Source: Peptostreptococcus russellii
GTDB taxonomy: Bacteria > Bacillota > Clostridia > Peptostreptococcales > Peptostreptococcaceae
Assembly (NCBI RefSeq): GCF_900110295.1
Contig: NZ_FODF01000001.1
Location: forward strand, 62,001 to 126,000
Length of the DNA: 64,000 nt
Direction: 5' to 3'
Shown: positions 1 to 64,000 of the stretch, in pieces
Layout of the letters: each line of letters begins with the position of its first letter
Position numbering within the stretch: the stretch's first letter is position 1
Notes under the pieces: model-generated
The model's input: the letters and a program-made list of their open reading frames with translations, nothing else
Databases searched by the model: none
Told to the model about the DNA's origin: nothing
Made by a program: the position numbers and the translations under genes

Positions 1-144
1 AAGCCTCCTACTTTTACACTGTTTATAAATGATATAAAATTGACTCATTTCTCTTATACTAGATATCTTGAAAATAGACTTAGAGAAAACTTTGGCTTCG
101 AAGGGACTTCTATAAGAGTAGAGTATAAGCAGAAAAGAAGATAA
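1..144 (+). CDS. der: Ribosome-assembly GTPase Der (EngA), C-terminal fragment
   Basis: An open frame enters at the left edge and stops at 142-144. Its 47 residues, starting [11 protein letters not shown] and ending in a basic YKQKRR tail, match the end of the KH-like domain of Der, the double-GTPase needed for 50S subunit maturation. The piece [21 protein letters not shown] is typical of that family. The GTPase domains lie outside the window. plsY follows 16 bases later, the usual der-plsY-gpsA order in Clostridia, and this supports the call. Only the last tenth of the gene is visible. Confidence 0.85.
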
Positions 145-160
145 ATAAGGGGGAGGCAAA

Positions 161-772
161 GTGCTTTTATTATATGTTTTAGTAGCAATATTAGCCTATT
201 TAATAGGATGTATATCCAGTGCATATATAATTAGCAAAGCTTTATTTGGAGTAGATATTAGAACACAGGGTTCAAAGAATGCTGGAACTACAAATGCCTT
301 GAGGACATTTGGTTTTAAAGCTGGATTATTAACTTTTTTAGGAGACTATTTTAAGGGAACAATAGCAGTTCTTATTGCAATGTTTATAGCACATAAGGGA
401 CATTTAGATGTTGACCTTGCAAAATATATAGCGGCTTTGGCAGTAGTAGCAGGACACAATTGGCCGGTATTTCTAAAATTCAAGGGTGGCAAGGGAGTTG
501 CAACAACATACGGCGCTATGTTGGGTATAGCTCCTCTACCGACTCTTGCAAGTATGTTATTTTTTATAGTTTTAGTTCTTGTAACAAGATACGTTTCAGT
601 TGGATCTATATTTGGAGTGTGTCTTTTCCCAATTCTTATGTATATGAGAAGTGACTATATAGGAATATGGGTTTGTATACTTTTATCTATTTCTGTAATA
701 TATAAGCACAAAGAAAATATAAAAAGACTTTTAAAGGGTCAAGAGAGAAGACTGGAATTAAAGAAAAAATAA
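161..772 (+). CDS. plsY: Acyl-phosphate:glycerol-3-phosphate acyltransferase PlsY
   Basis: PlsY is the membrane enzyme that moves an acyl group from acyl-phosphate to glycerol-3-phosphate, the first step of phosphatidic acid synthesis. The 203-residue protein has the usual family length and about five hydrophobic segments. The three family motifs are visible: GCISSAYIISK near residue 16, GSKNAGTTNALRTFG at about 37-51, and GHNWPVFLKFKGGKG near 98-112. The start is GTG, chosen because GGGGGAGG lies just upstream at 149-156 and the next ATG would cut into the first membrane segment. gpsA, which makes its substrate glycerol-3-phosphate, follows after 48 bases. Confidence 0.96.
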   Translation: MLLLYVLVAILAYLIGCISSAYIISKALFGVDIRTQGSKNAGTTNALRTFGFKAGLLTFLGDYFKGTIAVLIAMFIAHKGHLDVDLAKYIAALAVVAGHNWPVFLKFKGGKGVATTYGAMLGIAPLPTLASMLFFIVLVLVTRYVSVGSIFGVCLFPILMYMRSDYIGIWVCILLSISVIYKHKENIKRLLKGQERRLELKKK

Positions 773-820
773 CCGAACGTAATGTAGACGAATAGGTCGT
801 ATTTCAAGGGAGGGTTATAT

Positions 821-1831
821 ATGAAAAAAGTATGTATGCTAGGTGCAGGAAGTTGGTCTACTGCTTTGGCTAAAGTACTTGATGACAATGGACACAATGT
901 CATCATGTGGGCAAGAAGAAGTGAACAGTGTGAGGAAATAAACAAAAATCATACTAATAAAAAGTATTTGGAAGATATTGTTTTAAGTGAAACTATAAAG
1001 GCAACTACAGATATTGAAGCTGCTATCAAAGGTGCAGAGTTAATAGTTCTAGGTGTCCCTTCACAACAAGTAAGAAGCATCTGCAAACAAATAAAACCAT
1101 ATATTTCAGAAAATCAGATAGTTGTAAATGTAGCAAAAGGTATAGAAAATAAAACAGGTAAGAGAATTTCTGAAATTTGCTCAGAAGAACTATCAAATAA
1201 CAAATATTGTATGCTTTCTGGTCCTTCACATGCTGAAGAAGTTTCAAGGGACATACCGACTGCAGTAGTTGCAGCTTCTGAATGTATAAAGACCTCTCAG
1301 CTTGTTCAAGATTATTTTATGAATAAAAATTTTAGAGTGTATACTAACAACGACTTAATAGGTGTTGAATTAGGCGGAGCTACAAAGAATATTATAGCTT
1401 TTGGTGCAGGTATATTAGATGGTCTAAACTATGGAGATAACTCTAAGGCAGCTCTTATGACTAGAGGTTTAACAGAAATCAGTAGATTTGGAGTTGCAAT
1501 GGGTGCAGAGTTATCCACATTCTCAGGTTTATCTGGAATAGGGGATCTTATAGTTACATGTACAAGTATGCATTCAAGAAATAGAAGAGCAGGTATTCTG
1601 ATGGGGAAAGGGTACACGCTTGAAGAAACAAAAGAAGAAATTCAGATGGTAGTAGAGGGTATCACAGCAACGATAGCCGTATATGAAAAATCAGTAGAAT
1701 TGGGCATAGAAATGCCTATTACTGAATGTATATATAGGGTTATAACTACAGATCTGGATCCAAAAGATGGGGTATATGAATTAATGACTAGGTCAAAAAA
1801 ACACGAAAACGAATATATCTTCAAAATATAA
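821..1831 (+). CDS. gpsA: Glycerol-3-phosphate dehydrogenase [NAD(P)+]
   Basis: GpsA reduces dihydroxyacetone phosphate to sn-glycerol-3-phosphate for phospholipid synthesis in the cytoplasm. At 336 residues it has normal length. The N-terminal Rossmann loop reads LGAGSWSTALA at residues 7-17, with Ser in place of the usual third Gly; small residues here are tolerated in the family. The substrate-binding stretch GGATKNIIAFGAG carries the catalytic lysine, and MTRGLTEISRFG follows. AGGGAGG precedes the ATG. The neighbour plsY consumes its product. In spore-formers spoIVA commonly lies just downstream; here yggS follows instead. Confidence 0.97.
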   Translation: MKKVCMLGAGSWSTALAKVLDDNGHNVIMWARRSEQCEEINKNHTNKKYLEDIVLSETIKATTDIEAAIKGAELIVLGVPSQQVRSICKQIKPYISENQIVVNVAKGIENKTGKRISEICSEELSNNKYCMLSGPSHAEEVSRDIPTAVVAASECIKTSQLVQDYFMNKNFRVYTNNDLIGVELGGATKNIIAFGAGILDGLNYGDNSKAALMTRGLTEISRFGVAMGAELSTFSGLSGIGDLIVTCTSMHSRNRRAGILMGKGYTLEETKEEIQMVVEGITATIAVYEKSVELGIEMPITECIYRVITTDLDPKDGVYELMTRSKKHENEYIFKI

Positions 1832-1872
1832 GATACAATTTTTAAAATAATACATACAATCTCGTAACTTTT

Positions 1873-1881
1873 TGATATAAT
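1873..1881 (+). promoter_or_regulatory. Possible extended -10 promoter for the yggS-divIVA unit
   Basis: TGATATAAT gives a perfect -10 hexamer at 1876-1881 with an upstream TG. No convincing -35 is present at the right distance (around 1853-1858 reads CATACA). It sits in the 135-base gap between gpsA and yggS, where the membrane-lipid genes give way to the division cluster. The AT-rich background makes chance matches easy, so this is a moderate call. Confidence 0.45.
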
Positions 1882-1966
1882 AATATATATGTAGTATTAT
1901 GCTTATTGAAAATTTATAGTTAATCGTATGTTTTTGACTAATACTATGATAGGAGTAGGTGGAAAT

Positions 1967-2665
1967 ATGAGTATAGCTAAAAATTTAGATAAGGTAAGAC
2001 AGAATATAAAGGATGTAGCTCAGAAATGTGGCAGAAAGCCAGAAGAAATTTTATTGCTTGGAGTTACCAAGACAGTGGACATAGATGTTGTTGAAGAAGC
2101 AATTGAGTTGGGAATTACTGATGTTGGAGAAAACAAACCTCAGGAGCTTACTAGAAAGTATGAAGCTATTGGGGATAAGGTAAAGTGGCATCAGATAGGT
2201 TCTCTTCAGACTAATAAGGTGAAGTATATTATAGATAAAGTTGAACTGATTCATTCATTAGATAGAATCAGTCTTGCTAAAGAAATACAAAAAAGAGCTG
2301 AAAAGGAAGATTTAGATATAAATTGTCTTGTTCAGGTGAATGTATCAAAAGAAGAATCAAAGCACGGAATCTATAAGGAAGATGTTGAGAACTTTATTAG
2401 GGAATGTTCTTCAAACTATGATAGAATAAAGATAAAGGGATTAATGACAATGGCACCATTTGATGCTAGCAGAGAGGAAATCAGATCGGTTTTCAAAGAT
2501 TTGAAAGATTTATCTGTAAAGATTTCAGATATGAACATTGATAATGTAGAAATGAAAGAACTTTCAATGGGTATGAGTGGAGATTATGAAATAGCTATAG
2601 AAGAAGGAGCAACAATTGTCAGAATAGGTACATCCATTTTTGGAAAGAGAAACTATAACAAATAA
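1967..2665 (+). CDS. YggS/YlmE family PLP-homeostasis protein
   Basis: This is the small fold-type III pyridoxal-phosphate protein (PLPBP family) that buffers free PLP and has no known enzyme reaction. The PLP lysine is in LLGVTKTVD (about Lys35). Further family motifs are GENKPQEL, WHQIGSLQTNK, VNVSKEESKHG, MTMAP and the C-terminal ELSMGMSGDYEIAI followed by VRIGTSIFG. An ATG 39 bases upstream (1928) is in frame, but it lacks a ribosome binding site, while AGGAGTAGGTGG lies just before 1967. The start at 1967 gives 232 residues, the usual length. The yggS-sepF-yggT-ylmH-divIVA order is the classical Gram-positive dcw-flanking cluster. Confidence 0.93.
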   Translation: MSIAKNLDKVRQNIKDVAQKCGRKPEEILLLGVTKTVDIDVVEEAIELGITDVGENKPQELTRKYEAIGDKVKWHQIGSLQTNKVKYIIDKVELIHSLDRISLAKEIQKRAEKEDLDINCLVQVNVSKEESKHGIYKEDVENFIRECSSNYDRIKIKGLMTMAPFDASREEIRSVFKDLKDLSVKISDMNIDNVEMKELSMGMSGDYEIAIEEGATIVRIGTSIFGKRNYNK

Positions 2666-2691
2666 AAAGGGACATTGCTAGGAGGTAAATT

Positions 2692-3198
2692 ATGGCAGGT
2701 TTTAAAGATAAAATGGGAAAATTAAAAGACTGGATGATAACAGACGACGAAAATGCTGAAGAAGAATACGATGCGTATGAAGAAGAGTATGAAGATTCAT
2801 ATGATGACTATGAAGACAATTATGAAGAATATGATGATGAACCAGAAGATTTAGGAATTTCATATTCATCAAGTTCTACAAGTAGAGTGGCTGACTATCC
2901 AGCTCACAATCAGATGAAAGTTTTAATAGTTGAACCAAGGGTTTATGACGATGCTCAGATGATAGCAGATCATTTAAAGATGAGAAAAACTGTAATAGTA
3001 AACTTTGAGAAAGTTACACAGCAGAGTACAAAGAAATCCATTTTCAACTTTATGAATGGGGCAGTTTATGTTCTTGATGGAAGTATTCAGGAAGTTTCAA
3101 AGTCAATATTCATACTTGCACCTAAGAATGTTGATATAGATTCAAGTATGAAGAAGGAATTAGAAAGTAAAGCAAGCTTCCCTTGGCAAGCTAGATAG
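2692..3198 (+). CDS. sepF: Cell division protein SepF
   Basis: SepF is the FtsZ-associated membrane anchor that forms rings and bundles FtsZ filaments. The 168-residue protein starts MAGFKDKMGKLKDWM, the amphipathic membrane-binding helix typical of SepF. A very acidic Asp/Glu/Tyr-rich linker follows at about residues 20-55. The globular SepF core begins near residue 80 (VLIVEPRVYDDAQMIADHL) and includes VNFEKV, FMNGAVYVLDGS and IFILAPKNVDI. AGGAGG lies six to seven bases before the ATG. It is co-directional and closely spaced with yggS and yggT. Confidence 0.96.
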   Translation: MAGFKDKMGKLKDWMITDDENAEEEYDAYEEEYEDSYDDYEDNYEEYDDEPEDLGISYSSSSTSRVADYPAHNQMKVLIVEPRVYDDAQMIADHLKMRKTVIVNFEKVTQQSTKKSIFNFMNGAVYVLDGSIQEVSKSIFILAPKNVDIDSSMKKELESKASFPWQAR

Positions 3199-3215
3199 TT
3201 AACAAGGAGAGAAAA

Positions 3216-3473
3216 ATGAGTATATTAAAAGTTGCATTGCAATATTTAATAAACATCATAGTTTGGGTAATTATAGCAAAGTCCATATTATCCTGGTTTC
3301 CTGGAGCACAGGATAGTAAACTTTATACGGTTTTAGATGATTTTACAGAACCAGTTGAAGGTCCTATAAGAATGGTTTTCGGAAAGTATATGTCCGGTCC
3401 TTTTGATTTCACTCCGATGATTGCCATTATTTTTCTTATGATTATCGGCGGTTTAGTGTCGAGATTTTTATAG
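3216..3473 (+). CDS. YggT/YlmG family small membrane protein
   Basis: This 85-residue integral membrane protein has two hydrophobic segments (about residues 5-27 and 65-83) separated by a soluble loop. The family signature is the AKSILSWFPG stretch and the DFTEPVEGPIR motif. YggT proteins are encoded beside sepF across Gram-positives and have been linked to division and osmotic tolerance, but their molecular function is not settled. An AAGGAGAG site precedes the ATG. The gene ends seven bases before ylmH, consistent with translational coupling. Confidence 0.9.
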   Translation: MSILKVALQYLINIIVWVIIAKSILSWFPGAQDSKLYTVLDDFTEPVEGPIRMVFGKYMSGPFDFTPMIAIIFLMIIGGLVSRFL

Positions 3474-3480
3474 GTGACAT

Positions 3481-4266
3481 ATGGATAAACTAAGGGTTAC
3501 AAATCATATAACTGATGATGATTTAAGAATAAAAATGTATAAAGTTGTTGATATTTGTAATATAGTATTAAAAAACTATGATATAAGACAGACGGAATTT
3601 TTGAATCCATTTGAAGTGAAAAATGCAGTTGCTATTGTCAATTCAGAACAGGATTTGTCGTGCAGAGTCGATGGCGGATATGACGGCGCTGAAAGGTCGG
3701 TAGTGTCAATATATCCATACTATATGGAAATAGAAGAAGACGATACAGAGATTAGATTTCTGCAAATTGAAGGCAATTTTAAATTTTCATCAGTATCCCA
3801 TAGGGATTACTTAGGTTCTTTGATGGGATTAGGAATCAAAAGGGAAAAAATAGGTGATATATTAGTACATGACGACTATTGTCAGATAATTACTGATGCA
3901 GATATTGCCGATTATATAATTTACAATTTGACCAAAGTTTCTAATAACACTGTTAAGGTAAGAGAGATAGATAGAAATGAGTTAGGGATAGGAAGTAAAA
4001 ACTTTGAAGAAAAATCTCATACTGTTTCATCTCTTAGGACAGATAATATTATATCCTCAGTGTTTAATATGTCTAGACAGAAGGCAGTTAAGTTGATAGA
4101 AGCAGGTTTTGTAACTGTGGATTATGAAAAGATTGAGAAACCGTCATTTATTGTTCCAGAAGGGGCAGTAGTATCAGTTAGGAAAAAAGGTAAATTTATC
4201 TTAAGTGAGGTCGGTGACCTGACAAGAAAAGATAAGGTGAAAATAAAAACAAAAAAATTCGTATAG
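3481..4266 (+). CDS. YlmH family S4-domain RNA-binding protein
   Basis: YlmH proteins carry an S4 RNA-binding domain at the C-terminus and belong to the division cluster next to divIVA; recent work on the Bacillus homologue connects them with stalled 50S-peptidyl-tRNA complexes. In this 261-residue protein the N-terminal region contains the family piece SHRDYLGSLMGLGIKREKIG near residues 106-125. The S4 domain runs from about 185 to 240 (SSVFNMSRQKAVKLIEAGFV). The ATG follows a short GGTGAC site that overlaps the end of yggT. Confidence 0.92.
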   Translation: MDKLRVTNHITDDDLRIKMYKVVDICNIVLKNYDIRQTEFLNPFEVKNAVAIVNSEQDLSCRVDGGYDGAERSVVSIYPYYMEIEEDDTEIRFLQIEGNFKFSSVSHRDYLGSLMGLGIKREKIGDILVHDDYCQIITDADIADYIIYNLTKVSNNTVKVREIDRNELGIGSKNFEEKSHTVSSLRTDNIISSVFNMSRQKAVKLIEAGFVTVDYEKIEKPSFIVPEGAVVSVRKKGKFILSEVGDLTRKDKVKIKTKKFV

Positions 4267-4278
4267 GAAGTGATATTA

Positions 4279-4926
4279 ATGATTACACCAGAAGAAATAA
4301 GTGAAAAAGAATTCAAAAAAGGTTTCAGAGGATATAGTGAAGAAGAAGTTGATATATTCCTAGACCAAGTTAAAGAAGATTATGAAGCTTTAGTAAAAGA
4401 AAACGAAGCTGTTAAAGAAAAAATATCAATGTATAAAGAACAAGTAAGTAAGTACTCAAGTATTGAGGAAACTTTAAAGGAAACATTGATCACTGCTCAG
4501 AGTGCAGCTGAAGACACTACAAGTGCCGCTAATAAGAAGGCTAGAGTAATTGTTCAAGAGGCTGAACTTCAGGCAAAGCAGATAATTGACAATGCAAACA
4601 ACAAGGTAATAGAAATAAGAAATGAATATGAAGCATTGGTTAAGGAATTCAAGGTATTTAGAATTAAGTTTAAGTCATTACTTGAAGATGAAATGCAGAA
4701 TGTAGATGATATATTCAGCGATTCAGTACAGGAACATGACGCATTTAACCAAGTTCATAATCCGACAACTTACGAAGCTACAGGCACTATGAGAATGTCT
4801 GTACTTGAAGATGTTCAGGAAGAAGAAGAAATTAATACTATGGGAATAAAGACTGCAGAAGATGTTCAGGAAGAAGCTGCTGAAGATACAACAGGTTCTC
4901 CAGAAGATATCTTTAAGATAAAATAG
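4279..4926 (+). CDS. divIVA: DivIVA domain cell-pole/septum protein
   Basis: DivIVA coiled-coil proteins bind curved membrane at the septum and poles and recruit division or growth factors. The conserved N-terminal domain is clear: MITPEEISEKEF, then FRGYSEEEVDIFLD. A heptad-rich coiled coil runs from about residue 25 to 140. The tail is acidic, with two near-copies of EDVQEE(E/A). An in-frame GTG at 4270 would add three residues, but DivIVA proteins begin at this MxTP sequence and AGGAAGTG is well placed for the ATG at 4279, giving 215 residues. It is the last gene of the yggS cluster. Confidence 0.95.
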   Translation: MITPEEISEKEFKKGFRGYSEEEVDIFLDQVKEDYEALVKENEAVKEKISMYKEQVSKYSSIEETLKETLITAQSAAEDTTSAANKKARVIVQEAELQAKQIIDNANNKVIEIRNEYEALVKEFKVFRIKFKSLLEDEMQNVDDIFSDSVQEHDAFNQVHNPTTYEATGTMRMSVLEDVQEEEEINTMGIKTAEDVQEEAAEDTTGSPEDIFKIK

Positions 4927-5032
4927 TTAAAAGTTTAGAAAATATCCTGCTTTTAAATATTAGAAGTCAGAGTTTAATTCTTAATAGTTTAGTATTAAAA
5001 AATTAAAATTTTTTGAAAATAGCAAAAAACTA

Positions 5033-5061
5033 TTGACGATTTGTTTCTTTTAACATATAAT
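5033..5061 (+). promoter_or_regulatory. Promoter of the ileS T-box transcript
   Basis: TTGACG at 5033-5038 and TATAAT at 5056-5061 are separated by exactly 17 bases. Transcription would begin about 5068, just ahead of the T-box leader, which is the expected arrangement. Confidence 0.88.
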
Positions 5062-5081
5062 CAATAGCAAATGATTTATAA

Positions 5082-5328
5082 AAGCGATGATGAAGAAAAG
5101 TAATATATATTAACCTTCAAGCGAATCGGGTTTGGTGTGAGCCGATAAGGAGCGTATATGTGAATATCACTTCTGAGCAGAAAGCCGAAAGTCTATGACG
5201 ATTAAGCCTACCGGGTGGTTCCGATAGAGACTAAAGAGTGTCTGAATAAGTATTTTTATATTTTTCAGAAACTAGGGTGGTAACGCGATTTTAACTCGTC
5301 CCTTGCATTGCAAGGTGACGAGTTTTTT
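5082..5328 (+). promoter_or_regulatory. T-box riboswitch, isoleucine specifier, controlling ileS
   Basis: This leader RNA senses uncharged tRNA-Ile. Stem I features are present: AGTA at 5099-5102, the apical GGTGTGAGCC at 5134-5143, and a specifier loop GAATATCACTTCTGAGC in which the triplet ATC at 5166-5168 (followed by A) is an isoleucine codon. The T-box core AGGGTGGTAACGCG is at 5274-5287, with UGGU able to pair with the tRNA ACCA end. A rho-independent terminator (5293-5328) follows and would compete with the antiterminator. The next gene is isoleucyl-tRNA synthetase, which agrees with the specifier. Confidence 0.96.
5293..5328 (+). terminator. T-box regulatory terminator of the ileS leader
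   Basis: AACTCGTC (5293-5300) pairs with GACGAGTT (5317-5324), and CCTTGC (5301-5306) pairs with GCAAGG (5310-5315). Six T residues follow. It overlaps the region where the T-box antiterminator would form, so it is a conditional terminator. Confidence 0.93.
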
Positions 5329-5393
5329 ATTTTATCTGGATTTATTTTAATAGCTAGATACTAGAAAATATAATTTTTATAAAGGAGAAAAAT

Positions 5394-8300
5394 ATGGAAA
5401 AAGAATTAGTATTCGAAACGCTTTATGATGGCAGTGTATCAGAAGCGGAAGTTGAAACTTTGAAAAGATGGCAAGAAGATAATATTCTTGAAAAAGTTCT
5501 TGAAAAAGGTAAGAATGATCCAACATATGTATTTTTTGAAGGACCTCCTACAGCAAATGGAAATCCTGGTATACATCATGTAATATCAAGAACACTTAAA
5601 GACTGGGTATGTAGATATAAGACAATGAGTGGTTATAGAGTGCCTAGAAAGGCTGGTTGGGATACTCATGGTCTTCCAGTTGAGCTTCAAGTTGAAAAGG
5701 AATTAGGATTATCAGATAAAAAGGCAATAGAAGATTATGGTATAGAAGAATTCTGTGAAAGATGTAGAAATTCTGTATTTACATATGAAAAACAGTGGAG
5801 ACAGATGACTGAAAGAATGGCATATGCAGTTGACTTAGATAATCCATACATTACACTAGATAATAACTATATAGAAACTCTTTGGTGGATACTTGATAAA
5901 TTTAATAAGGAAGGTTTATTATACGAAGGACATAAGATACTTCCATATTGCCCAAGATGTGGAACTGGACTTGCTTCACATGAAGTTGCACAGGGATACA
6001 AGGAAGTAAAGACTAATACATTAGTTGCTAAGTTTAAGAAGAAGGGTACAGAAAATGAGTACTTCCTAGCATGGACAACTACTCCTTGGACATTACCTTC
6101 TAACGTTGCTTTAACTGTAAATCCTGATATAGAATATATAAAGGCTGAGAAAGATGGAGAGTTCTATTACTTAGCTAAGGCACTAGCAGATAAGCACTTA
6201 GGTGAAGGCGAATATGAAGTTGTAGAAACAATGAAGGGTAAGGACTTAGAATATCAGGAATACGAACAGTTGATGCCATTTGTTGATGTCGATGGAAAGG
6301 CATTTTTCATTACTTGTGGAGACTATGTTACAGTAACAGACGGTACTGGTATAGTACATTCAGCTCCTGCATTTGGTGAAGATGACTATACTATGGGTAG
6401 AAAATATTCACTTCCATTTGTTCAACCAGTAGATAGTGAAGGTAAGTTTACTGCTACTCCTTGGGAAGGTAAGTTTGTTATGGAAGAAGGACTTGATGTA
6501 GAAATAATCAAGTGGCTTGCAAAAGAAAACAAATTATTCTCTAAGGAAAAGATAGCACATAACTATCCACACTGCTGGAGATGTTCAACACCTCTTGTAT
6601 ACTATGCAAACCCTGGTTGGTACATAGAAATGACTAAGCTTAAAGACAAGCTTATAGAAAATAATAATGGTGTAAACTGGTTCCCAGAATTCGTTGGTCA
6701 GGGAAGATTTGGAAACTGGCTAGAAGAGTTAAAGGACTGGGCTATATCAAGAACAAGATACTGGGGTACTCCACTACCTGTATGGAAGTGTGAATGTGGA
6801 AATAAGACAACAGTAGGTTCAAGACAGGAATTAGCAGATTTAGCAATAGAAGATGTTGATCCAGAAACAATAGAACTTCATAGACCTCATATAGACAGAG
6901 TACATCTTAAATGTTCTGAATGTGGAAAGCCAATGACAAGAGTTACAGAAGTAATAGATTGTTGGTTTGACTCAGGAGCAATGCCATTTGCTCAGTGGCA
7001 TTTCCCATTTGAACATCAGGACGATTTTGATACTTTATTCCCTGCAGACTACATTGCAGAAGGTATAGACCAAACAAGAGGATGGTTCTACTCACTACTT
7101 GCAGTATCAACATTTGTGACAGGAAAATCTCCATACAAAAACGTACTTGTTACAGACTTAGTTCTTGACAAAGATGGAAAGAAAATGTCAAAGTCAAAGG
7201 GGAATACTATTAACCCATTTGAAATGTTTGACAAATATGGTGCTGATGCCTTAAGATGGTATCTTCTATATGTATCTCCACCATGGACTCCATTAAGATT
7301 TGATGAAGATGGATTAAAGGAAATAATGTCTAAGTTTGTAGGAACTTTAAAGAATACATATAACTTCTTTACACTATATGCAAACACAGATAAACTAAAT
7401 CCAAGAGACTTCTTTGTTGAATATGATCAGAGACCAGAGTTAGATAGATGGATACTTTCTAAGTTCAATAACTTAAAGAAGGAAATAGAAGAAAATCTTG
7501 AAATATTTGAAGTAAATAAGTCAATCAGAAGAATGACAGATTTCTTAAATGATGACTTATCAAACTGGTATATCAGAAGATCTAGAAGAAGATTCTGGGA
7601 AACTGAATTAAATGAAGATAAGAAGTCAGTATATAATACTACTTACGAAATACTTACTGAATACTGCAAGCTAATAGCTCCATTTGCACCATATCTATCA
7701 GAAGAAATGTATAGAAAGCTAACTGGTGAATATTCAGTTCACTGTGCTGACTATCCAAGATGCAATGAAGCATTAATAGATGAAGCACTTGAAGAAAAGA
7801 TGGATCTTACAAAGAATCTTGTAACTTTAGGTAGAGCTGCAAGAGAAAATTCAAAGATAAAGGTAAGACAGCCAATTTCTGAAGTACTTATAGATGGTAA
7901 GTATGAAGAACTTATATCAGATCTTGTAGAACTTATTAAGGAAGAATTAAATGTTAAGGAAGTGAAGTTTGTAAAGGATCTTAGCGAATATATGAACTTT
8001 ACACTAAAGCCTAACTTTAAGGTTCTTGGACCAGTTCTAGGAAAGAATGTAAATAAGTTTGGAAAGCTATTATCAACTCTTGATGCACATGAAGTTGTAG
8101 CTAAAGTTGAAGCTGGAGAAAAGGTAAAAGTTGACCTTGATGGAAATGATTTTGAATTTGGATATGATGATATCTTAATCAATATTGAATCTAAGCCAGG
8201 ATTTAATGTTGCAATGGAAAACAATCTATTTGTAATTCTTGAAACAGTTCTAACTGAAGAATTAATTCAGGAAGGTCTTGCAAGAGAATTTGTATCAAAG

Positions 8301-8516
8301 GTTCAGCAGATGAGAAAGTCAAGTGGATTTGAAGTGCTTGATAATATCAATATTTATTACAGTGGTGATGAAGAAATAGATAAGGCTGTAGCAGCTTTTG
8401 ATGAATATATTAAAAATGAAACTCTTGCAGTGAAAGTTGAAAAAACAGAAGCTCAAGATATGGAAATACAGAATTTAAACGATCATGAAACAAAAATGAA
8501 AGTTGAAAGAGTATAA
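5394..8516 (+). CDS. ileS: Isoleucyl-tRNA synthetase, long (type 2) form
   Basis: This class I synthetase charges tRNA-Ile and edits valine. It has 1040 residues, about 100 more than the common bacterial form. The HIGH-box region reads GPPTANGNPGIHHVISR near residues 50-66, and the KMSKS loop is KKMSKSKGN near 595. The editing domain contains WTTTPWTLPSN. Cys pairs lie in CPRCG (about 190), CECG and CSECG (about 465-510), and an anticodon-binding domain with a long tail follows. Length and motif pattern resemble the eukaryote-like IleRS group, often less sensitive to mupirocin; I infer the subtype and cannot test it here. It stands alone behind a T-box. Confidence 0.97.
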   Translation: MEKELVFETLYDGSVSEAEVETLKRWQEDNILEKVLEKGKNDPTYVFFEGPPTANGNPGIHHVISRTLKDWVCRYKTMSGYRVPRKAGWDTHGLPVELQVEKELGLSDKKAIEDYGIEEFCERCRNSVFTYEKQWRQMTERMAYAVDLDNPYITLDNNYIETLWWILDKFNKEGLLYEGHKILPYCPRCGTGLASHEVAQGYKEVKTNTLVAKFKKKGTENEYFLAWTTTPWTLPSNVALTVNPDIEYIKAEKDGEFYYLAKALADKHLGEGEYEVVETMKGKDLEYQEYEQLMPFVDVDGKAFFITCGDYVTVTDGTGIVHSAPAFGEDDYTMGRKYSLPFVQPVDSEGKFTATPWEGKFVMEEGLDVEIIKWLAKENKLFSKEKIAHNYPHCWRCSTPLVYYANPGWYIEMTKLKDKLIENNNGVNWFPEFVGQGRFGNWLEELKDWAISRTRYWGTPLPVWKCECGNKTTVGSRQELADLAIEDVDPETIELHRPHIDRVHLKCSECGKPMTRVTEVIDCWFDSGAMPFAQWHFPFEHQDDFDTLFPADYIAEGIDQTRGWFYSLLAVSTFVTGKSPYKNVLVTDLVLDKDGKKMSKSKGNTINPFEMFDKYGADALRWYLLYVSPPWTPLRFDEDGLKEIMSKFVGTLKNTYNFFTLYANTDKLNPRDFFVEYDQRPELDRWILSKFNNLKKEIEENLEIFEVNKSIRRMTDFLNDDLSNWYIRRSRRRFWETELNEDKKSVYNTTYEILTEYCKLIAPFAPYLSEEMYRKLTGEYSVHCADYPRCNEALIDEALEEKMDLTKNLVTLGRAARENSKIKVRQPISEVLIDGKYEELISDLVELIKEELNVKEVKFVKDLSEYMNFTLKPNFKVLGPVLGKNVNKFGKLLSTLDAHEVVAKVEAGEKVKVDLDGNDFEFGYDDILINIESKPGFNVAMENNLFVILETVLTEELIQEGLAREFVSKVQQMRKSSGFEVLDNINIYYSGDEEIDKAVAAFDEYIKNETLAVKVEKTEAQDMEIQNLNDHETKMKVERV

Positions 8517-8530
8517 GCTTTACTAAAAAA

Positions 8531-8564
8531 AATACCCAGAAAACTCGGTTTTCTGGGTATTTTT
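8531..8564 (+). terminator. Rho-independent terminator of ileS
   Basis: A perfect 13-bp stem, AATACCCAGAAAA (8531-8543) with TTTTCTGGGTATT (8549-8561), closes a CTCGG loop and is followed by a T-run. It starts 14 bases after the ileS stop. Confidence 0.95.
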
Positions 8565-8638
8565 AAAAATTAATAAATATAGTTTTTATATAATTTTAAA
8601 AGAGTATTTTTTGAGATAGCCTTTATTAAGGAGGAAAT

Positions 8639-9097
8639 ATGTTAAAGATAATGTTTGTATGCCATGGAAATATATGTAGATCGCCAATGGCTGAAGCTCT
8701 ATTTAGAGATATTATAGAAAAAGAAGATTTAAAGGATAAAATATATGTAAACTCATCTGCAACTTCCTATGAAGAAATAAGTAATCCTGTTCATATAGGT
8801 ACAAAGAAAAAACTTTCAGAAAAGGGCATAAGTACAGATGGATTATATGCAAGTAAATTGAAAAAAGAAGATCTTCAAAATTACGATTATATATTTACAA
8901 TGGATCAAAATAATATGAACAATATAAAAAGGGAGTTTGGCGAAGTAGATAAGGAAAAAGTTATGAAATTTCTAGATATCACAGATAATCCTAGAGATAT
9001 TGCAGATCCTTGGTATACTGGGAATTTTGATGAGACCTATGATGATATATTAGATGGTTGTAAAGTTTTAATAGAAAAACTAAAAAAAGAAATATAA
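8639..9097 (+). CDS. Low-molecular-weight protein tyrosine phosphatase family protein
   Basis: This 152-residue cytoplasmic protein begins with the family P-loop CHGNICRS, giving Cys8 as nucleophile and Arg14 (CX5R). The general-acid aspartate lies in IADPWYTGN near residue 121. The family removes phosphate from phosphotyrosine, or in some bacteria phosphoarginine; the sequence does not decide between them. AAGGAGG precedes the ATG. No tyrosine kinase or capsule genes are nearby, and the gene is a single transcription unit between two terminators, so its partner is unknown. Confidence 0.92.
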   Translation: MLKIMFVCHGNICRSPMAEALFRDIIEKEDLKDKIYVNSSATSYEEISNPVHIGTKKKLSEKGISTDGLYASKLKKEDLQNYDYIFTMDQNNMNNIKREFGEVDKEKVMKFLDITDNPRDIADPWYTGNFDETYDDILDGCKVLIEKLKKEI

Positions 9098-9104
9098 AAT
9101 AAAT

Positions 9105-9143
9105 AAAAAGTCATTTGGTTATATATAGCTAAGTGGCTTTTTT
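9105..9143 (+). terminator. Terminator after the phosphatase gene
   Basis: AAAAAGTCATTTGG (9105-9118) can pair along 14 positions, with a few G-U pairs, to CTAAGTGGCTTTTT (9129-9142). The right arm ends in a T-run. It begins eight bases after the stop codon. Confidence 0.85.
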
Positions 9144-9709
9144 CTATTTCAAACTGTATAAAACTGTTAAAATAACATTATGGCAATATTAAGTTAAATT
9201 GAATTATATATATAAATAGAAAATAGTAAAATTATTTTTTAAAATTAAAGTAGTAATTTAATAAAAAAAATCAAGTTTAAAAGAGTATTAAAGTATAAAA
9301 AATATATAAAATAAAAAACAAATATAAAAAACAAGAAAAAATTCATATTAAATTCATGTTATAAAACTTTAAAATAAAAATACAATTTTTTATAAATCCC
9401 AACTATAAAAAGCAATAGATATACAGACTGTTTATTTAGGGGATTGATTTCTAATTAACATAATTTCAAAAGCATAGTATTATGTTGTAAAAACTTAAAA
9501 TAAACTTTATAAATATAATAAAATTTATTTTGAATTAAATAAATTAGAAAAAATATAAACAAATCAATTACTTGTGTTAAAAAATAAATAAAAAGAAAAT
9601 TCAGAATAATAAACTATCATTCCAAATTCAATTTGATGTTATACAATCAATATAAAGAAGGAGCTAGTTTTTAAGGATGTAAGATATTAAGAAGAAGGAG
9701 GTTTTCTTT
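9144..9709. other. 566-base AT-rich non-coding stretch
   Basis: This is the longest stretch without a gene in the window. It is dominated by runs of A and short AAATA/TATAA words and holds no open frame with a ribosome binding site. No glycine riboswitch or T-box motif is visible before the symporter gene. The last 55 bases contain two AAGAAGGAG-type sites; the second serves the symporter, and the first precedes only an ATG-TAA pair at 9677-9682. Its role is probably promoter and leader, with nothing else recognised. Confidence 0.6.
9485..9513 (+). promoter_or_regulatory. Weak candidate promoter for the alanine symporter gene
   Basis: TTGTAA at 9485-9490 and TATAAA at 9508-9513 are 17 bases apart; a perfect TATAAT also occurs at 9514-9519. 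The surrounding sequence is so AT-rich that such matches are expected by chance, so the position is uncertain. Confidence 0.3.
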
Positions 9710-11122
9710 ATGACAACGGTACTAGCTATAAACAAAATGATTGGGGATGTAGTTTGGGGTCCGCCGATGTTAATATTGTTATTAGGTACAGGTATTTTAC
9801 TAAGTTGTTTGACAGGATTTATTGTAATTAGAAAATTTGTCTATATAATGCGAAACACCTTGATGAAAATGTTCAAAAAAAGTGGTCATGGTGAAGGTGA
9901 GGTATCCGCATTTCAGGCAGTTTCTACGGCATTGGCTGCAACAGTAGGCACAGGAAATATTGCCGGTGTTGCATTGGCAATAGCAATAGGTGGCCCAGGA
10001 GCAGTCTTTTGGATGTGGTTGTCTGCAATATTTGGAATGACAACGAAGTTTTCTGAAGTAATATTGGCGATAACCTATAGAAAGAAAAATCAAGATGGAT
10101 CTTTTTCAGGTGGACCTATGTACTACATATCAAGAGGTCTAGGTTATAAGTGGTTAGCAGGTCTGTTTGCAACATTTGCAATGATAGCATCATTTGGTAT
10201 AGGCTGTATGACTCAGTCTAACTCAATAGCAGATGCATTGAAAGCATCCTTTAATGCAAATCCTTTTATTGTTGGTATAGTATTAGCAGTTTTATCAGGA
10301 ATAGTAATATTAGGTGGTATTCAGAGAATAGGTCAGGTTACAGAAAAGCTTGTTCCTTTTATGGCATTATTTTACATAGTTGGAGCTTTGGCAATTATAC
10401 TTATAAACGCAAAGCAAATACCTAGTGCTTTTTCAATGATTTTTAGTACAGCTTTTACAGGGCAAGCAGCTACAGGTGGATTCGCTGGTTCTACTATGAT
10501 GATGGCACTTAGAAATGGTGTATCTCGTGGTGTATTTACAAATGAAGCTGGTCTTGGTAGTGCTCCTATAGCTCATGCAGCAGCAACAACTGACCATCCA
10601 GTAAGACAGGGACTATGGGGTGTATTTGAAGTGTTTATGGATACAATAGTTATTTGTACTATGACAGCTTTAGTAGTTTTGGTATCAGGTGTTTGGGATT
10701 CTGGTCTTCAAGGTGCAGCCTTAACATCGGCAGCATTTGATGAAGGGTTTAGAGGAGGTAAGTATATAGTATCTATTGGTCTAACGCTATTTGCTTTCTC
10801 TACAATACTAGGCTGGTCATACTACGGTGAAAAGTGTACAGAGTATATTTTAGGTAAAAAATTTATAACTCCATATAGATTAGTATATATTTGTCTAGTG
10901 TTTGTTGGAGCAATAGGTGGTCTACAGTCAATATGGGCTATATCAGATACTCTAAATGGATTAATGGCAATACCAAACTTAATAGGTCTAGTATTGTTAT
11001 CAGGAGTTGTAGTAACGATGGTTAAAGATTTCTTTAAGGATCCAGATAGAATTAGAGAAAATGAAAAAGAATATCTTTCAGTTTTACCTGAAAAGTATCA
11101 ACCAAGAAGTGTAGATAAGTAA
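9710..11122 (+). CDS. Sodium:alanine/glycine symporter, AGCS family
   Basis: This 470-residue membrane protein imports alanine or glycine together with Na+. Family landmarks are the N-terminal WGPPMLILLLGTGILLS segment, the core motif LAATVGTGNIAGVALAIAIG (about residues 75-95), FWMWLSAIFGMTTKFSE, FSGGPMYYISRGLG, and NEAGLGSAPIAHAAA near 275-290. About ten hydrophobic segments can be counted. AAGGAGG is well placed before the ATG. It is a single-gene unit between two terminators. The exact substrate cannot be told from sequence. Confidence 0.95.
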   Translation: MTTVLAINKMIGDVVWGPPMLILLLGTGILLSCLTGFIVIRKFVYIMRNTLMKMFKKSGHGEGEVSAFQAVSTALAATVGTGNIAGVALAIAIGGPGAVFWMWLSAIFGMTTKFSEVILAITYRKKNQDGSFSGGPMYYISRGLGYKWLAGLFATFAMIASFGIGCMTQSNSIADALKASFNANPFIVGIVLAVLSGIVILGGIQRIGQVTEKLVPFMALFYIVGALAIILINAKQIPSAFSMIFSTAFTGQAATGGFAGSTMMMALRNGVSRGVFTNEAGLGSAPIAHAAATTDHPVRQGLWGVFEVFMDTIVICTMTALVVLVSGVWDSGLQGAALTSAAFDEGFRGGKYIVSIGLTLFAFSTILGWSYYGEKCTEYILGKKFITPYRLVYICLVFVGAIGGLQSIWAISDTLNGLMAIPNLIGLVLLSGVVVTMVKDFFKDPDRIRENEKEYLSVLPEKYQPRSVDK

Positions 11123-11156
11123 TAAATATTTATATAAATCGGGTAATATATAAGTT

Positions 11157-11197
11157 AAGGACAGGAGAATTTATTGATTTTCCTGTCTTTATTTTTA
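11157..11197 (+). terminator. Terminator of the alanine symporter gene
   Basis: AAGGACAGGA (11157-11166) pairs with TCCTGTCTTT (11181-11190), allowing one G-U pair, and a T-rich tract follows. Confidence 0.9.
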
Positions 11198-11245
11198 TTG
11201 TTGAAAGTGTTTTTCTTAAAAACTATAAAAGAATATCTTCAAATA

Positions 11246-11254
11246 TGGTATAAT
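11246..11254 (+). promoter_or_regulatory. Extended -10 promoter of the xseA-recN unit
   Basis: TGGTATAAT combines a perfect TATAAT (11249-11254) with an upstream TG. The -35 region is poor, as is common for extended -10 promoters. Transcription would start near 11261, which argues that translation does not begin at the ATG at 11270. Confidence 0.7.
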
Positions 11255-11290
11255 ATAACTTAGTATATTATGCAGTTTGGTGGTGATTTT

Positions 11291-12481
11291 TTGAAAATAA
11301 GGGCTTTAGAAGTTACGGAATTAAATGAATATGTAAAAAGAATATTAAATGATGATCCTATTCTAAGCAATATAAAGGTTAAGGGTGAAATTTCAAATTT
11401 CAAAATACATTCATCAGGAAATGTGTATTTATCTTTAAAAGATGAAAAATCGAAAATAAATTGCATGATTCATAGAAATAATTTTGATAAAAAATTAGAT
11501 TTGGACAATGGTAAAAAAATAATAGCAGAAGGATATATATCTTCCTATATAAGAGATGGTGTGTATCAATTATATATAAGAAAGATAGAAATAGAGGGAC
11601 AGGGAAGACTTTATTTAGAGTTTTTGAAATTAAAGGAAAAACTTCAAAAGGAAGGTCTTTTCAATTTAGAACATAAAAAAAGTATAAAGAGATTTCCCAA
11701 GGCAATTGGAGTAATAACATCTCCAACAGGTGCAGTAATAAGGGATATTATAAATGTAGTTAAAAGAAGATATCCTAAAATTGATATAAAATTATATCCA
11801 GTCTTGGTACAGGGGGAAAATTCAGCCGATAATCTTGTAGAAGGCTTAGAATTTTTTAATGAAAGTAATAATGTAGATACCATTATAATAGGAAGAGGCG
11901 GTGGATCTCTTGAGGAACTTTGGTCTTTTAATGAAGAAAAGTTAGCTAGAGCCATATTTGCATCTGAAATTCCTGTAATATCAGCCGTTGGTCATGAAAC
12001 AGATTTTACTATATGTGACTTTGTATCTGATATGAGGGCGCCGACTCCATCTGCAGCGGCTGAGATTGCCACACCAAATCTAGAGGATTTGATAGCTACT
12101 CAAAACAATATACTTAGAACTATAGAGAGATATGTAAATAATACTATAGTATATAACAGGCAAAGAATAGATTCTGATCTACATAGATTCAAATTATTCT
12201 ATGAAAGGTCAATGTTTGATGATAGATATATGGAGCTTGACAGATTCAAAGAAAAAATAGATAATTTAATATCTTTGGTAATAAGAGAGGAAAAAGAAAA
12301 ACTTAATATTTTTTCTAAAGGAATGGCAAATTTAAATCCATTTTCAGTTCTTGAAAGAGGATATACTATTGTTGAAAAAAATGGTTTAGCTATTACAAGT
12401 AAAGAAGAAGTTGAGCTTGGGGAAAGGCTGGATCTAATATTAAAAGATGGTAAAATAAAATGTGAAGTTGTTGAAAAATAG
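11291..12481 (+). CDS. xseA: Exodeoxyribonuclease VII large subunit
   Basis: XseA with XseB forms exonuclease VII, a metal-independent nuclease that degrades single-stranded DNA from both ends. The N-terminal OB fold (LEVTELNEYVKRIL, VKGEISNFKIHSSGNVYLSLKD) is followed by the catalytic core with GVITSPTGAVIRDI, IIGRGGGSLEELWSFNEE, ISAVGHETDFT and DMRAPTPSAAAE, then a coiled coil. I place the start at TTG 11291 (396 residues): GGTGGTGA lies at the right distance. The in-frame ATG at 11270 has no binding site and would leave a leader of about nine bases. Confidence 0.95.
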   Translation: MKIRALEVTELNEYVKRILNDDPILSNIKVKGEISNFKIHSSGNVYLSLKDEKSKINCMIHRNNFDKKLDLDNGKKIIAEGYISSYIRDGVYQLYIRKIEIEGQGRLYLEFLKLKEKLQKEGLFNLEHKKSIKRFPKAIGVITSPTGAVIRDIINVVKRRYPKIDIKLYPVLVQGENSADNLVEGLEFFNESNNVDTIIIGRGGGSLEELWSFNEEKLARAIFASEIPVISAVGHETDFTICDFVSDMRAPTPSAAAEIATPNLEDLIATQNNILRTIERYVNNTIVYNRQRIDSDLHRFKLFYERSMFDDRYMELDRFKEKIDNLISLVIREEKEKLNIFSKGMANLNPFSVLERGYTIVEKNGLAITSKEEVELGERLDLILKDGKIKCEVVEK

Positions 12482-12490
12482 GAGATGTTT

Positions 12491-12715
12491 ATGGAAAATA
12501 CAGAAAAAATGGATCTATCCTATGAAGAGGCAATAACTAGGATGGAAGAAATACTAAAAAAGCTTGAAGTAGGAAATAATAAACTTGAAGAGTCGTTAAA
12601 GTTGTATGAAGAGGGTATAAAATTATATAGATACTGTAATGAAGTATTAAATAAGGCGGAACTTAGAGTTACAAAGTTTAACGATGAAAGAGAAGAAATA
12701 GAGGTGGAAATATAG
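12491..12715 (+). CDS. xseB: Exodeoxyribonuclease VII small subunit
   Basis: This 74-residue helical protein matches XseB: the core LSYEEAITRMEEILKKLE and LEESLKLYEEGIKLYRYCN are signature sequences. It binds the coiled coil of XseA. GGAG at 12481-12484, formed at the xseA stop, serves the ATG at 12491; the in-frame ATG at 12485 is too close to it. The stop overlaps the start of ispA by one base, so the genes are translationally coupled. Confidence 0.95.
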   Translation: MENTEKMDLSYEEAITRMEEILKKLEVGNNKLEESLKLYEEGIKLYRYCNEVLNKAELRVTKFNDEREEIEVEI

Positions 12716-13602
12716 TGGATTTTGTTTCAGAACTGAAATCAAAAAGTAAGTTTATAGAAGAAGAAATCAAAAAGTACATGCCCAAAGAAGAAGGATATCA
12801 GAAGTCTGTTTTTGAGGCTATGAATTATAGTCTTAATGCAGGTGGAAAAAGACTAAGACCCATCTTGATTATGGAGTCATATAAAGTTTGTGGTGGACAA
12901 GATGATATGTATTTACCTTTTTCAGCTGCTATTGAAATGATACACACTTATTCTTTGATACACGATGATCTTCCAGCTTTGGATAATGATGATTTGAGAA
13001 GAGGAAAAGCTACAAATCACAAGGTGTTTGGTGAAGCTATGGCTATTCTTGCAGGAGATGCACTTTTGAGTCATGCTTTTGAAACAATGTTGGGTGAAAG
13101 TGTAGATTCTGCATATCCTGAAAGAGGTTTAAAAGCAAGCTATGAAATATCTAAGGCTGCTGGGATATATGGAATGATAGCAGGGCAAGTTGTCGATGTA
13201 GAAAGTGAAGGTATTAAAATCGATAAAGATAAATTAGATTTTATACATAGAAATAAAACAGCGGCTATGATAGTTGCTTGCATGAGAGCTGGAGCAATGC
13301 TTGCAGGAGCAGATAGTGAAAGAGTAGAGGCTCTAACTATATATGGGGAAAAAATAGGATTAGCTTTTCAAATAGTTGATGATATTTTAGACATTGTAGG
13401 AGATGAGGCAACTTTAGGTAAGCATGTTGGTAGTGATATAGAAAATGAAAAGTCTACTTATCCAGCTATATTTGGAATTGATAAGTCATGGGATATAGCA
13501 CAGGGGCTAGTAGATGATGCAAAAAATCAGTTGAAAATTTTTGATAAGAATAATGAGTTTTTATCAGATTTATCAGATTACATAGTAAGAAGAAAATATT
13601 AA
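12715..13602 (+). CDS. ispA: Polyprenyl (farnesyl) diphosphate synthase
   Basis: This enzyme condenses isopentenyl diphosphate units into a C15 (possibly C20) precursor for undecaprenyl phosphate and quinones. Both Asp-rich motifs are present: LIHDDLPALDNDDLRRG (first) and FQIVDDILD (second). The SLNAGGKRLRPIL motif and FGEAMAILAGDALLSHAF are also typical. At 295 residues the length is normal. The GTG start has GAGGTGG upstream and overlaps the xseB stop. dxs, which supplies the MEP pathway, lies two genes downstream. Confidence 0.95.
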   Translation: MDFVSELKSKSKFIEEEIKKYMPKEEGYQKSVFEAMNYSLNAGGKRLRPILIMESYKVCGGQDDMYLPFSAAIEMIHTYSLIHDDLPALDNDDLRRGKATNHKVFGEAMAILAGDALLSHAFETMLGESVDSAYPERGLKASYEISKAAGIYGMIAGQVVDVESEGIKIDKDKLDFIHRNKTAAMIVACMRAGAMLAGADSERVEALTIYGEKIGLAFQIVDDILDIVGDEATLGKHVGSDIENEKSTYPAIFGIDKSWDIAQGLVDDAKNQLKIFDKNNEFLSDLSDYIVRRKY

Positions 13603-13616
13603 GTTGGGGGGAAATA

Positions 13617-14051
13617 ATGAGTTACGTTGTGGATTTTTTTGCAAATAAAACACTTTGGGTAAGTGTTTTATCCTGCTTTATAGCTCAGTTCCTAAAAATT
13701 TTTACAGGTGAAAAGAAAGTAGAGCTTTCAAGAGCATTTATTTCAGGAGGAATGCCGAGTTCCCATAGTTCATTTGTTTCTTGTATGTCTGTTATGATCG
13801 GGATGAAACATGGTTTCAATTCAGATATGTTTGCTGTTGCAGCAGTAATTTCTTGTATCATAATGTATGATGCATCTGGAGTTAGACAGGCAGTTGGAAA
13901 ACAAGCAACAATAATTAATCAACTAGTTGAGGCTTGGCAAAATAAGAAAACGACTCAACAAGAAAAATTAAAAGAACTTGTTGGTCATACTCCTAAGCAA
14001 GTATTCTTTGGTGCTTTACTTGGGATTTTAGTAGGTATAATATTTTATTGA
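13617..14051 (+). CDS. Divergent PAP2 family membrane protein (YuiD-like)
   Basis: This 144-residue membrane protein belongs to the divergent PAP2/VanZ-like acid phosphatase group (DUF212). The motif SGGMPSSHSSFV at about residues 43-54 carries the conserved serine-histidine pair, and VGHTPKQVFFGALLG near 125-139 is the second motif. Three or four hydrophobic segments are visible. PAP2 relatives dephosphorylate lipid pyrophosphates; its position between ispA and dxs suggests an isoprenoid-phosphate substrate, but this is inference. A GGGGGG-like site precedes the ATG. Confidence 0.88.
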   Translation: MSYVVDFFANKTLWVSVLSCFIAQFLKIFTGEKKVELSRAFISGGMPSSHSSFVSCMSVMIGMKHGFNSDMFAVAAVISCIIMYDASGVRQAVGKQATIINQLVEAWQNKKTTQQEKLKELVGHTPKQVFFGALLGILVGIIFY

Positions 14052-14065
14052 TAAGGTGATAGATA

Positions 14066-15982
14066 ATGTATAAATTACTAGAGGGTATTGATTCGCCCCA
14101 AGATATAAAAAAATTAAATAATCTTGAACTTAAAGAACTGTCAAAAGAAATGAGAAAATTTTTAGTTAAGAAAGTATCTCAAACAGGAGGTCACTTGGCT
14201 TCTAATTTAGGCGTTGTTGAGCTCACACTTGCTCTTCATAAAGTTTTTGATAGTCCAAAAGACAAGATAGTATGGGATGTTGGACATCAGTCATATGTTC
14301 ACAAAATGATTACAGGTAGAAAAGAACAGTTTGACTCATTAAGACAATTTGATGGAATGTCTGGATTTCCAAAAGAAAGTGAAAGTGAACATGATATATT
14401 TGATACTGGGCATAGCTCTACATCAATATCTGTTGCACTTGGACTAGCAGCTGCTAGAGATATAAAAAAGGAAAAGTATCAAGTTATTTCTGTAATTGGA
14501 GATGGTGCAATTACAGGTGGAATGGCAGTAGAAGCCCTTAATAATCTTGGCTATATGAAAAAAAATATTATAATAATATTTAATGACAATGAAATGTCTA
14601 TTGACAAAAATACAGGGGCATTTTCTTCATATATGTCAAAAATAATAAAAAATAGTGATGCTTTAAGTTTTAAAGATAGAGTTGATAAAATAATGAATCT
14701 TACATCGATGGGAGGGGCTTTGTCAAGAAAGGCAAATAAGCTAACTGACTCTATTATTACTAGCATATCTCCATCTGAATGTGGATTTATTGACGCATTG
14801 GGAGTGAAATATATAGGTCCAATTGATGGACATAATATCGAAGAATTAGTAGATATACTTGAATATGCAAAACACATAGAAGGACCTAAATTTATTCATG
14901 TTAAGACAGTTAAGGGTAAAGGCTATAGATTTGCAGAGAGTAGACCTGATGCCTATCATGGAGTTGGAAAGTTTGATTATAGAGAAGGTATAAAGCAGTC
15001 TTCAAGTAAATCAATTTCTTCAATAGTAGGAAAAACATTAGTCGAAATGGCTGATGTAAATGATAGAATAGTTGCCATTACAGCAGCTATGCCAACGGGA
15101 ACGGGTCTTAATATATATGAGAAGTTCCATCCAGATAGATATTTCGATGTTGGAATCGCAGAACAACATGCAGTTACTTTTTCTGCAGGTTTAGCAAAAG
15201 CAGGTTTGAAACCATACTTTGCAGTATATTCTACCTTCCTTCAAAGAGCTTATGATCAGCTTATACATGATGTATGTATAACAAAAAAGCCAGTTACTTT
15301 TTTAATAGATAGGGCTGGTTTAGTTGGCAATGACGGTGAAACACACCATGGAGAATTTGATTTATCTTATTTAAATCCAATACCAAACATTACGGTAATG
15401 GCTCCGTGTGACACAAAAGAAATGGCTGATATGATAAAGCTATCTGAAAGTATGGAATATCCTGTAGCAATCAGATATCCAAGAGGTAGTGAATATTATT
15501 TTAATAAAGATAACTATAGCTTTATGAAAGATATTGAAATAGAAAATATTCCAATAAATATGGAGAGTATTTCGGAACCACAGATAATATACAGTGCTTT
15601 TGAAGATAATAAAAAGAAAATAGCTGTTTTTACAATAGGTAATATGTTAATTCCAGTAATGGAAGCTGTGGACTCTATTTTGAAGGAAAGAGATGATATT
15701 TCTTTTGAAATAGTAAATGCAAGATACTTAAAGCCTATGAATAAGGAAAAGTATAGTGAAATAATTAAAAATGCAGACAAGGTGTATACTGTTGAAGATA
15801 ATGTTATAACAGGTGGTTTTGGAAGTAATATTGAAAATATAGCAGAGTCTTTTGAATTAGATGCTAAGGTTGAGAAGATAGGTATACCTGATGTATTTGT
15901 AACACATGGTAATACAGATATTCTTATGGATGAAATAGGAATGTCAGCAGAGAAATTAAAAGATAGAATAGGGGATTGTTAA
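14066..15982 (+). CDS. dxs: 1-deoxy-D-xylulose-5-phosphate synthase
   Basis: Dxs condenses pyruvate and glyceraldehyde-3-phosphate using thiamine diphosphate, the first step of the MEP isoprenoid route. The 638-residue length is usual. Motifs include [27 protein letters not shown], the ThDP/Mg site [16 protein letters not shown] with NDNEMSI, the [17 protein letters not shown] region (here [17 protein letters not shown]), and [26 protein letters not shown] precedes the ATG. Its stop shares a base with the tlyA start. ispA and this gene show isoprenoid synthesis is grouped here. Confidence 0.97.
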
Positions 15983-16860
15983 TGAAAAAGAGAATAGATG
16001 TTCTGCTCGTTGATATGGGTTATTTTCAGAGTAGAGAACAAGCAAGAAGACATATAATGGCTGGTAATGTTTTTGTAGACAATCAAAGAGTCGACAAAGC
16101 TGGAACTGCCGTAAAGATCGATTCAGAAATAAGAGTAAAGGGAAAACTTATACCATATGTAAGTAGAGGAGGTCTAAAGCTTGAAAAAGCCCTTAAAAAC
16201 TTTGACCTTACTCTTGATGGAAAAGTATGTATGGATATAGGAGCATCTACTGGAGGCTTTACAGATTGTATGCTTCAAAATGGAGCTAGAAAGGTCTACT
16301 CTGTAGATGTTGGATATGGACAACTTGCATGGAAACTTAGAGAAGATAAAAGAGTCGTATGCATGGAAAGACAGAATATAAGATACTTGGACGAGGAACT
16401 TCTAGATGAAAAGCCTGATTTTGCTTCAATAGATGTTTCATTTATTTCATTAAGACTTGTTCTTCCTAAAGCATGGGAAATTTTAAACTCAAAAGGAAGA
16501 GTAGTAGCTTTGATAAAGCCTCAATTCGAAGCAGGAAGAGAAAAAGTAGGTAAAAAAGGTGTTGTAAGAGAAAAGTCAACACATATAGAAGTAATAGATA
16601 CTGTTTCACAGATGGCAATTGGAAAGGGATTTAGAATTTTAGATCTAGATTTTTCACCAATAAAAGGTCCTGAAGGTAATATAGAGTATCTTATTTATTT
16701 AGAAAAGATAGATGAAAAGCTTGAAGAAGATGCAACAGTAGAAGAGGCGAGAGTATTTATAGAAGATAATAAATGTCTTGAAGGATTTAATAACTCATAT
16801 GATTCATATTATGAAAAAATAAAGGAATTAGTAGAGGAATCTCATTCTTTAGATAAATAG
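15982..16860 (+). CDS. tlyA: TlyA family rRNA 2'-O-methyltransferase
   Basis: TlyA proteins join an N-terminal S4 RNA-binding domain (RIDVLLVDMGYFQSREQARR, with VFVDNQRVDKAG) to an FtsJ-type SAM methyltransferase (MDIGASTGGFTDCML near residues 85-99, SIDVSFISLR, LIKPQFEAG). Mycobacterial TlyA methylates 16S C1409 and 23S C1920; the shorter type found in many bacteria modifies 23S only. I cannot assign the subtype. The ATG overlaps the dxs stop and GGGGA lies upstream; an in-frame TTG at 15976 is too close to that site. Length from the ATG is 292 residues. argR, usually next, is absent. Confidence 0.94.
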   Translation: MKKRIDVLLVDMGYFQSREQARRHIMAGNVFVDNQRVDKAGTAVKIDSEIRVKGKLIPYVSRGGLKLEKALKNFDLTLDGKVCMDIGASTGGFTDCMLQNGARKVYSVDVGYGQLAWKLREDKRVVCMERQNIRYLDEELLDEKPDFASIDVSFISLRLVLPKAWEILNSKGRVVALIKPQFEAGREKVGKKGVVREKSTHIEVIDTVSQMAIGKGFRILDLDFSPIKGPEGNIEYLIYLEKIDEKLEEDATVEEARVFIEDNKCLEGFNNSYDSYYEKIKELVEESHSLDK

Positions 16861-16873
16861 TCTGGAGGAAGTT

Positions 16874-18559
16874 ATGATACATGAATTATATATTAAAAAC
16901 TGTGCTCTTGTAGAAGAACTAAGGGTAACTTTTGGGAAAAAACTTAATATACTCACAGGAGAGACAGGTTCGGGAAAATCTATAATTCTTGAAGCTTTGA
17001 ATCTTTGTTTAGGTGGAAAATACGATAGAAGCTATCTTAGAAAAGGAACTGATTCAGGTGAAGTAGAAACAGTTATTTTTTCAGATAATACAGTTTTTCA
17101 TGAGATGCTAAAGGATAGAGGTATAGAAGTTGACGATGAAAATATGATTGTAATTTCTAGAAAGCTGTATAGCGATGGAAAAACTGTAACAAAAATAAAT
17201 GGTAAAAATATTAAAGTGTCTGATTTGAAACTTATTATGGCAAAAATAGTAGATATGCATGGTCAACATCAGAATCAGGCACTTTACAATAGAGAAAATC
17301 ACCTTGAATTTCTCGACTTATTTGGAAAAGAAGAAATAAAAAAAGAGTATGAGATTTATAAAAAATGCTACAAAGAGTACAATGAAATAAAAAGAAAAAT
17401 ATTTAAACTTAATGACAATAAATCAGATATGGAAGTTCAAAGAGAAAAGGATCTTCTTAAATTTCAAATAAATGAAATAGAGGCTGCCAATCTAAATGTT
17501 GATGAATATGAAGAATTGAAATCAAGAAAGGAAATTCTTGAGAATGGTGAGAAGATTTTTTCTTCTCTAAGTGAAACGTATCAATTACTTCATGCTGGTC
17601 AGTTTAACTCAGAAGATCAAGTTGGAAATGCAAGTAATTTATTGTCATCTGTTTCCAAATATGATAAGGAAATAGAAAAAATAGAAGAAACAGCAAATAA
17701 TGTTCTTTATGAAATTCAAGAACTTTCGAGATCTATCCGAGTATATCTTGATGCTATAGACTTCGACCCCAATACACTAAATGAGATACAGGAAAGATTA
17801 TATGTAATAAATAATCTAAGAAGAAAATACGGTGATACAATAGAAGAAATTCTTGAGTATTATGAAAAGATACAGGAAAGATTAGACGACATAGAGAATA
17901 GAGAAGAAAAAAACTTGAAACTTCAGAAGGAACTATCTTTAAAGGCTGATGAATTAAATGTTTGTGCAGAAAATCTATCTAGTGTTAGAAAAGAACTTGC
18001 AAAGAAATTAGAGGATAATCTCTTAAAAGAATTATGCACACTAAATATGAAAAATACTAAATTTAAGGTAAACTTCAAAAAAATAGAGTATAATGAAAAG
18101 GGAAATGATGATATTGAATTTTTAGTATCATTTAACTTGGGAGAGGATGTAAATCCTCTTTATAAAGTGGCATCTGGTGGAGAAATGTCTAGATTTATGT
18201 TGGCATTCAAATCTATATTGTCAGACGTTGATAAAATAGAAACTCTAATTTTTGATGAAATAGATACAGGTATAAGTGGAAGAGCAGCTCAAACAGTAGG
18301 AGAAAAACTTTCTGCTATTTCTAAAGAAAAGCAGGTAATATGCATCACGCATTTACCTCAGATAGCATCTTTTGCAGATGAGCATTTTTATATTGAAAAA
18401 AATGTTGAGAATAAAAGAACATATACTTCAATAGAAAGGCTAGATAGAAGTTTAAAAAAGAATGAAATCGCTAGGCTTATATCTGGAACTATAATTACAG
18501 AAAAAACAGTAGAGCATGCAGATGAGATACTTGAAATTGCAGATGAAATAAAAAAATAG
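16874..18559 (+). CDS. recN: DNA repair protein RecN
   Basis: RecN is an SMC-like ATPase that acts at DNA double-strand breaks. The 561-residue protein has the N-terminal Walker A GETGSGKS (about residues 29-36), then two coiled-coil arms with RecN-specific VDMHGQHQNQALYN and LLKFQINEIEAANL. The C-terminal ATPase half has ASGGEMSRFMLAFK (signature) and LIFDEIDTGISGRAAQ (Walker B), then ITHLPQIASFADEHF. GGAGG precedes the ATG. No LexA box is evident upstream; it appears to be read from the xseA transcript. spoIVB and spo0A, which follow in spore-formers, are missing. Confidence 0.97.
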   Translation: MIHELYIKNCALVEELRVTFGKKLNILTGETGSGKSIILEALNLCLGGKYDRSYLRKGTDSGEVETVIFSDNTVFHEMLKDRGIEVDDENMIVISRKLYSDGKTVTKINGKNIKVSDLKLIMAKIVDMHGQHQNQALYNRENHLEFLDLFGKEEIKKEYEIYKKCYKEYNEIKRKIFKLNDNKSDMEVQREKDLLKFQINEIEAANLNVDEYEELKSRKEILENGEKIFSSLSETYQLLHAGQFNSEDQVGNASNLLSSVSKYDKEIEKIEETANNVLYEIQELSRSIRVYLDAIDFDPNTLNEIQERLYVINNLRRKYGDTIEEILEYYEKIQERLDDIENREEKNLKLQKELSLKADELNVCAENLSSVRKELAKKLEDNLLKELCTLNMKNTKFKVNFKKIEYNEKGNDDIEFLVSFNLGEDVNPLYKVASGGEMSRFMLAFKSILSDVDKIETLIFDEIDTGISGRAAQTVGEKLSAISKEKQVICITHLPQIASFADEHFYIEKNVENKRTYTSIERLDRSLKKNEIARLISGTIITEKTVEHADEILEIADEIKK

Positions 18560-18593
18560 ATTTCTTTACAAATATTTAATCGGGGAGGTAATG

Positions 18594-19715
18594 ATGCGAG
18601 TAGAAGCAAAAATAAGAAAAGATAGAAAAACTAAAAAACTCGCAAAGAGAATAGCGGCAGGGGAAATTGCTGTTATTAATCATGTTGATATAGATGAAGT
18701 TGCAGCAAAGTCTTTAGTCGAAGCAAAAATCAGACTAGTAATCAATGCAGCAGAGTCTATCAGCGGAAGGTATCCTAATGCAGGACCTAATATTTTGGTC
18801 AAGGAAAACATATTAATAATTGATAATGTTGGAATGGATGTCTTTGATTCTCTTAATGAGGAGGATGTTATTTTAGTTGAAGATGGAAAAATTTATAGAA
18901 ATGACGAGTTTATTGGCGAAGGTGAAGTAATGGATGCAGAGCTTGTAAAAATAAAGACCAAGCATGCATATGAGAATATAGGAGCTGAACTTGACAGATT
19001 TATAGATAATACTATTGAGTATGCAAAAAAAGAAAAAGGTATGATCTTAGGTGAAGTCGAAATACCTAAAATGGCTACTAAGTACGATGGAAAGCAAGTA
19101 TTGGTAGTTGTAAGAGGTCATAATTATAAGGCTGACCTTCAAGCAATAATTTCCTATATAGAGGAAGTTAAGCCAGTTCTTGTAGGAGTAGACGGTGGTG
19201 CAGATGCACTTTTAGAATTTGGATACAGACCAGATGTTATTGTTGGTGATATGGACAGTGTAACTGATGAAGCTTTGAAGTCAGCTAAGGAAATAGTAGT
19301 TCATGCCTACACAGATGGTCGTGCACCAGGGCTAAAAAGAGTTGAGGATTTGGGACTTAAGGCGGTAGTATTTCCATCTCCGGGGACAAGTGAAGATATA
19401 GCAATGCTTGCAGCATATGAGTATGGTGCAGAGTTAATAGTAGCCTTGGGAACTCATTCAAATATGATTGACTTTCTGGAAAAGGGAAGAAAGGGAATGG
19501 CATCTACATTTTTAGTTAGATTGAAGATTGGTGCTAGACTAATAGACGCAAGAGGTGTAAGTATGCTTTACAAGAGTAGACTAAAACTTAAATATATAGT
19601 TGCTCTTGTAATTACAGCTCTTTTCCCAGTATTGATAGTGGCATCTCTATCACCTAAAGTTCAGACTTTTTTACAATTAATACAAATCAAGATGAGATTG
19701 ATGCTTGGAATGTAG
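18594..19715 (+). CDS. SteA-like protein (TPK-like domain, C-terminal membrane helix)
   Basis: This 373-residue protein resembles SteA, described in Corynebacterium as a cytokinetic-ring factor for cell separation. The C-terminal half has a thiamine-pyrophosphokinase-like fold (GVDGGADALLEFGYRPDVIVGDMDSV near residues 198-222, then DGRAPGL, SPGTSEDIAMLAAYEYGAE and LGTHSNMIDFLEKGRKGMAS). A single membrane helix near 330-350 ends it. The TPK catalytic role is probably lost. Two ATGs lie side by side (18591, 18594); spacing from GGGGAGG favours the second. steB follows, as in Actinobacteria. Confidence 0.85.
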   Translation: MRVEAKIRKDRKTKKLAKRIAAGEIAVINHVDIDEVAAKSLVEAKIRLVINAAESISGRYPNAGPNILVKENILIIDNVGMDVFDSLNEEDVILVEDGKIYRNDEFIGEGEVMDAELVKIKTKHAYENIGAELDRFIDNTIEYAKKEKGMILGEVEIPKMATKYDGKQVLVVVRGHNYKADLQAIISYIEEVKPVLVGVDGGADALLEFGYRPDVIVGDMDSVTDEALKSAKEIVVHAYTDGRAPGLKRVEDLGLKAVVFPSPGTSEDIAMLAAYEYGAELIVALGTHSNMIDFLEKGRKGMASTFLVRLKIGARLIDARGVSMLYKSRLKLKYIVALVITALFPVLIVASLSPKVQTFLQLIQIKMRLMLGM

Positions 19716-19755
19716 CAAGTCATGTATTAAAATAAATAACAGGAAGGTAAGAAAA

Positions 19756-20625
19756 ATGCATATAAATTTTAAATATTTTATCGTTTCAATTGGTTCTATA
19801 TTCTTAGCCTTAGGGATAGGAATTCTCATAGGTTCGGGTCTAGGAAATAACGAAACGATGCAAAAGCAAAATGAAGCAATAGTAAAAGATATAGATGAGC
19901 AATTTAATGTTTTAAAGACAAAAGATGAAGAACTTATAAAGGAAAATAAGATTTTGAAAGAAAATGCAGATTCTTATAGAAGGTATATTGTGAGCAATCA
20001 AGCTATTTTGACTGCAAATAAGCTATCTGGGAAGAATATAGGAATAATATCATTTGACGAGAAAGATGATACAGATGAAGTAGATTCATCCATAACTAGT
20101 GCTGGTGGAAATATAGCATTTAAAATAACAATAAAAGAAGCAATCTTTGAAAAGGGAAGTGCTGAAAAAATAAATGAAAAACTTCAAACTAACATATCTA
20201 GCAACGCAGAACTTATTAGTTTAATAACAGACTCAATTAAAAATCCAACAGGAAATGCAAGTCTAAATGCACTTTCAGAATTAGGATATGTAAAAGTTGA
20301 TAAAATGGTTGGACAGTATGAATCAGTAAATAATATAGTATTTATAAATGCTGCAGGAAATAAAATGAAAAATAAGGTAAATGACCTAGAAAAACCTATT
20401 GTAGAGATTGTAAAGAATGAAAGACCTGTTGTAGTTGTTGAAAGTAGTGCAAATAGCAATGAAAGTATGGAAGAATTTTCAAAAATGAAAATAGCAACAA
20501 TAAATAATATTGATCAGGCATCAGGACAAATTTCACTTGTAAATTGTCTTTCAAATGACAAGCTAACTGGAATTTATGGTAAGGATAAAGAGAATAATAT
20601 AGTTACAATGGCTGTAACTAAGTAA
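19756..20625 (+). CDS. SteB-like membrane protein ('copper transporter' MctB family)
   Basis: The 289-residue protein has one N-terminal membrane helix (FKYFIVSIGSIFLALGIGIL), a coiled coil (about residues 40-75) and a mixed soluble domain outside the membrane. It belongs to the family annotated as copper transporter MctB, of which Corynebacterium SteB, the SteA partner, is a member. Only one helix is present, so channel activity is unlikely. I start at ATG 19756, preceded by AGGAAGG; an in-frame ATG at 19705 lies inside steA without a binding site. The steA-steB pairing supports a divisome or envelope role. Confidence 0.83.
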   Translation: MHINFKYFIVSIGSIFLALGIGILIGSGLGNNETMQKQNEAIVKDIDEQFNVLKTKDEELIKENKILKENADSYRRYIVSNQAILTANKLSGKNIGIISFDEKDDTDEVDSSITSAGGNIAFKITIKEAIFEKGSAEKINEKLQTNISSNAELISLITDSIKNPTGNASLNALSELGYVKVDKMVGQYESVNNIVFINAAGNKMKNKVNDLEKPIVEIVKNERPVVVVESSANSNESMEEFSKMKIATINNIDQASGQISLVNCLSNDKLTGIYGKDKENNIVTMAVTK

Positions 20626-20639
20626 TGGAGGATAGACAG

Positions 20640-21329
20640 ATGTTTACTAGTGTAATAATACCGGCATATAATGAAGGAGAGAGGATAAAGGATACTTTAG
20701 ACAACATAGTCGACATCAATATAATAGATGAAATATTGGTAGTAGATGATGGTTCAAAAGATAATACGGCTCTTGTTCTTAAAAATTACAATAATCCTAA
20801 AGTAAAATACCATATACAAAATCCCAATCAGGGAAAAGGTAAAGCTCTAGAAAAAGGATTAGAGATGGTAGATGAAAAAAGCGAGGTAATTGTATTTTTA
20901 GACGCTGATGTAGGTAAAACATCATCTGAGGTAACGAAAATAATAAAACCAGTAATAGAAGGAGACTGTGATGTAGCAATAGCTAGATTTAGACCAGCTA
21001 AGAAAAAAGGCGGAATGGGCTTTGTAAAGAGACTGGCTAGGGATTCAGTTTATGAGCTTACAGGAGTTGAACTCAATGCTACAATATCTGGACAAAGAGC
21101 CTTCAGAAGAGAAGTAATAGAAAGATTTGACAGTATACCCGATGGATATGGAGTAGAAGTTGGTATGACAATAGATATTCTTAAATGGAATTACAAAGTA
21201 AAAGAATATATTGTAGATATGACTCATAATGAAACAGGTAGAGATTTAAGCGGTTTTATACATAGAGGTAAACAGTATATACATATAAGAAATATAGTAA
21301 ACAAAAAAAGAAAAGAGTGGGGGAATTAG
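20640..21329 (+). CDS. Family 2 glycosyltransferase
   Basis: A GT-A fold transferase of 229 residues. Visible motifs are SVIIPAYNEGERI at the start, VVDDGSKDNTA, NQGKGKALEKG, FLDADVG (the DxD metal site) and SGQRAFRR, then YGVEVGMTIDIL. It resembles the dolichol/undecaprenyl-phosphate glucose or mannose synthase branch, but has no C-terminal membrane segments. It probably transfers a sugar from a nucleotide sugar to a lipid carrier or glycan. GGAGG sits eight bases before ATG 20640; an ATG at 20625 overlaps the steB stop and lacks spacing. The next gene is a MraY-like transferase. Confidence 0.87.
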   Translation: MFTSVIIPAYNEGERIKDTLDNIVDINIIDEILVVDDGSKDNTALVLKNYNNPKVKYHIQNPNQGKGKALEKGLEMVDEKSEVIVFLDADVGKTSSEVTKIIKPVIEGDCDVAIARFRPAKKKGGMGFVKRLARDSVYELTGVELNATISGQRAFRREVIERFDSIPDGYGVEVGMTIDILKWNYKVKEYIVDMTHNETGRDLSGFIHRGKQYIHIRNIVNKKRKEWGN

Positions 21330-21330
21330 C

Positions 21331-22158
21331 ATGTATGATTATTTGATGATATTGATGCTTTTCTGTATAGGAATAGCAGTTACTTTGCTGACAATTCCTA
21401 TGATATCCAGAATGCTTGCTAGAAATGGTATGTTGAGACCCAATTATAGAGGTGAACAGATACCGGTGAGTATGGGCATATGCTTTATTCCTGCTTTGAT
21501 AATTAATTCTATAATACTTCTTTACTGTAATGTAGATACAATGAGACTTTTAAAAATATTTATCTTATTGTTTGGTATAATGTCCATGGCTTTTGTAGGT
21601 TTTATAGATGATAGTATAGGGAATAGAGATGTTACAGGTTTAAAGGGACACTTTACTGCCTTGCTAAGAGGAAAGTTAACTACTGGTGGATTTAAAGCTG
21701 TTTTAGGTGGATTAGTTGGTCTTGTGATATGCGTTTCATTTGATAGAACAATTGCTGGAATAGTTGTAGGAACTCTTGTAGTTGCTCTTTCTACTAACTT
21801 GATGAATTTATTAGATTTAAGACCTGGAAGAGCTATAAAAGTATACTTATTTATCTCAATAATACTTTTTATATTTTCGTCAATGTTTGAAAGAGAAATG
21901 ATAGCACTTATATTACCAGCTGTTATTGCTTATTTTTATTTTGATTTAAAGGCAAAAGCTATGATGGGAGATACTGGATCAAATGTATTGGGAATATCTA
22001 TAGGTATATTTATTGTAACTTCACATAGTTTAGGAGTTCAGGTTTTTTGGCTTCTTCTATTGATAGTAATACATTTGGTTGCTGAAAAATTCTCTATAAC
22101 AAAACTTATAGAAAAGAATTTTATACTGAATTATATTGATAAATTGGGAAGGAATTAG
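21331..22158 (+). CDS. MraY/WecA-like phosphoglycosyltransferase family membrane protein
   Basis: This 275-residue protein has about nine hydrophobic segments and aligns with the polyprenyl-phosphate N-acetylhexosamine-1-phosphate transferase family. FIDDSIGNRDVTGLKGH (about residues 90-106) and MMGDTGSNVLG (about 211-221) match conserved Asp motifs. The usual NxxNxxDGxDG loop reads NLMNLLDLRPGRA, so the second Asp-Gly is replaced. It is shorter than MraY (about 320). It may be a divergent lipid-linked sugar transferase working with the preceding GT2. Start is GTG/ATG-adjacent; ATG 21331 follows GGGGG. Confidence 0.85.
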   Translation: MYDYLMILMLFCIGIAVTLLTIPMISRMLARNGMLRPNYRGEQIPVSMGICFIPALIINSIILLYCNVDTMRLLKIFILLFGIMSMAFVGFIDDSIGNRDVTGLKGHFTALLRGKLTTGGFKAVLGGLVGLVICVSFDRTIAGIVVGTLVVALSTNLMNLLDLRPGRAIKVYLFISIILFIFSSMFEREMIALILPAVIAYFYFDLKAKAMMGDTGSNVLGISIGIFIVTSHSLGVQVFWLLLLIVIHLVAEKFSITKLIEKNFILNYIDKLGRN

Positions 22159-22161
22159 AAT

Positions 22162-23241
22162 ATGATTAGTAAAAAAATTGGAATAGTTGAAAAGATAAAA
22201 AGTGAAAATCCAGCAATACAGGATATTTTTGTAAATATAGATGGCAGTACAGAAAGAGCCTATAATTATATAGGCTTGACAGGAAGAGCCAAAATTGGTG
22301 ATAAGGTAGCTTTAAATACAACAGCTGTGGAACTAAGTTTGGGAACAGGCGGATTCCATTTTGTAATATTTAATATGGATAATCCTGAGTCGACTTTTAC
22401 AGAAGGTGGACACATTATGAAGTTAAGATATACACCTATGCAGATAAAGGTAGATTCTGTTGAAGAACAAGGCAGTAAATACCATGATGTATTTAACGAC
22501 TTTGTATGTCTTGAGAAGATGCCTGTAGCAGTAGGGACACTTCATAGTATATTGCCACCATTTGCAGCGACATTTAAAAAACATTGTCCAGATAAAAAAT
22601 TGGTATATATAATGACAGATGGTGCTGCATTACCTCTTGCCTTTAGCAAAAATGTAGAAAACCTTAAAGAAAAAGGTTTAATAGATGCCACAATAACATA
22701 TGGCAATGCTTTTGGTGGAGATTATGAATGTGTAAATATATATACAGCTTTAATAACTGCAAAGGCAATATGTAAGGCAGATTGTGTAATAGTAGCTATG
22801 GGACCCGGTATAGCAGGCACAGGAACAAAATATGGTTTTAGTGGCATAAATCAGGGTATGATTATAGATGCAGTAGAAAAGCTAGGTGGAGAGTCTTTTG
22901 TAATACCTAGAATAAGTTTTGCTGATCTAAGACCTAGACACATAGGTATATCTCATCATTCAATAACAATTTTGAGTGAGATTACAAATAAATCGACTAA
23001 TTTAGTCATCAATGCAGGCTATGATGAGTCTAAACTTAGAATCATAAAAGATCAGATTTTATGTAGTAGCATTGGAGAAAAACACAAAGTTTCATTTAAA
23101 AACTATGAACATACCAAAGAAGATTTAGAAGAGTTTGATTTAAAAGTAAAGAGTATGGGAAGAAACTTTGAAGAAGATAGAGAATTCTTTGTAGCAGCAT
23201 CAACTGTTGCAAGTGAAATCTCGAAAGAGCTAAATGACTAG
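22162..23241 (+). CDS. DUF3866 family protein
   Basis: This 359-residue protein matches DUF3866, a family of unknown function found mainly in Firmicutes and Actinobacteria. Recognisable parts are GLTGRAKIGDKVALNTTAVE near the N-terminus (a beta-barrel-like region), YTPMQIKVDSVEE, MPVAVGTLHSILPPFAA, MTDGAALPLAFS, and MGPGIAGTGTKYGFSG, then DLRPRHIGISHHS. No signal peptide or membrane helix is seen. It begins three bases after the MraY-like gene, so the two are probably co-expressed. The family function is not known to me. Confidence 0.85.
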   Translation: MISKKIGIVEKIKSENPAIQDIFVNIDGSTERAYNYIGLTGRAKIGDKVALNTTAVELSLGTGGFHFVIFNMDNPESTFTEGGHIMKLRYTPMQIKVDSVEEQGSKYHDVFNDFVCLEKMPVAVGTLHSILPPFAATFKKHCPDKKLVYIMTDGAALPLAFSKNVENLKEKGLIDATITYGNAFGGDYECVNIYTALITAKAICKADCVIVAMGPGIAGTGTKYGFSGINQGMIIDAVEKLGGESFVIPRISFADLRPRHIGISHHSITILSEITNKSTNLVINAGYDESKLRIIKDQILCSSIGEKHKVSFKNYEHTKEDLEEFDLKVKSMGRNFEEDREFFVAASTVASEISKELND

Positions 23242-23323
23242 AAGCTGAAAAACATACTAAAAGCCTAAAAACAAAAAACAGTTAAAGTCAAAGCAAAAGA
23301 AATTAAAAATGAGGTGTTTTAAT

Positions 23324-24136
23324 ATGTATAGTAAAGTAAAAGAGAGTGTAGATTATATTAACAAGAAGATTGAAAAGAAACCAGAAATTGCATTAATTCT
23401 AGGTTCAGGATTAGGTGATTTAGCCGAAGAAATAGAAAATCCTACAATAATTTCTTACAAGGATATACCACATTTTAAGGTATCAGAAGTAGTAGGACAT
23501 AAGAGTCAGCTTGTAATAGGTGATTTTTGTGGAAAGTGCGTTTTAGTAATGCAAGGAAGATTCCATTATTATGAAGGATATTCTCAGGCAGAGATAACTT
23601 ATCCTATAAGGGTATTTAAAGAAATGGGAATAAATAAGTTGTTGGTAACAAATGCAGCAGGTGGAGCAAATAAGAGTTACAAACCAGGAGATCTTATGAT
23701 TATAAAGGATCATATAAACTTCAGCGGTTCTAATCCACTTATTGGACCAAATGATGATAGATTTGGTGCAAGATTCCCCGATATGTCAGAAGCCTACTCA
23801 AAGGCTGGTAGAAAGCTTATAGGAGAATGTGCAGAAGAATTATCAATAAAGGTTCAGGAAGGCGTATATATGTTCTTCTCTGGACCAAACTATGAAACTC
23901 CTGCAGAAGTTAGAATGGCTTCAATACTTGGTGGAGATGCAGTAGGTATGTCAACAGTTCCAGAAGTAATAGTTGCAAATCATAGTAATATGGAAGTATT
24001 TGGTATATCTTGTATAACAAATATGGCGGCAGGTATACTTGACCAACCTCTAAACCATGAAGAAGTAATTGAAACTACTACAAGAGTAAAATCTGATTTC
24101 TCAGGATTAGTTAAGAAGTTCATAGAAAGAGTATAG
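23324..24136 (+). CDS. punA: Purine-nucleoside phosphorylase
   Basis: This is the trimeric type of purine-nucleoside phosphorylase, which splits guanosine, inosine and their deoxy forms with phosphate. Motifs: ALILGSGLGDLAEE (phosphate loop), GRFHYYEGYS, TNAAGGANKSYKPGDLM, and GPNYETPAEVRM with GMSTVPEV. I start at ATG 23324, seven bases after GAGGTG, rather than at the in-frame ATG 23309, which lacks a site; the result is 270 residues, the usual length. It lies between DUF3866 and mltG with no terminator on either side. Confidence 0.95.
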   Translation: MYSKVKESVDYINKKIEKKPEIALILGSGLGDLAEEIENPTIISYKDIPHFKVSEVVGHKSQLVIGDFCGKCVLVMQGRFHYYEGYSQAEITYPIRVFKEMGINKLLVTNAAGGANKSYKPGDLMIIKDHINFSGSNPLIGPNDDRFGARFPDMSEAYSKAGRKLIGECAEELSIKVQEGVYMFFSGPNYETPAEVRMASILGGDAVGMSTVPEVIVANHSNMEVFGISCITNMAAGILDQPLNHEEVIETTTRVKSDFSGLVKKFIERV

Positions 24137-24169
24137 TTTTAAATAGTATAGTTTGAAAGGAATGGGCCA

Positions 24170-25285
24170 GTGAGTAAAAAGAAGACGCAACCTAAAAAAC
24201 GTAAAAAGAAACTTAGAGTGGGAAGACTACTTATAGTTCTTGTTTTAGTTATAGGTATTGCAGCCGGAATAGGAAATATTTATTACAGAAGTGCTTCAAA
24301 GGCAGTAGATCCTAAGTCTCAGAAAACTGTAATAGTAGAAATACCTGAAGGCTCTACGGCTAAAAAAATTGCTGCAATACTAAAAGAAAAAGATTTAATT
24401 AAAAATAAAAGAGTCTTTGTGAGCAATGTTAAAAATACTGACAAAGCAGAAAAAGTTAAAGCAGGAAAATATAAATTTTCTCAAAGCATGAATAATGACC
24501 AAATTATAGACAAGCTTATAAAAGGGCAAATTTATCAAGATGGTATAAAAGTTACAATACCTGAAGGTAGTGTATCTACTGAGGTGGTAGATGCTCTTGT
24601 TAAAAAGGGACTTGGAAAAAGGGAAACATATGTAAAGTTATTTAGAGACCCTAAACAGTTTTCAGATAAATACAAATTCCTTAATGATAAGAGAATAGTT
24701 ACACTTGAAGGTTTCCTTTACCCTGAAACATACTTTTTCAAAAAAGGTACAAGTGAAAAAGAAGTTTTTGACAAGATGCTAAGTGAGTTCGAAAAAAAGT
24801 ATAATAGTAAGGTTAAGGCTAGCGTAGAAAAGAATAAACTCAATTTTTATGACACTGTTATAATGGCTTCTATTGTTGAAAAAGAAGCTATTAAAGATAG
24901 TGAAAGAGATAGAATAGCAGGTGTATTTTATAATAGACTTGATAAAAAAATGAGATTACAATCAGACGCAGTTCTTCAGTATGCTTTGCCTGAGCGTAAA
25001 AGTAGAGTTATGTATAAAGATTTGAAGATAGAATCTCCATACAATCTTTATCTACATGATGGTTTACCACCTACACCTGTAGCAAATCCTGGTATAAAAT
25101 CCTTGCTGGCGGCTGCAAATCCGGAAAAAACAGACTACTTATATTTTGTAACAGGAACAGATGGAGAGAACTATTATAGCAAGACTTTTGAAGAACACAA
25201 AGTACATGCAGATAAGTATCGTAAAGAACTTGATGAACAAGAAAAAGCAAAAAAAGAAAAAGTTAAACAAGAAAAAGAAAAATAA
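24170..25285 (+). CDS. mltG: Endolytic murein transglycosylase MltG
   Basis: MltG cuts nascent peptidoglycan strands in the membrane to set glycan length. This 371-residue protein has a Lys-rich cytoplasmic start, one membrane helix at about residues 20-38, a LysM-like part, then the YceG domain. GFLYPETYFFKKG and MASIVEKEAIKDSERDRIAGVFYN contain the catalytic Glu, followed by LQSDAVLQYAL, SPYNLYLHDGLPPTPVANPG and TDYLYFV. A Lys/Glu-rich tail closes it. The GTG start follows AAAGGA by eight bases. In Bacillus the homologue yrrL is also next to trmR/trhP genes. Confidence 0.94.
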   Translation: MSKKKTQPKKRKKKLRVGRLLIVLVLVIGIAAGIGNIYYRSASKAVDPKSQKTVIVEIPEGSTAKKIAAILKEKDLIKNKRVFVSNVKNTDKAEKVKAGKYKFSQSMNNDQIIDKLIKGQIYQDGIKVTIPEGSVSTEVVDALVKKGLGKRETYVKLFRDPKQFSDKYKFLNDKRIVTLEGFLYPETYFFKKGTSEKEVFDKMLSEFEKKYNSKVKASVEKNKLNFYDTVIMASIVEKEAIKDSERDRIAGVFYNRLDKKMRLQSDAVLQYALPERKSRVMYKDLKIESPYNLYLHDGLPPTPVANPGIKSLLAAANPEKTDYLYFVTGTDGENYYSKTFEEHKVHADKYRKELDEQEKAKKEKVKQEKEK

Positions 25286-25297
25286 CAGACTGAAAAT

Positions 25298-25327
25298 AAC
25301 GGGGAAAGTTTACTTTCCCTGTTTTTT
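25298..25327 (+). terminator. Terminator of mltG
   Basis: ACGGGGAAAGT and ACTTTCCCTGT form an 11-position stem with a G-T wobble and a two-base loop, followed by TTTTTT. Confidence 0.9.
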
Positions 25328-25340
25328 AGGAAAAAAATAG

Positions 25341-25369
25341 TTGAGCATTTTGGTCATTAAACGTATAAT
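25341..25369 (+). promoter_or_regulatory. Promoter of trmR-trhP
   Basis: TTGAGC at 25341-25346 and TATAAT at 25364-25369 are 17 bases apart, directly after the mltG terminator and 36 bases before trmR. Confidence 0.8.
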
Positions 25370-25404
25370 AAATAGGTTAGTTAATTTTTATAGAAGGTGA
25401 TAAA

Positions 25405-26061
25405 ATGAGTAATATAGTATATGATGTAGTGGAAGATTATATCAGAGAAACACTTGAACAAAATACAGGACAAATAAGAGAAATGGAATTATATGCTGAA
25501 GAAAACAGTGTTCCAATAATACATAAAGAAGTAGCTGAGTTATTAAAGGTTATTTTAAAAATTCATAGACCAAAGAGAATACTTGAAATAGGTTGTGCTA
25601 TAGGTTATTCATCTATTCTTTTCTCATCTATTTTAGATAATGATGTTGAGATAATCACAACAGAAAGAAATCCAGTAATGCTTGAAAAAGCAGTAGAAAA
25701 TATAAAAAAAGCAGGATTAGAAGATAAAATAAAGATACTTGTGGGAGATGCACAAGAAACTTTAAAGGATATAGATGGCGAGTTTGACATGATATTTATA
25801 GATGCAGCTAAAGGTCAGTACAAGATGTTTTTCGACATGGTTATCGACAAGTTAAAGGTTGATGGTTTGGTCATATCAGATAATATTTTATATAAAGGTA
25901 TGATTGCAAGTGATGATTTAGTGGTAAGAAGAAAAAAGACGATAGTAAAAAGAATGAGAGATTATCTTGACTATATTTGTCAGTCTGATTATTTAGATAC
26001 ATCTATAATACCTATAGGTGATGGATTAGCAATTAGTTATAAAAAATCAGAAAGTAAATAA
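25405..26061 (+). CDS. trmR: O-methyltransferase, probable tRNA 5-hydroxyuridine methyltransferase TrmR
   Basis: This class I SAM-dependent O-methyltransferase has 218 residues. Motif I is LEIGCAIGYSS (about residues 59-69), the acidic residue is in TTERN, and the metal-site loop is MIFIDAAKGQYKMFFD, then SDNILYKGM. In Bacillus, TrmR (YrrM) methylates 5-hydroxyuridine at wobble U34 to 5-methoxyuridine, and the gene sits between mltG (yrrL) and the U32 peptidase-like genes that make the hydroxyuridine. The same order here supports TrmR over a small-molecule methyltransferase. AGAAGGTGAT precedes the ATG. Confidence 0.88.
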   Translation: MSNIVYDVVEDYIRETLEQNTGQIREMELYAEENSVPIIHKEVAELLKVILKIHRPKRILEIGCAIGYSSILFSSILDNDVEIITTERNPVMLEKAVENIKKAGLEDKIKILVGDAQETLKDIDGEFDMIFIDAAKGQYKMFFDMVIDKLKVDGLVISDNILYKGMIASDDLVVRRKKTIVKRMRDYLDYICQSDYLDTSIIPIGDGLAISYKKSESK

Positions 26062-26088
26062 AAGAGTTTTAATTTGAAAGGAGAAAAA

Positions 26089-27321
26089 ATGAATAAAGTA
26101 GAATTACTAGCTCCTGCAGGAGATTTAGAGAGATTAAAAATTGCTTTTGAGTACGGAGCAGATGCAGTATATCTTGGTGGAGAAAACTTTGGTATGAGAA
26201 CAGCTGCAAAGAACTTTAGTATAGAAGATATTAAGGAAGGTGCTGACTTTGCACATGAGAGAGGTAAAAAGATATTTGTAACTGTAAATATAATACCTCA
26301 TAATGAAGATTTTGAAGGTTTTGAAGAATACCTTCTAGATTTGGAAAAGGCTGGAGTTGATGCTCTTATTGCATCAGATCCAGGAGTAATAGATGTAATA
26401 AAAGAAACTATTCCGAATATGGAAATACACCTTAGTACACAGGCAAACACAACAAATTATAAGAGTGCAAATTTCTGGTACAAGCAAGGTGTAAAGAGAG
26501 TTGTTATAGCTAGAGAGCTTTCATTCAAGGAGATAAAGGAAATAAGAGATAATGTTCCTCAGGATCTTGACATAGAAGCCTTTATGCATGGTGCAATGTG
26601 TATATCATATTCAGGAAGATGTCTAATCAGCAATTACATGACTGGAAGAGACGCAAATAGAGGTTCTTGTGCACAATCTTGTAGATGGAAGTATAGTCTT
26701 ATGGAAGAAAAAAGACCTGGTGAATATTTCCCAGTGTATGAAGATGATAGAGGAACTTTCTTCTTCAACTCAAAAGACCTTTGCATGATTGAATATGTAC
26801 CAGAACTTATAGAATCAGGTATAACAAGTTTAAAAATAGAAGGAAGAATGAAGACAGCATATTATGTTGCTACTGTCGTTAGAGCATACAGAATGGCTAT
26901 AGATGAGTATTATAAAGATCCTGAAAATTGGAAGTTTAATCCAATGTGGCTTAAAGAACTAAAAAAAGGTAGTCATAGACACTTTACTACTGGATTTTAC
27001 AATGACAAGCCTGGAACAGAAGAACAGAACTATGCATCTGCGTCATATGTAAGAAATTATGATTTTGTGGGTATAGTTTTAGAAGATGCAGATGAAAATG
27101 GTCTTGTAACAGTAGAACAGAGAAATAAGATGGTTATAGGGGATGAAATAGAAATAATGGGGCCTTATACTGAAACAATGACAACAACAATAACAGAAAT
27201 GTATAATGAAGATGGAGAAGCAATAGAAGCGGCTCCTCATCCAAGACAGATTGTTAAGATGAAGCTTCCTAAGGAAGTAAAGACAAACTTTATGTTGAGA
27301 AAAGCAATAGAAGAAAAATAA
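26089..27321 (+). CDS. trhP: U32 peptidase-like protein, probable tRNA hydroxylation protein TrhP
   Basis: Members of peptidase family U32 next to trmR are needed for prephenate-dependent 5-hydroxylation of tRNA U34. The 410-residue protein starts VELLAPAGDLERLKIAFEYG and carries the U32 signature FMHGAMCISYSGRCLISN (about residues 165-182). The cysteines in GSCAQSCRWKY are probably for an iron-sulfur cluster, and SLKIEGRMK follows. The C-terminal barrel contains VGDEIEIMGP-like sequence. I start at ATG 26089 after AAAGGAG; an in-frame TTG at 26074 overlaps that site. Bacillus has two such genes in a row; here only one. Confidence 0.9.
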   Translation: MNKVELLAPAGDLERLKIAFEYGADAVYLGGENFGMRTAAKNFSIEDIKEGADFAHERGKKIFVTVNIIPHNEDFEGFEEYLLDLEKAGVDALIASDPGVIDVIKETIPNMEIHLSTQANTTNYKSANFWYKQGVKRVVIARELSFKEIKEIRDNVPQDLDIEAFMHGAMCISYSGRCLISNYMTGRDANRGSCAQSCRWKYSLMEEKRPGEYFPVYEDDRGTFFFNSKDLCMIEYVPELIESGITSLKIEGRMKTAYYVATVVRAYRMAIDEYYKDPENWKFNPMWLKELKKGSHRHFTTGFYNDKPGTEEQNYASASYVRNYDFVGIVLEDADENGLVTVEQRNKMVIGDEIEIMGPYTETMTTTITEMYNEDGEAIEAAPHPRQIVKMKLPKEVKTNFMLRKAIEEK

Positions 27322-27327
27322 ATTAAT

Positions 27328-27370
27328 AAAAAGACATTATAATCACGAGATGGTTTATAATGTCTTTTTT
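27328..27370 (+). terminator. Terminator of trmR-trhP
   Basis: AAAAAGACATTATAA pairs with TTATAATGTCTTTTT across an 11-12 base loop, with a run of T. It separates trhP from the pilin-like cluster. Confidence 0.93.
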
Positions 27371-27438
27371 TATGCCTATATTAAAAATAGATAGAAAAGT
27401 TTATAGCTTGAAAATAAACAATAATAAGGAGGATTTTA

Positions 27439-27807
27439 TTGAGAAGAAAGGGAAGTATAGGCATGGATGTTATTTTTTCTATTATGCTAACTTTAACGAT
27501 AATAATATTTGTTGAAGCTTCGGTAAAGAATTCAGAAACAATATCCAAAAAAATGGACAATAGGCAGTTTACAAAGAGAATTTTAATAGATGAAGCAGAG
27601 AAAGAAAAAGGTATTATTTCCAGCTATGAAGGAGAGTTAGATAATCTAAGTGAAAAAGTAAGTTACAAAGATGGGAAATATGAAATAGAAAAAAACAGGA
27701 AAGTTTTAGATGCTAGATTTGGATACATACGTAGTCAAATCACAGTAAAAAATAATGCTACGGTAAAAAAGATTAAGGTATACAGTATTTTAGGAGAAGA
27801 TGATTAA
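27439..27807 (+). CDS. Pilin-like small membrane protein 1 of 4
   Basis: This 122-residue protein begins RRKGSIGMDVIFSIMLTLTI: a short basic leader ending in Gly and then a hydrophobic helix, the layout of a type IV pilin signal. Position +5 after the Gly is Asp rather than the usual Glu. The remainder is charged and has no recognised domain. The TTG start is six bases after AAGGAGG, which makes the start firm. It is the first of four adjacent small genes of similar build. I do not recognise the family; it could be a minor pseudopilin or a plain single-helix protein. Confidence 0.65.
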   Translation: MRRKGSIGMDVIFSIMLTLTIIIFVEASVKNSETISKKMDNRQFTKRILIDEAEKEKGIISSYEGELDNLSEKVSYKDGKYEIEKNRKVLDARFGYIRSQITVKNNATVKKIKVYSILGEDD

Positions 27808-28357
27808 TTTGAAAATTATAGTTTTTAAAAAAAGAAAAGCCTACATATCTATGAATATTTTATCATTGTTTATTTTTATCAGTTTAATATTTTCAAGTAT
27901 ATTTTTAATTGAAAAAAACACAGCGAGTTTTCTAAATGAAAATGCAGAGGCAATAAAGGCTGACTATATTTCAGAGCAAGCACTTAAAGTTGTGGAAATA
28001 AATTTTTATAAGGCAATAGAAAATTCTTTTTATGAATCTAGCAATGAAGATGAGTTTTTCTCATTGATGTCTTCTGTTAGTGGAAAAGAGTTTTACAAAG
28101 CAAAGGATATGATTTATTATAGTCTTCCCAATGTAGAAATTGAAATTTTAGGCGAAAATCAAAAAAGCCAGATTTCTGATGACAAAAGATATATGGATTT
28201 TATTATGCAGATAGTATACAAGGATGATAACTATATAAGAAATTATATAAAAAAAGCAAGAGTATTTAATCCATATAAAAAGATTCAAGCAGGAGATAAA
28301 AAACATAAGGATATAAGTTGTGAGGATTTGAAGACACTTTTTAAATATATAAAATAG
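27800..28357 (+). CDS. Pilin-like small membrane protein 2 of 4
   Basis: This is a 185-residue protein with a basic start (FKKRKAYISMN) and one hydrophobic helix (ILSLFIFISLIFSSIFLI), then a polar domain. It resembles ComGG/PilX-type minor pilins in layout, but the Gly and Glu of the prepilin site are Ala and Asn, so processing is doubtful. The ATG at 27800 overlaps the end of the previous gene by eight bases; an in-frame TTG at 27809 is better spaced from AGGAGA and could be the true start. No family is recognised beyond the shared layout. Confidence 0.6.
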   Translation: MINLKIIVFKKRKAYISMNILSLFIFISLIFSSIFLIEKNTASFLNENAEAIKADYISEQALKVVEINFYKAIENSFYESSNEDEFFSLMSSVSGKEFYKAKDMIYYSLPNVEIEILGENQKSQISDDKRYMDFIMQIVYKDDNYIRNYIKKARVFNPYKKIQAGDKKHKDISCEDLKTLFKYIK

Positions 28358-28365
28358 GAGCTAGT

Positions 28366-28848
28366 ATGAAAAGAAAAGGATATACTCTTTTAGAAATGGT
28401 AATTTCAGTTTCCCTTATAGGAATTATAGTTTTAATTTCCATACCTAGATTTAAAAGTAGAAATTTGAAATATGAAGAATTTATATTTGAATTAAAAAGT
28501 GATTTGAGGAATATAGGTTTGGCATCAAATAGTCGAAGAAATATTTATAAAATTGTATTTACAAGTCATGGATATAAAATATATAAGGATTCTAATAAAA
28601 TAAAGTCTAGGAATTGCAAAAAGGGGATGCAAATTTTTAGTATGGAAAATAAAATAATATATTCAAGAAAATCAAGATCAGGTTCTCCTGAAAAAGGAAG
28701 AAGCATCTATGTGCTAGACAATAGTTCAAAAAAAATAGAAAGGATAACGATTATGCTTGCAAGCGGAAGAGTAAAATCTTATTCAGAAGACTATAATAGC
28801 AATGTGATTAATAAAAATAATAAAATAATTATAAAGGATAGAGAATAA
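28366..28848 (+). CDS. Type IV pilin-like protein (prepilin N-methylation motif)
   Basis: This 160-residue protein has a textbook class III signal: MKRKG followed by YTLLEMVISVSLIGIIVLI, with Glu at +5 after the cleavable Gly. It is most like ComGD/GspH-type pseudopilins: a short basic leader, one helix, then a beta-rich domain (DLRNIGLASNSRRN). Prepilin peptidase would cut after Gly5 and methylate Tyr6. GGAGCT precedes the ATG, eight bases after the previous stop. No ATPase, platform protein or peptidase gene occurs in this window. Confidence 0.82.
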   Translation: MKRKGYTLLEMVISVSLIGIIVLISIPRFKSRNLKYEEFIFELKSDLRNIGLASNSRRNIYKIVFTSHGYKIYKDSNKIKSRNCKKGMQIFSMENKIIYSRKSRSGSPEKGRSIYVLDNSSKKIERITIMLASGRVKSYSEDYNSNVINKNNKIIIKDRE

Positions 28849-28905
28849 AAAGTAGATTTAAAATTATAGACAAGATAAAGTTTAAAAGAAAACTGGTGAT
28901 TAACT

Positions 28906-29433
28906 TTGAAAACAAATAGAGGTAGTATTTTTTTAGAAACAGTAATATATATAAATATATCTATAGTTATTTTATTTTTAATATATTCAATAGTGTACCT
29001 TTCTTTGGAAGTATATAGGAAAAATATGGCTATGTGTGAAATGAAAGAGATTTCTGAGGTGGTAGAGGATAGAATAAGATATGAAATTAAAAACTCTATG
29101 GGGATAGATTCTATAAAAACACTTTCTTTGGAAACATCAGATCAAGAATATACTAAAAATGGTTATAGCAAGGTAAGTAAAATATTATATACTTCTAACA
29201 AAATAGATGATATTAAAAATGACAATGTATTAAATTGGGGAGAAAGAAAAAATATATCTATAAAAAGAAATAATATCTATGTTGGAAGGTTAGGTGAATA
29301 CCAAATAGGCAATTATGTGAAAAATCTATATGTAAAAGAAAAAAATATTAACAAAAAAACAGTAATATGCTTTATAATAGTATATAAAATAGAAAAATAT
29401 AAATATGTAAGTAGTTTTTATGTATATATTTAA
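28906..29433 (+). CDS. Pilin-like small membrane protein 4 of 4
   Basis: The 175-residue protein starts KTNRG, then SIFLETVIYINISIVILFL, which fits a prepilin site with Gly at -1 and Glu at +5. The size and charged C-terminal domain resemble ComGF-like minor pseudopilins. The TTG start lies ten bases after a weak CTGGTGA site, so it is probably translated at a low level. No terminator is visible behind it; the rimP promoter begins about 60 bases downstream. Function is inferred only from the signal and the neighbours. Confidence 0.68.
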   Translation: MKTNRGSIFLETVIYINISIVILFLIYSIVYLSLEVYRKNMAMCEMKEISEVVEDRIRYEIKNSMGIDSIKTLSLETSDQEYTKNGYSKVSKILYTSNKIDDIKNDNVLNWGERKNISIKRNNIYVGRLGEYQIGNYVKNLYVKEKNINKKTVICFIIVYKIEKYKYVSSFYVYI

Positions 29434-29493
29434 TAGAATACATTTGTTTTTGAAGTAATTTAAGATTAGAATTGCAAATAGCTTATAATTGAC

Positions 29494-29522
29494 TTGTAAA
29501 AATCTTCAAAAAGTGGTATGAT
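29494..29522 (+). promoter_or_regulatory. Promoter of the rimP-nusA-infB operon
   Basis: TTGTAA (29494-29499) and TATGAT (29517-29522) are 17 bases apart, and TGG before the -10 makes it an extended type. A second TATAAT lies at 29484-29489 without a clear -35. Confidence 0.7.
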
Positions 29523-29547
29523 AATAAAAGAAGATATTTTATGTGGG

Positions 29548-29578
29548 ATGTGAGGCATTATATTGGCTCACATTTTTT
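29548..29578 (+). terminator. Attenuator-like hairpin in the rimP leader
   Basis: ATGTGAG (29548-29554) pairs with CTCACAT (29567-29573) and a T-run follows to 29578. It sits about 20 bases after the likely transcription start, ahead of rimP, so it would act as an attenuator rather than an end-of-gene terminator. A near-copy of the left arm, ATGTGGG at 29541-29547, could pair with the same right arm. Confidence 0.7.
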
Positions 29579-29595
29579 ATGCAAATTTTTTATAA

Positions 29596-29618
29596 GGCTT
29601 GAAGTTATTTTTCAAGCC
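29596..29618 (+). promoter_or_regulatory. Second leader hairpin before rimP
   Basis: GGCTTGAA (29596-29603) and TTCAAGCC (29611-29618) form a perfect 8-bp stem with a 7-base loop. No T-run follows, so it is not a terminator. It lies 20 bases before the rimP ribosome binding site. Confidence 0.55.
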
Positions 29619-29649
29619 ATTTACAATTGAATATATGGAGGTGTTAGTT

Positions 29650-30117
29650 ATGAAAAAAAATACTGCACAGAGAGTTGAAGAACTTGCTCAGCCGATAATT
29701 GATGAGCTGGGATACGAACTGGTAGATGTAGAATTTGTAAAAGAAGCAGGAATGCACTACTTGAGAGTAATACTTGATGATGAGAATGGCATAGGATTAG
29801 ATGAATGCGAAAAAGTGAGTAGATTATTAAGTCCACAACTTGATGAAAAGAACTTTATAGAAGAAAATTACTTTTTAGAAGTATGTTCACCAGGAATTGA
29901 TAGGGTGTTAAAGAGAGATAAGGAATTTTCAAAGTATGCTGGAAAGCAAGTGGATGTTAAATTATATAAAAATGATGAAGAACTAAAGACTAAACAATTC
30001 GAAGCCACTTTATCAGGTTTAGATGAAGATGGGAATGTAGTCTTATTAGTAGATGGAAACGAAAAGAAATTAACTAGAAAAGAAATAGCACAGATACGTC
30101 TGTCAGTTGTATTTTAA
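29650..30117 (+). CDS. rimP: Ribosome maturation factor RimP
   Basis: RimP binds the 30S subunit and helps late assembly around S12. The 155-residue protein contains LAQPIIDELGYELVDVEFVKE near the N-terminus, LRVILDDENGIGLDECEKVSR, and LEVCSPGIDRVLKRDKEF, which are the family signatures; the C-terminal Sm-like domain follows. GGAGGTG precedes ATG 29650. An in-frame upstream TTG would read through the leader hairpin and is rejected. It is first in the rimP-nusA-ylxR-ylxQ-infB-rbfA operon. Confidence 0.96.
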   Translation: MKKNTAQRVEELAQPIIDELGYELVDVEFVKEAGMHYLRVILDDENGIGLDECEKVSRLLSPQLDEKNFIEENYFLEVCSPGIDRVLKRDKEFSKYAGKQVDVKLYKNDEELKTKQFEATLSGLDEDGNVVLLVDGNEKKLTRKEIAQIRLSVVF

Positions 30118-30134
30118 GTAATGGAGGAAGAAAA

Positions 30135-31451
30135 ATGAATACAGAATTTATTCAAGCTCTTGATGAACTTGTAAAAGATAGGGGAATAGACAGAGATGTT
30201 TTATTAGAAACAATAGAACAAGCATTAATATCAGCATACAAGAAAAACTTCGGATCAGCTCAGAATGTTAGAGTAGACCTTGACAGAGAAAATGGAGAAA
30301 TCAAGGTGTATTCTCAGAGAACAGTTGTTGATGAATCAGATCTTTATGACAATTTCCTTGAAATAGAACTTGATGAGGCAAGAGCAATTAGTCCGAACTA
30401 TGAGCTTGGAGATATAGTAGAACATGAAGTAACTCCTAGAGATTTCGGAAGAATAGCAGCTCAAACAGCTAAGCAGATAGTTGTTCAGAAGATAAGAGAA
30501 GCTGAAAGAGAAAAAACTTACAATGAATTTGTTGAAAAACAAGATGAGCTTGTTACTGGAGAAATTTCAAGAATATCTCACAGAGATGACAAGCAAATAG
30601 TATTTGCTCAGGTAGGAAAAGGAGAAGGAATACTTCTTCAAAGTGAACAGATACCTGGTGAAGAATACACTATAGGAAAGATGATGAAATTCTACGTAGT
30701 AGAGGTAAATAAGACAAATAAGAATCCTCAGATTGTTTTATCAAGAAGCAACTACGGACTTGTTAAGAGATTATTTGAAATGGAAGTTCCTGAAATACAG
30801 GCAGGTATAGTGCAGATAAAGTCTATATCAAGAGAAGCTGGTTCAAGAACAAAGATGGCTGTTAAGTCAGTAGATCCTAAAATCGATCCAATCGGTGCTT
30901 GTGTAGGTACTCAGGGGTCAAGAGTAAGAAACATAGTTGAAGAATTAGGCGATGAAAAAATAGATATAGTAAAATATAGTGATGATATTAGTGAATTTGT
31001 AGAAGCTGCACTTAGTCCATCTAAGGTTACTGAAGTATTTGTAAATGAAAAGGAAAAGTCAGCAGTTGTTATAGTTCCAGACTATCAGCTATCACTTGCA
31101 ATAGGTAAGGAAGGTCAAAATGCTAGACTTGCTGCAAGACTTACTAACTGGAAGATAGATATCAAGCCAGAGTCAGATTTCAGTGACTCAGATAGAGAAA
31201 AACTTCTTGCAAAGATTGCAGAAGATGATAAGACTTTAGAAGAAGAAAAAGAAGCAGCAATATTAGAAGCAGAAGCTATGGCTGCTGTGCAAGAAGCTGA
31301 AGTTGAACTTGATGAAATAGAAGAAAACATAGAAAATCTTGAAGAATTTGTCGATGAAGCAATAGATGAATTAATCGAAGAAGACTTTGAAGATGAAGAA
31401 AACTTTGATGATGAAGACTTTGAAGTTGAAGATTCAAAGGACGAAGAGTAA
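30135..31451 (+). CDS. nusA: Transcription termination/antitermination factor NusA
   Basis: NusA binds RNA polymerase and nascent RNA and alters pausing and termination. In order: N-terminal polymerase-binding domain (residues 1-125, with ISAYKKNFGSAQNVRVDLD), S1 domain (about 132-200, VTGEISRISHRDDKQIVFAQVG), KH1 (VGTQGSRVRNIVEELGDEKIDIV near 255-277) and KH2 (AIGKEGQNARLAARLTNWKIDI near 322-343). A very acidic Glu/Asp tail of about 80 residues replaces the acidic repeats of proteobacterial NusA. GGAGG precedes the ATG. NusA may act on its own leader hairpin at 29548-29578. Confidence 0.97.
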   Translation: MNTEFIQALDELVKDRGIDRDVLLETIEQALISAYKKNFGSAQNVRVDLDRENGEIKVYSQRTVVDESDLYDNFLEIELDEARAISPNYELGDIVEHEVTPRDFGRIAAQTAKQIVVQKIREAEREKTYNEFVEKQDELVTGEISRISHRDDKQIVFAQVGKGEGILLQSEQIPGEEYTIGKMMKFYVVEVNKTNKNPQIVLSRSNYGLVKRLFEMEVPEIQAGIVQIKSISREAGSRTKMAVKSVDPKIDPIGACVGTQGSRVRNIVEELGDEKIDIVKYSDDISEFVEAALSPSKVTEVFVNEKEKSAVVIVPDYQLSLAIGKEGQNARLAARLTNWKIDIKPESDFSDSDREKLLAKIAEDDKTLEEEKEAAILEAEAMAAVQEAEVELDEIEENIENLEEFVDEAIDELIEEDFEDEENFDDEDFEVEDSKDEE

Positions 31452-31472
31452 TATATTTATAGGAGGTCTTAA

Positions 31473-31763
31473 ATGAATAAAGTAAAAAAGACACCTCAAA
31501 GAAAATGTATTGCCTGCCAAGAAAGAGGAGACAAAAAAAGTTTAATTAGAATTGTAAAGAACAAGGAAAATGAAATTTTTCTTGATGAGTCTGGAAGAGC
31601 TAATGGAAGAGGCGCTTATGTATGTGCCAATTCAGAATGCCTTACAAAAGCTATAAAAAGTAAGGCTCTCAATAGAGCTTTTAAGATGAATGTTGAAGAT
31701 GAAGTTTACAATCATTTAATAGATGAACTAGAAACAATGAAAAAGACTGAAGAAAGCGAGTAA
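31473..31763 (+). CDS. rnpM: YlxR family RNA-binding protein (RnpM)
   Basis: This 96-residue basic protein has the YlxR motif RKCIACQERGDKKSLIRIV near residues 10-28 and SGRANGRGAYVCANSEC near 42-58. YlxR of Bacillus was shown to bind and modulate RNase P, hence RnpM. The gene always lies between nusA and the L7Ae-like gene in Firmicutes, as here. AGGAGG lies seven bases before the ATG. Confidence 0.94.
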   Translation: MNKVKKTPQRKCIACQERGDKKSLIRIVKNKENEIFLDESGRANGRGAYVCANSECLTKAIKSKALNRAFKMNVEDEVYNHLIDELETMKKTEESE

Positions 31764-31768
31764 GGATT

Positions 31769-32086
31769 ATGGATAATAAAAAGATATATTCATGGCTAGG
31801 ACTTGCAATGAGGTCAGGAAATCTTGTATCAGGCGATGATACAACTTTGAGAGAGGTAAAAAAGAAGCGTGTAAAGCTTGTTATAATAGCAAGTGACGCA
31901 TCTAAAAATACGAAGAAATTATTTACAGATAAATGCAGCTTTAGAAGTATAGCACACTATGAATTCGGTGAGAAAAACGAACTGGGAAGAGCTATCGGAA
32001 AGAGCCCGAGAGCTGTATTGGGAATAGTTGATGAGAATATTGCAAAACAGATTAAAAATCTGCTTGAAAGTCAGTGTTCACAGTAG
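31769..32086 (+). CDS. L7Ae/YlxQ family kink-turn RNA-binding protein
   Basis: YlxQ-type proteins of the L7Ae/L30e/Gadd45 fold bind kink-turn RNA. At 105 residues it includes WLGLAMRSGNLVSGDDTTLR near the start and LVIIASDASKNTKKLF, the family RNA-binding loop, then IAHYEFGEKNELGRAIGKSPRAV. Its target in this organism is not known. The start is five bases after the ylxR stop, and GCGAGTAAGGA provides the binding site. Confidence 0.93.
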   Translation: MDNKKIYSWLGLAMRSGNLVSGDDTTLREVKKKRVKLVIIASDASKNTKKLFTDKCSFRSIAHYEFGEKNELGRAIGKSPRAVLGIVDENIAKQIKNLLESQCSQ

Positions 32087-32111
32087 GGCTTATATTTAGG
32101 AGGTGTTGTTT

Positions 32112-34052
32112 ATGTCTAGAACTAGCATAAAGCATATAGCCGAAGATTATAACATGAGTGAAAAAGAACTTATGGGAAAAATTAATGACTTTGGTATTGA
32201 GACAATTGATAACGAATATGTAGAAGGAGAAAATCTTGAACTTCTAGTAGAGATGTTAAATGAAGAAATAAGAGAAGCAAAGGGAAATGTAATTGAAGTA
32301 GACAATAAGATTACAGTACAGGATTTATCTACTAAACTTGGTAAATCTGCTTCTGAAATAATAATGCAGCTTATGAAAATGGGTACAATGGCTACAATTA
32401 ACCAGGAAATAAGCTTTGATATAGCAGCATTAATATGTAATGAATTAGGCTATACATTAATTAAGAATGAAAGTTCAGAAATAGAAGAACTTGAAATAGA
32501 AGCTTTAATGGATATAGAAGAAGATGATGAAAAGGACCTTATGCCAAGACCACCCGTTGTTACTGTTATGGGACACGTTGACCATGGTAAGACATCTCTT
32601 CTTGATGCAATAAGAGATTCAAATGTTACATCAGGAGAAGCAGGCGGAATAACTCAGCATATAGGTGCTTCTGAAGTAATGATAAACGGACAAAAGATAG
32701 TTCTTCTTGATACACCAGGGCATGAAGCCTTTACATCAATGAGAGCTAGAGGTGCACAGGTTACAGATATAGCTATACTTGTTGTTGCAGCTGATGATGG
32801 TATAATGCCTCAGACAGTAGAAGCTATAAATCACGCTAAGGCAGCTAATGTACCAATAATAGTTGCTATAAATAAGATAGACAAGCCTGGAGCAAGTCCT
32901 GATAAGGTAAAGCAGGAGTTGGCAGATCAGGGGCTTTTAGTTGAAGACTGGGGTGGAGATGTAATCTCTGTAGAAGTTTCAGCTAAGAAGAGAATAAATA
33001 TAGAAAACCTTCTTGAAATGGTTCTTCTTGTTGCAGAAGTAGAAGAACTAAAGGCTAATCCAAATAAGAGAGCTGTCGGAACAGTTATAGAAGCCGAACT
33101 TGACAAGGGAAGAGGTCCAGTTGCCACAGTTCTTGTACAGGGTGGTACTCTAAGAGTTGGAGATCCTATTGTTGCTGGTGTTGCAAGTGGTAAGGTAAGA
33201 GCCATGATTAACTACAAGGGTAAGAGAGTTAAGCAGGCAGGTCCTTCAACAGCAGTTGAAATACTAGGTTTATCTGATGTTCCATCTGGTGGAGATCAGT
33301 TCGTAGAAGTTCCAAGTGATAAGACTGCAAGATTGATTGCTGAAAAGAGACAAGAAATGCAGAGAGAAGAAATGCTAAAGGCAAGTTCAAAAATTTCACT
33401 TGACGACTTATTTGAACAAATGAGCGAAGGTAAAGTAAAGGATCTTAATATAGTAATAAAGGCTGATGTACAGGGATCTGTACAGGCAGTAAAGCAGAGT
33501 TTGGAAAGATTATCAAATGATGAAGTACAGATTAAGGTAATACATGGTGGCGTTGGTGCTATCACTGAATCAGATGTTTTATTGGCATCTGCATCAAATG
33601 CTATCATAATAGGGTTTAATGTTAGACCGGTTGCTGGAGCTGAGCAGTTAGCTGAAAAGGAAACAGTTGATATTAGAACATATACAATAATATACAAGGC
33701 AATAGAAGATATGAAGGCTGCTATGAGTGGTATGCTTGACCCAGAATATGTTGATGAAGATACTGGTAAGGTAGAAATAAGAGAAACATATAAGATTTCT
33801 GGAATAGGTACTATAGCAGGTGCATATGTTATTTCAGGAAAGATATACAGAAACTGTAAGGTTAGAATTGTTAGAGATGGTATAATTATACATGAGGGAG
33901 AACTTGCATCACTTAGAAGATTTAAAGATGATGTCAAGGAAGTTGCTCAGGGATTTGAATGTGGTCTAGGTATTGTGAACTACAATGATATTAAGGTTGG
34001 AGATATAGTCGAAGGCTATATTACAAAGGAAGTTGAAAGAACAATAGACTAA
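32112..34052 (+). CDS. infB: Translation initiation factor IF-2
   Basis: IF-2 brings fMet-tRNA to the 30S subunit and promotes subunit joining using GTP. The 646-residue protein has a short N-terminal region with one IF2_N domain (about residues 75-125), lacking the long variable arm of Bacillus or E. coli. The G domain has [17 protein letters not shown] (G1), GGITQHIGA (G2), [18 protein letters not shown] (G3) and [10 protein letters not shown] (G4), followed by domains II to IV. AGGAGGTG lies six bases before ATG 32112; an in-frame GTG at 32103 is inside that site. Confidence 0.97.
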
Positions 34053-34090
34053 TTACATTTCTATTTTAATTAAGAAAGAGGTGTATTTAA

Positions 34091-34438
34091 ATGGCTTCAA
34101 ATAGAATAAAGAGAATAAGTGAAGAGGTTAAAAAAGTTATAAGTACAATGCTTATAAACGGAATTAAGGATCCAAGAATAACATCTATGATAAGTGTTAC
34201 AGAAGTAGAGGTTACCAATGACCTAAGATATGCTTTTGTATATATCAGTATGTTGGCTGGAGATAAAGAAGAATCTCTTGCAGGACTTAATAGTGCAAGA
34301 GGATACATAAGAAGAGAAGTAGGAAAAGCTGTCAAATTGAGATACGTTCCAGAAATAATCTTCAAGATAGATGACTCCATAGAAAAGGGAATGTATATGG
34401 ATGAACTAATAAAGAGTGTAAACTCTAAAAATGATTAG
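34091..34438 (+). CDS. rbfA: 30S ribosome-binding factor RbfA
   Basis: RbfA is a KH-like protein that binds near 16S helix 1 during 30S maturation. The 115-residue protein shows RIKRISEEVKKVIS at the start, INGIKDPRITSMISVTEVEV, the RYAFVYISML strand and LKLRYVPEIIFKIDDSIEKG-like sequence (here VKLRYVPEIIFKIDDS). AAGAGGTG precedes the ATG. It closes the rimP operon; a strong terminator follows. Confidence 0.95.
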   Translation: MASNRIKRISEEVKKVISTMLINGIKDPRITSMISVTEVEVTNDLRYAFVYISMLAGDKEESLAGLNSARGYIRREVGKAVKLRYVPEIIFKIDDSIEKGMYMDELIKSVNSKND

Positions 34439-34492
34439 TTTTAATAAACTAGAGATATTATAGTGAGATAATTTATATTTTGCTGTATAATA

Positions 34493-34530
34493 GATGATGT
34501 CAGTATTTCTTACTGACATCATTTTTATTT
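34493..34530 (+). terminator. Terminator of the rimP-rbfA operon
   Basis: GATGATGTCAGTA pairs with TACTGACATCAT around a short TTTCT loop, with a T-rich tract after it. A TATAAT at 34486-34491 lies immediately before the stem. Confidence 0.9.
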
Positions 34531-34551
34531 TTATGAAGAGGATGTGATTTA

Positions 34552-35547
34552 ATGAATAGATTTACTAAAGAAATTGATAAGATACTTGAGTATATACAGT
34601 CAAACGACGATAAATTCTTAGTATCATCTCATGTAAGTCCAGACGGAGATAATATAGGGTCTTCCCTTTCAATATACAGTTTTTTGAAAAAATTAGGTAA
34701 AGATGTTGTCTATGTATTAGATGATGAATATCCTAAGAATTTATCATTTTTATACGATGAAAATATAAAAATGACTTCTAAAGATATAGATCAAAAAGAA
34801 AAATATACTGTAATTGCATTAGATGCAGGCGATTATTCGAGAATATGCGTTGATGATAAAATATTAGAAAATGCAAAAGGAATAATATGCATAGATCATC
34901 ATATAACAAATGGAGATTATGGATTTTTAAAATATGTAGACACAGAAGAGTCATCTACTTGTGAGCTAGTATATAATATAATTATGAGATATGAATGTAT
35001 AACAGACAATAAGATTATAGATGAGAATATAGCTACATATCTTTATACGGGACTTATAACTGATACAGGTAATTTCCAGTATTCAAATACGAGAGAATCC
35101 TCTTTTATAATGGCTGCAGAATTGATGTCTAGAGGGGCAAAAAAGAATTTAATTGTAGAAAAATTATTCCAAAATAACTCAGTTAATTTTTATAAGCTTC
35201 TAGGAGAGGCTCTAAATGGTCTTGAAATTATACAGTCACAGATATGTATAATAGCTGTTGCAAAAGAGTCTATGGACAAGTATGAAGTGGAATACGGTGA
35301 TATAGATGCTATTACTCCATATACAAGAGATATAGAAGGGGTAGAACTTGGAATATTTGTAAAAGAAAAAGAAATTGGAGAAATAAAGGTAAGTTTCCGC
35401 TCAAAGAATTATGTAGATTGTTCTAAACTTGCATCTGAGTTTTCTGGTGGAGGTCATAAGAGGGCAGCTGGTTGTACAATAAAAGACTTAGATGTAGAAT
35501 TAGCAAAGAAAATGCTTATAGAAAAGGCTATAGGGTATTTAAAATAA
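34552..35547 (+). CDS. nrnA: DHH/DHHA1 phosphoesterase, NrnA-type nanoRNase
   Basis: NrnA degrades short oligoribonucleotides and dephosphorylates pAp. Motifs in order: SSHVSPDGDNIGSSLS (motif I, about residues 23-38), VIALDAGD (II), CIDHHITN (the DHH motif, about 112-119) and TGLITDTGNFQYSNT (IV). The DHHA1 domain ends with FSGGGHKRAAGCTI near 303-316. At 331 residues it has normal length. AGAGGATGTGA precedes the ATG. truB and ribF follow, as in Bacillus-Clostridium operons. Confidence 0.94.
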   Translation: MNRFTKEIDKILEYIQSNDDKFLVSSHVSPDGDNIGSSLSIYSFLKKLGKDVVYVLDDEYPKNLSFLYDENIKMTSKDIDQKEKYTVIALDAGDYSRICVDDKILENAKGIICIDHHITNGDYGFLKYVDTEESSTCELVYNIIMRYECITDNKIIDENIATYLYTGLITDTGNFQYSNTRESSFIMAAELMSRGAKKNLIVEKLFQNNSVNFYKLLGEALNGLEIIQSQICIIAVAKESMDKYEVEYGDIDAITPYTRDIEGVELGIFVKEKEIGEIKVSFRSKNYVDCSKLASEFSGGGHKRAAGCTIKDLDVELAKKMLIEKAIGYLK

Positions 35548-35582
35548 AGAGTATAAATAAAGTTTTAGAAGGAAGGAATTTA

Positions 35583-36500
35583 ATGGATAGAATCTTTAAT
35601 ATAAATAAACCGACTGGAATGACTTCTCATGATGTTGTCTACAAGGTCAGAAAAATACTTAAAACAAAAAAAGTAGGTCATACAGGAACGCTTGATCCAG
35701 ATGCACAGGGAGTCTTGCCTATATGCGTAGGAAGGGCAACTAAAATTAGCGACCTTATACTTAATAAAGAAAAAGAGTATATATGTGAATTGATTCTTGG
35801 AATTGAAACTGACACCTATGATAGCTCAGGTGAAATTTTAAAAGAATGTGATGTGAGGCATATTAAAGAAGAAGATGTCAAAAAGGCAATCGATTCACAA
35901 TTAGGAGATATAATGCAGTATCCTCCAATCTATTCTGCTTTAAAAGTCAATGGGAAGAAAATGTGTGATCTTGCAAGAAGTGGTCGAGCCGATGAAATAG
36001 AGATTAAGGCAAGACCAGTAAGGATAAACTTTATAGAAATACTAAATATGGATATACCTAAAGTTAAAATAAGAGTTAGTTGTAGCAAGGGCACATATGT
36101 AAGAAGTATTTGCCATGATATAGGAGCTGTATTAGGTGTTGGTGCTTCTATGTCATATCTTCAGAGAACAAAGAGTGGAATATTCGATATAGAAAGAGCA
36201 ATAACTCTTGAAGAATTAGAGAAATATAGGGATGAAAACAGACTAATGGAAGTTAGTTATTCAGTAGAAGAAGTTTTAATGGAGTTTCCTTACTTGATTC
36301 TACATGAAAATGCAGTGAAATATTATTCAAATGGTGGTAAAATAGAAGAAAGAAGGTTTATAGAAGGAAACTATAAAGATTCTTTATCTAAAAGGGTAAG
36401 AGTATATTCCAATGAAAAGGAATTTATAGGTGTTGGAATATTAAATAAAGAAGATAAAGATTTAATGGTAAAGAGTGAAAAAATATTCAAATTAGGATAA
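35583..36500 (+). CDS. truB: tRNA pseudouridine(55) synthase TruB
   Basis: TruB makes pseudouridine 55 in the T loop of tRNAs. The 305-residue protein has FNINKPTGMTSHDVVYKVR at the start, the catalytic Asp in GHTGTLDPDAQGVLPICVGRA-type sequence (residues about 31-50), YPPIYSALKVNGKKMCDLAR, and CSKGTYVRSICHDIG. A C-terminal PUA-like domain follows. I use ATG 35583 after GAAGGAAGG; the frame is open further upstream, inside nrnA, with no binding site. Confidence 0.95.
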   Translation: MDRIFNINKPTGMTSHDVVYKVRKILKTKKVGHTGTLDPDAQGVLPICVGRATKISDLILNKEKEYICELILGIETDTYDSSGEILKECDVRHIKEEDVKKAIDSQLGDIMQYPPIYSALKVNGKKMCDLARSGRADEIEIKARPVRINFIEILNMDIPKVKIRVSCSKGTYVRSICHDIGAVLGVGASMSYLQRTKSGIFDIERAITLEELEKYRDENRLMEVSYSVEEVLMEFPYLILHENAVKYYSNGGKIEERRFIEGNYKDSLSKRVRVYSNEKEFIGVGILNKEDKDLMVKSEKIFKLG

Positions 36501-36510
36501 TGGTGATATT

Positions 36511-37512
36511 ATGAAAGTATACAAAAACTTGGATGATATAGATTTTCCTTTTGATACTTGTGTCACTATAGGAAATTTTGACGGTGTTCATAAGGGTCAT
36601 CAGACATTGATAAATAAAACGATAAAATATTCCAGGGAAAATAATTTAAAAAGTGTAGTTTTTACATTCTCTAATCATCCAGTTAATTATTTCAAACCTG
36701 GACACGTAAAAAATATTATTTCGTATAAAGAAAAGTATGAAGTTATAGAAAGAATGGGTGTTGATATATATATTTCAATACCATTTGATGAAAGTATGAC
36801 TCAGATATCTGCAGAAGATTATGTAAGTAAGATTCTTGTAGAAAAGCTTCATGTAAAGAAGATTGTTATAGGTCATGATTTTACTTTTGCAAGACAAAGA
36901 GAAGGTAACCCAGAAGTTTTAAAAGAATTGGCGAAAAAGAATAATTTTGATGTTGAAGTGGTAGATCCTGTTATTATGGAAGGCAGAAGGATAAGTTCTA
37001 CTGATATAAGAAGGGCTATTACAGAAGGCGATGTAGTAGAGGCAGAAGAGCTTTTAGGGAGATATTTTGCAGTAGAAGGAGAAGTTATTAAAGGAAGACA
37101 AATTGGGAGAAAACTTGGATTTCCAACTGCAAATATTCAATATGATAATAATATGGTGATACCTCAAATAGGTATATATGCGACTTTTGCTGTTATAGAT
37201 GGCGAAGTTTATTGTGGTGCCACTAGTATTGGTACTAACCCTACTGTAAATGGCAAAAATTTAAGCATTGAGACTTATATTTTAGACTTTGATGAAAATA
37301 TCTATGGAAAAGATATGAGGGTTGAATTTATTGAAAAAATGAGAGATGAGATAAAATTTGACGGTGTGGAAGGTCTAAAACTGCAACTTGAAAAAGATAC
37401 AAAATATGTAAAAGAAAATTATTTCGAGATTTTGAATAAAAATAATAATATTTCAGGTGATTATAAAGTAGTAATAGAAAATATTAGAAAGCAAATCGAG
37501 TCAAAAAAGTAA
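36511..37512 (+). CDS. ribF: Bifunctional riboflavin kinase/FAD synthetase RibF
   Basis: RibF phosphorylates riboflavin to FMN and then adenylates it to FAD. The N-terminal nucleotidyltransferase has TIGNFDGVHKGHQTLI (about residues 20-35) and VIGHDFTFARQREGN, with ISSTDIRRAI. The riboflavin kinase domain has GRQIGRKLGFPTANIQ and ATSIGTNPTVNG, then ETYILDFDENIYG. A roughly 20-residue tail after KENYFEIL is extra. Only 10 bases separate it from truB. Confidence 0.95.
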   Translation: MKVYKNLDDIDFPFDTCVTIGNFDGVHKGHQTLINKTIKYSRENNLKSVVFTFSNHPVNYFKPGHVKNIISYKEKYEVIERMGVDIYISIPFDESMTQISAEDYVSKILVEKLHVKKIVIGHDFTFARQREGNPEVLKELAKKNNFDVEVVDPVIMEGRRISSTDIRRAITEGDVVEAEELLGRYFAVEGEVIKGRQIGRKLGFPTANIQYDNNMVIPQIGIYATFAVIDGEVYCGATSIGTNPTVNGKNLSIETYILDFDENIYGKDMRVEFIEKMRDEIKFDGVEGLKLQLEKDTKYVKENYFEILNKNNNISGDYKVVIENIRKQIESKK

Positions 37513-37522
37513 AATTATTTTC

Positions 37523-37551
37523 TTGAAGAGAAAAGATAACTATGTTATAAT
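37523..37551 (+). promoter_or_regulatory. Promoter of rpsO
   Basis: TTGAAG (37523-37528) and TATAAT (37546-37551) lie 17 bases apart with a TG one base before the -10. This matches a strong ribosomal protein promoter. Confidence 0.85.
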
Positions 37552-37557
37552 GATTAA

Positions 37558-37625
37558 GGTTGAAACCTAAGCTCAGCTTTCGAGTCTCCATTCAAAGCTT
37601 AGCTTTAGGCGATTATAAATTTTAG
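37558..37625 (+). promoter_or_regulatory. Structured rpsO leader, candidate S15 autoregulatory RNA
   Basis: The 5' arm CCTAAGCT (37566-37573) can pair either with AGCTTAG (37596-37602) or, with one bulge, with AGCTTTAGG (37601-37609). Both cannot form at once. Such leaders before rpsO in Firmicutes bind S15 and control its own translation; here the identity is inferred from position and structure, not from a scored match. Confidence 0.6.
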
Positions 37626-37634
37626 GAGGAAAAA

Positions 37635-37892
37635 ATGATAAACAAAGAACAAATAATCAAGGATTTTGGAAGAAAAGAAGGAGATACTGGTTCTCCAGAA
37701 GTACAGATAGCTTTATTAACAGCTAGAATTAACGAATTAAATGAACATTTAAAGGTTCACAAGAAGGATCACCATTCAAGAAGAGGTCTTTTAAAGATGG
37801 TTGGTAGAAGAAGAAATCTATTAACTTACTTAAAGAGACATGATCTTGAAGGATACAGAGCTTTAATAGCTAAGTTAGGACTAAGAAAATAA
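37635..37892 (+). CDS. rpsO: 30S ribosomal protein S15
   Basis: S15 binds 16S rRNA helices 20-22 and starts assembly of the platform. The 85-residue sequence has the family core [39 protein letters not shown] and [13 protein letters not shown]. It is a few residues shorter at the N-terminus than the 89-residue form common elsewhere. AGGAGG lies six to seven bases before the ATG. It has its own promoter, leader and terminator. Confidence 0.98.
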
Positions 37893-37900
37893 TTCTTTTT

Positions 37901-37936
37901 AAGCAGATATGATTTATTTCATATCTGCTTTGTTTT
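37901..37936 (+). terminator. Terminator of rpsO
   Basis: AAGCAGATATGA (37901-37912) pairs perfectly with TCATATCTGCTT (37919-37930), and TGTTTT follows. Confidence 0.94.
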
Positions 37937-38071
37937 ATAATTTATGAAAAAGCTTTTGTTATCATTTTCCATATAAATCTATTTTTATATTGTAAAATGT
38001 GATAAAATGTTTTTATAGTGTGTTGAATAAAAATCCCACTAATGATGCTTTTAAATAATAAGAGAGACATG

Positions 38072-38131
38072 AAAAATTCTGTAAATAATATCCCTATCTA
38101 ATAAATAGAGCTATTATTTACAGAAAAATTT
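38072..38131. repeat. Long inverted repeat between rpsO and degV
   Basis: TTCTGTAAATAATA (38077-38090) is repeated in perfect inverse as TATTATTTACAGAA (38112-38125), with a further CTAT/ATAG pair inside and AAAA/TTTC-like extension outside. No T-run follows in either direction that would make a good terminator. The rest of 37937-38221 is AT-rich and shows no gene. Confidence 0.75.
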
Positions 38132-38221
38132 CAAGGTCTTGAGGCTAATTATTAGTTGGATAAAGACACATTGATATTAGAACTATTTTATAAAAGATAG
38201 AAGAAGTTAGGAGGTACTACT

Positions 38222-39070
38222 TTGGACATAAAATTAATATGTGACAGTTTATGTGATATTCCTGAAGAAATTCAGAAAAAGGAATACCTTGAGGTTATCC
38301 CTTTGACTCTTATAATGGATGGCAAGGAATATAAAGATGGTGTCGATATAACAAAGGAAGAATTTTATGATGTCGTTTTAAAGTCTGGAGAAATTCCAAA
38401 GACTTCTCAAGCAACATATATGCAGTTCAAAGAAGCTTTCGAAGCCGGAGTTAAAGAAGGTAAGGACATACTTTGTTTGACTGGTGCGTCATCTGCGACC
38501 GGTACATTCCAAAGTGCAATGTTAGCAAAAGGTGATATGGAAGAAGGAAATATCCATGTATTTGATACAGAAAACTTATCTCTTGGTGCAGGTCAGTTTG
38601 TAATTCGTGCGTGTGATATGTTAGAAGAAGGATTAAGTGTTGAAGAAACAGTTGAAAAATTAGATTCTTTAAGAGATAGCGTGAGTATATTATTTGCTCC
38701 AGCATCTTTTGATTTTCTTAAAAAGAGTGGAAGAGTTCCACTTACAACTGCAATAATCGGAAATATGCTTAACATAAAACCTATTTTCAAAATGGAAAGA
38801 GGTAAAATAAGCTTAGTAACAAAGGTAAGGGGTATAAAGAAGCTTGTTTCAAAGCTTGTTGAACTTACAATTGAAAACAATAGTGAGAGCCTATCAGATC
38901 TTACGGTTACTATGGGGCATGGATGCAATTTAGATGACTTTGAAAAGCTTAAAAAAGAAGTAGACGATAAGTTAAAAGACAAAGTAAAGAAAATAATGAT
39001 TACAAAGGGTGGAGTTTGCATATGCTCACATACAGGCCCAGATATAATTGCAATCAGTTATTCAAAGTAA
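38222..39070 (+). CDS. DegV family fatty-acid-binding protein
   Basis: DegV proteins bind a fatty acid and, as FakB, hand it to the kinase FakA for phosphorylation. The 282-residue protein has [14 protein letters not shown] at the start, the V-x-P-L motif [33 protein letters not shown] (lipid head-group serine), [12 protein letters not shown], and the C-terminal [16 protein letters not shown]. No fakA is in the window, so FakB function is a guess. The TTG start follows TAGGAGG by seven bases. Confidence 0.92.
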
Positions 39071-39089
39071 TACAAACAAGGAGGAAGCT

Positions 39090-41183
39090 ATGTTCGAACA
39101 TAGAATATTTGAAACAGAATTAGCTGGTAGAAAACTATCAGTTGAAATAGGAAAGATTTGTGAAATGACAAATGGTAACTGTATTATAAGATACGGTGAC
39201 ACAATGCTAATGGTAAATGTAACAAAGTCAGCAGAACCGAGAGATGGGGTTGACTTTTTCCCTCTTAGCGTTGATTTTGAAGAAAAGTTATATTCAGTAG
39301 GTAAAATACCTGGTGGATTCTTAAAGAGAGAAGGGAAACCATCAGAAAAGGCTATACTTACATCAAGACTTATAGATAGACCTTTGAGACCACTTTTCCC
39401 AGAAGGATTTAGAAACGATGTACAGGTAGTAGCTACAGTATTATCTGTGGATCAAGATTGTACTCCTGATATTGTTGCAATGATAGGATCTTCTATATCT
39501 TTATCAATATCTGATATTCCTTTTAATGGACCAACAGGATCAGTTCTTGTAGGACGTGTAGACGGTGAATTTGTTGCAAATCCAAATCAGGAACAAAGAG
39601 AAAACAGTGATTTACACCTTGTAGTATCTGGTACTAAAGATGCCATCATGATGGTTGAAGCCGGTGCTGAAGAAGTGGACGAAAGTGTTGTTCTTGAAGG
39701 TATATTATTTGCACATGAAGAAATAAAGAAGATAGTTGCATTTATTGAAGATATAGTAGATGAAGTAGGTCATGAAAAGTGTCAGGTAGAACTTCACTTA
39801 CCATCAGAAGAAATGACAAAGCTTGTAAATGATTTTGCAAGAGAAAAGATGCGTGAAGCAGTAAAGACTCCTGAAAAGATGGAAAGAACAGCAAAGATGG
39901 ATGCAGTAAGTGCTGAAACTCTTGAACATTTTGAAGCTGAGCTTGAAAACTTTGAAGAAGTAGCTGGAGATATAGAAGATGTACTTCATGATATCATCAA
40001 GGATGAAGTTAGAAGTCTTATAGTTGATGACAATGTAAGACCAGATAATAGAGCTCTTGATGAAATAAGACCTATATGGTGTGAAACAGGTATGATACCA
40101 AGAACTCATGGTTCTTCAATATTTACTAGAGGTCAGACTCAGGTACTTAATGTAACTACTTTAGGTGCTTTGGGAGATGTTCAGAAGCTTGATGGATTAG
40201 ATGAAGAAGAAGCAAAGAGATATATGCATCACTATAACTTCCCATCATATTCAGTTGGTGAAACAAGACCTTCAAGAGGACCTGGAAGAAGAGAAATAGG
40301 ACATGGTGCACTTGCCGAAAGAGCCTTGTTACCAGTAATACCTTCACAGGAAGACTTCCCATATGCAATAAGACTTGTATCTGAAGTACTTAGCTCAAAC
40401 GGTTCAACTTCACAGGCATCAGTATGTGCATCAACATTATCACTATTAGATGCTGGTGTTCCTATAAGAGATATGGTTGCCGGTATAGCAATGGGACTTA
40501 TAAAGCACCACGATAAGGTGGCAGTTCTTTCAGACATACAGGGCATGGAAGACCATCTTGGAGATATGGACTTTAAGGTTGCAGGTACTGAACATGGTGT
40601 AACTGCTATACAGATGGACATAAAGATAGACGGTATAGATGAAGCTGTACTTAGACAGGCGTTAAAGCAGGCTAAGGAAGGTAGAATGCATATACTTGGA
40701 GAAATGAAGAAGGTAATATCTGAACCAAAGGATGAATTATCACCTTACGCTCCAAAGATTGTAAAGATGACAATTAATCCAGATAAGATAAGAGATGTAA
40801 TAGGACCTGGTGGAAAGATGATCAATAAGATAATCGATGAAACTGGTGTTAAGATAGACATTGAACAGACTGGTCAGGTTTATATAGTAGGTGTTGAATC
40901 TGATATGATAGCTAAGGCTAAGGGAATAATAGAAGGCATTGTTGCAGAAGCTGAACCAGGAAAGATATATAAAGGTACTGTAACAAGAATAGAAAAGTTC
41001 GGTGCATTTGTGGAAATACTTCCAGGAAAGCAGGGACTTTTACATATTTCACAGATATCAAACAACAGAGTAAACAAGGTTGAAGATGTACTTGCTATAG
41101 GTGATGTTATTGATGTATTAGTAACTGAAATAGATGACAAGGATAGAATAAATCTTTCTGTAAAGGCAATATCAAATAAATAA
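39090..41183 (+). CDS. pnp: Polyribonucleotide nucleotidyltransferase (PNPase)
   Basis: PNPase degrades RNA 3' to 5' with phosphate and is part of the degradosome. Two RNase PH domains (about residues 1-230 and 300-540) flank a helical linker. Catalytic-side sequences include [35 protein letters not shown] and [22 protein letters not shown] ([15 protein letters not shown]) and S1 ([19 protein letters not shown]) domains end the 697-residue protein. Start ATG 39090 follows AAGGAGG; the frame is open upstream within degV without a site. Confidence 0.97.
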
Positions 41184-41199
41184 TACAATATTTATAAAT

Positions 41200-41236
41200 A
41201 CAGCACTGGAGTTAATATATTTCAGTGCTGTTCTTT
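41200..41236 (+). terminator. Terminator of pnp
   Basis: ACAGCACTG and CAGTGCTGT form a 9-bp stem across a 14-base loop, with TTCTTTT behind it. Confidence 0.85.
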
Positions 41237-41270
41237 TGTAAAGGATAATTTTAATTAAAGAGTATTTTTT

Positions 41271-41313
41271 AAGCCAGCTTTTGGACAGTTCTAAAAACTG
41301 GCTTGTAATTTTT
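41271..41313 (+). terminator. Second hairpin after pnp, terminator-like
   Basis: AAGCCAG (41271-41277) pairs with CTGGCTT (41298-41304); after one mismatch TTTT pairs with AAAA. GTAATTTTT follows, so it may be a back-up terminator. Confidence 0.6.
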
Positions 41314-41355
41314 GAAAAAACTATAAGTTTAAATTAAGAAAAATGTGATATTCTG

Positions 41356-41364
41356 TGGTATAAT
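41356..41364 (+). promoter_or_regulatory. Extended -10 promoter of the M16 peptidase-rimO unit
   Basis: TGGTATAAT contains a perfect -10 hexamer with TG upstream; the -35 is weak. It is about 90 bases before the M16 gene and matches the xseA promoter in form. Confidence 0.65.
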
Positions 41365-41455
41365 AGTAAAATATGCAAATTATTGAAGTGCTTTTAATAA
41401 ATAATAAATTAAGTGCTTATAGATAAAATATACATATAAAATATAGTAAAAAGGG

Positions 41456-42700
41456 GTGAGTGTTATAGAGTATAGAAGATTGAAAAACGGATTGAGAATA
41501 GTTGCAGAGGAAATTCCTTATGTAAGATCTGTTTCTCTTGGAGTTTGGATAAATGTTGGTTCAAGAATGGAAGACAAGTCAAATTATGGAATTGCACATT
41601 TTATTGAACATATGCTTTTTAAGGGGACTAAAAATAGGACTTCAAGACAAATTTCAAATGACATAGACTACTACGGTGGAAATATAAATGCATTCACTAC
41701 AGAAGATCATACTTGTTATCATGTTAAGATGCCGTCAAATCATATAGATATAGGTATAGATGTTTTAGCAGACATGATAAATAACTCTGAATTTGATGAA
41801 GAAAATATTGAAAAAGAAAAAACAGTTATTATAGAAGAGATAAAAATGTATCAAGATTCATCTGAAGATTATTTATATGATGAACTTTTGATGAGAACTT
41901 TTGACAACAAGGGTGTAGGAAGAAATGTTTTGGGAACTAAAGAGTCTGTATCTGAAATAAGCAGAGATAAGATAGTAGATTTCTTTGAAAAGTACTATGT
42001 TCCAAATAATGCAGTAATAGTTTTAAGTGGAAATTTTGTTTTAGATGATATACTTAAAAAAATCGAAGGTGGTTTCAAAACTTGGAAAAAGAAAGATTTG
42101 ATACTAAAAAGAGAAGGGCAAGAGTTTAAAGCAGTAAGGTTTATAGAGGATAAAGATGATGAACAAGTAAATCTTGCAATGATTTTTGAATGTCCAGATG
42201 ATTCTATTGATAAAGAGTTTTATGCAGTTAAACTTCTTGGAAATATACTTGGGAATACTCCAAGTTCTAGACTGTTTCAGCATATAAGAGAAGAAAAAGG
42301 CTTGTCTTATAGCATATATTCTTCAGATAGTTTTTATGTAGGATATGGAGAGTTTGGAATATTTTCAAGCATGGCATCTGAAAATCTTAGAGAAGTCTAT
42401 GATTCTATTATTTATGAAATTGAAAATCTAAAGAATAATTATATTACAGAGGAAGAGCTTGTTTTTGCAAAAGAGCAGTATAAGGGCATGGTAATAATGA
42501 ATCTTGAAGACACAGAAGATAGAATGATGCTAATTGGTGAATATGAAGTAGAAAATAGAAGGCTTAGAAATATAGAAGAGGTAATACAATGTGTAGATAG
42601 CATTGACCTTGATTATATGAAAACAATGATAGATAGAATTTTCAGCAAAGAAATGTCTGTAGGCATTACAGGCAAATCAGTAAAAACAATAATGAAATAG
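41456..42700 (+). CDS. M16 family zinc metallopeptidase
   Basis: This 414-residue protein is of the processing-peptidase type and resembles Bacillus MlpA (YmxG). The inverted zinc motif [11 protein letters not shown] (HxxEH, about residues 48-58) is complete, with the downstream Glu in [12 protein letters not shown]. The C-terminal domain has [22 protein letters not shown]. The natural target is not known. The start is doubtful: the only GTG (41456) lies inside the AAGGGGTGAG ribosome binding site, and conserved residues begin at [10 protein letters not shown] non-standard codon at 41462-41467 may be the true start. Confidence 0.92.
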
Positions 42701-42710
42701 AGGTGGTCTA

Positions 42711-45266
42711 ATGGCTAGAAAAACAAATTCAAGAAACCCAGGCAAAAGACCAACTAAGGGAAGAAAACCAGTAAAAAGAAAAGTAGAGAAAAGAAGAGGG
42801 TTGAGATTTAATTCTGAATACCATAATATAATAGTTATTTTTCTAGGTATGTTCTTTGCCTACGGTTTGTATTCAAATTCAGGAGCAGTGCTTCCAAAGG
42901 TAATACAAATGGTATTTAAAGGATTATTTGGTGGTCTTGCAATATTGCTTCCAATTGTAATGATTGTAATTGGAGTACTGGGATTTGTAGATGGAAATGA
43001 AAAAATTGATAGATTTAGAAAAACTAAGATGTTCTATGTTGCAATAGTATTTCTTATAATATACTATGGTCTAATCAATTATGCTCAGATACCATCAGAT
43101 AGTATGCTTAGTGCTGATGTATTACAGGATACTATTAAGATGGGGGTAACAAGAGAGGGTATAGGATTAATACCTTCATTTATAACTTATTATCTGACTC
43201 ATATATTGGGACTTGTGGGCGCATGGCTTTTAACTATATTTGCAACAATAATATCTGTACTTTACATATTCAAAATATCTATGCAAGATATTATGACTAT
43301 GCTAAAAAATCCTAAGAGTGGGAAGGAAAGTATATTCTCAAAGATTAAATTTTTCAAGAAAAAGAATGCAAATGCTGAAGATGTAGATGATGCTACAATA
43401 GTAAGCAAAACAGGATTCTTTGATATGTTTAAAAGTAAACTTGGAAAGAATGAAAGTCAGAGTGAAGATGAAGAAGATGATGGAGATAAGACTATAAAAA
43501 TTGTAGGATTTAATAAAGCTGAAGATGACTATCTTGAAATACTTGAGGGAACTCAGGGCTTGTCTGATTTGGAGATACTTCAAAAATTACAAAATGAAGA
43601 ACCAGATTTAGGAGTTTTGCCAGAAGAAGATGAAGAGTTTAATAAGACTGATCCAGCAGAGACACTATTTGATGATCACGAATTTAGTACTCATGAAATA
43701 GTGTCAGAAGATGATTTGGCAAAAACAATGCCCAATAGTAATTTAAGCGGTATTTCAGATTTAAAGAAAAAATCCCAAATGTCATCAAGTGGATTGATTT
43801 CAGACGTAAGTGAAGCTATGTCTTCTGATGAAAATGAACATTTGAAATATATGAATTATAAAAAGCCACCAGTTTCTCTTTTGAATAGGGTGGTCAATAA
43901 GAATGATAAGAGATCTAAGCAAAAAGTGCTTGAAAATGCAAGACAGCTTGAACAGACTTTAAAAGATTTCGGAGTTGATGCTTCGATTAATCAAGTAACA
44001 GTAGGTCCTACTATTACAAGATATGAAATACAGCCTAGACCTGGAGTAAAGGTAAGTAAAATAGTAAATCTTACAGATGATATAGCTCTAAGTCTTGCGG
44101 CTAAGAGTATAAGAATGGAAGCACCTATACCAGGAAAAAGTGCAATTGGTATAGAAGTACCAAATGATGAACCACAGATGGTAAGTGCAAGAGAGATTAT
44201 AGAAAGTCCTGAGTTTAACAACTTTAAGTCACCTTTAGCTATGGGACTAGGAAAGGATGTTTCAGGTAAAATAATTATAGGGGATATATCAAAGATGCCA
44301 CATTTATTGATTGCAGGATCAACAGGTTCTGGTAAATCAGTATGTGTAAATACTTTGATAACAAGTATATTATATAAGGCAAAACCAGATGAAGTAAAGC
44401 TTATGCTTATAGATCCAAAGGTTGTTGAACTTGCAAACTATAATGGAATACCTCATCTTATGATTCCAGTTGTTACAGATCCTAAAAAGGCTGCCAATGC
44501 ACTTTGTTGGGCTGTAACAGAGATGAATAGAAGATACAAGTTATTTGCAGAGGCTCAAGTAAAGGATATTTCAAGTTATAATGATAAAACAGATAATCCG
44601 CTTCCTAAGATTGTAATAATAATAGATGAGCTTGCCGATCTTATGATGGCAAGTGCTAATGAAGTGGAAGATTATATATGTAGACTTGCACAGATGGCTA
44701 GAGCAGCAGGAATGCATTTGATTGTAGCGACTCAGAGACCATCCGTAGATGTTATTACAGGTGTTATAAAGGCTAATATACCTTCTAGAATAGCATTTGC
44801 AGTTTCATCTCAGACTGACTCTAGAACAATAATAGACATGGGTGGAGCCGAAAAACTTTTAGGTAAGGGTGACATGTTATTTTATCCACTAGGTGCTTCC
44901 AAACCGAGAAGATTACAGGGAGCCTTTATATCTGAAGAAGAGTCAGACAAGGTAATAGAATATGTTAAAAAAGAAGCTGGAGATACAGGTGGAGCCAATT
45001 ATATAGAAGAAATAGAAGAATCTATATCTAATATAGGAAGCATAAAATCAGATGATACTGATGAATTTCTTTATGATGCAATAGAGTTTGTTGTAAATAA
45101 CGGGCAGGCTTCTGCATCTATGCTTCAAAGAAAGTTTAAAATAGGATTTAATAGAGCTGCTAGATTAATAGATGATATGGAGGAAAGAGGCATTGTTGGT
45201 CCAAGTGAAGGAAGCAAGCCTAGAAAAGTTCTAATATCAAAGGAACAGCTCTCACAATTACAGTAA
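42711..45266 (+). CDS. ftsK: FtsK/SpoIIIE family DNA translocase
   Basis: FtsK pumps chromosomal DNA through the closing septum. The 851-residue protein has a basic start, four to five membrane helices (about residues 35-185), an acidic linker, then the motor: [24 protein letters not shown], Walker [13 protein letters not shown] (about 537-548) and Walker [35 protein letters not shown] follows. The C-terminal gamma winged helix ([20 protein letters not shown]) reads orienting DNA motifs. It begins 10 bases after the M16 gene. The spoVF/dapG genes that separate the two in Bacillus are absent. Confidence 0.96.
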
Positions 45267-45282
45267 TGGAGGAAATAAAATT

Positions 45283-46605
45283 TTGAAAATAGCATTAGAA
45301 TCATTAGGGTGTTCCAAAAACTTAGTAGACGCAGAAATTATGCTAGGAATGCTTAATAAAGATGGACATCAGCTTGTAGGTGATTGCCAAGATGCAGATG
45401 TCGTAATAGTAAATACTTGTGGGTTTATAGAAGATGCAAAGCAAGAATCTATAGATTCTATAGTGAGATATGCTGAACTAAAAAATGAAGGTATAATAAA
45501 GTATCTTCTAGTTTCAGGATGTTTAGCTCAAAGATACACAGAAGAATTGTTAGAATCAATTCCAGAAATAGATGCCATTGTGGGTACAGGAAGTTATGAT
45601 AAAATAACAGAAGTAGTAGATAATCTTCCTGAAGACAAGGAAAAAGTAATAAGAATGGATGATATAAACTTTAGTTTTGATGAAACTCTTCCAAGATATG
45701 TTTCTACACCTCCATATCTAGCATATTTAAAAATAGGAGAAGGTTGTGATAACAATTGCACTTACTGTATCATACCAAAGTTGAGAGGAAAGTATAGAAG
45801 TAGAGATATAGAAGAGCTTATTAAAGAAGCAAAAACTTTAAAAGAAAATGGAGTAAAAGAACTTGTAGTAATAGCTCAGGATACAACAGTCTATGGAAGA
45901 GATCTTTATGGAAAGCCTGCTTTGGCAGAGCTTCTTGAAAGATTAGCAAAACTAGAATTTGATTGGATAAGAGTTCTTTACTCATATCCTGAAGGAATAT
46001 CCGAAGAAATAGTAGATGTAGTGGCTAAGTATGATAATATATGTAGCTATTTTGATATCCCAATGCAACACGCAAGCAATAGAATACTTAAACTGATGAA
46101 TAGAAAGACTTCTAGGGAAGAATTAAAGTCTAAGGTTGAAATGATAAGAAGTAAAATATCTGATGCCGTAATTAGAACTACATTTATAGTAGGTTTTCCT
46201 GGAGAAACGGATGAAGATTTTGAAGAGTTAATGGAATTTGTAGAGGAAATGCAGCTTGACAGAATGGGTGCATTTAAGTATTCAAGAGAAGAAGGAACTC
46301 CAGCGGATCTTCTTCCTAATCATGTTGATGAAGATACGAAAAAGGAAAGACTAGAAAGATTGATGATGTTACAGCAAGGAATTTCAGAAGAAAGAAATCA
46401 AGAAAACCTAGGTAAAACATTAAAGGTTTTAATTGAGGATAGAGTAGATGAGATTTTATTTATAGGAAGATCACAGAAGGATGCAGAGGACATAGATAGT
46501 GTCGTATATGTAGAAACAAGCGAAGATCTTCAAATCGGAGAAATGGTTGATGTAACAGTAGAAATAGCATATGAATATGACTTAAAGGGCAAGCTTGCCC
46601 AATAA
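45283..46605 (+). CDS. rimO: Ribosomal protein S12 methylthiotransferase RimO
   Basis: RimO adds a methylthio group to an aspartate of ribosomal protein S12 using two iron-sulfur clusters. The N-terminal UPF0004 domain has LGCSKNLVDAEIMLG (about residues 8-22), NTCGFIEDAKQESID and VSGCLAQRY with its three cysteines. The radical SAM motif is GCDNNCTYCIIP (CX3CX2C, about 153-164), and a TRAM domain closes the 440 residues. LGCSKN rather than TLGC distinguishes it from MiaB. TTG start after GGAGGA. A perfect palindrome GGGCAAGCTTGCCC lies in the last codons. Confidence 0.95.
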   Translation: MKIALESLGCSKNLVDAEIMLGMLNKDGHQLVGDCQDADVVIVNTCGFIEDAKQESIDSIVRYAELKNEGIIKYLLVSGCLAQRYTEELLESIPEIDAIVGTGSYDKITEVVDNLPEDKEKVIRMDDINFSFDETLPRYVSTPPYLAYLKIGEGCDNNCTYCIIPKLRGKYRSRDIEELIKEAKTLKENGVKELVVIAQDTTVYGRDLYGKPALAELLERLAKLEFDWIRVLYSYPEGISEEIVDVVAKYDNICSYFDIPMQHASNRILKLMNRKTSREELKSKVEMIRSKISDAVIRTTFIVGFPGETDEDFEELMEFVEEMQLDRMGAFKYSREEGTPADLLPNHVDEDTKKERLERLMMLQQGISEERNQENLGKTLKVLIEDRVDEILFIGRSQKDAEDIDSVVYVETSEDLQIGEMVDVTVEIAYEYDLKGKLAQ

Positions 46606-46611
46606 TATAAT

Positions 46612-46650
46612 AAAGGACTGCCTAAAATTTATTTTGGCAGTCCTTTAGTT
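46612..46650 (+). terminator. Terminator of rimO
   Basis: AAAGGACTGCC (46612-46622) pairs with GGCAGTCCTTT (46636-46646), with AAAA/TTTT inside, followed by a T-rich tail. Confidence 0.94.
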
Positions 46651-46693
46651 TTATACAAAAGCTAAAGATATTTGATAAAGAAAAACTTTATGA

Positions 46694-46730
46694 GTATAAT
46701 TTTATTATTTATAAAAATACAAAATTATAC
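46694..46730. repeat. Inverted repeat upstream of pgsA
   Basis: GTATAATTTT (46694-46703) recurs in perfect inverse as AAAATTATAC (46721-46730), 17 bases apart. It lies 75-110 bases before pgsA and could be an operator or simple AT-rich structure. Confidence 0.45.
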
Positions 46731-46803
46731 CTATTAAAAGTGAAGTGTGATAAACTATATATAGAGCATAGAAATTTTAAAATTAAAATTAAGGAGGGTT
46801 TTT

Positions 46804-47343
46804 ATGAATCTACCTAACAAATTGACTGTTTTCAGAATGTGTATGGTACCATTGTTGGTGCTTTTTATGTATTTGCCAATACCTGGTAAATATTTAATCT
46901 CTCTGATTATATTTGTAGTTGCGGCCATAACGGATGCACTAGATGGTAATATAGCGAGAAGAAATAACATGGTAACTGACTTTGGAAAATTTATGGACCC
47001 ACTTGCAGATAAGCTACTTGTAATAGCAGCTCTTATTTGCCTTATAGAAGTAGGTTTGGTACCTGGATGGATAGTTCTTATAATAGTTGCTAGAGAGCTT
47101 GCTGTGAGTATCATGAGAGCTATTGCAGCAGCAGATGGCAATGTTATAGCAGCTGGAAATAGCGGAAAAATAAAAACAGTAGTGCAGATGATATCTATAA
47201 TTCTTTTATTATTTGGTGCACATATAGATTCTTCAGGAGTAATTATGGCTGGAAAGGTGCTTATTTATATAGCAGCAGCACTTACAGTATATTCTGGATA
47301 TGAATATTTTGCCAATAACAAATATTTATTTGAAGATAGATAA
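46804..47343 (+). CDS. pgsA: CDP-diacylglycerol-glycerol-3-phosphate 3-phosphatidyltransferase
   Basis: PgsA makes phosphatidylglycerophosphate, the precursor of phosphatidylglycerol and cardiolipin, in the membrane. The CDP-alcohol phosphotransferase motif DG(x2)AR(x8)G(x3)D(x3)D is complete: DALDGNIARRNNMVTDFGKF then MDPLADK, at about residues 46-72. The N-terminus NLPNKLTVFRM is typical for PgsA, and about five hydrophobic segments are visible in 179 residues. AGGAGGG precedes the ATG. Position before recA is common in Firmicutes. Confidence 0.95.
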   Translation: MNLPNKLTVFRMCMVPLLVLFMYLPIPGKYLISLIIFVVAAITDALDGNIARRNNMVTDFGKFMDPLADKLLVIAALICLIEVGLVPGWIVLIIVARELAVSIMRAIAAADGNVIAAGNSGKIKTVVQMISIILLLFGAHIDSSGVIMAGKVLIYIAAALTVYSGYEYFANNKYLFEDR

Positions 47344-47350
47344 TTTTAAA

Positions 47351-47392
47351 TATTATTCGGTGAGCTTTTCCTCACCGAATAATTGTGTTTTA
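47351..47392 (+). terminator. Terminator of pgsA
   Basis: ATTATTCGGTGAG and CTCACCGAATAAT form a perfect 13-bp stem with a six-base loop. TGTGTTTT follows. Confidence 0.92.
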
Positions 47393-47478
47393 TAAAAATA
47401 ATGTAAAATATGTTTAAAAAAACTGTAAATAGACTATTAATATATGAGAGAAGTAAATAGGAAATCTACAAGAATAAA

Positions 47479-47490
47479 GAACGTTTGTTC
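47479..47490 (+). promoter_or_regulatory. LexA (SOS) box 1 of recA
   Basis: GAACGTTTGTTC is a perfect match to the Gram-positive consensus GAAC-N4-GTTC and extends to a palindrome AAGAAC-N4-GTTCTT at 47477-47492. It touches the -35 of the recA promoter, so bound LexA would block polymerase. Confidence 0.92.
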
Positions 47491-47519
47491 TTGACTCTTT
47501 CAAATTCCTATTGTATAAT
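47491..47519 (+). promoter_or_regulatory. Promoter of recA
   Basis: TTGACT (47491-47496) and TATAAT (47514-47519) are 17 bases apart. Transcription would start near 47526, between the two LexA-type boxes. Confidence 0.92.
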
Positions 47520-47531
47520 ATAAAATATAAA

Positions 47532-47543
47532 GAACGTATGTTT
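47532..47543 (+). promoter_or_regulatory. Possible second LexA box downstream of the recA promoter
   Basis: GAACGTATGTTT differs from GAAC-N4-GTTC only at the last base. It lies just after the predicted transcription start and 30 bases before the recA ATG, a position where LexA could cooperate with box 1. Confidence 0.65.
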
Positions 47544-47572
47544 ATGTTTTGAAACATGGAAAGGGAGAGAAT

Positions 47573-48640
47573 ATGGCAATAGATCAGAATAAAATGGATG
47601 CTTTAAATGAAGCACTTGGTAAAATTGAAAAAGAATTCGGAAAAGGTTCAGTAATGAAGCTTGGAGAGACAAGCTCACTTGAAATAGATTCAATATCAAC
47701 AGGATCAATAGGTCTTGATATAGCATTGGGTATAGGAGGACTTCCTAGAGGAAGAATAGTTGAAATATACGGTCCTGAATCATCAGGTAAGACAACAGTT
47801 GCTCTTCATTGTATCGCAGAAGCACAGAGAAGAGATGGTATAGCTGCTTTTATAGATGCAGAACACGCACTTGATCCAGTATATGCAAGAGCATTAGGTG
47901 TTGATATAGACAATTTAGTAATATCACAGCCGGATACAGGAGAACAGGCTCTAGATATAGCAGAATCTCTAATAAGATCTGGTGCAATAGATATATTAGT
48001 AGTTGACTCTGTTGCAGCCTTAGTTCCTAAGGCAGAAATAGAAGGCGATATGGGAGATTCTCATGTTGGTCTTCAGGCTAGACTAATGTCTCAGGCACTT
48101 AGAAAGCTTACTGGATCCATTAAGAAATCAAACTGTGTTGTAGTATTTATAAATCAGCTTAGAGAAAAGGTTGGAGTAATGTTTGGTAATCCAGAAACAA
48201 CTACAGGAGGTAGAGCTCTTAAGTTCTTCTCAAGTATGAGATTGGAAGTAAGAAGAGTAGAAACAATCAAGCAAGGAGACAAGATGCTTGGTAGTAGAAC
48301 TAGAGTTAAGGTTGTAAAAAATAAGGTAGCGCCTCCATTTAAGCAAGTTGAGTTTGATATAATGTATGGAACAGGTATATCAAAGACTGGAGATCTTCTG
48401 GATGTAGCGGCTGGAATAGATGTAGTAAAGAAGGCTGGTGCATGGTATAGCTATAAAGACGAAAAGATGGGTCAAGGAAGAGAAAATTCAAAGAACTTCT
48501 TAGAAGAAAATGAAGATATAGCAAGAGAAATAGATGCTAAGGTTAGAGAGTATTATGGATTGGAATTTGACGAATCTGCATTTGCTCCAAAAGCAGAAGT
48601 GACAGCTGAAAAAAAGCCAGTAGAAGAGAAGAAAAAATAG
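47573..48640 (+). CDS. recA: Recombinase RecA
   Basis: RecA forms filaments on single-stranded DNA, exchanges strands and triggers LexA cleavage. The 355-residue protein has Walker [10 protein letters not shown] (about residues 67-75), [20 protein letters not shown] (Walker B) and [20 protein letters not shown] (L2 loop). It ends in an acidic/Lys-rich tail. ATG 47573 follows AAGGGAGA; the frame is open to an ATG at 47549 with no site. It is expressed alone behind an SOS-controlled promoter. Confidence 0.98.
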
Positions 48641-48697
48641 CAATAGAAAAATAAAATAATTGAATTGTAAACTATAGAATAAATGTATGGAAAATCA

Positions 48698-48737
48698 GTA
48701 TGGAAAAGGAAAGTTTTCTTTTTTCATACTATTTTTT
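48698..48737 (+). terminator. Terminator of recA
   Basis: AGTATGGAAAAGGAAA pairs, with three G-T wobbles, to TTTCTTTTTTCATACT and is followed by ATTTTTTT. Confidence 0.85.
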
Positions 48738-48824
48738 TATTTTGAAAATAATATATAGTCCTTTAAAAAGTTCATATACTAACAGTTACGACTATTTTAT
48801 ATTATCAACAATGTGTTTATATAA

Positions 48825-48853
48825 TTGACATAAGTCTTAAAAAATAATAAAAT
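48825..48853 (+). promoter_or_regulatory. Promoter of rny
   Basis: TTGACA (48825-48830, perfect) and TAAAAT (48848-48853) are 17 bases apart. The leader to the gene would be about 110 bases; nothing else is recognised in 48738-48970. Confidence 0.82.
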
Positions 48854-48970
48854 AAGTATATAGGATTACCCTATAAATAAATTTATGATTTTTTACAAAA
48901 GCTAGAGAGTATTTTACATAAAGTACTTATAACAGAAAATGAACTTTGAAAACAGAATAACACAAAGGAG

Positions 48971-50518
48971 GTGGACACCATTATAGTATATATTATATTG
49001 ACAGCAGTTCTTGCTATTGTAATAGGACTATTAATTGGTTATGTTATCAGAAAAAACATCTCTGAAGCGAAGATTGGACAAGCAGAAAATCTTGCGAAAG
49101 AAATTGTCGAAAAAGCAAACAGAGATTCTGAAACAGTAAAGAAAGAAAAACTTCTTGAAGCTAAAGAAGAAATTCATAGATTACGTACTGAAGGCGAAAA
49201 TGAAAACAGAGAAAGAAGATTGGAAGTACAGAAATATGAAAAGAGAGTGTTGCAGAAAGAGGAGAATCTAGATAGAAAGATTCAATCATTAGAACAGAAA
49301 GAAAACGATCTATCTAGAAAGAATGAAGTTGTAACACAAAAAGAGAAAGAAGTAGAAGAATTAAAGGAACAACAATTACAGAAGTTAGAAAGCATCTCAG
49401 GATTTACAACAGAAGAAGCGAAAGAAATTATTTTATCTAATGCAGAGAGAGATGTAAGAAGAGAAATGTCCCTTATGATTAAGGAGAAGGAAGCTCAGGC
49501 GAAGGAAGAAGCCGATAAGAGAGCAAGAGAAATTATAGGATATGCTATACAGAAGTGTTCAGCAGATCATGTAGCAGAAACAACAGTATCAGTAGTCAAT
49601 CTACCTAACGATGAAATGAAGGGTAGAATAATCGGTAGAGAAGGTAGAAATATAAGAGCCTTAGAAACACTTACAGGAATTGATTTAATAATCGATGATA
49701 CTCCTGAAGCTGTAATACTATCAGGATTTGATCCAATAAGAAGAGACGTTGCAAGAATTGCACTTGAAAATCTTATAAGCGATGGTAGAATTCATCCAGC
49801 AAGAATAGAAGAAATGGTTGAAAAAGCAAAGAAGGAAGTACAGAGTATTATTAAAGAAGCTGGTGAACAGGCTATGTTTGATACAGGTGTACACGGACTA
49901 CATCCTGAACTTGTGAAATTACTAGGAAGATTAAAGTATAGAACAAGTTATGGACAAAATGTGCTAAAGCATTCTATTGAGGTGTCTATTTTGGCAGGTA
50001 TAATGGCTGAAGAAATAGGTGCAGATGTTAAACTTGCAAAGAGAGCAGGTCTTGTTCATGATATAGGAAAGGCTGTAGACCACGAAGTACAGGGTACACA
50101 TATAGAAATTGGTATGGAATTGTTGAAGAAGTACAAGGAATCAAAGGATGTTATACACGCAATGAGTACACATCATGGAGATTATGAGCCACAGACAGTT
50201 GAGGCAGTGCTTGTAACGGCTGCAGATGCAGTTTCAGCAGCTAGACCAGGAGCTAGAAGAGAAACTCTTGAGGCATATATTAAGAGACTTGAAAAGCTAG
50301 AGGAAATTACTAATTCATATGAAGGTGTAGACAAGTCATTTGCTATTCAGGCTGGTAGAGAAGTTAGAATTATGGTTAAGCCTGAGGAAATAAACGATGA
50401 AGAAATACATCTACTTGCTAGAGATATGACTAAGAGAATTGAGGAAGAACTTGATTATCCAGGTCAGATAAAGGTAAGTATTATAAGAGAAACGAGAGCT
50501 ACGGATTACGCTAAGTAA
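48971..50518 (+). CDS. rny: Ribonuclease Y
   Basis: RNase Y is the membrane-anchored endoribonuclease that starts mRNA decay in Firmicutes. One N-terminal membrane helix ([19 protein letters not shown]), a long coiled coil (about residues 30-200), a KH domain ([21 protein letters not shown]) and an HD domain ([25 protein letters not shown]) fill 515 residues. The GTG at 48971 lies inside a perfect AAAGGAGGTG binding site, so it is probably not used; ATT at 48980, six bases after that site, is a better place to start. The coordinates keep the GTG. Confidence 0.95.
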
Positions 50519-50535
50519 ATGTAGATAAGTAAATG

Positions 50536-50574
50536 AAAGCCCCAAAAGTATAAATACTTTTGGGGCTTTTTTTG
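50536..50574 (+). terminator. Terminator of rny
   Basis: AAAGCCCCAAAAGTA (50536-50550) pairs perfectly with TACTTTTGGGGCTTT (50555-50569) across a four-base loop; T-run follows. Confidence 0.96.
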
Positions 50575-50704
50575 TTTCAAATATATAAAAATTGGAAAAA
50601 TATGATAGTATAAGGTATATAGTTTATGACAAATTATAATATATTAATATAGACGAAAATTTAGAAGGACTATTTTTATAAATAGTTACATAAGGGAGGA
50701 AGTT

Positions 50705-51397
50705 ATGAATTTAAAATATATCTATCATAGTAGTTTTTATTTGGAATTAGAAGAATGTGCATTTATCTTTGACTATTACAAGGGGGATATACCTGATATA
50801 GACAAAGACAAGAAACTGTATGTATTCTCTAGCCATAGACACAATGATCACTATAATGAAAAAATATTTGATATTTTTGCCGATTACAATGTAAGCTATA
50901 TTCTTTCAGATGATATAAAGGTTAAGGATAAATATAAGTTAGAAAATATAATATATTTATCTTCAGAAGATGAGTGTCAAATAGATGATATAAAGGTAAG
51001 GACTCTTGAAAGTACAGATGAAGGAGTTGCTTTTATAGTAACAGCAGAAGAAAAAACAATATATCATAGTGGAGATTTAAACTGGTGGACATGGAAGGGA
51101 TTTGAAAGTGAAGAAGAATTTAATTCCATGACAGAAAGGTTTAAGAGGGAGATAGCAAAGATAAAAGGTTTAGAAATTGATCTTGCTATGGCAGTTCTTG
51201 ATTATAGACAAAAAGAAAGGTATGACTGGGGACTTGTATATCTTCTTGAAAATACTAATATAAAGTATATTGCTCCTATGCATTGTTGGGAAAAATATGA
51301 GTTTATAGACAAGTTTAGAGAAGAACATAAAGATTTATTAAAAGATACTGTTTTGATAAATACAGATAAAATATCTAAAGAAGGTTATTTAATATAA
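50705..51397 (+). CDS. Metallo-beta-lactamase fold hydrolase
   Basis: This 230-residue protein has the metal-binding HxHxDH motif in SSHRHNDHYN (about residues 43-52) and IYHSGDLNWWTW near 119-130; a further His is in APMHCWEKYEF close to the C-terminus. These are the features of the small UlaG/YtnP-like group of the superfamily. The substrate cannot be read from sequence. GGGAGG precedes the ATG. It is a lone gene after the rny terminator where spoVS would be found in spore-formers. Confidence 0.87.
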   Translation: MNLKYIYHSSFYLELEECAFIFDYYKGDIPDIDKDKKLYVFSSHRHNDHYNEKIFDIFADYNVSYILSDDIKVKDKYKLENIIYLSSEDECQIDDIKVRTLESTDEGVAFIVTAEEKTIYHSGDLNWWTWKGFESEEEFNSMTERFKREIAKIKGLEIDLAMAVLDYRQKERYDWGLVYLLENTNIKYIAPMHCWEKYEFIDKFREEHKDLLKDTVLINTDKISKEGYLI

Positions 51398-51461
51398 TTG
51401 TATTTAAAATTAGATTTTAGGAAGTTTGGAATATAGACTAAATAACAAAATTTTAAGAAGT

Positions 51462-51490
51462 TTGTAATGTCAGTGTAATTATTATATAAT
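51462..51490 (+). promoter_or_regulatory. Promoter of polC
   Basis: TTGTAA (51462-51467) and TATAAT (51485-51490) lie 17 bases apart. The leader is about 135 bases, A-rich, and shows no obvious structure. Confidence 0.72.
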
Positions 51491-51631
51491 AATTATGCTG
51501 ATATTTTTATTAAGCAAAATAAAAATAAGATATAATAAAAAATACGTTAAAAATAAATAAAATATAAGGGAATAATTAAATAAAATAAAAAACTAAAAAT
51601 ATATATAATTTAAAAATGGAAGGAGGTAATT

Positions 51632-54600
51632 ATGAAAAATTTTATAGAATTTCTTGAGTCAATAGAGATTAGTAAAGAATCTTTGACAAAAGGTTTTGAA
51701 GAATTAATTATAGATAGAACTATATTAAAAAAGAAAAGCGGAATATGTGTTTTTTATTTGAGCTCCAAGTCTGTCGTTCTTCACGAAAGACTAGAAAATA
51801 TAAGAAAAGAAATGGAAAAGAAACTTTGTCCTCCTATTGATTCAATCAAAGTTATTTTAAAAATAGAAGGATATGAGAAAAAGCCTTTAAAGAAGGTCAT
51901 AAAAAAGTATTGGCCTAATATATTTTATCTTATCAAACAAAATTGCCCTTCTGTTTTGGCATATAGTAACGATTTGGAACATCTGTGTATCGATGATTTA
52001 TTGAAAATAAAAGCTCCAAACGAATTTATTTTCAATAGACTTAAAGAAAAAGAACTAGATGAAAAAATTAAAACAATGATATTTGAGGAGTTGGGAATAG
52101 AAGTAAATGTTATTCTTGAAAAAGCTAAAGAGAATAAGCATGAAGAAGATGAAATAAAGAAAATAATAAGAGCACAAGAAATGGAAACTATGAAAATAAT
52201 CTCTAAACTTGAGCTTGAAAATAATAAAAAAGAAATTGTAGAAGATGAAAAGTATGTTGTAGAATTTGAAGTAGATCCAGATATTATTTATGGTGAAAAT
52301 GTATCGGCATTTTATAAGGATATAGAAGAAATAGATGAAAACAGCAGAACCGTTGCAATAATTGGAGAGATTTTTGATATTGATACAAAGGAACTTAGAA
52401 ATGGTAAAACTTTGTATAGTATGTTTGTTACAGATTATAGCTCTGCAATCTCTTGCAAGGTATATCTTGATGATAGAACAAGAGAGAAGGTAATTTCTGA
52501 AACAAAACCTGGAACATATGTAAAGATTAAGGGAGATATATTATTCAATTCATATTCAGATGAACTTGAACTAAACGTTACAGGTATTAAAAGGGAAAAA
52601 AGAGTTGTGAGAAAAGATGAAGCTGATGAAAAAAGAGTAGAGTTACACCTCCACACCCAGATGTCTGCAATGGATTCAGTCGTACCTGTGAAAAAAGTTA
52701 TAAACACAGCTATTGAATGGGGACATAAGGCTATTGCAATTACTGATCATGGAGTTGTTCAAGCCTTTCCAGATGCTATGAATGCATCTAAGGGAAAGGA
52801 TATAAAGATACTTTATGGAGTGGAAGCCTATCTTGTAGATGACGATCAGGAGATAATAGCAGATGCTAACGATTTAGACTTTAATCAGAAATTCGTAGTT
52901 TTTGATATAGAAACCACTGGATTTTCTCCTATAAATGATAATATTACTGAAATAGGAGCCGTGCTTGTTGAAAATGGTACAATTGTTGAGAATTTCTCTA
53001 CTTTTGTAAATCCTGAAATGGATATTTCTTATGAAATTCAAGGTTTAACAAGAATAACGAATGAGATGGTAGAAGATGCTCCTAAAATAGATGAGGCTTT
53101 AAAAAAGTTTATGGATTTTGCAGAAGGAGCAGTTTTAGTGGCACATAATGCAGATTTTGACACAGGTTTTATTTCTGAAAAATGCAAACTTGTAGGGATA
53201 GATTACAATCATGCTAAAATAGATACTCTTATGCTAGCTAGAGTTCTTCTTAAAAATATTAAGAAATTTAGTCTAGATAAGGTATGTAAGGAATTAAATA
53301 TTAATTTATCTGGACATCATAGAGCTGTAAATGATGCAGCTGCCACAGCTGAAGTATTTATTAACTTTATAGAAAGGTTTAAAAAAGACGGCGCAGAGAA
53401 ACTTTCTGATGTTAATAAAATATATGGTAAAGTGGACTATACAAAGTTGAGACCAACACATGCTATTATTTTTGCTAAAAATCAAGATGGTTTAAAGAGT
53501 CTTTATGAAATGATATCAGATTCTCATATAGAACATTTTTATAAAACACCTAGAATATTAAAAAGTATTCTTTTGAAAAAAAGAGAAAATTTAATAATCG
53601 GTAGTGCTTGTTCAAGTGGAGAACTATATAATGCAGTTCAGAGAAATAAAAGTGAAAAAGAAATTGAAAATATATTAAAACTATATGATTATATTGAAGT
53701 TCAGCCACTGGGAAATAATGAATACATGATAAAAAATGGCGATGTAAAGGATAAAGACGAACTTATAAAGATAAATATGAAGCTAATAGAGTTAGGGGAA
53801 AAGTATAATAAACCTGTAGTTGCAACAGGAGATGTTCATACAATGGAGCCGTATGAGTATATTTATAGAGATATTTTAAAGTACTCACAAGGTTTTTCAA
53901 AGTTGGATTCAAATAGTAGTTTATACTTTAGAACAACTAGCGAAATGTTAGATGAATTTTACTACTTGCCAGAAGAGAAATCAAGAGAAATAGTAATAGA
54001 AAATCCTAATAAAATAGTTGATATGATTGGAGATGTTAAGCCTATCCCAGATGAAACTTATCCACCGGTTATTGAAGGCTCAGAAGAAGAGTTGAGGAAT
54101 ATGTGCTACAAGAAGGCTAGAAGAATTTATGGAGATGATTTGCCTGAAATTGTCGAGGCAAGACTAGAGAGAGAACTAAACTCTATTATAGGGAATGGAT
54201 ATGCAGTTATGTATATAATTGCCAATAAATTGGTAGCAAAATCTCTCTCTGATGGATACTTAGTTGGATCGAGAGGTTCGGTAGGATCTTCTTTTGCAGC
54301 TACAATGAGTGACATCACCGAAGTAAATCCTCTTCCAGCACACTATATATGTCCGAATCCAGATTGCAAACATAGTCACTTTTTTGCAGTAGGTGAATGG
54401 GGATCTGGTATAGACCTTCCTGCTAAAAAATGTGAGAAATGTGGAAGTGAGATGATAAGAGATGGGCATGATATACCATTTGAAGTTTTCTTAGGATTTG
54501 AAGGTGATAAAGAACCCGATATAGATCTTAATTTCTCGGGGATATACCAGCCAGTAATTCATAAATATACTGAAGAATTATTCGGTGAAGGATATACATA

Positions 54601-55939
54601 TAGAGCAGGAACAATAGGTACTGTAAAAGATAAAACAGCATTTGGATATGTAAAAAAATTCTCTGAGGAAAATAATTTATTTTTCTCAAAAACAAAAATG
54701 AGTTGGTTATCTCAGGGATGTACGGGCGTAAAAAAGACTTCTGGCCAACATCCAGGTGGTGTAATGGTAATACCAGATTATAAAGACGTACATGATTTTA
54801 CACCAATTCAGTATCCAGCAAATGATAGCACTTCAGGAGTAAAAACAACTCACTTTGATTACCATTCAATAAGTGGTAGAATATTGAAGCTAGATATACT
54901 AGGACACGACGGTCCTACAATTATTAGAATGTTGGAGGATATGATAGGAATAAAAATAACGGATATTCCTTTGGATGATAAAGAAACAATGTCTATTTTT
55001 ACATCTACAGAGGCTTTAGGTGTTACTGAAGAAGAAATAGGTACTCCAGTAGGAAGTCTTGCTGTTCCGGAATTTGGAACAAAGTTTACAAGGCAGATGC
55101 TTATTGACACAAAGCCTACTACCTTTGCAGAGCTTGTGAGAATTTCTGGTCTTTCTCATGGTACTGATGTTTGGGTTAATAATGCTCAAGATTTGGTAAG
55201 GGGAAATGTAGTTGGATTAAAGGAAGTTATATCTACTAGAGACGATATAATGAACTATCTTATATTCAGTGGACTGGAAGCTAAAATGGCCTTTACTATA
55301 ATGGAAAATGTAAGAAAAGGAAGAGGTTTAAAACCTGAATTTGAAAAAGCTATGAGAGCTAATAATGTTCCGGATTGGTATATAAATTCGTGTAAAAAAA
55401 TAAAATACATGTTTCCAAAAGCTCATGCAGTTGCCTATGTAATGACCTCTTTTAGAATAGCATATTGCAAAGTTCATCATCCTGAGGCATTTTATGCAAC
55501 CTACTTTACGACAAAGGTTGAAGATTTTGATATAAGTCTTTGTACAAGTGGAATAGATGCTGTAAAAAAGAGAATGCGAGAGATAGAAGAACTTGGTAAC
55601 AAAGCTACAGCAAAAGAACATAATCAGTATACTATTTTAGAGGTTGTAGTAGAAATGTATGCAAGAAAAATAGAGTTTTTAAATGTCGATTTATATAAAT
55701 CTCATGCCTATGAGTTCCAAATTGCAGAGAAGGGGAAGATTCTTCCTCCAATGGTTTCTCTTCAAGGTATGGGGCTAAATGCTGCAGAGAGTATAGTGGA
55801 AGAAAGAAAAAATGGAGAATTCCTTTCAAAAGAAGATCTTTTGAAGAGAACTAAAATATCAAAAACAGTAGTTGAAAAACTGACTGAACATGGTACTCTT
55901 GCAAATATGAGTGAGAAAAATCAGGTTTCTTTCTTCTAG
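51632..55939 (+). CDS. polC: DNA polymerase III alpha subunit, PolC type
   Basis: PolC is the main replicase of low-GC Gram-positives. Over 1435 residues: an N-terminal domain, an OB fold (about 240-325, VAIIGEIFDIDTKEL), the PHP domain (VELHLHTQMSAMDSV near 336-350, then ITDHGVVQAFPDA), an inserted DnaQ-like 3'-5' exonuclease (FVVFDIETTGFSPIND, LVAHNADFDTGF, HRAVNDAAATAEVF), and the polymerase. The polymerase shows GSRGSVGSSFAATMSDITE, a Cys4 zinc knuckle (CPNPDCKH, CEKCG), EPDIDLNFSG and SGQHPGGVMVIP. AAGGAGG precedes the ATG. The presence of PolC supports Firmicutes. Confidence 0.98.
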   Translation: MKNFIEFLESIEISKESLTKGFEELIIDRTILKKKSGICVFYLSSKSVVLHERLENIRKEMEKKLCPPIDSIKVILKIEGYEKKPLKKVIKKYWPNIFYLIKQNCPSVLAYSNDLEHLCIDDLLKIKAPNEFIFNRLKEKELDEKIKTMIFEELGIEVNVILEKAKENKHEEDEIKKIIRAQEMETMKIISKLELENNKKEIVEDEKYVVEFEVDPDIIYGENVSAFYKDIEEIDENSRTVAIIGEIFDIDTKELRNGKTLYSMFVTDYSSAISCKVYLDDRTREKVISETKPGTYVKIKGDILFNSYSDELELNVTGIKREKRVVRKDEADEKRVELHLHTQMSAMDSVVPVKKVINTAIEWGHKAIAITDHGVVQAFPDAMNASKGKDIKILYGVEAYLVDDDQEIIADANDLDFNQKFVVFDIETTGFSPINDNITEIGAVLVENGTIVENFSTFVNPEMDISYEIQGLTRITNEMVEDAPKIDEALKKFMDFAEGAVLVAHNADFDTGFISEKCKLVGIDYNHAKIDTLMLARVLLKNIKKFSLDKVCKELNINLSGHHRAVNDAAATAEVFINFIERFKKDGAEKLSDVNKIYGKVDYTKLRPTHAIIFAKNQDGLKSLYEMISDSHIEHFYKTPRILKSILLKKRENLIIGSACSSGELYNAVQRNKSEKEIENILKLYDYIEVQPLGNNEYMIKNGDVKDKDELIKINMKLIELGEKYNKPVVATGDVHTMEPYEYIYRDILKYSQGFSKLDSNSSLYFRTTSEMLDEFYYLPEEKSREIVIENPNKIVDMIGDVKPIPDETYPPVIEGSEEELRNMCYKKARRIYGDDLPEIVEARLERELNSIIGNGYAVMYIIANKLVAKSLSDGYLVGSRGSVGSSFAATMSDITEVNPLPAHYICPNPDCKHSHFFAVGEWGSGIDLPAKKCEKCGSEMIRDGHDIPFEVFLGFEGDKEPDIDLNFSGIYQPVIHKYTEELFGEGYTYRAGTIGTVKDKTAFGYVKKFSEENNLFFSKTKMSWLSQGCTGVKKTSGQHPGGVMVIPDYKDVHDFTPIQYPANDSTSGVKTTHFDYHSISGRILKLDILGHDGPTIIRMLEDMIGIKITDIPLDDKETMSIFTSTEALGVTEEEIGTPVGSLAVPEFGTKFTRQMLIDTKPTTFAELVRISGLSHGTDVWVNNAQDLVRGNVVGLKEVISTRDDIMNYLIFSGLEAKMAFTIMENVRKGRGLKPEFEKAMRANNVPDWYINSCKKIKYMFPKAHAVAYVMTSFRIAYCKVHHPEAFYATYFTTKVEDFDISLCTSGIDAVKKRMREIEELGNKATAKEHNQYTILEVVVEMYARKIEFLNVDLYKSHAYEFQIAEKGKILPPMVSLQGMGLNAAESIVEERKNGEFLSKEDLLKRTKISKTVVEKLTEHGTLANMSEKNQVSFF

Positions 55940-56007
55940 AAGTAAAGAAATTAGAGAGAGTAAGTTTTTAGTATTGTTTAAAATTTTTTAAAAAAGGTGG
56001 AAGAGAT

Positions 56008-56925
56008 ATGAGTAGAAAGTTAAAAGTTAATTTATTTAGTTTGGGGACAATATTTTTTTGGTCTCTAGCATTTCCGTTTTCAAAGCTTGCAATGGAGCAT
56101 TTTACACCCTATACCCTAGGGTTTTTAAGGGTTTTGATTGCATCTGTAACACTTTTGATTATAGGAAAATTCGCCGGAAATAGATCTCCTAAAAAAAGAG
56201 ACCTGCTATGGTTTTTACTATCTGGTGCGTGTGGATTTGGATTTTACTTATTTGCATTTAATAAAGGAATTCAAACTTTGACATCTGCTTCTTCAAGTAT
56301 AGTAATAGCGATGACACCTGTGTTTACAGCTGTAGCTGCAAATTATATTTATAAAGAAAAGCTTAATATCATAGGTTGGGTAACGCTTATAACGGCTTTT
56401 TCTGGGGTAGTAATAATGATGCTTTGGGATGGAGTATTATCCATAAATGAAGGTATCTTTTGGACTTTGGGAGCGTCTATTTTATTTTGTATATACAATT
56501 TATTAAATAGAAAACTTTCAACATTAGGATACAAGGCTATAGAAATAGTTACTTATAGTATGATGGCATCGGTTTTAGTTCTTTCACCTTTTGCATTAAA
56601 GGGAGCAAAAGAAGTTGCAACAGCTGATATTAGTCAATTGACAGTATTGCTTATACTTGGTATATTTAGCAGTGCGATTGCATATTATTTATGGAGTTTG
56701 GCACTTTCAATAACAGATAATATAAGTGATGTTACAAATTATAGTTTTGTAACACCTTTTGGAGCAACTATACTGGGATCTCTTATTTTAAAGGAAGTTC
56801 CTGGCATTGGAACTTTAATAGGTGGGGCGATTATTATATTAAGTATAATAATTTTCAGTAAAAAAGGGAAAAAAGCTTTCAACCCAAATCAAATAGAAAA
56901 ATTAAAAGATGACTTTGAAAACTGA
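56008..56925 (+). CDS. DMT superfamily (EamA) transporter
   Basis: This 305-residue membrane protein has ten hydrophobic segments in two EamA repeats. The first repeat has FFWSLAFPFSKLAMEHFTPY and FLRVLIASVTLL; FNKGIQTLTSASSSIVIAM is a family motif before the end of each repeat, with SAIAYYLWSLALSITDNIS in the second. Such proteins export metabolites or amino acids; the substrate is not predictable. AAAGGTGG precedes the ATG. It follows polC by 68 bases and may be read through from it. Confidence 0.92.
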   Translation: MSRKLKVNLFSLGTIFFWSLAFPFSKLAMEHFTPYTLGFLRVLIASVTLLIIGKFAGNRSPKKRDLLWFLLSGACGFGFYLFAFNKGIQTLTSASSSIVIAMTPVFTAVAANYIYKEKLNIIGWVTLITAFSGVVIMMLWDGVLSINEGIFWTLGASILFCIYNLLNRKLSTLGYKAIEIVTYSMMASVLVLSPFALKGAKEVATADISQLTVLLILGIFSSAIAYYLWSLALSITDNISDVTNYSFVTPFGATILGSLILKEVPGIGTLIGGAIIILSIIIFSKKGKKAFNPNQIEKLKDDFEN

Positions 56926-57065
56926 TAAATTTAAGAGAAAAAAGAAAAAATATATAGATTTAATAAATACTTTAAAAAAATTAAATATATAATTATATTA
57001 TTAAGATTTATATAAAATAAAACAATAATAAAACAATTCAAATCAAGCATTATTAAGCTATGATA

Positions 57066-57095
57066 TAGACAAATTAAGTCATAACGTGATATAAT
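57066..57095 (+). promoter_or_regulatory. Promoter of efp
   Basis: TAGACA (57066-57071) and TATAAT (57090-57095) are 18 bases apart, and TGA before the -10 gives an extended element. The rest of 56926-57149 is AT-rich without other features. Confidence 0.75.
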
Positions 57096-57149
57096 TAATT
57101 GGATAATTATTAATATAATAAAATTATATGATAAATTGGAGGAATAAGT

Positions 57150-57710
57150 ATGGTAACAGCAAGTGATTTTAGAAAAGGTGTAACATTCGAAAAGGATGGA
57201 CAGCCTTGTCTAGTAGTTGATTTCCAGCACGTTAAGCCTGGAAAGGGTGCTGCGTTCGTAAGAACTAAGTACAAGAATTTATTAACAGGAGCAATAAGAG
57301 AAGAAGCTTTCAATCCAAGTGATAAGTTCCCAAAAGCTAATATAGAAACTAAGCAGATGCAGTATTTATATAACGATGGTGAACTATACTATTTCATGGA
57401 TGAAGAAACTTATGATCAGATACCTCTAAACTATGAACAGGTTGAAGATGCTATAAAGTTCATGAAGGAAAATGAAGTTGCTACAATAAGATTCTATCAG
57501 GGATCTCCATTCCAGGTTGAAGGACCTAACTTCGTAGAATTAGAAGTTACTGAAACTGAACCAGGTATAAAGGGAGACACAGCAAGTAATGTTACAAAGG
57601 CTGCTACAGTTGAAACAGGAGCTGTAATTCAGGTACCTTTATTTATTAACGTTGGAGACAAGGTTAAGATAGATACTAGAACAAGTGAATATCTATCTAG
57701 AGTAAACTAG
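57150..57710 (+). CDS. efp: Elongation factor P
   Basis: EF-P rescues ribosomes stalled at polyproline. The 186-residue protein has three beta-barrel domains; the loop [13 protein letters not shown] places the modifiable lysine at Lys32, flanked by PGKG as in Bacillus (where Lys32 carries 5-aminopentanol) rather than the E. coli type. The C-terminus has [19 protein letters not shown] and [23 protein letters not shown] precedes the ATG. It is a single-gene unit; no EpmA/EpmB genes are near. Confidence 0.97.
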
Positions 57711-57718
57711 TTTAAAAA

Positions 57719-57755
57719 TAAAAATACCTGTTGATACACAGGTATTTTTATTTTT
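57719..57755 (+). terminator. Terminator of efp
   Basis: AAAATACCTGT pairs with ACAGGTATTTT around a six-base loop, then TATTTTT. Confidence 0.9.
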
Positions 57756-57783
57756 AGAGATGTACTATAAAAGAATATCTATT

Positions 57784-57806
57784 TGAAGAGAAGTCTCTTC
57801 TCTTCA
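57784..57806 (+). promoter_or_regulatory. Perfect hairpin in the rnc leader
   Basis: TGAAGAGAAG and CTTCTCTTCA form a perfect 10-bp stem with a TCT loop. There is no T-run, so it is not a terminator. It lies about 40 bases before the RNase III gene and resembles in principle the self-cleavage stems known upstream of rnc in other bacteria. Confidence 0.6.
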
Positions 57807-57847
57807 GTTAGGTGTTCTAATTATTTTTTAATTAAGGAGTGGTGAGA

Positions 57848-58558
57848 GTGTCATCGTTTGAACATGCAATTAACGACAATATAAAAGAATTTGAGAAAAA
57901 AATAGGTTATACTTTTAAGAACAAGGAATATATACAAATAGCACTTACACATTCGTCTTTTGCCAATGAACATAAACAGTTTAAATACAACGAAAGATTA
58001 GAGTTTTTAGGTGATTCAGTTTTGGGTCTAGTAGTGAGCGATTATCTGTTTAATGTAAGAAAAGATCTTCCAGAAGGAAAATTGACAAAATTCAGAGCAA
58101 ATGTGGTTTGTGAAGAATCTCTTAGCAGAGTAGCTAGAAAACTTGATATTGGAAAGTTTTTATTTCTAGGTAAGGGAGAAAAAATCTGCGGAGGAAGAAA
58201 TAGAGACTCTATACTTGCAGATGCTACAGAAGCTATAATTGCAGCAATATATCTTGATGGTGGTCTTGAACATGCTGAAAAATTTATATTGCTAAACCTA
58301 AGAGATATAATATCAAATACGATAGATGGAAATATCTTCAGAGACTATAAGACAATTTTGCAAGAAATAATACAAAAAAAGAGTGGAAAGGTTTCTTACA
58401 GACTTGTAAGTGAACACGGTCCTGATCATAATAAGGAATTTGAAATGGTAGTAAAAAGTGGTCAGACAGTTTTAGGAAGTGGAAGAGGAAGAAATAAAAA
58501 AGAAGCAGAAAAAGAAGCAGCTAAGAATGCACTTATAAATATGGGAGAAGAAATATAA
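57848..58558 (+). CDS. rnc: Ribonuclease III
   Basis: RNase III cuts double-stranded RNA in rRNA precursors and regulatory duplexes. The signature NERLEFLGDSVLGLVVSDYL holds the catalytic Glu/Asp residues; ADATEAIIAAIYLDGG is the second acidic site. A double-stranded RNA-binding domain ends the 236-residue protein (DYKTILQEIIQKKSGKVSY, KKEAEKEAAKNAL). Three in-frame GTGs (57839, 57842, 57848) follow AAGGAG; only 57848 has normal spacing of eight bases. smc and ftsY follow after one gene, the usual rnc-smc-ftsY order. Confidence 0.95.
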   Translation: MSSFEHAINDNIKEFEKKIGYTFKNKEYIQIALTHSSFANEHKQFKYNERLEFLGDSVLGLVVSDYLFNVRKDLPEGKLTKFRANVVCEESLSRVARKLDIGKFLFLGKGEKICGGRNRDSILADATEAIIAAIYLDGGLEHAEKFILLNLRDIISNTIDGNIFRDYKTILQEIIQKKSGKVSYRLVSEHGPDHNKEFEMVVKSGQTVLGSGRGRNKKEAEKEAAKNALINMGEEI

Positions 58559-58559
58559 A

Positions 58560-59627
58560 ATGAAGAAGAAAATAATACCTATTTTCGTGCCTCATCAAGG
58601 TTGTCCTCATGACTGCATATTTTGCAATCAGAAAAAAATAACTGGAGTATCTACAGATATGACAGGAGAAAAAGCAAGAAATATCATTGAAGACAGTTTG
58701 AAAACAATAGATAGAGATGCAGAAGTAGAGATAGCTTTCTTCGGTGGAAGTTTTACAGCAATTGATAAGGATAAACAAATAGAACTTTTGTCAGTTGCAA
58801 AAGAATACAAGGACAGAGGACTTGTAAAAGATATTAGAATGTCTACAAGACCTGATTGTATAGACGAGGAAGAACTTGAACTTATAAAAACTTATGGAGC
58901 TACTATTATAGAACTAGGAGTTCAATCAATGGACGAAAAGGTTCTAATGGAAAGTTTAAGAGGGCATGAAAGAGATGTAGTGTACAAAAGCTCCAAACTG
59001 ATAAAGGACTTTGGTTTTAGGCTTGGTCTTCAGATGATGATAGGTCTTCCTACAGACTCTGAAGATAAGTGTATATATACAGCTAGAGAGTTTATAAAGA
59101 TAAAACCAGATTTTGTAAGAATATATCCAACTTTGGTTATCAAAGATACTGGTCTTGAAAATGCCTATAATGAAGGATATTATAAGGCTTTTACTCTTGA
59201 GGAAAGTATAGATATAGTAAAGAAATTAATAGTTCTTTATGAAATAAACGAAATAGGAATAATAAGAGTTGGTCTTCAGGCAACTGATGATATACAGTTG
59301 GGAATAGATGTTATTACCGGTCCTTATCATCCAGCTTTTAGAGAGCTTGTAAAGTCAAGAATGATAAGGGATTATCTTGAAAGTATACTGCCAAAAGATT
59401 TTAAGACACTAGTAATCTATACAAGTAACGAAAATATATCAACAGTAGTTGGAAATAAAAGATCAAATAGAATCTTTATAAATAAGAGTTACAATGCTAA
59501 ATTTAAAACAAAAGTAGATGAAAGCTTAAAAGATTCTATAAAAATAGAAGTAGATGATAAAGTTATCAAAATAATAACATTTAAAGAAATGATATTGGAA
59601 CTTGAAAAAATATACGGCTTGTGTTAA
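58560..59627 (+). CDS. Radical SAM protein, Elp3-like without acetyltransferase domain
   Basis: This 355-residue protein has the cluster motif GCPHDCIFCNQ (CX3CX2C, about residues 14-24), then IAFFGGSFTAIDKDKQ, MSTRPDCIDEEELELIK and ELGVQSMDEKVL, features shared with Elp3 and oxygen-independent coproporphyrinogen oxidase-like proteins. Elp3 proper carries a C-terminal GNAT domain; here the remaining 100 residues do not resemble one. It lies between rnc and smc in many Clostridia. A tRNA-related role is possible but unproven. Its ATG is one base after the rnc stop. Confidence 0.88.
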   Translation: MKKKIIPIFVPHQGCPHDCIFCNQKKITGVSTDMTGEKARNIIEDSLKTIDRDAEVEIAFFGGSFTAIDKDKQIELLSVAKEYKDRGLVKDIRMSTRPDCIDEEELELIKTYGATIIELGVQSMDEKVLMESLRGHERDVVYKSSKLIKDFGFRLGLQMMIGLPTDSEDKCIYTAREFIKIKPDFVRIYPTLVIKDTGLENAYNEGYYKAFTLEESIDIVKKLIVLYEINEIGIIRVGLQATDDIQLGIDVITGPYHPAFRELVKSRMIRDYLESILPKDFKTLVIYTSNENISTVVGNKRSNRIFINKSYNAKFKTKVDESLKDSIKIEVDDKVIKIITFKEMILELEKIYGLC

Positions 59628-59642
59628 CCGAAAGGAGAAAGA

Positions 59643-62600
59643 ATGTATTTAAAAAAGCTATCATTAAAGGGATTTAAGTCCTTTCCGATAAAAACAGAGA
59701 TATTCTTTGAACAAGGAATTACTGCGATAGTGGGTCCGAATGGTAGTGGAAAAAGTAATATTTCAGATGCTATAAGATGGGTTCTTGGAGAACAAAGCAT
59801 AAAAAGTCTAAGAGGAGAAAAGATGGAAGATGTAATATTCTCTGGAACAGATAGCAAGAAACAACTGAACTACTGTGAAGTATCCTTGACATTAGATAAT
59901 ACACTTGGAGAAATAGATCTAGATTCAGATGAGATGATTGTAAAGAGAAGAGCTTACAGAACAGGAGAATCTGAATACTTTATAAATGGGAAGGCTTGTA
60001 GATTAAGAGATGTAAAAGAAACTCTTATGGATACAGGTATAGGTAAAGATGGATATTCGATTATAGAGCAGGGAAAGGTAGAAGAAATTTTAAGTAACAA
60101 TCCAGTCAATAGGAGAAAAGTATTTGATGAAGCTTGTGGAATAGCTAAATACAGATATAGAAAAAATGAGGCTGAGAAAAATCTTAAAAAGAGTAGTGAA
60201 AATCTATCTAGAATAGTCGATATATTTACAGAAATAGAAAAACAGATTGGACCACTGGAAAAACAACAGGAAAAGGCTAAGAAGTATTTAAAAATAAGTG
60301 AAGAATTAAAAAAGTTTGAAGTAAATGATATTATTAAGCAAAATGAAGACTATGAAAATGCAATAAATGACTTAGTTTTTCAAACTAATGAAGTAACTAA
60401 GGAAATAGAAGTATTGGAAAAGGAAAAGGTTGAATTAGAAAAGGAAATTTCGGAATTAGAAAAAGACATAAATTCTATAGAGATATATACAGATAAGTTA
60501 AATTCTGAAATGATGGAGCTCAATAATTTAATTAATAGTAATAAGACAGATGCTGAAATAACAGCTGAAAAAATTAAAAATAACAAGCAAGAAATTGATA
60601 GAAAAAAAGAAGAAACAGAGATATTAAAGAAAAAGTTGCTCCTAGCAAATAGAGAGTTTAAAAAAGCTAATGATAAAACTAATGAAAATTCATATATAAT
60701 AGAAGAATATGAAAAACAGCTTGGAAATAGTTTTGAGAACAAAAGAAATACGGAATTAAAATTAAATGAAATAAATAAAGAAATAGACGAAAATAAAGAA
60801 AAATCTGTTGAAATTCTTAAAAACAGAGAAGATATTTCAAATAGTATTACAAAACTTACTGCTAATATTGAAAATATGATGACTAAAAAGTCGGAAATAG
60901 AAGGAAATATATCCTCTATTAAAAATTCTATAATCAAATTAGAAAATGAAATATCAGATAAGAAACAAAAAGAAGAAAAACTTATAGAAGAAATTGATAA
61001 AGAAGAAAAGAAAGTAATTTCATTTAATGAAAAAATAGAGAGAATAAATACAGATGCAGCAAGATTTAATGAAAACTATCAAAAACACAATATGCAGATA
61101 GGTTCATTAAATGCCAAGAGAAATACCTACATGGATATGGAAAATCATCATGAAGGATTTAATAGAGGTGTTAGGGAAATTCTTAAAAATAAAAATATCG
61201 AAGGCATACACGGTGCATTTGGAGAGCTTATAAAAGTTCCTCAAAAATATGAAAAGGCAATAGAAGCATCATTAGGTGCTGCTATCCAAAATGTTGTAGT
61301 AGAAAATGAAAATATAGCTAAAGAGTCTATTTCTTATTTGAAAAAGAATAATTTAGGAAGAGTTACCTTCTTGCCGATGAATATAATCAAGGCTACTAGA
61401 TTTGATGTAAAAACAATGAAATCTACTGTAAAAGCAATAGGAATTGCTTCTGAACTTGTGAATTTTGATAATAGGTATAAGAATATAGTAGATAATCTTT
61501 TAGGAAGAGTAGTTGTAATAGAAAATATAGATCAAGCTATTTTATTTGCAAAAGATACACAGCATAGATATAAAATAGTAACTTTAGAAGGAGAGATACT
61601 AAACCCTGGCGGTTCAATGACCGGAGGAAGCCTAAAGTCTAGCGGTAATATTCTTTCAAGAAAGAGAATAATAGATGAGTTAGCAGAGGAAATAAATCAG
61701 AAAACTGTAATATTGAAGGATATGCTGATTTCAATAGAAGATTTAAAAACATCAAAGCAGAATACTAAGATTGATAGAGAAAAAAGCTTTAATAATAAAG
61801 CTCAACTTGAAAAAGAAAGAATAACTATTAATACCGAACTAAAAATGCTTGTTGAATCTCTTGAAAAAAGCAAGAATAGTTTATCGAAAAGCAAGAGCTT
61901 AATAGAAAATACAGATGAAGATATAGCAAAAAGTAAGCAAGTATGTGATCTTCATAAGGAAAAACTAAAAGAACTTGAAACTAAGGAAGGTGAGAAAGAA
62001 TCTAACTTAGAGCTTCTTTTAGAAAAAAAACTTAAATTAAAGGGTGAGTATGAAGAAGCAGTTAGAACTTATAATGATAAAAATCTTGAACTTACAAGAT
62101 TAAAGGCTTCTTTTGAAAATGAACTTACAGAGCTAGAAAGAATATCTTCAGAAATAAAGGATGGAAATAAAAAGATAGAAGATATTTCCAAAACAATAGA
62201 AGAAAAGAAAAAAGAGCTAGAAATACTTGCTGAATTAGAAGAAAAGTATAAGTTAGAAATAGAAGAAAATAGCAAAAAATATTCTCTTCTAGAAGAAAAG
62301 ATGAAAGAAAAGAAAGAAAGTAAAGAAGTTATAAAAGAAAAGTTTGAAGAAAAGAAGTCTATTTTAAGGAATAAGGATAGAAAACTTTTAGAAAGCAATG
62401 AAGAAAAGTTTAAATTGGATTCAAAATTAGAAAGAAATAAAAATTCCAGGGATAACTTGCTTTCTAATCTTTTTGAAAAGTACGAATTAACATATGTTCA
62501 AGCTTTGGAGTTTAAAGACACTACTATAAGTATAGATCGAAAAAGAATAGAAAAACTGAAAAGAGCTATAAAGGAGTTAGGAAATGTCAATATAGATTCC

Positions 62601-63194
62601 ATAGATGAATATGGAGAAGTGAAGGAAAGACATGATTACTACAAGGAACAAAAAGAAGATCTTGAGCAGTCAATAATCTCATTAAATGAATTAATAGACG
62701 ATCTTGTAAGTAATATGGAGAAGGAATTTGTTGAAAAGTTTAAAGTTATTAATCAGAACTTTAAGAAAGTATACCAAAAACTATTTGGTGGTGGTAATGC
62801 AGAACTTAGACTAACAGATATGAAGAATGTTCTTGCATGTGATATTGATATTACAGCACAACCACCTGGAAAGAAGATGAAAAACTTGTCATTGCTTTCA
62901 GGTGGAGAAAAGGCATTAACAGCAATTTGTATACTGTTTGCTATACTTATATCAAAACCTACTCCATTTTGTATCCTAGACGAGATTGAAGCACCTCTGG
63001 ATGATGTAAATGTATATAGATTTGGTGAGTATTTAAGAGAATTAAGCAAAGATACTCAATTTATAGCAGTTACTCATAGAAGAGGAACTATGGAAGTCGC
63101 TGATTATATATACGGAGTAACAATGCAGGAAAAAGGTGTATCATCAGTTATTAGCTTGAAGCTAAAGGAAGCTACTGAAATAATTGAAAAGTAG
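59643..63194 (+). CDS. smc: Chromosome partition protein SMC
   Basis: SMC dimers with ScpA/ScpB compact and segregate the chromosome. The 1183-residue length is standard. The N-terminal Walker A is IVGPNGSGKSNISDAIRW (about residues 29-46). Two long coiled-coil arms flank a hinge at about 500-660 (GAFGELIKVPQKYEKAIEAS, GGSMTGGSLKSS). The C-terminal head has LSLLSGGEKALTAICILFAI (signature) and FCILDEIEAPLDDVNV (Walker B). AAAGGAG precedes the ATG, and ftsY starts 40 bases after the stop. Confidence 0.98.
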   Translation: MYLKKLSLKGFKSFPIKTEIFFEQGITAIVGPNGSGKSNISDAIRWVLGEQSIKSLRGEKMEDVIFSGTDSKKQLNYCEVSLTLDNTLGEIDLDSDEMIVKRRAYRTGESEYFINGKACRLRDVKETLMDTGIGKDGYSIIEQGKVEEILSNNPVNRRKVFDEACGIAKYRYRKNEAEKNLKKSSENLSRIVDIFTEIEKQIGPLEKQQEKAKKYLKISEELKKFEVNDIIKQNEDYENAINDLVFQTNEVTKEIEVLEKEKVELEKEISELEKDINSIEIYTDKLNSEMMELNNLINSNKTDAEITAEKIKNNKQEIDRKKEETEILKKKLLLANREFKKANDKTNENSYIIEEYEKQLGNSFENKRNTELKLNEINKEIDENKEKSVEILKNREDISNSITKLTANIENMMTKKSEIEGNISSIKNSIIKLENEISDKKQKEEKLIEEIDKEEKKVISFNEKIERINTDAARFNENYQKHNMQIGSLNAKRNTYMDMENHHEGFNRGVREILKNKNIEGIHGAFGELIKVPQKYEKAIEASLGAAIQNVVVENENIAKESISYLKKNNLGRVTFLPMNIIKATRFDVKTMKSTVKAIGIASELVNFDNRYKNIVDNLLGRVVVIENIDQAILFAKDTQHRYKIVTLEGEILNPGGSMTGGSLKSSGNILSRKRIIDELAEEINQKTVILKDMLISIEDLKTSKQNTKIDREKSFNNKAQLEKERITINTELKMLVESLEKSKNSLSKSKSLIENTDEDIAKSKQVCDLHKEKLKELETKEGEKESNLELLLEKKLKLKGEYEEAVRTYNDKNLELTRLKASFENELTELERISSEIKDGNKKIEDISKTIEEKKKELEILAELEEKYKLEIEENSKKYSLLEEKMKEKKESKEVIKEKFEEKKSILRNKDRKLLESNEEKFKLDSKLERNKNSRDNLLSNLFEKYELTYVQALEFKDTTISIDRKRIEKLKRAIKELGNVNIDSIDEYGEVKERHDYYKEQKEDLEQSIISLNELIDDLVSNMEKEFVEKFKVINQNFKKVYQKLFGGGNAELRLTDMKNVLACDIDITAQPPGKKMKNLSLLSGGEKALTAICILFAILISKPTPFCILDEIEAPLDDVNVYRFGEYLRELSKDTQFIAVTHRRGTMEVADYIYGVTMQEKGVSSVISLKLKEATEIIEK

Positions 63195-63234
63195 CGAATA
63201 AACTACTATTCTAAGTAATGAGACAGGAGGAAGT

Positions 63235-64000
63235 ATGTTTAAATTTTGGAAGAAAGACAAAAAAGAAGAGGAAAAGTTAACAAAAGAAGTTGACCAAACC
63301 ATAGAGAAAGTTGAAGAAAAGGAAGATGCTGATAAAGTAGTAGAAGAATTTCTAGAAGATATTGAATCAAAGGAAAAAGCAAAAGAAGAGAATATTTTAA
63401 ATGAAGAGATAGAAGAAATAAAAAAAGAAACTTCTGAAATAGAAAGAGAAGCAGAAGAAATGTTCGAAAAAGATTTAGATCTAGAAGAGCTAGAAAATAG
63501 AGGGAATGATAAGCCACAAATGGAGAAAAAAGGTTTATTTTCTAGGCTTTTGGAAGGTCTTTCAAAAACAAAAGATAATATTACAGGAAGAATAGACAGC
63601 ATACTTAATTCCTACACTAAGATAGATGAGGATCTTCTTGAAGAACTTGAAGAAATTCTTATTACTGCAGATGTTGGTGTAAATACTACTATGGTAATAA
63701 TAGATAAATTAAGAGAACTTATAAAAGAAAGAGGGATAAAAGATCCTTCAGAAGTTAGAGGACTTTTAAAGGAGATAGTAGAAGAAATTTTAAGTGAAGG
63801 AAATAGTAAGCTAGATATAGAGCCTGCACCAGCTGTAATAGTAATGGTAGGAGTTAATGGCGTTGGTAAGACTACAACTATAGGGAAATTAGCTCTAAGA
63901 TACAAAGCTGAAGGTAAGAAAGTAATGTTAGCTGCAGCAGATACATTTAGAGCGGCGGCATCAGAACAGCTAGATATTTGGGCTAAAAGAGTAGGTGTAG
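63235..64000 (+). CDS. ftsY: Signal recognition particle receptor FtsY, N-terminal part
   Basis: FtsY is the membrane-side GTPase that receives SRP-ribosome complexes. The reading frame runs off the right edge after 255 codons. A highly charged acidic A domain fills about residues 1-95. The N domain follows (GLFSRLLEGLSKTKDNITGRI, LLEELEEILITADVGV). The G domain begins with the P-loop VGVNGVGKTTTIGKLA (about 204-219) and AADTFRAAASEQLDIW. ATG 63235 follows AGGAGG. The position after smc is typical. Confidence 0.97.
   Translation, partial: MFKFWKKDKKEEEKLTKEVDQTIEKVEEKEDADKVVEEFLEDIESKEKAKEENILNEEIEEIKKETSEIEREAEEMFEKDLDLEELENRGNDKPQMEKKGLFSRLLEGLSKTKDNITGRIDSILNSYTKIDEDLLEELEEILITADVGVNTTMVIIDKLRELIKERGIKDPSEVRGLLKEIVEEILSEGNSKLDIEPAPAVIVMVGVNGVGKTTTIGKLALRYKAEGKKVMLAAADTFRAAASEQLDIWAKRVGV

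Follow-up and report, generated by a model that had tools for sequence, protein, structure and literature searches.

Minor pilins of the H, I, J and K types start and cap type IV filaments, and the accessible text of PMC10790768 gives their order at the tip as H-J-I-K. For Clostridioides difficile, the available part of PMC9556784 describes PilA2, PilX and PilA3 as possibly analogous to type II secretion. Here we analysed a 64,000-nucleotide stretch of the Peptostreptococcus russellii genome (the window) and found a block of four small genes, which most likely encodes the tip that starts a retractable type IV pilus, the motor genes being located elsewhere in the genome. The ComG competence pilus, to which the block had been likened, has a dedicated motor without PilT, and in Bacilli comG is syntenic with aroK and efp. 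Gene content, pilin types, genomic machinery and conservation were obtained directly by analysis.

Four pilin-like genes between trhP and rimP

The block consists of four co-directional genes, all on the + strand: g1 (27439..27807, 122 aa, TTG start), g2 (27800..28357, 185 aa), g3 (28366..28848, 160 aa) and g4 (28906..29433, 175 aa, TTG start). It is bounded upstream by trhP (U32 family by Pfam U32; 26089..27321, + strand) and downstream by rimP (29650..30117, + strand). The original prediction of four consecutive pilin-like genes between the trhP terminator and rimP thus agreed with the ORFs and with the conserved gene order; the terminator, at about 27331-27370, was seen by eye and was not listed by a terminator scan with a rule of three G-C pairs. 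We found that trhP adjoins the block in seven of eight congeners (L007-L010 and L206-L208), with two extra ORFs between them in L206 and trhP on the opposite strand in L207, while the eighth (L157) cannot be judged. However, rimP is not adjacent to the block in P. porci and P. sp. D1.

As predicted, each of the four proteins carries a class III-like leader and a hydrophobic helix: the leader is basic, position -1 is G or A, and a hydrophobic stretch is present. The proposed division into two full and two degenerate sites was also correct: g3 has a canonical in-frame leader (MKRKG/YTLLE, the slash marking the cleavage site) and g4 has G/SIFLE, whereas g1 (G/SIGMD) has Asp and g2 (A/YISMN) has Asn at +5, the latter with Ala at -1. 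Among the orthologues, Glu at +5 was found in 33/33 H pilins and in 0/36 K pilins. Within Peptostreptococcus, it is replaced by Asn or Gln in the J pilin of three of the nine genomes, and Asp at +5 of g1 is common to 8/9. In pneumococcus, the available part of PMC8727766 describes E5A as harmful in ComGD and ComGE but not in ComGF, and ComGG as lacking E5. The Glu5 pattern of H, J and K here fits these genetics, in favour of the pilus-tip reading. Cleavage and packing of g1, given its Asp, and of g2, given its Ala, are putative.

Evidence from profiles and HMMs, from the arrangement of the genes and from one predicted fold shows that the block is most likely an I-K-H-J set in gene order, with g1 as the I-type (GspI/PilV/ComGE-like), g2 as the K-type (GspK/PilX/ComGG-like), g3 as the H-type (GspH/FimU/ComGD-like) and g4 as the J-type (GspJ/PilW/ComGF-like) minor pilin. 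Typing HMMs for g1-g4 were built from 33-36 sequences. They placed the pilins as H-I-J-K in two operons of the form pilB-pilT-pilC-pilin-pilD-HIJK-pilM (L240 and L246); the assignment was tied at J in L247, left K unassigned in L252, gave the order I-K-J-H in L260, and was partial, mixed or weak in L256, L257, L264, L266 and L273. The g1 HMM selected the I position in L240, L246, L247, L252 and L260, the g2 HMM selected the last pilin of L240, L246 and L247 and the second of L260, and the HMM of g3 orthologues corresponded to the H position.

Pfam and NCBIfam searches with the four window proteins returned mostly noise, apart from N_methyl and pilin models in g3. Only g3 passed the N_methyl cut-off; it also matched NCBIfam ComGD at 7.3e-10 (39.4 of 70 bits), below cut-off, and its alignment matched pilins across the N-terminal region when the PDB was searched by sequence. 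The same PDB search gave no match for the g4 alignment. No Pfam or NCBIfam profile matched g1 itself. Pfam searches of the four alignments identified ComGE in 2/9 members of the g1 alignment (best 0.0047) and otherwise N_methyl and noise, and one g1 orthologue (L231) matched NCBIfam ComGE (6.5e-9) and PilV (4.9e-8), both below cut-off.

Comparison of predicted structures with minor pilins, proposed earlier as a check, was favourable for g4. Its AlphaFold model (pLDDT 83.1), built for the single protein, has a predicted GspJ-type fold by VIA: rows 1-9 were TTHA1219, XcpW and EpsI:EpsJ entries, with Z 11.2-9.8 and rmsd 2.6-6.5 Å over 111-149 residues, and the first unrelated row had Z 5.1. Foldseek returned no match to this model at E below 0.001. 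The g2 model (pLDDT 83.5, helix 4-79) gave no clear fold match, with no VIA row above Z 5.7 and no Foldseek match at E below 0.001, and g2 had no profile match in Pfam or NCBIfam or in Pfam with its alignment. Because neither profiles nor fold gave a clear match, the K typing of g2 rests on its position, the missing Glu5 and the HMM. The I typing of g1 likewise draws on position and HMM, with profile matches in relatives only.

Assembly machinery in the genome and competing readings

The cluster had been described as an orphan without assembly machinery. This was correct for the window, where PF00437 and PF00482 detected no ATPase or platform gene, but wrong or too strong for the genome. The suggested search for motor genes elsewhere identified pilB (T2SSE 7e-98), pilC (T2SSF 6e-51) and a major pilin (N_methyl over cut-off) at a lon-engB locus on contig C13. 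At a prs-pth-mfd locus on contig C15, we found pilT (pilT_fam 351.8 bits, NCBIfam cut-off 319.1) and beside it a likely prepilin peptidase, which matched A24 at 1.8e-4, scoring 22.4 bits against a Pfam cut-off of 26.5, but none of the NCBIfam models. PilT of one congener (G057) scored 281.4 bits, below the cut-off. Two ORFs next to pilC (589 aa and 177 aa) are at the right place for PilM/PilN/PilO and are candidates for them; no pilus model matched either. The block and the machinery occupy three unlinked loci, which counts against their pairing.

Matches to PF00437 in this genome were on C13, on C15 and, below cut-off, on C33, while PF00482 matched on C13 only. Each of the nine Peptostreptococcus genomes gave two PF00482 matches, which are two domains of one gene wherever both were listed; the second one of G057 was unlisted. 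Neither PilB nor PilC reached the cut-off in the NCBIfam assembly models that matched them: ComGA reached 256.2 of 300 bits, ComGB 146.1 of 240 and the PilB model 335.7 of 675.65, and the GspE model was likewise under its cut-off. Since the PilB, GspE and ComGA models are all sub-cut-off, cut-offs alone do not name the motor. In the PilC tree, the lon-linked PilCs formed a group that includes PilC of this genome (100/99 for the genus, and 96/93 for the grouping with the C. difficile secondary PilC and others). We considered linking the block to the prs-linked primary cluster but dropped the idea, as the genome lacks the motor of that cluster, pilT aside. Across the family, the J gene g4 is present in 69/71 genomes, PilC in 70/71 and both in 68/71.

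Taken together, we consider it very probable that this Peptostreptococcus has a single type IVa-like pilus, that its four core minor pilins come from the block, and that it is served by the machinery at lon-engB and prs-pth-mfd. We infer that the peptidase would cleave the leaders of the four minor pilins, and that an H-J-I-K complex would form in the membrane with K, which lacks Glu5, as the cap. Paired with the C13 motor, this complex would prime the polymerisation of the major pilin by PilB and PilC and remain at the tip, and PilT would retract the filament. The pilus may serve adhesion, twitching or DNA uptake. The supposed orphan is then likely the tip of a real pilus, and a type IV pilus gene set can be scattered across three loci yet kept together in the genome.

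Could the block instead belong to a competence pseudopilus of the ComG type, as its minor half, with the retractile pilus being another system? Resemblance of g3 to ComGD and of g1 and g4 orthologues to ComGE and ComGF would suit this reading, and the PilB model came no closer to its cut-off than ComGA did. However, the genome has one platform gene by PF00482 and one clear ATPase besides PilT by PF00437, which argues against a second motor, and PilT is above its cut-off, which makes a ComG competence pilus less likely. ComEA-like (240 aa) and ComEC-like (422 aa) genes are present too, and DNA uptake by the pilus is possible on the basis of these sequences; they were dropped as evidence of competence, because ComEC was found in 18/18 genomes tried and HHH_3 in 71/71, including a genome without the block (G037) that has an HHH_3 ORF of ComEA size (224 aa). 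The best HHH_3 match is usually a 700-aa ORF, which we take to be Tex, and the ComEA-size ORF comes second. We regard the competence reading as unlikely. Of the original likeness to a ComGD-GE-GF-GG minor set split from its motor, the subunit types and the split stand, and the competence name is not the most suitable one, with PilT over its cut-off and ComGA, ComGB and ComGD below theirs.

Even less probable is a separate, short type II secretion-like pseudopilus exporting a protein. The analogue suggested for C. difficile would favour it, as PilX and PilA3 of that species probably correspond to genes of this block, but the sole motor found in our genome is accompanied by PilT. The chance that the block is a decaying remnant, its degenerate +5 sites and low identity reflecting lost function, is slightly smaller still. 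The Asp and Asn at +5 of g1 and g2 and the replaced Glu of some J pilins could be read in this way, as could three genes of two congeners (g2 and g4 of G057, g1 of P. faecalis) that have no ATG, GTG or TTG 3-26 codons before the site. The window proteins share 21-38% identity with those of five congeners, compared with 83-86% for TrhP and 70-75% for RimP (two loci), and the domains are indeed fast-evolving, as had been proposed. Yet all four frames are open in 9/9 Peptostreptococcus examined, dN/dS of the four genes is 0.08-0.15 between the close species P. porci and P. sp. D1, a K pilin without Glu5 is normal, and the Asp of g1 is shared by nearly the whole genus. The four-gene order is preserved in eight congeners; with the occurrence of g4 and the dN/dS values, this confirms that the four ORFs are not a product of chance.

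A split leader of the H pilin in related genomes

In 56/69 genomes from 19/22 genera, among them C. difficile, the reading frames of the leader and the body of the H pilin are offset by two bases, and a stop codon marks the junction. The split is absent in all nine Peptostreptococcus examined, the window included, and was never met in 100 tests of the other three genes. The junction is conserved across genera with both frames coding, and the leader Gly is preserved through GGA, GGC, GGT and GGG. The junction stop is mostly followed by C and is UAA in 3/56. A purine-rich Shine-Dalgarno-like run lies just upstream of the junction, 2 nt from the GTG. Downstream RNA structure is weak (mean z -0.83 against plain shuffles; 10/56 below -2). 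In eight of nine H-type genes from other families, there is no split and an in-frame start lies no more than 13 codons away; the remaining one (L247) has TTG 26 codons away as its sole in-frame start and an ATG-led stretch in another frame, and no junction stop.

Several explanations were rejected. Sequencing error is contradicted by the agreement of 56 genomes, and pseudogenes by purifying selection on the body (dN/dS 0.06-0.26 in 16 chosen pairs). Translation from an upstream start in the body frame, which would place Asn at -1, is contradicted by 44/62 split loci (duplicates included), in which no ATG, GTG or TTG occurs 3-26 codons before the site. Initiation at the GTG from a Shine-Dalgarno sequence of its own was discarded: the purine run lies 2 nt from it, whereas 55/56 have a Shine-Dalgarno-like run (loose pattern) 5-11 nt ahead of the leader start. 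Against transcript slippage, the junction has no homopolymer run; after a -1 slip, Glu would fall at +6.

On balance, we favour a programmed +2 ribosomal frameshift at a shifty stop as the way in which the g3 orthologue is made across most of the family. The ribosome would read a five-codon prepilin leader ending in Gly and one more codon (AUG or GUG), and would then meet UGA or UAA, where the P-site tRNA may re-pair with the overlapping GUG or GUA, two bases further downstream. The product would be exactly a canonical prepilin, the leader with its Gly followed by Met or Val-x-x-x-Glu5. Peptostreptococcus, in which the leader is in frame, would have lost the shift and offers a natural control. 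The rival is termination and reinitiation at the GUG, which would yield a leaderless, already 'mature' pilin in 53/56 genomes; against it, the three genomes with GUA have no start codon there.

Weiss et al. 1987 reportedly list +2 among ribosomal shifts, so that a +2 shift as such is not new. If the recoding is programmed, it would represent a +2 shift conserved in a chromosomal gene of bacteria, and a novel means of setting the number of pili started: the supply of the H subunit, which forms the base of the tip complex, would be throttled by the shift, and pilus initiation could be tied to release-factor supply. Our literature search, which covered some sources in part, found neither the split leader nor a Peptostreptococcus pilus described, a weak indication of novelty, and the available parts of PMC3711429, PMC5009743 and PMC3244431 contain no case of pilin recoding. 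Compared with the +1 shifty-stop frameshift of prfB (RF2), as the accessible part of PMC5009743 presents it, the H pilin junction is similar in the stop mostly followed by C, the purine-rich Shine-Dalgarno-like run just upstream and the proposed P-site re-pairing. It differs in the net shift of +2 rather than +1, in its place after a five-codon leader of a pilin gene and in its occasional UAA.

Comparison with known pilin systems

Like the H-I-J-K sets of type IVa pili and the T2SS (GspH-I-J-K), the block has four pilins in one row, a K without Glu5, a ComGD/GspH-like H, a J with a predicted GspJ fold and an I that is ComGE/PilV-like in an orthologue. In contrast to those sets, its order is I-K-H-J, it is unlinked to pilB and pilC, and its I pilin has Asp for Glu at +5 in most Peptostreptococcus. 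With the ComGD-ComGE-ComGF-ComGG competence pilus it shares the same four homologous types, and it differs in the PilT of its genome, in sub-cut-off ComGA, ComGB and ComGD matches and in motor genes that lie elsewhere.

Further parallels are in C. difficile, where the cluster upstream of efp (L014, L212) has the four types in the same order, and the 'secondary' pilB2-pilC2-pilA2 locus (L161) is a lon-linked motor locus joined to ours by the PilC tree. Unlike the window genome, which has only pilT and the peptidase at prs-pth-mfd, C. difficile also carries there a full primary cluster with its own minor pilins (L160), and its g3 has the split leader. At the 'secondary' locus one pilin and no minor pilin gene was seen, and the block offers this locus a conserved candidate partner set.

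The block probably encodes four minor pilin types

Open reading frames confirmed four co-directional prepilin-like genes on the + strand (27439-29433), namely g1 (27439-27807), g2 (27800-28357), g3 (28366-28848) and g4 (28906-29433), between trhP of the U32 family, which ends at 27321, and rimP, which starts at 29650. Their N-terminal sites were as originally described (G/SIGMD, A/YISMN, G/YTLLE and G/SIFLE). Since g1 and g2 overlap and the following gaps are 8 (g2-g3) and 57 bases (g3-g4), a single transcript is likely. The window TrhP was 83-86% identical to TrhP of five Peptostreptococcus species and joined the Peptostreptococcus TrhPs in a tree with support of 100/100, indicating that the genome is a Peptostreptococcus. 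Before rimP (29494-29650) lie a promoter-like site and, after it, a pair of strong hairpins of which the first carries a T run (fold z -3.68); these may form an attenuator of the rimP-nusA operon. A T-box leader lies at 5078-5306 (Rfam RF00230, 128 bits).

Profile matches were found for three of the genes or their orthologues. g3 matched NCBIfam ComGD at 7.3e-10, below the model's cut-off, and Pfam ComGE was matched by two of nine g1 relatives. In Tepidibacter (L231), the g1 orthologue matched ComGE (6.5e-9) and PilV (4.9e-8), both below cut-off, and the g4 orthologue matched ComGF (1.8e-5). The AlphaFold model of g4 (pLDDT 83.1) showed a long helix and a beta sheet; among the 996 chains compared, TTHA1219 of Thermus scored best (Z 11.2, 116 residues at rmsd 2.6). 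Chains from the XcpW and EpsI:EpsJ entries came next (Z 10.6-9.8), the latter taken as GspJ proteins from chain length, and after them PilB, a minor pilin of S. sanguinis (Z 7.9); unrelated proteins began at Z 5.1. Foldseek E-values for this model were weak. The g2 model, a 76-residue helix with a small domain (pLDDT 83.5), gave no clear match in structure searches.

Gene order in other families gave an independent typing. The efp neighbourhood was read in 40 of 118 class-level genomes, and seven stretches carried type IV pilus genes and a pilM match upstream of aroK and/or efp (L240, L246, L247, L252, L257, L260, L264), with pilB, pilT and pilC all present in L240, L246, L247, L252 and L257. 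Three others held a comG-like pilB-pilC-pilin run (L256, L266, L273), and two only pilB and pilD (L271, L274). HMMs of g1-g4, made from 33-36 family sequences each, assigned the pilins of L240 and L246 as H, I, J, K in order; L247 gave the same order with the J position tied, L252 gave H, I, J without a K call, and L253, where no motor gene was seen, gave H, I, J and a weak K. L260 read I, K, J, H, and L238 had I, K ahead of pepP-efp; assignments in L256, L257, L264, L266 and L273 were partial, mixed or weak. Based on the ordered operons, the block reads I-K-H-J. The original interpretation is partly supported: the block resembles a ComGD-GE-GF-GG set of minor pilins, with motor genes elsewhere.

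All four genes appeared constrained when P. porci was compared with P. sp. D1 (dN/dS 0.15, 0.14, 0.14 and 0.08 for g1 to g4). All 36 g2 sequences lacked Glu at +5. This is expected of K, described in PMC10790768 as the subunit capping the minor pilin complex. At this position g3 carried Glu in 33/33; g1 carried Glu in 24 of 25 sequences from other genera and Asp, which retains the charge, in 8 of 9 Peptostreptococcus; g4 carried Glu in 27/27 others and Asn, Asn and Gln in three of nine Peptostreptococcus. This pattern fits the pneumococcal E5A result in PMC8727766, where the change was harmful in ComGD and in ComGE but ComGF tolerated it. P. faecalis g1 (L007, 6404-6784) had no ATG, GTG or TTG start ahead of its prepilin site; the sole candidate seen was an ATA plausibly spaced from GGAGG.

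Pilus machinery elsewhere and conservation of the block

The block had been called an orphan without assembly machinery, and this did not hold for the genome. A genome devoid of pilus genes would have refuted the original interpretation, and such genes are present. In the 2.13 Mb assembly (58 contigs), pilB, pilC and a major pilin gene lie in a row on contig C13 (L004, 6752-9778). Next come two ORFs in the positions of pilMN and pilO, neither of which matched a pilus profile. On contig C15 (L005, 6145-8030), pilT and a candidate type A24 peptidase gene lie between prs and pth-mfd, where C. difficile has its complete primary cluster (L160); neighbour genes on both contigs were named by eye. PilT exceeded its NCBIfam cut-off, while the peptidase candidate scored below the Pfam cut-off, and PilB and PilC below those of the matched NCBIfam assembly models, ComG models among them. 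A single platform gene was found with PF00482. The lon-engB motor locus is common to this genome and the C. difficile 'secondary' cluster, and the PilC tree (midpoint root, only 2 of 17 inner branches starred) united such loci at 96/93. A ComEA-like gene (L321, 240 aa) and a ComEC-like gene (contig C30, L156, 8426-9694, only 422 aa) would allow DNA uptake; such genes say little because every genome searched had them. At a distance of 2.7 kb from the latter gene, a separate secreted ORF (12414-13241) may correspond to the ComEC nuclease-like domain.

Across the family, g4 (E up to 0.01) was found in 69, PilC in 70 and PilT above cut-off in 68 of 71 genomes. In G037 neither g4 nor an above-cut-off PilT was found, and the T2SSF match (2.2e-8) passed its cut-off but was far weaker than in the remaining genomes (1e-22 or better). 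The completeness of G048 is 75%; G085, in 420 contigs, lacked PilC; and Peptostreptococcus G057 was the third genome under the PilT cut-off. Of 26 loci read in other genera, 23 had efp downstream, either next to the block or past aroK and other genes, and 18 had aroE no more than 600 bases upstream; in L220 aroE was immediately preceded by trhP. C. difficile has the order trhP, penicillin-binding protein, sigma factor, block, efp. In Peptostreptococcus the block adjoins trhP without an adjacent aro gene, and rimP is its neighbour in some species only. The simplest history would be deletion of the genes between trhP and the block. In Peptostreptococcus sp. MV1 the block (L157, 168-2341) sits beside an unrelated ORF on a 3.6 kb contig reaching neither trhP nor rimP.

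A split g3 leader in relatives

The g3 leader and body lie in different frames in 56 of 69 genomes, which span 19 of 22 genera (L014 of C. difficile, L158, L159, L171, L209-L220, L224-L233, L281-L298, L300-L315, L319 and L320; L299 excluded). The leader consists of a start codon (ATG 42, TTG 11, GTG 3), three codons and a Gly codon (GGA 53, GGC, GGT and GGG 1 each), then one codon (ATG 51, GTG 5) and a stop (TGA 53, TAA 3). The first codon of the body, GTG (53) or GTA (3), starts two bases beyond that Gly codon, with Glu5 in register. With the start read as Met, the leader peptides were MKREG (31), MKKEG (12), MDNKG (7) and, in the other 6, five less common forms. The frame-split test was positive for g3 in 22/31 vs 0/32 for g1, 0/34 for g2 and 0/34 for g4, and dN/dS of the g3 bodies was 0.06-0.26 in 16 chosen pairs. 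The split was absent from all nine Peptostreptococcus, the window included, and from G050, G052, G053 and G054. In G050 (L221, L316; taken as Peptacetobacter hominis) g3 lacked a canonical leader as well as the split, although g3 was split in both other genomes of its genus (g11). In other families, the leader of H-type genes was in frame in 8 of 9. In the ninth, L247 (around oriented 5250-5330), the nearest in-frame start was 26 codons off and an ATG-led stretch ending in Gly lay in a different frame, which may reflect a second type of split or an artefact.

As far as the sequence goes, two mechanisms suit the split gene. In a +2 slip, the P-site tRNA would move onto the overlapping codon, yielding a normal prepilin. 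The landing codon was GTG at 51/51 ATG junctions, and all three GTA landings were preceded by GTG, a pair that a Val tRNA could read at both places; the three genomes with GTA belong to different genera (g19, g21, g22), and their GTA may be of common descent. Elsewhere in g3 bodies, only 78 of 692 Val codons are GTG. The second mechanism, in which translation would terminate at the stop codon and begin again at GTG, would give a leaderless mature pilin; however, GTA is not a start codon, and the Gly is kept while its codon varies synonymously, which suggests that the leader functions as such. In the TrhP tree, which has a midpoint root and some open forks and in which several named taxa take their states from presumed genome identity, Peptostreptococcus is nested among the split lineages Tepidibacter, Alkalithermobacter, Romboutsia and Clostridioides, and therefore has probably lost the split.

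Proposed working of the pilus

We hold with considerable confidence that the block encodes the minor pilins of a type IV pilus with its motor elsewhere, a confidence lowered slightly because the peptidase and motor proteins scored below curated cut-offs. Beyond the parts list, types and conservation established here, the C15 candidate peptidase would most likely cut the leaders of g1-g4; g3, g4, g1 and g2 would assemble as an H-J-I-K complex with g2 as the cap; this complex would prime polymerisation of the C13 pilin by PilB/PilC, and PilT would retract the filament. The split leader of the relatives would surprise translation and pilus specialists; the block itself is a well-known kind of pilin set in an unusual layout.
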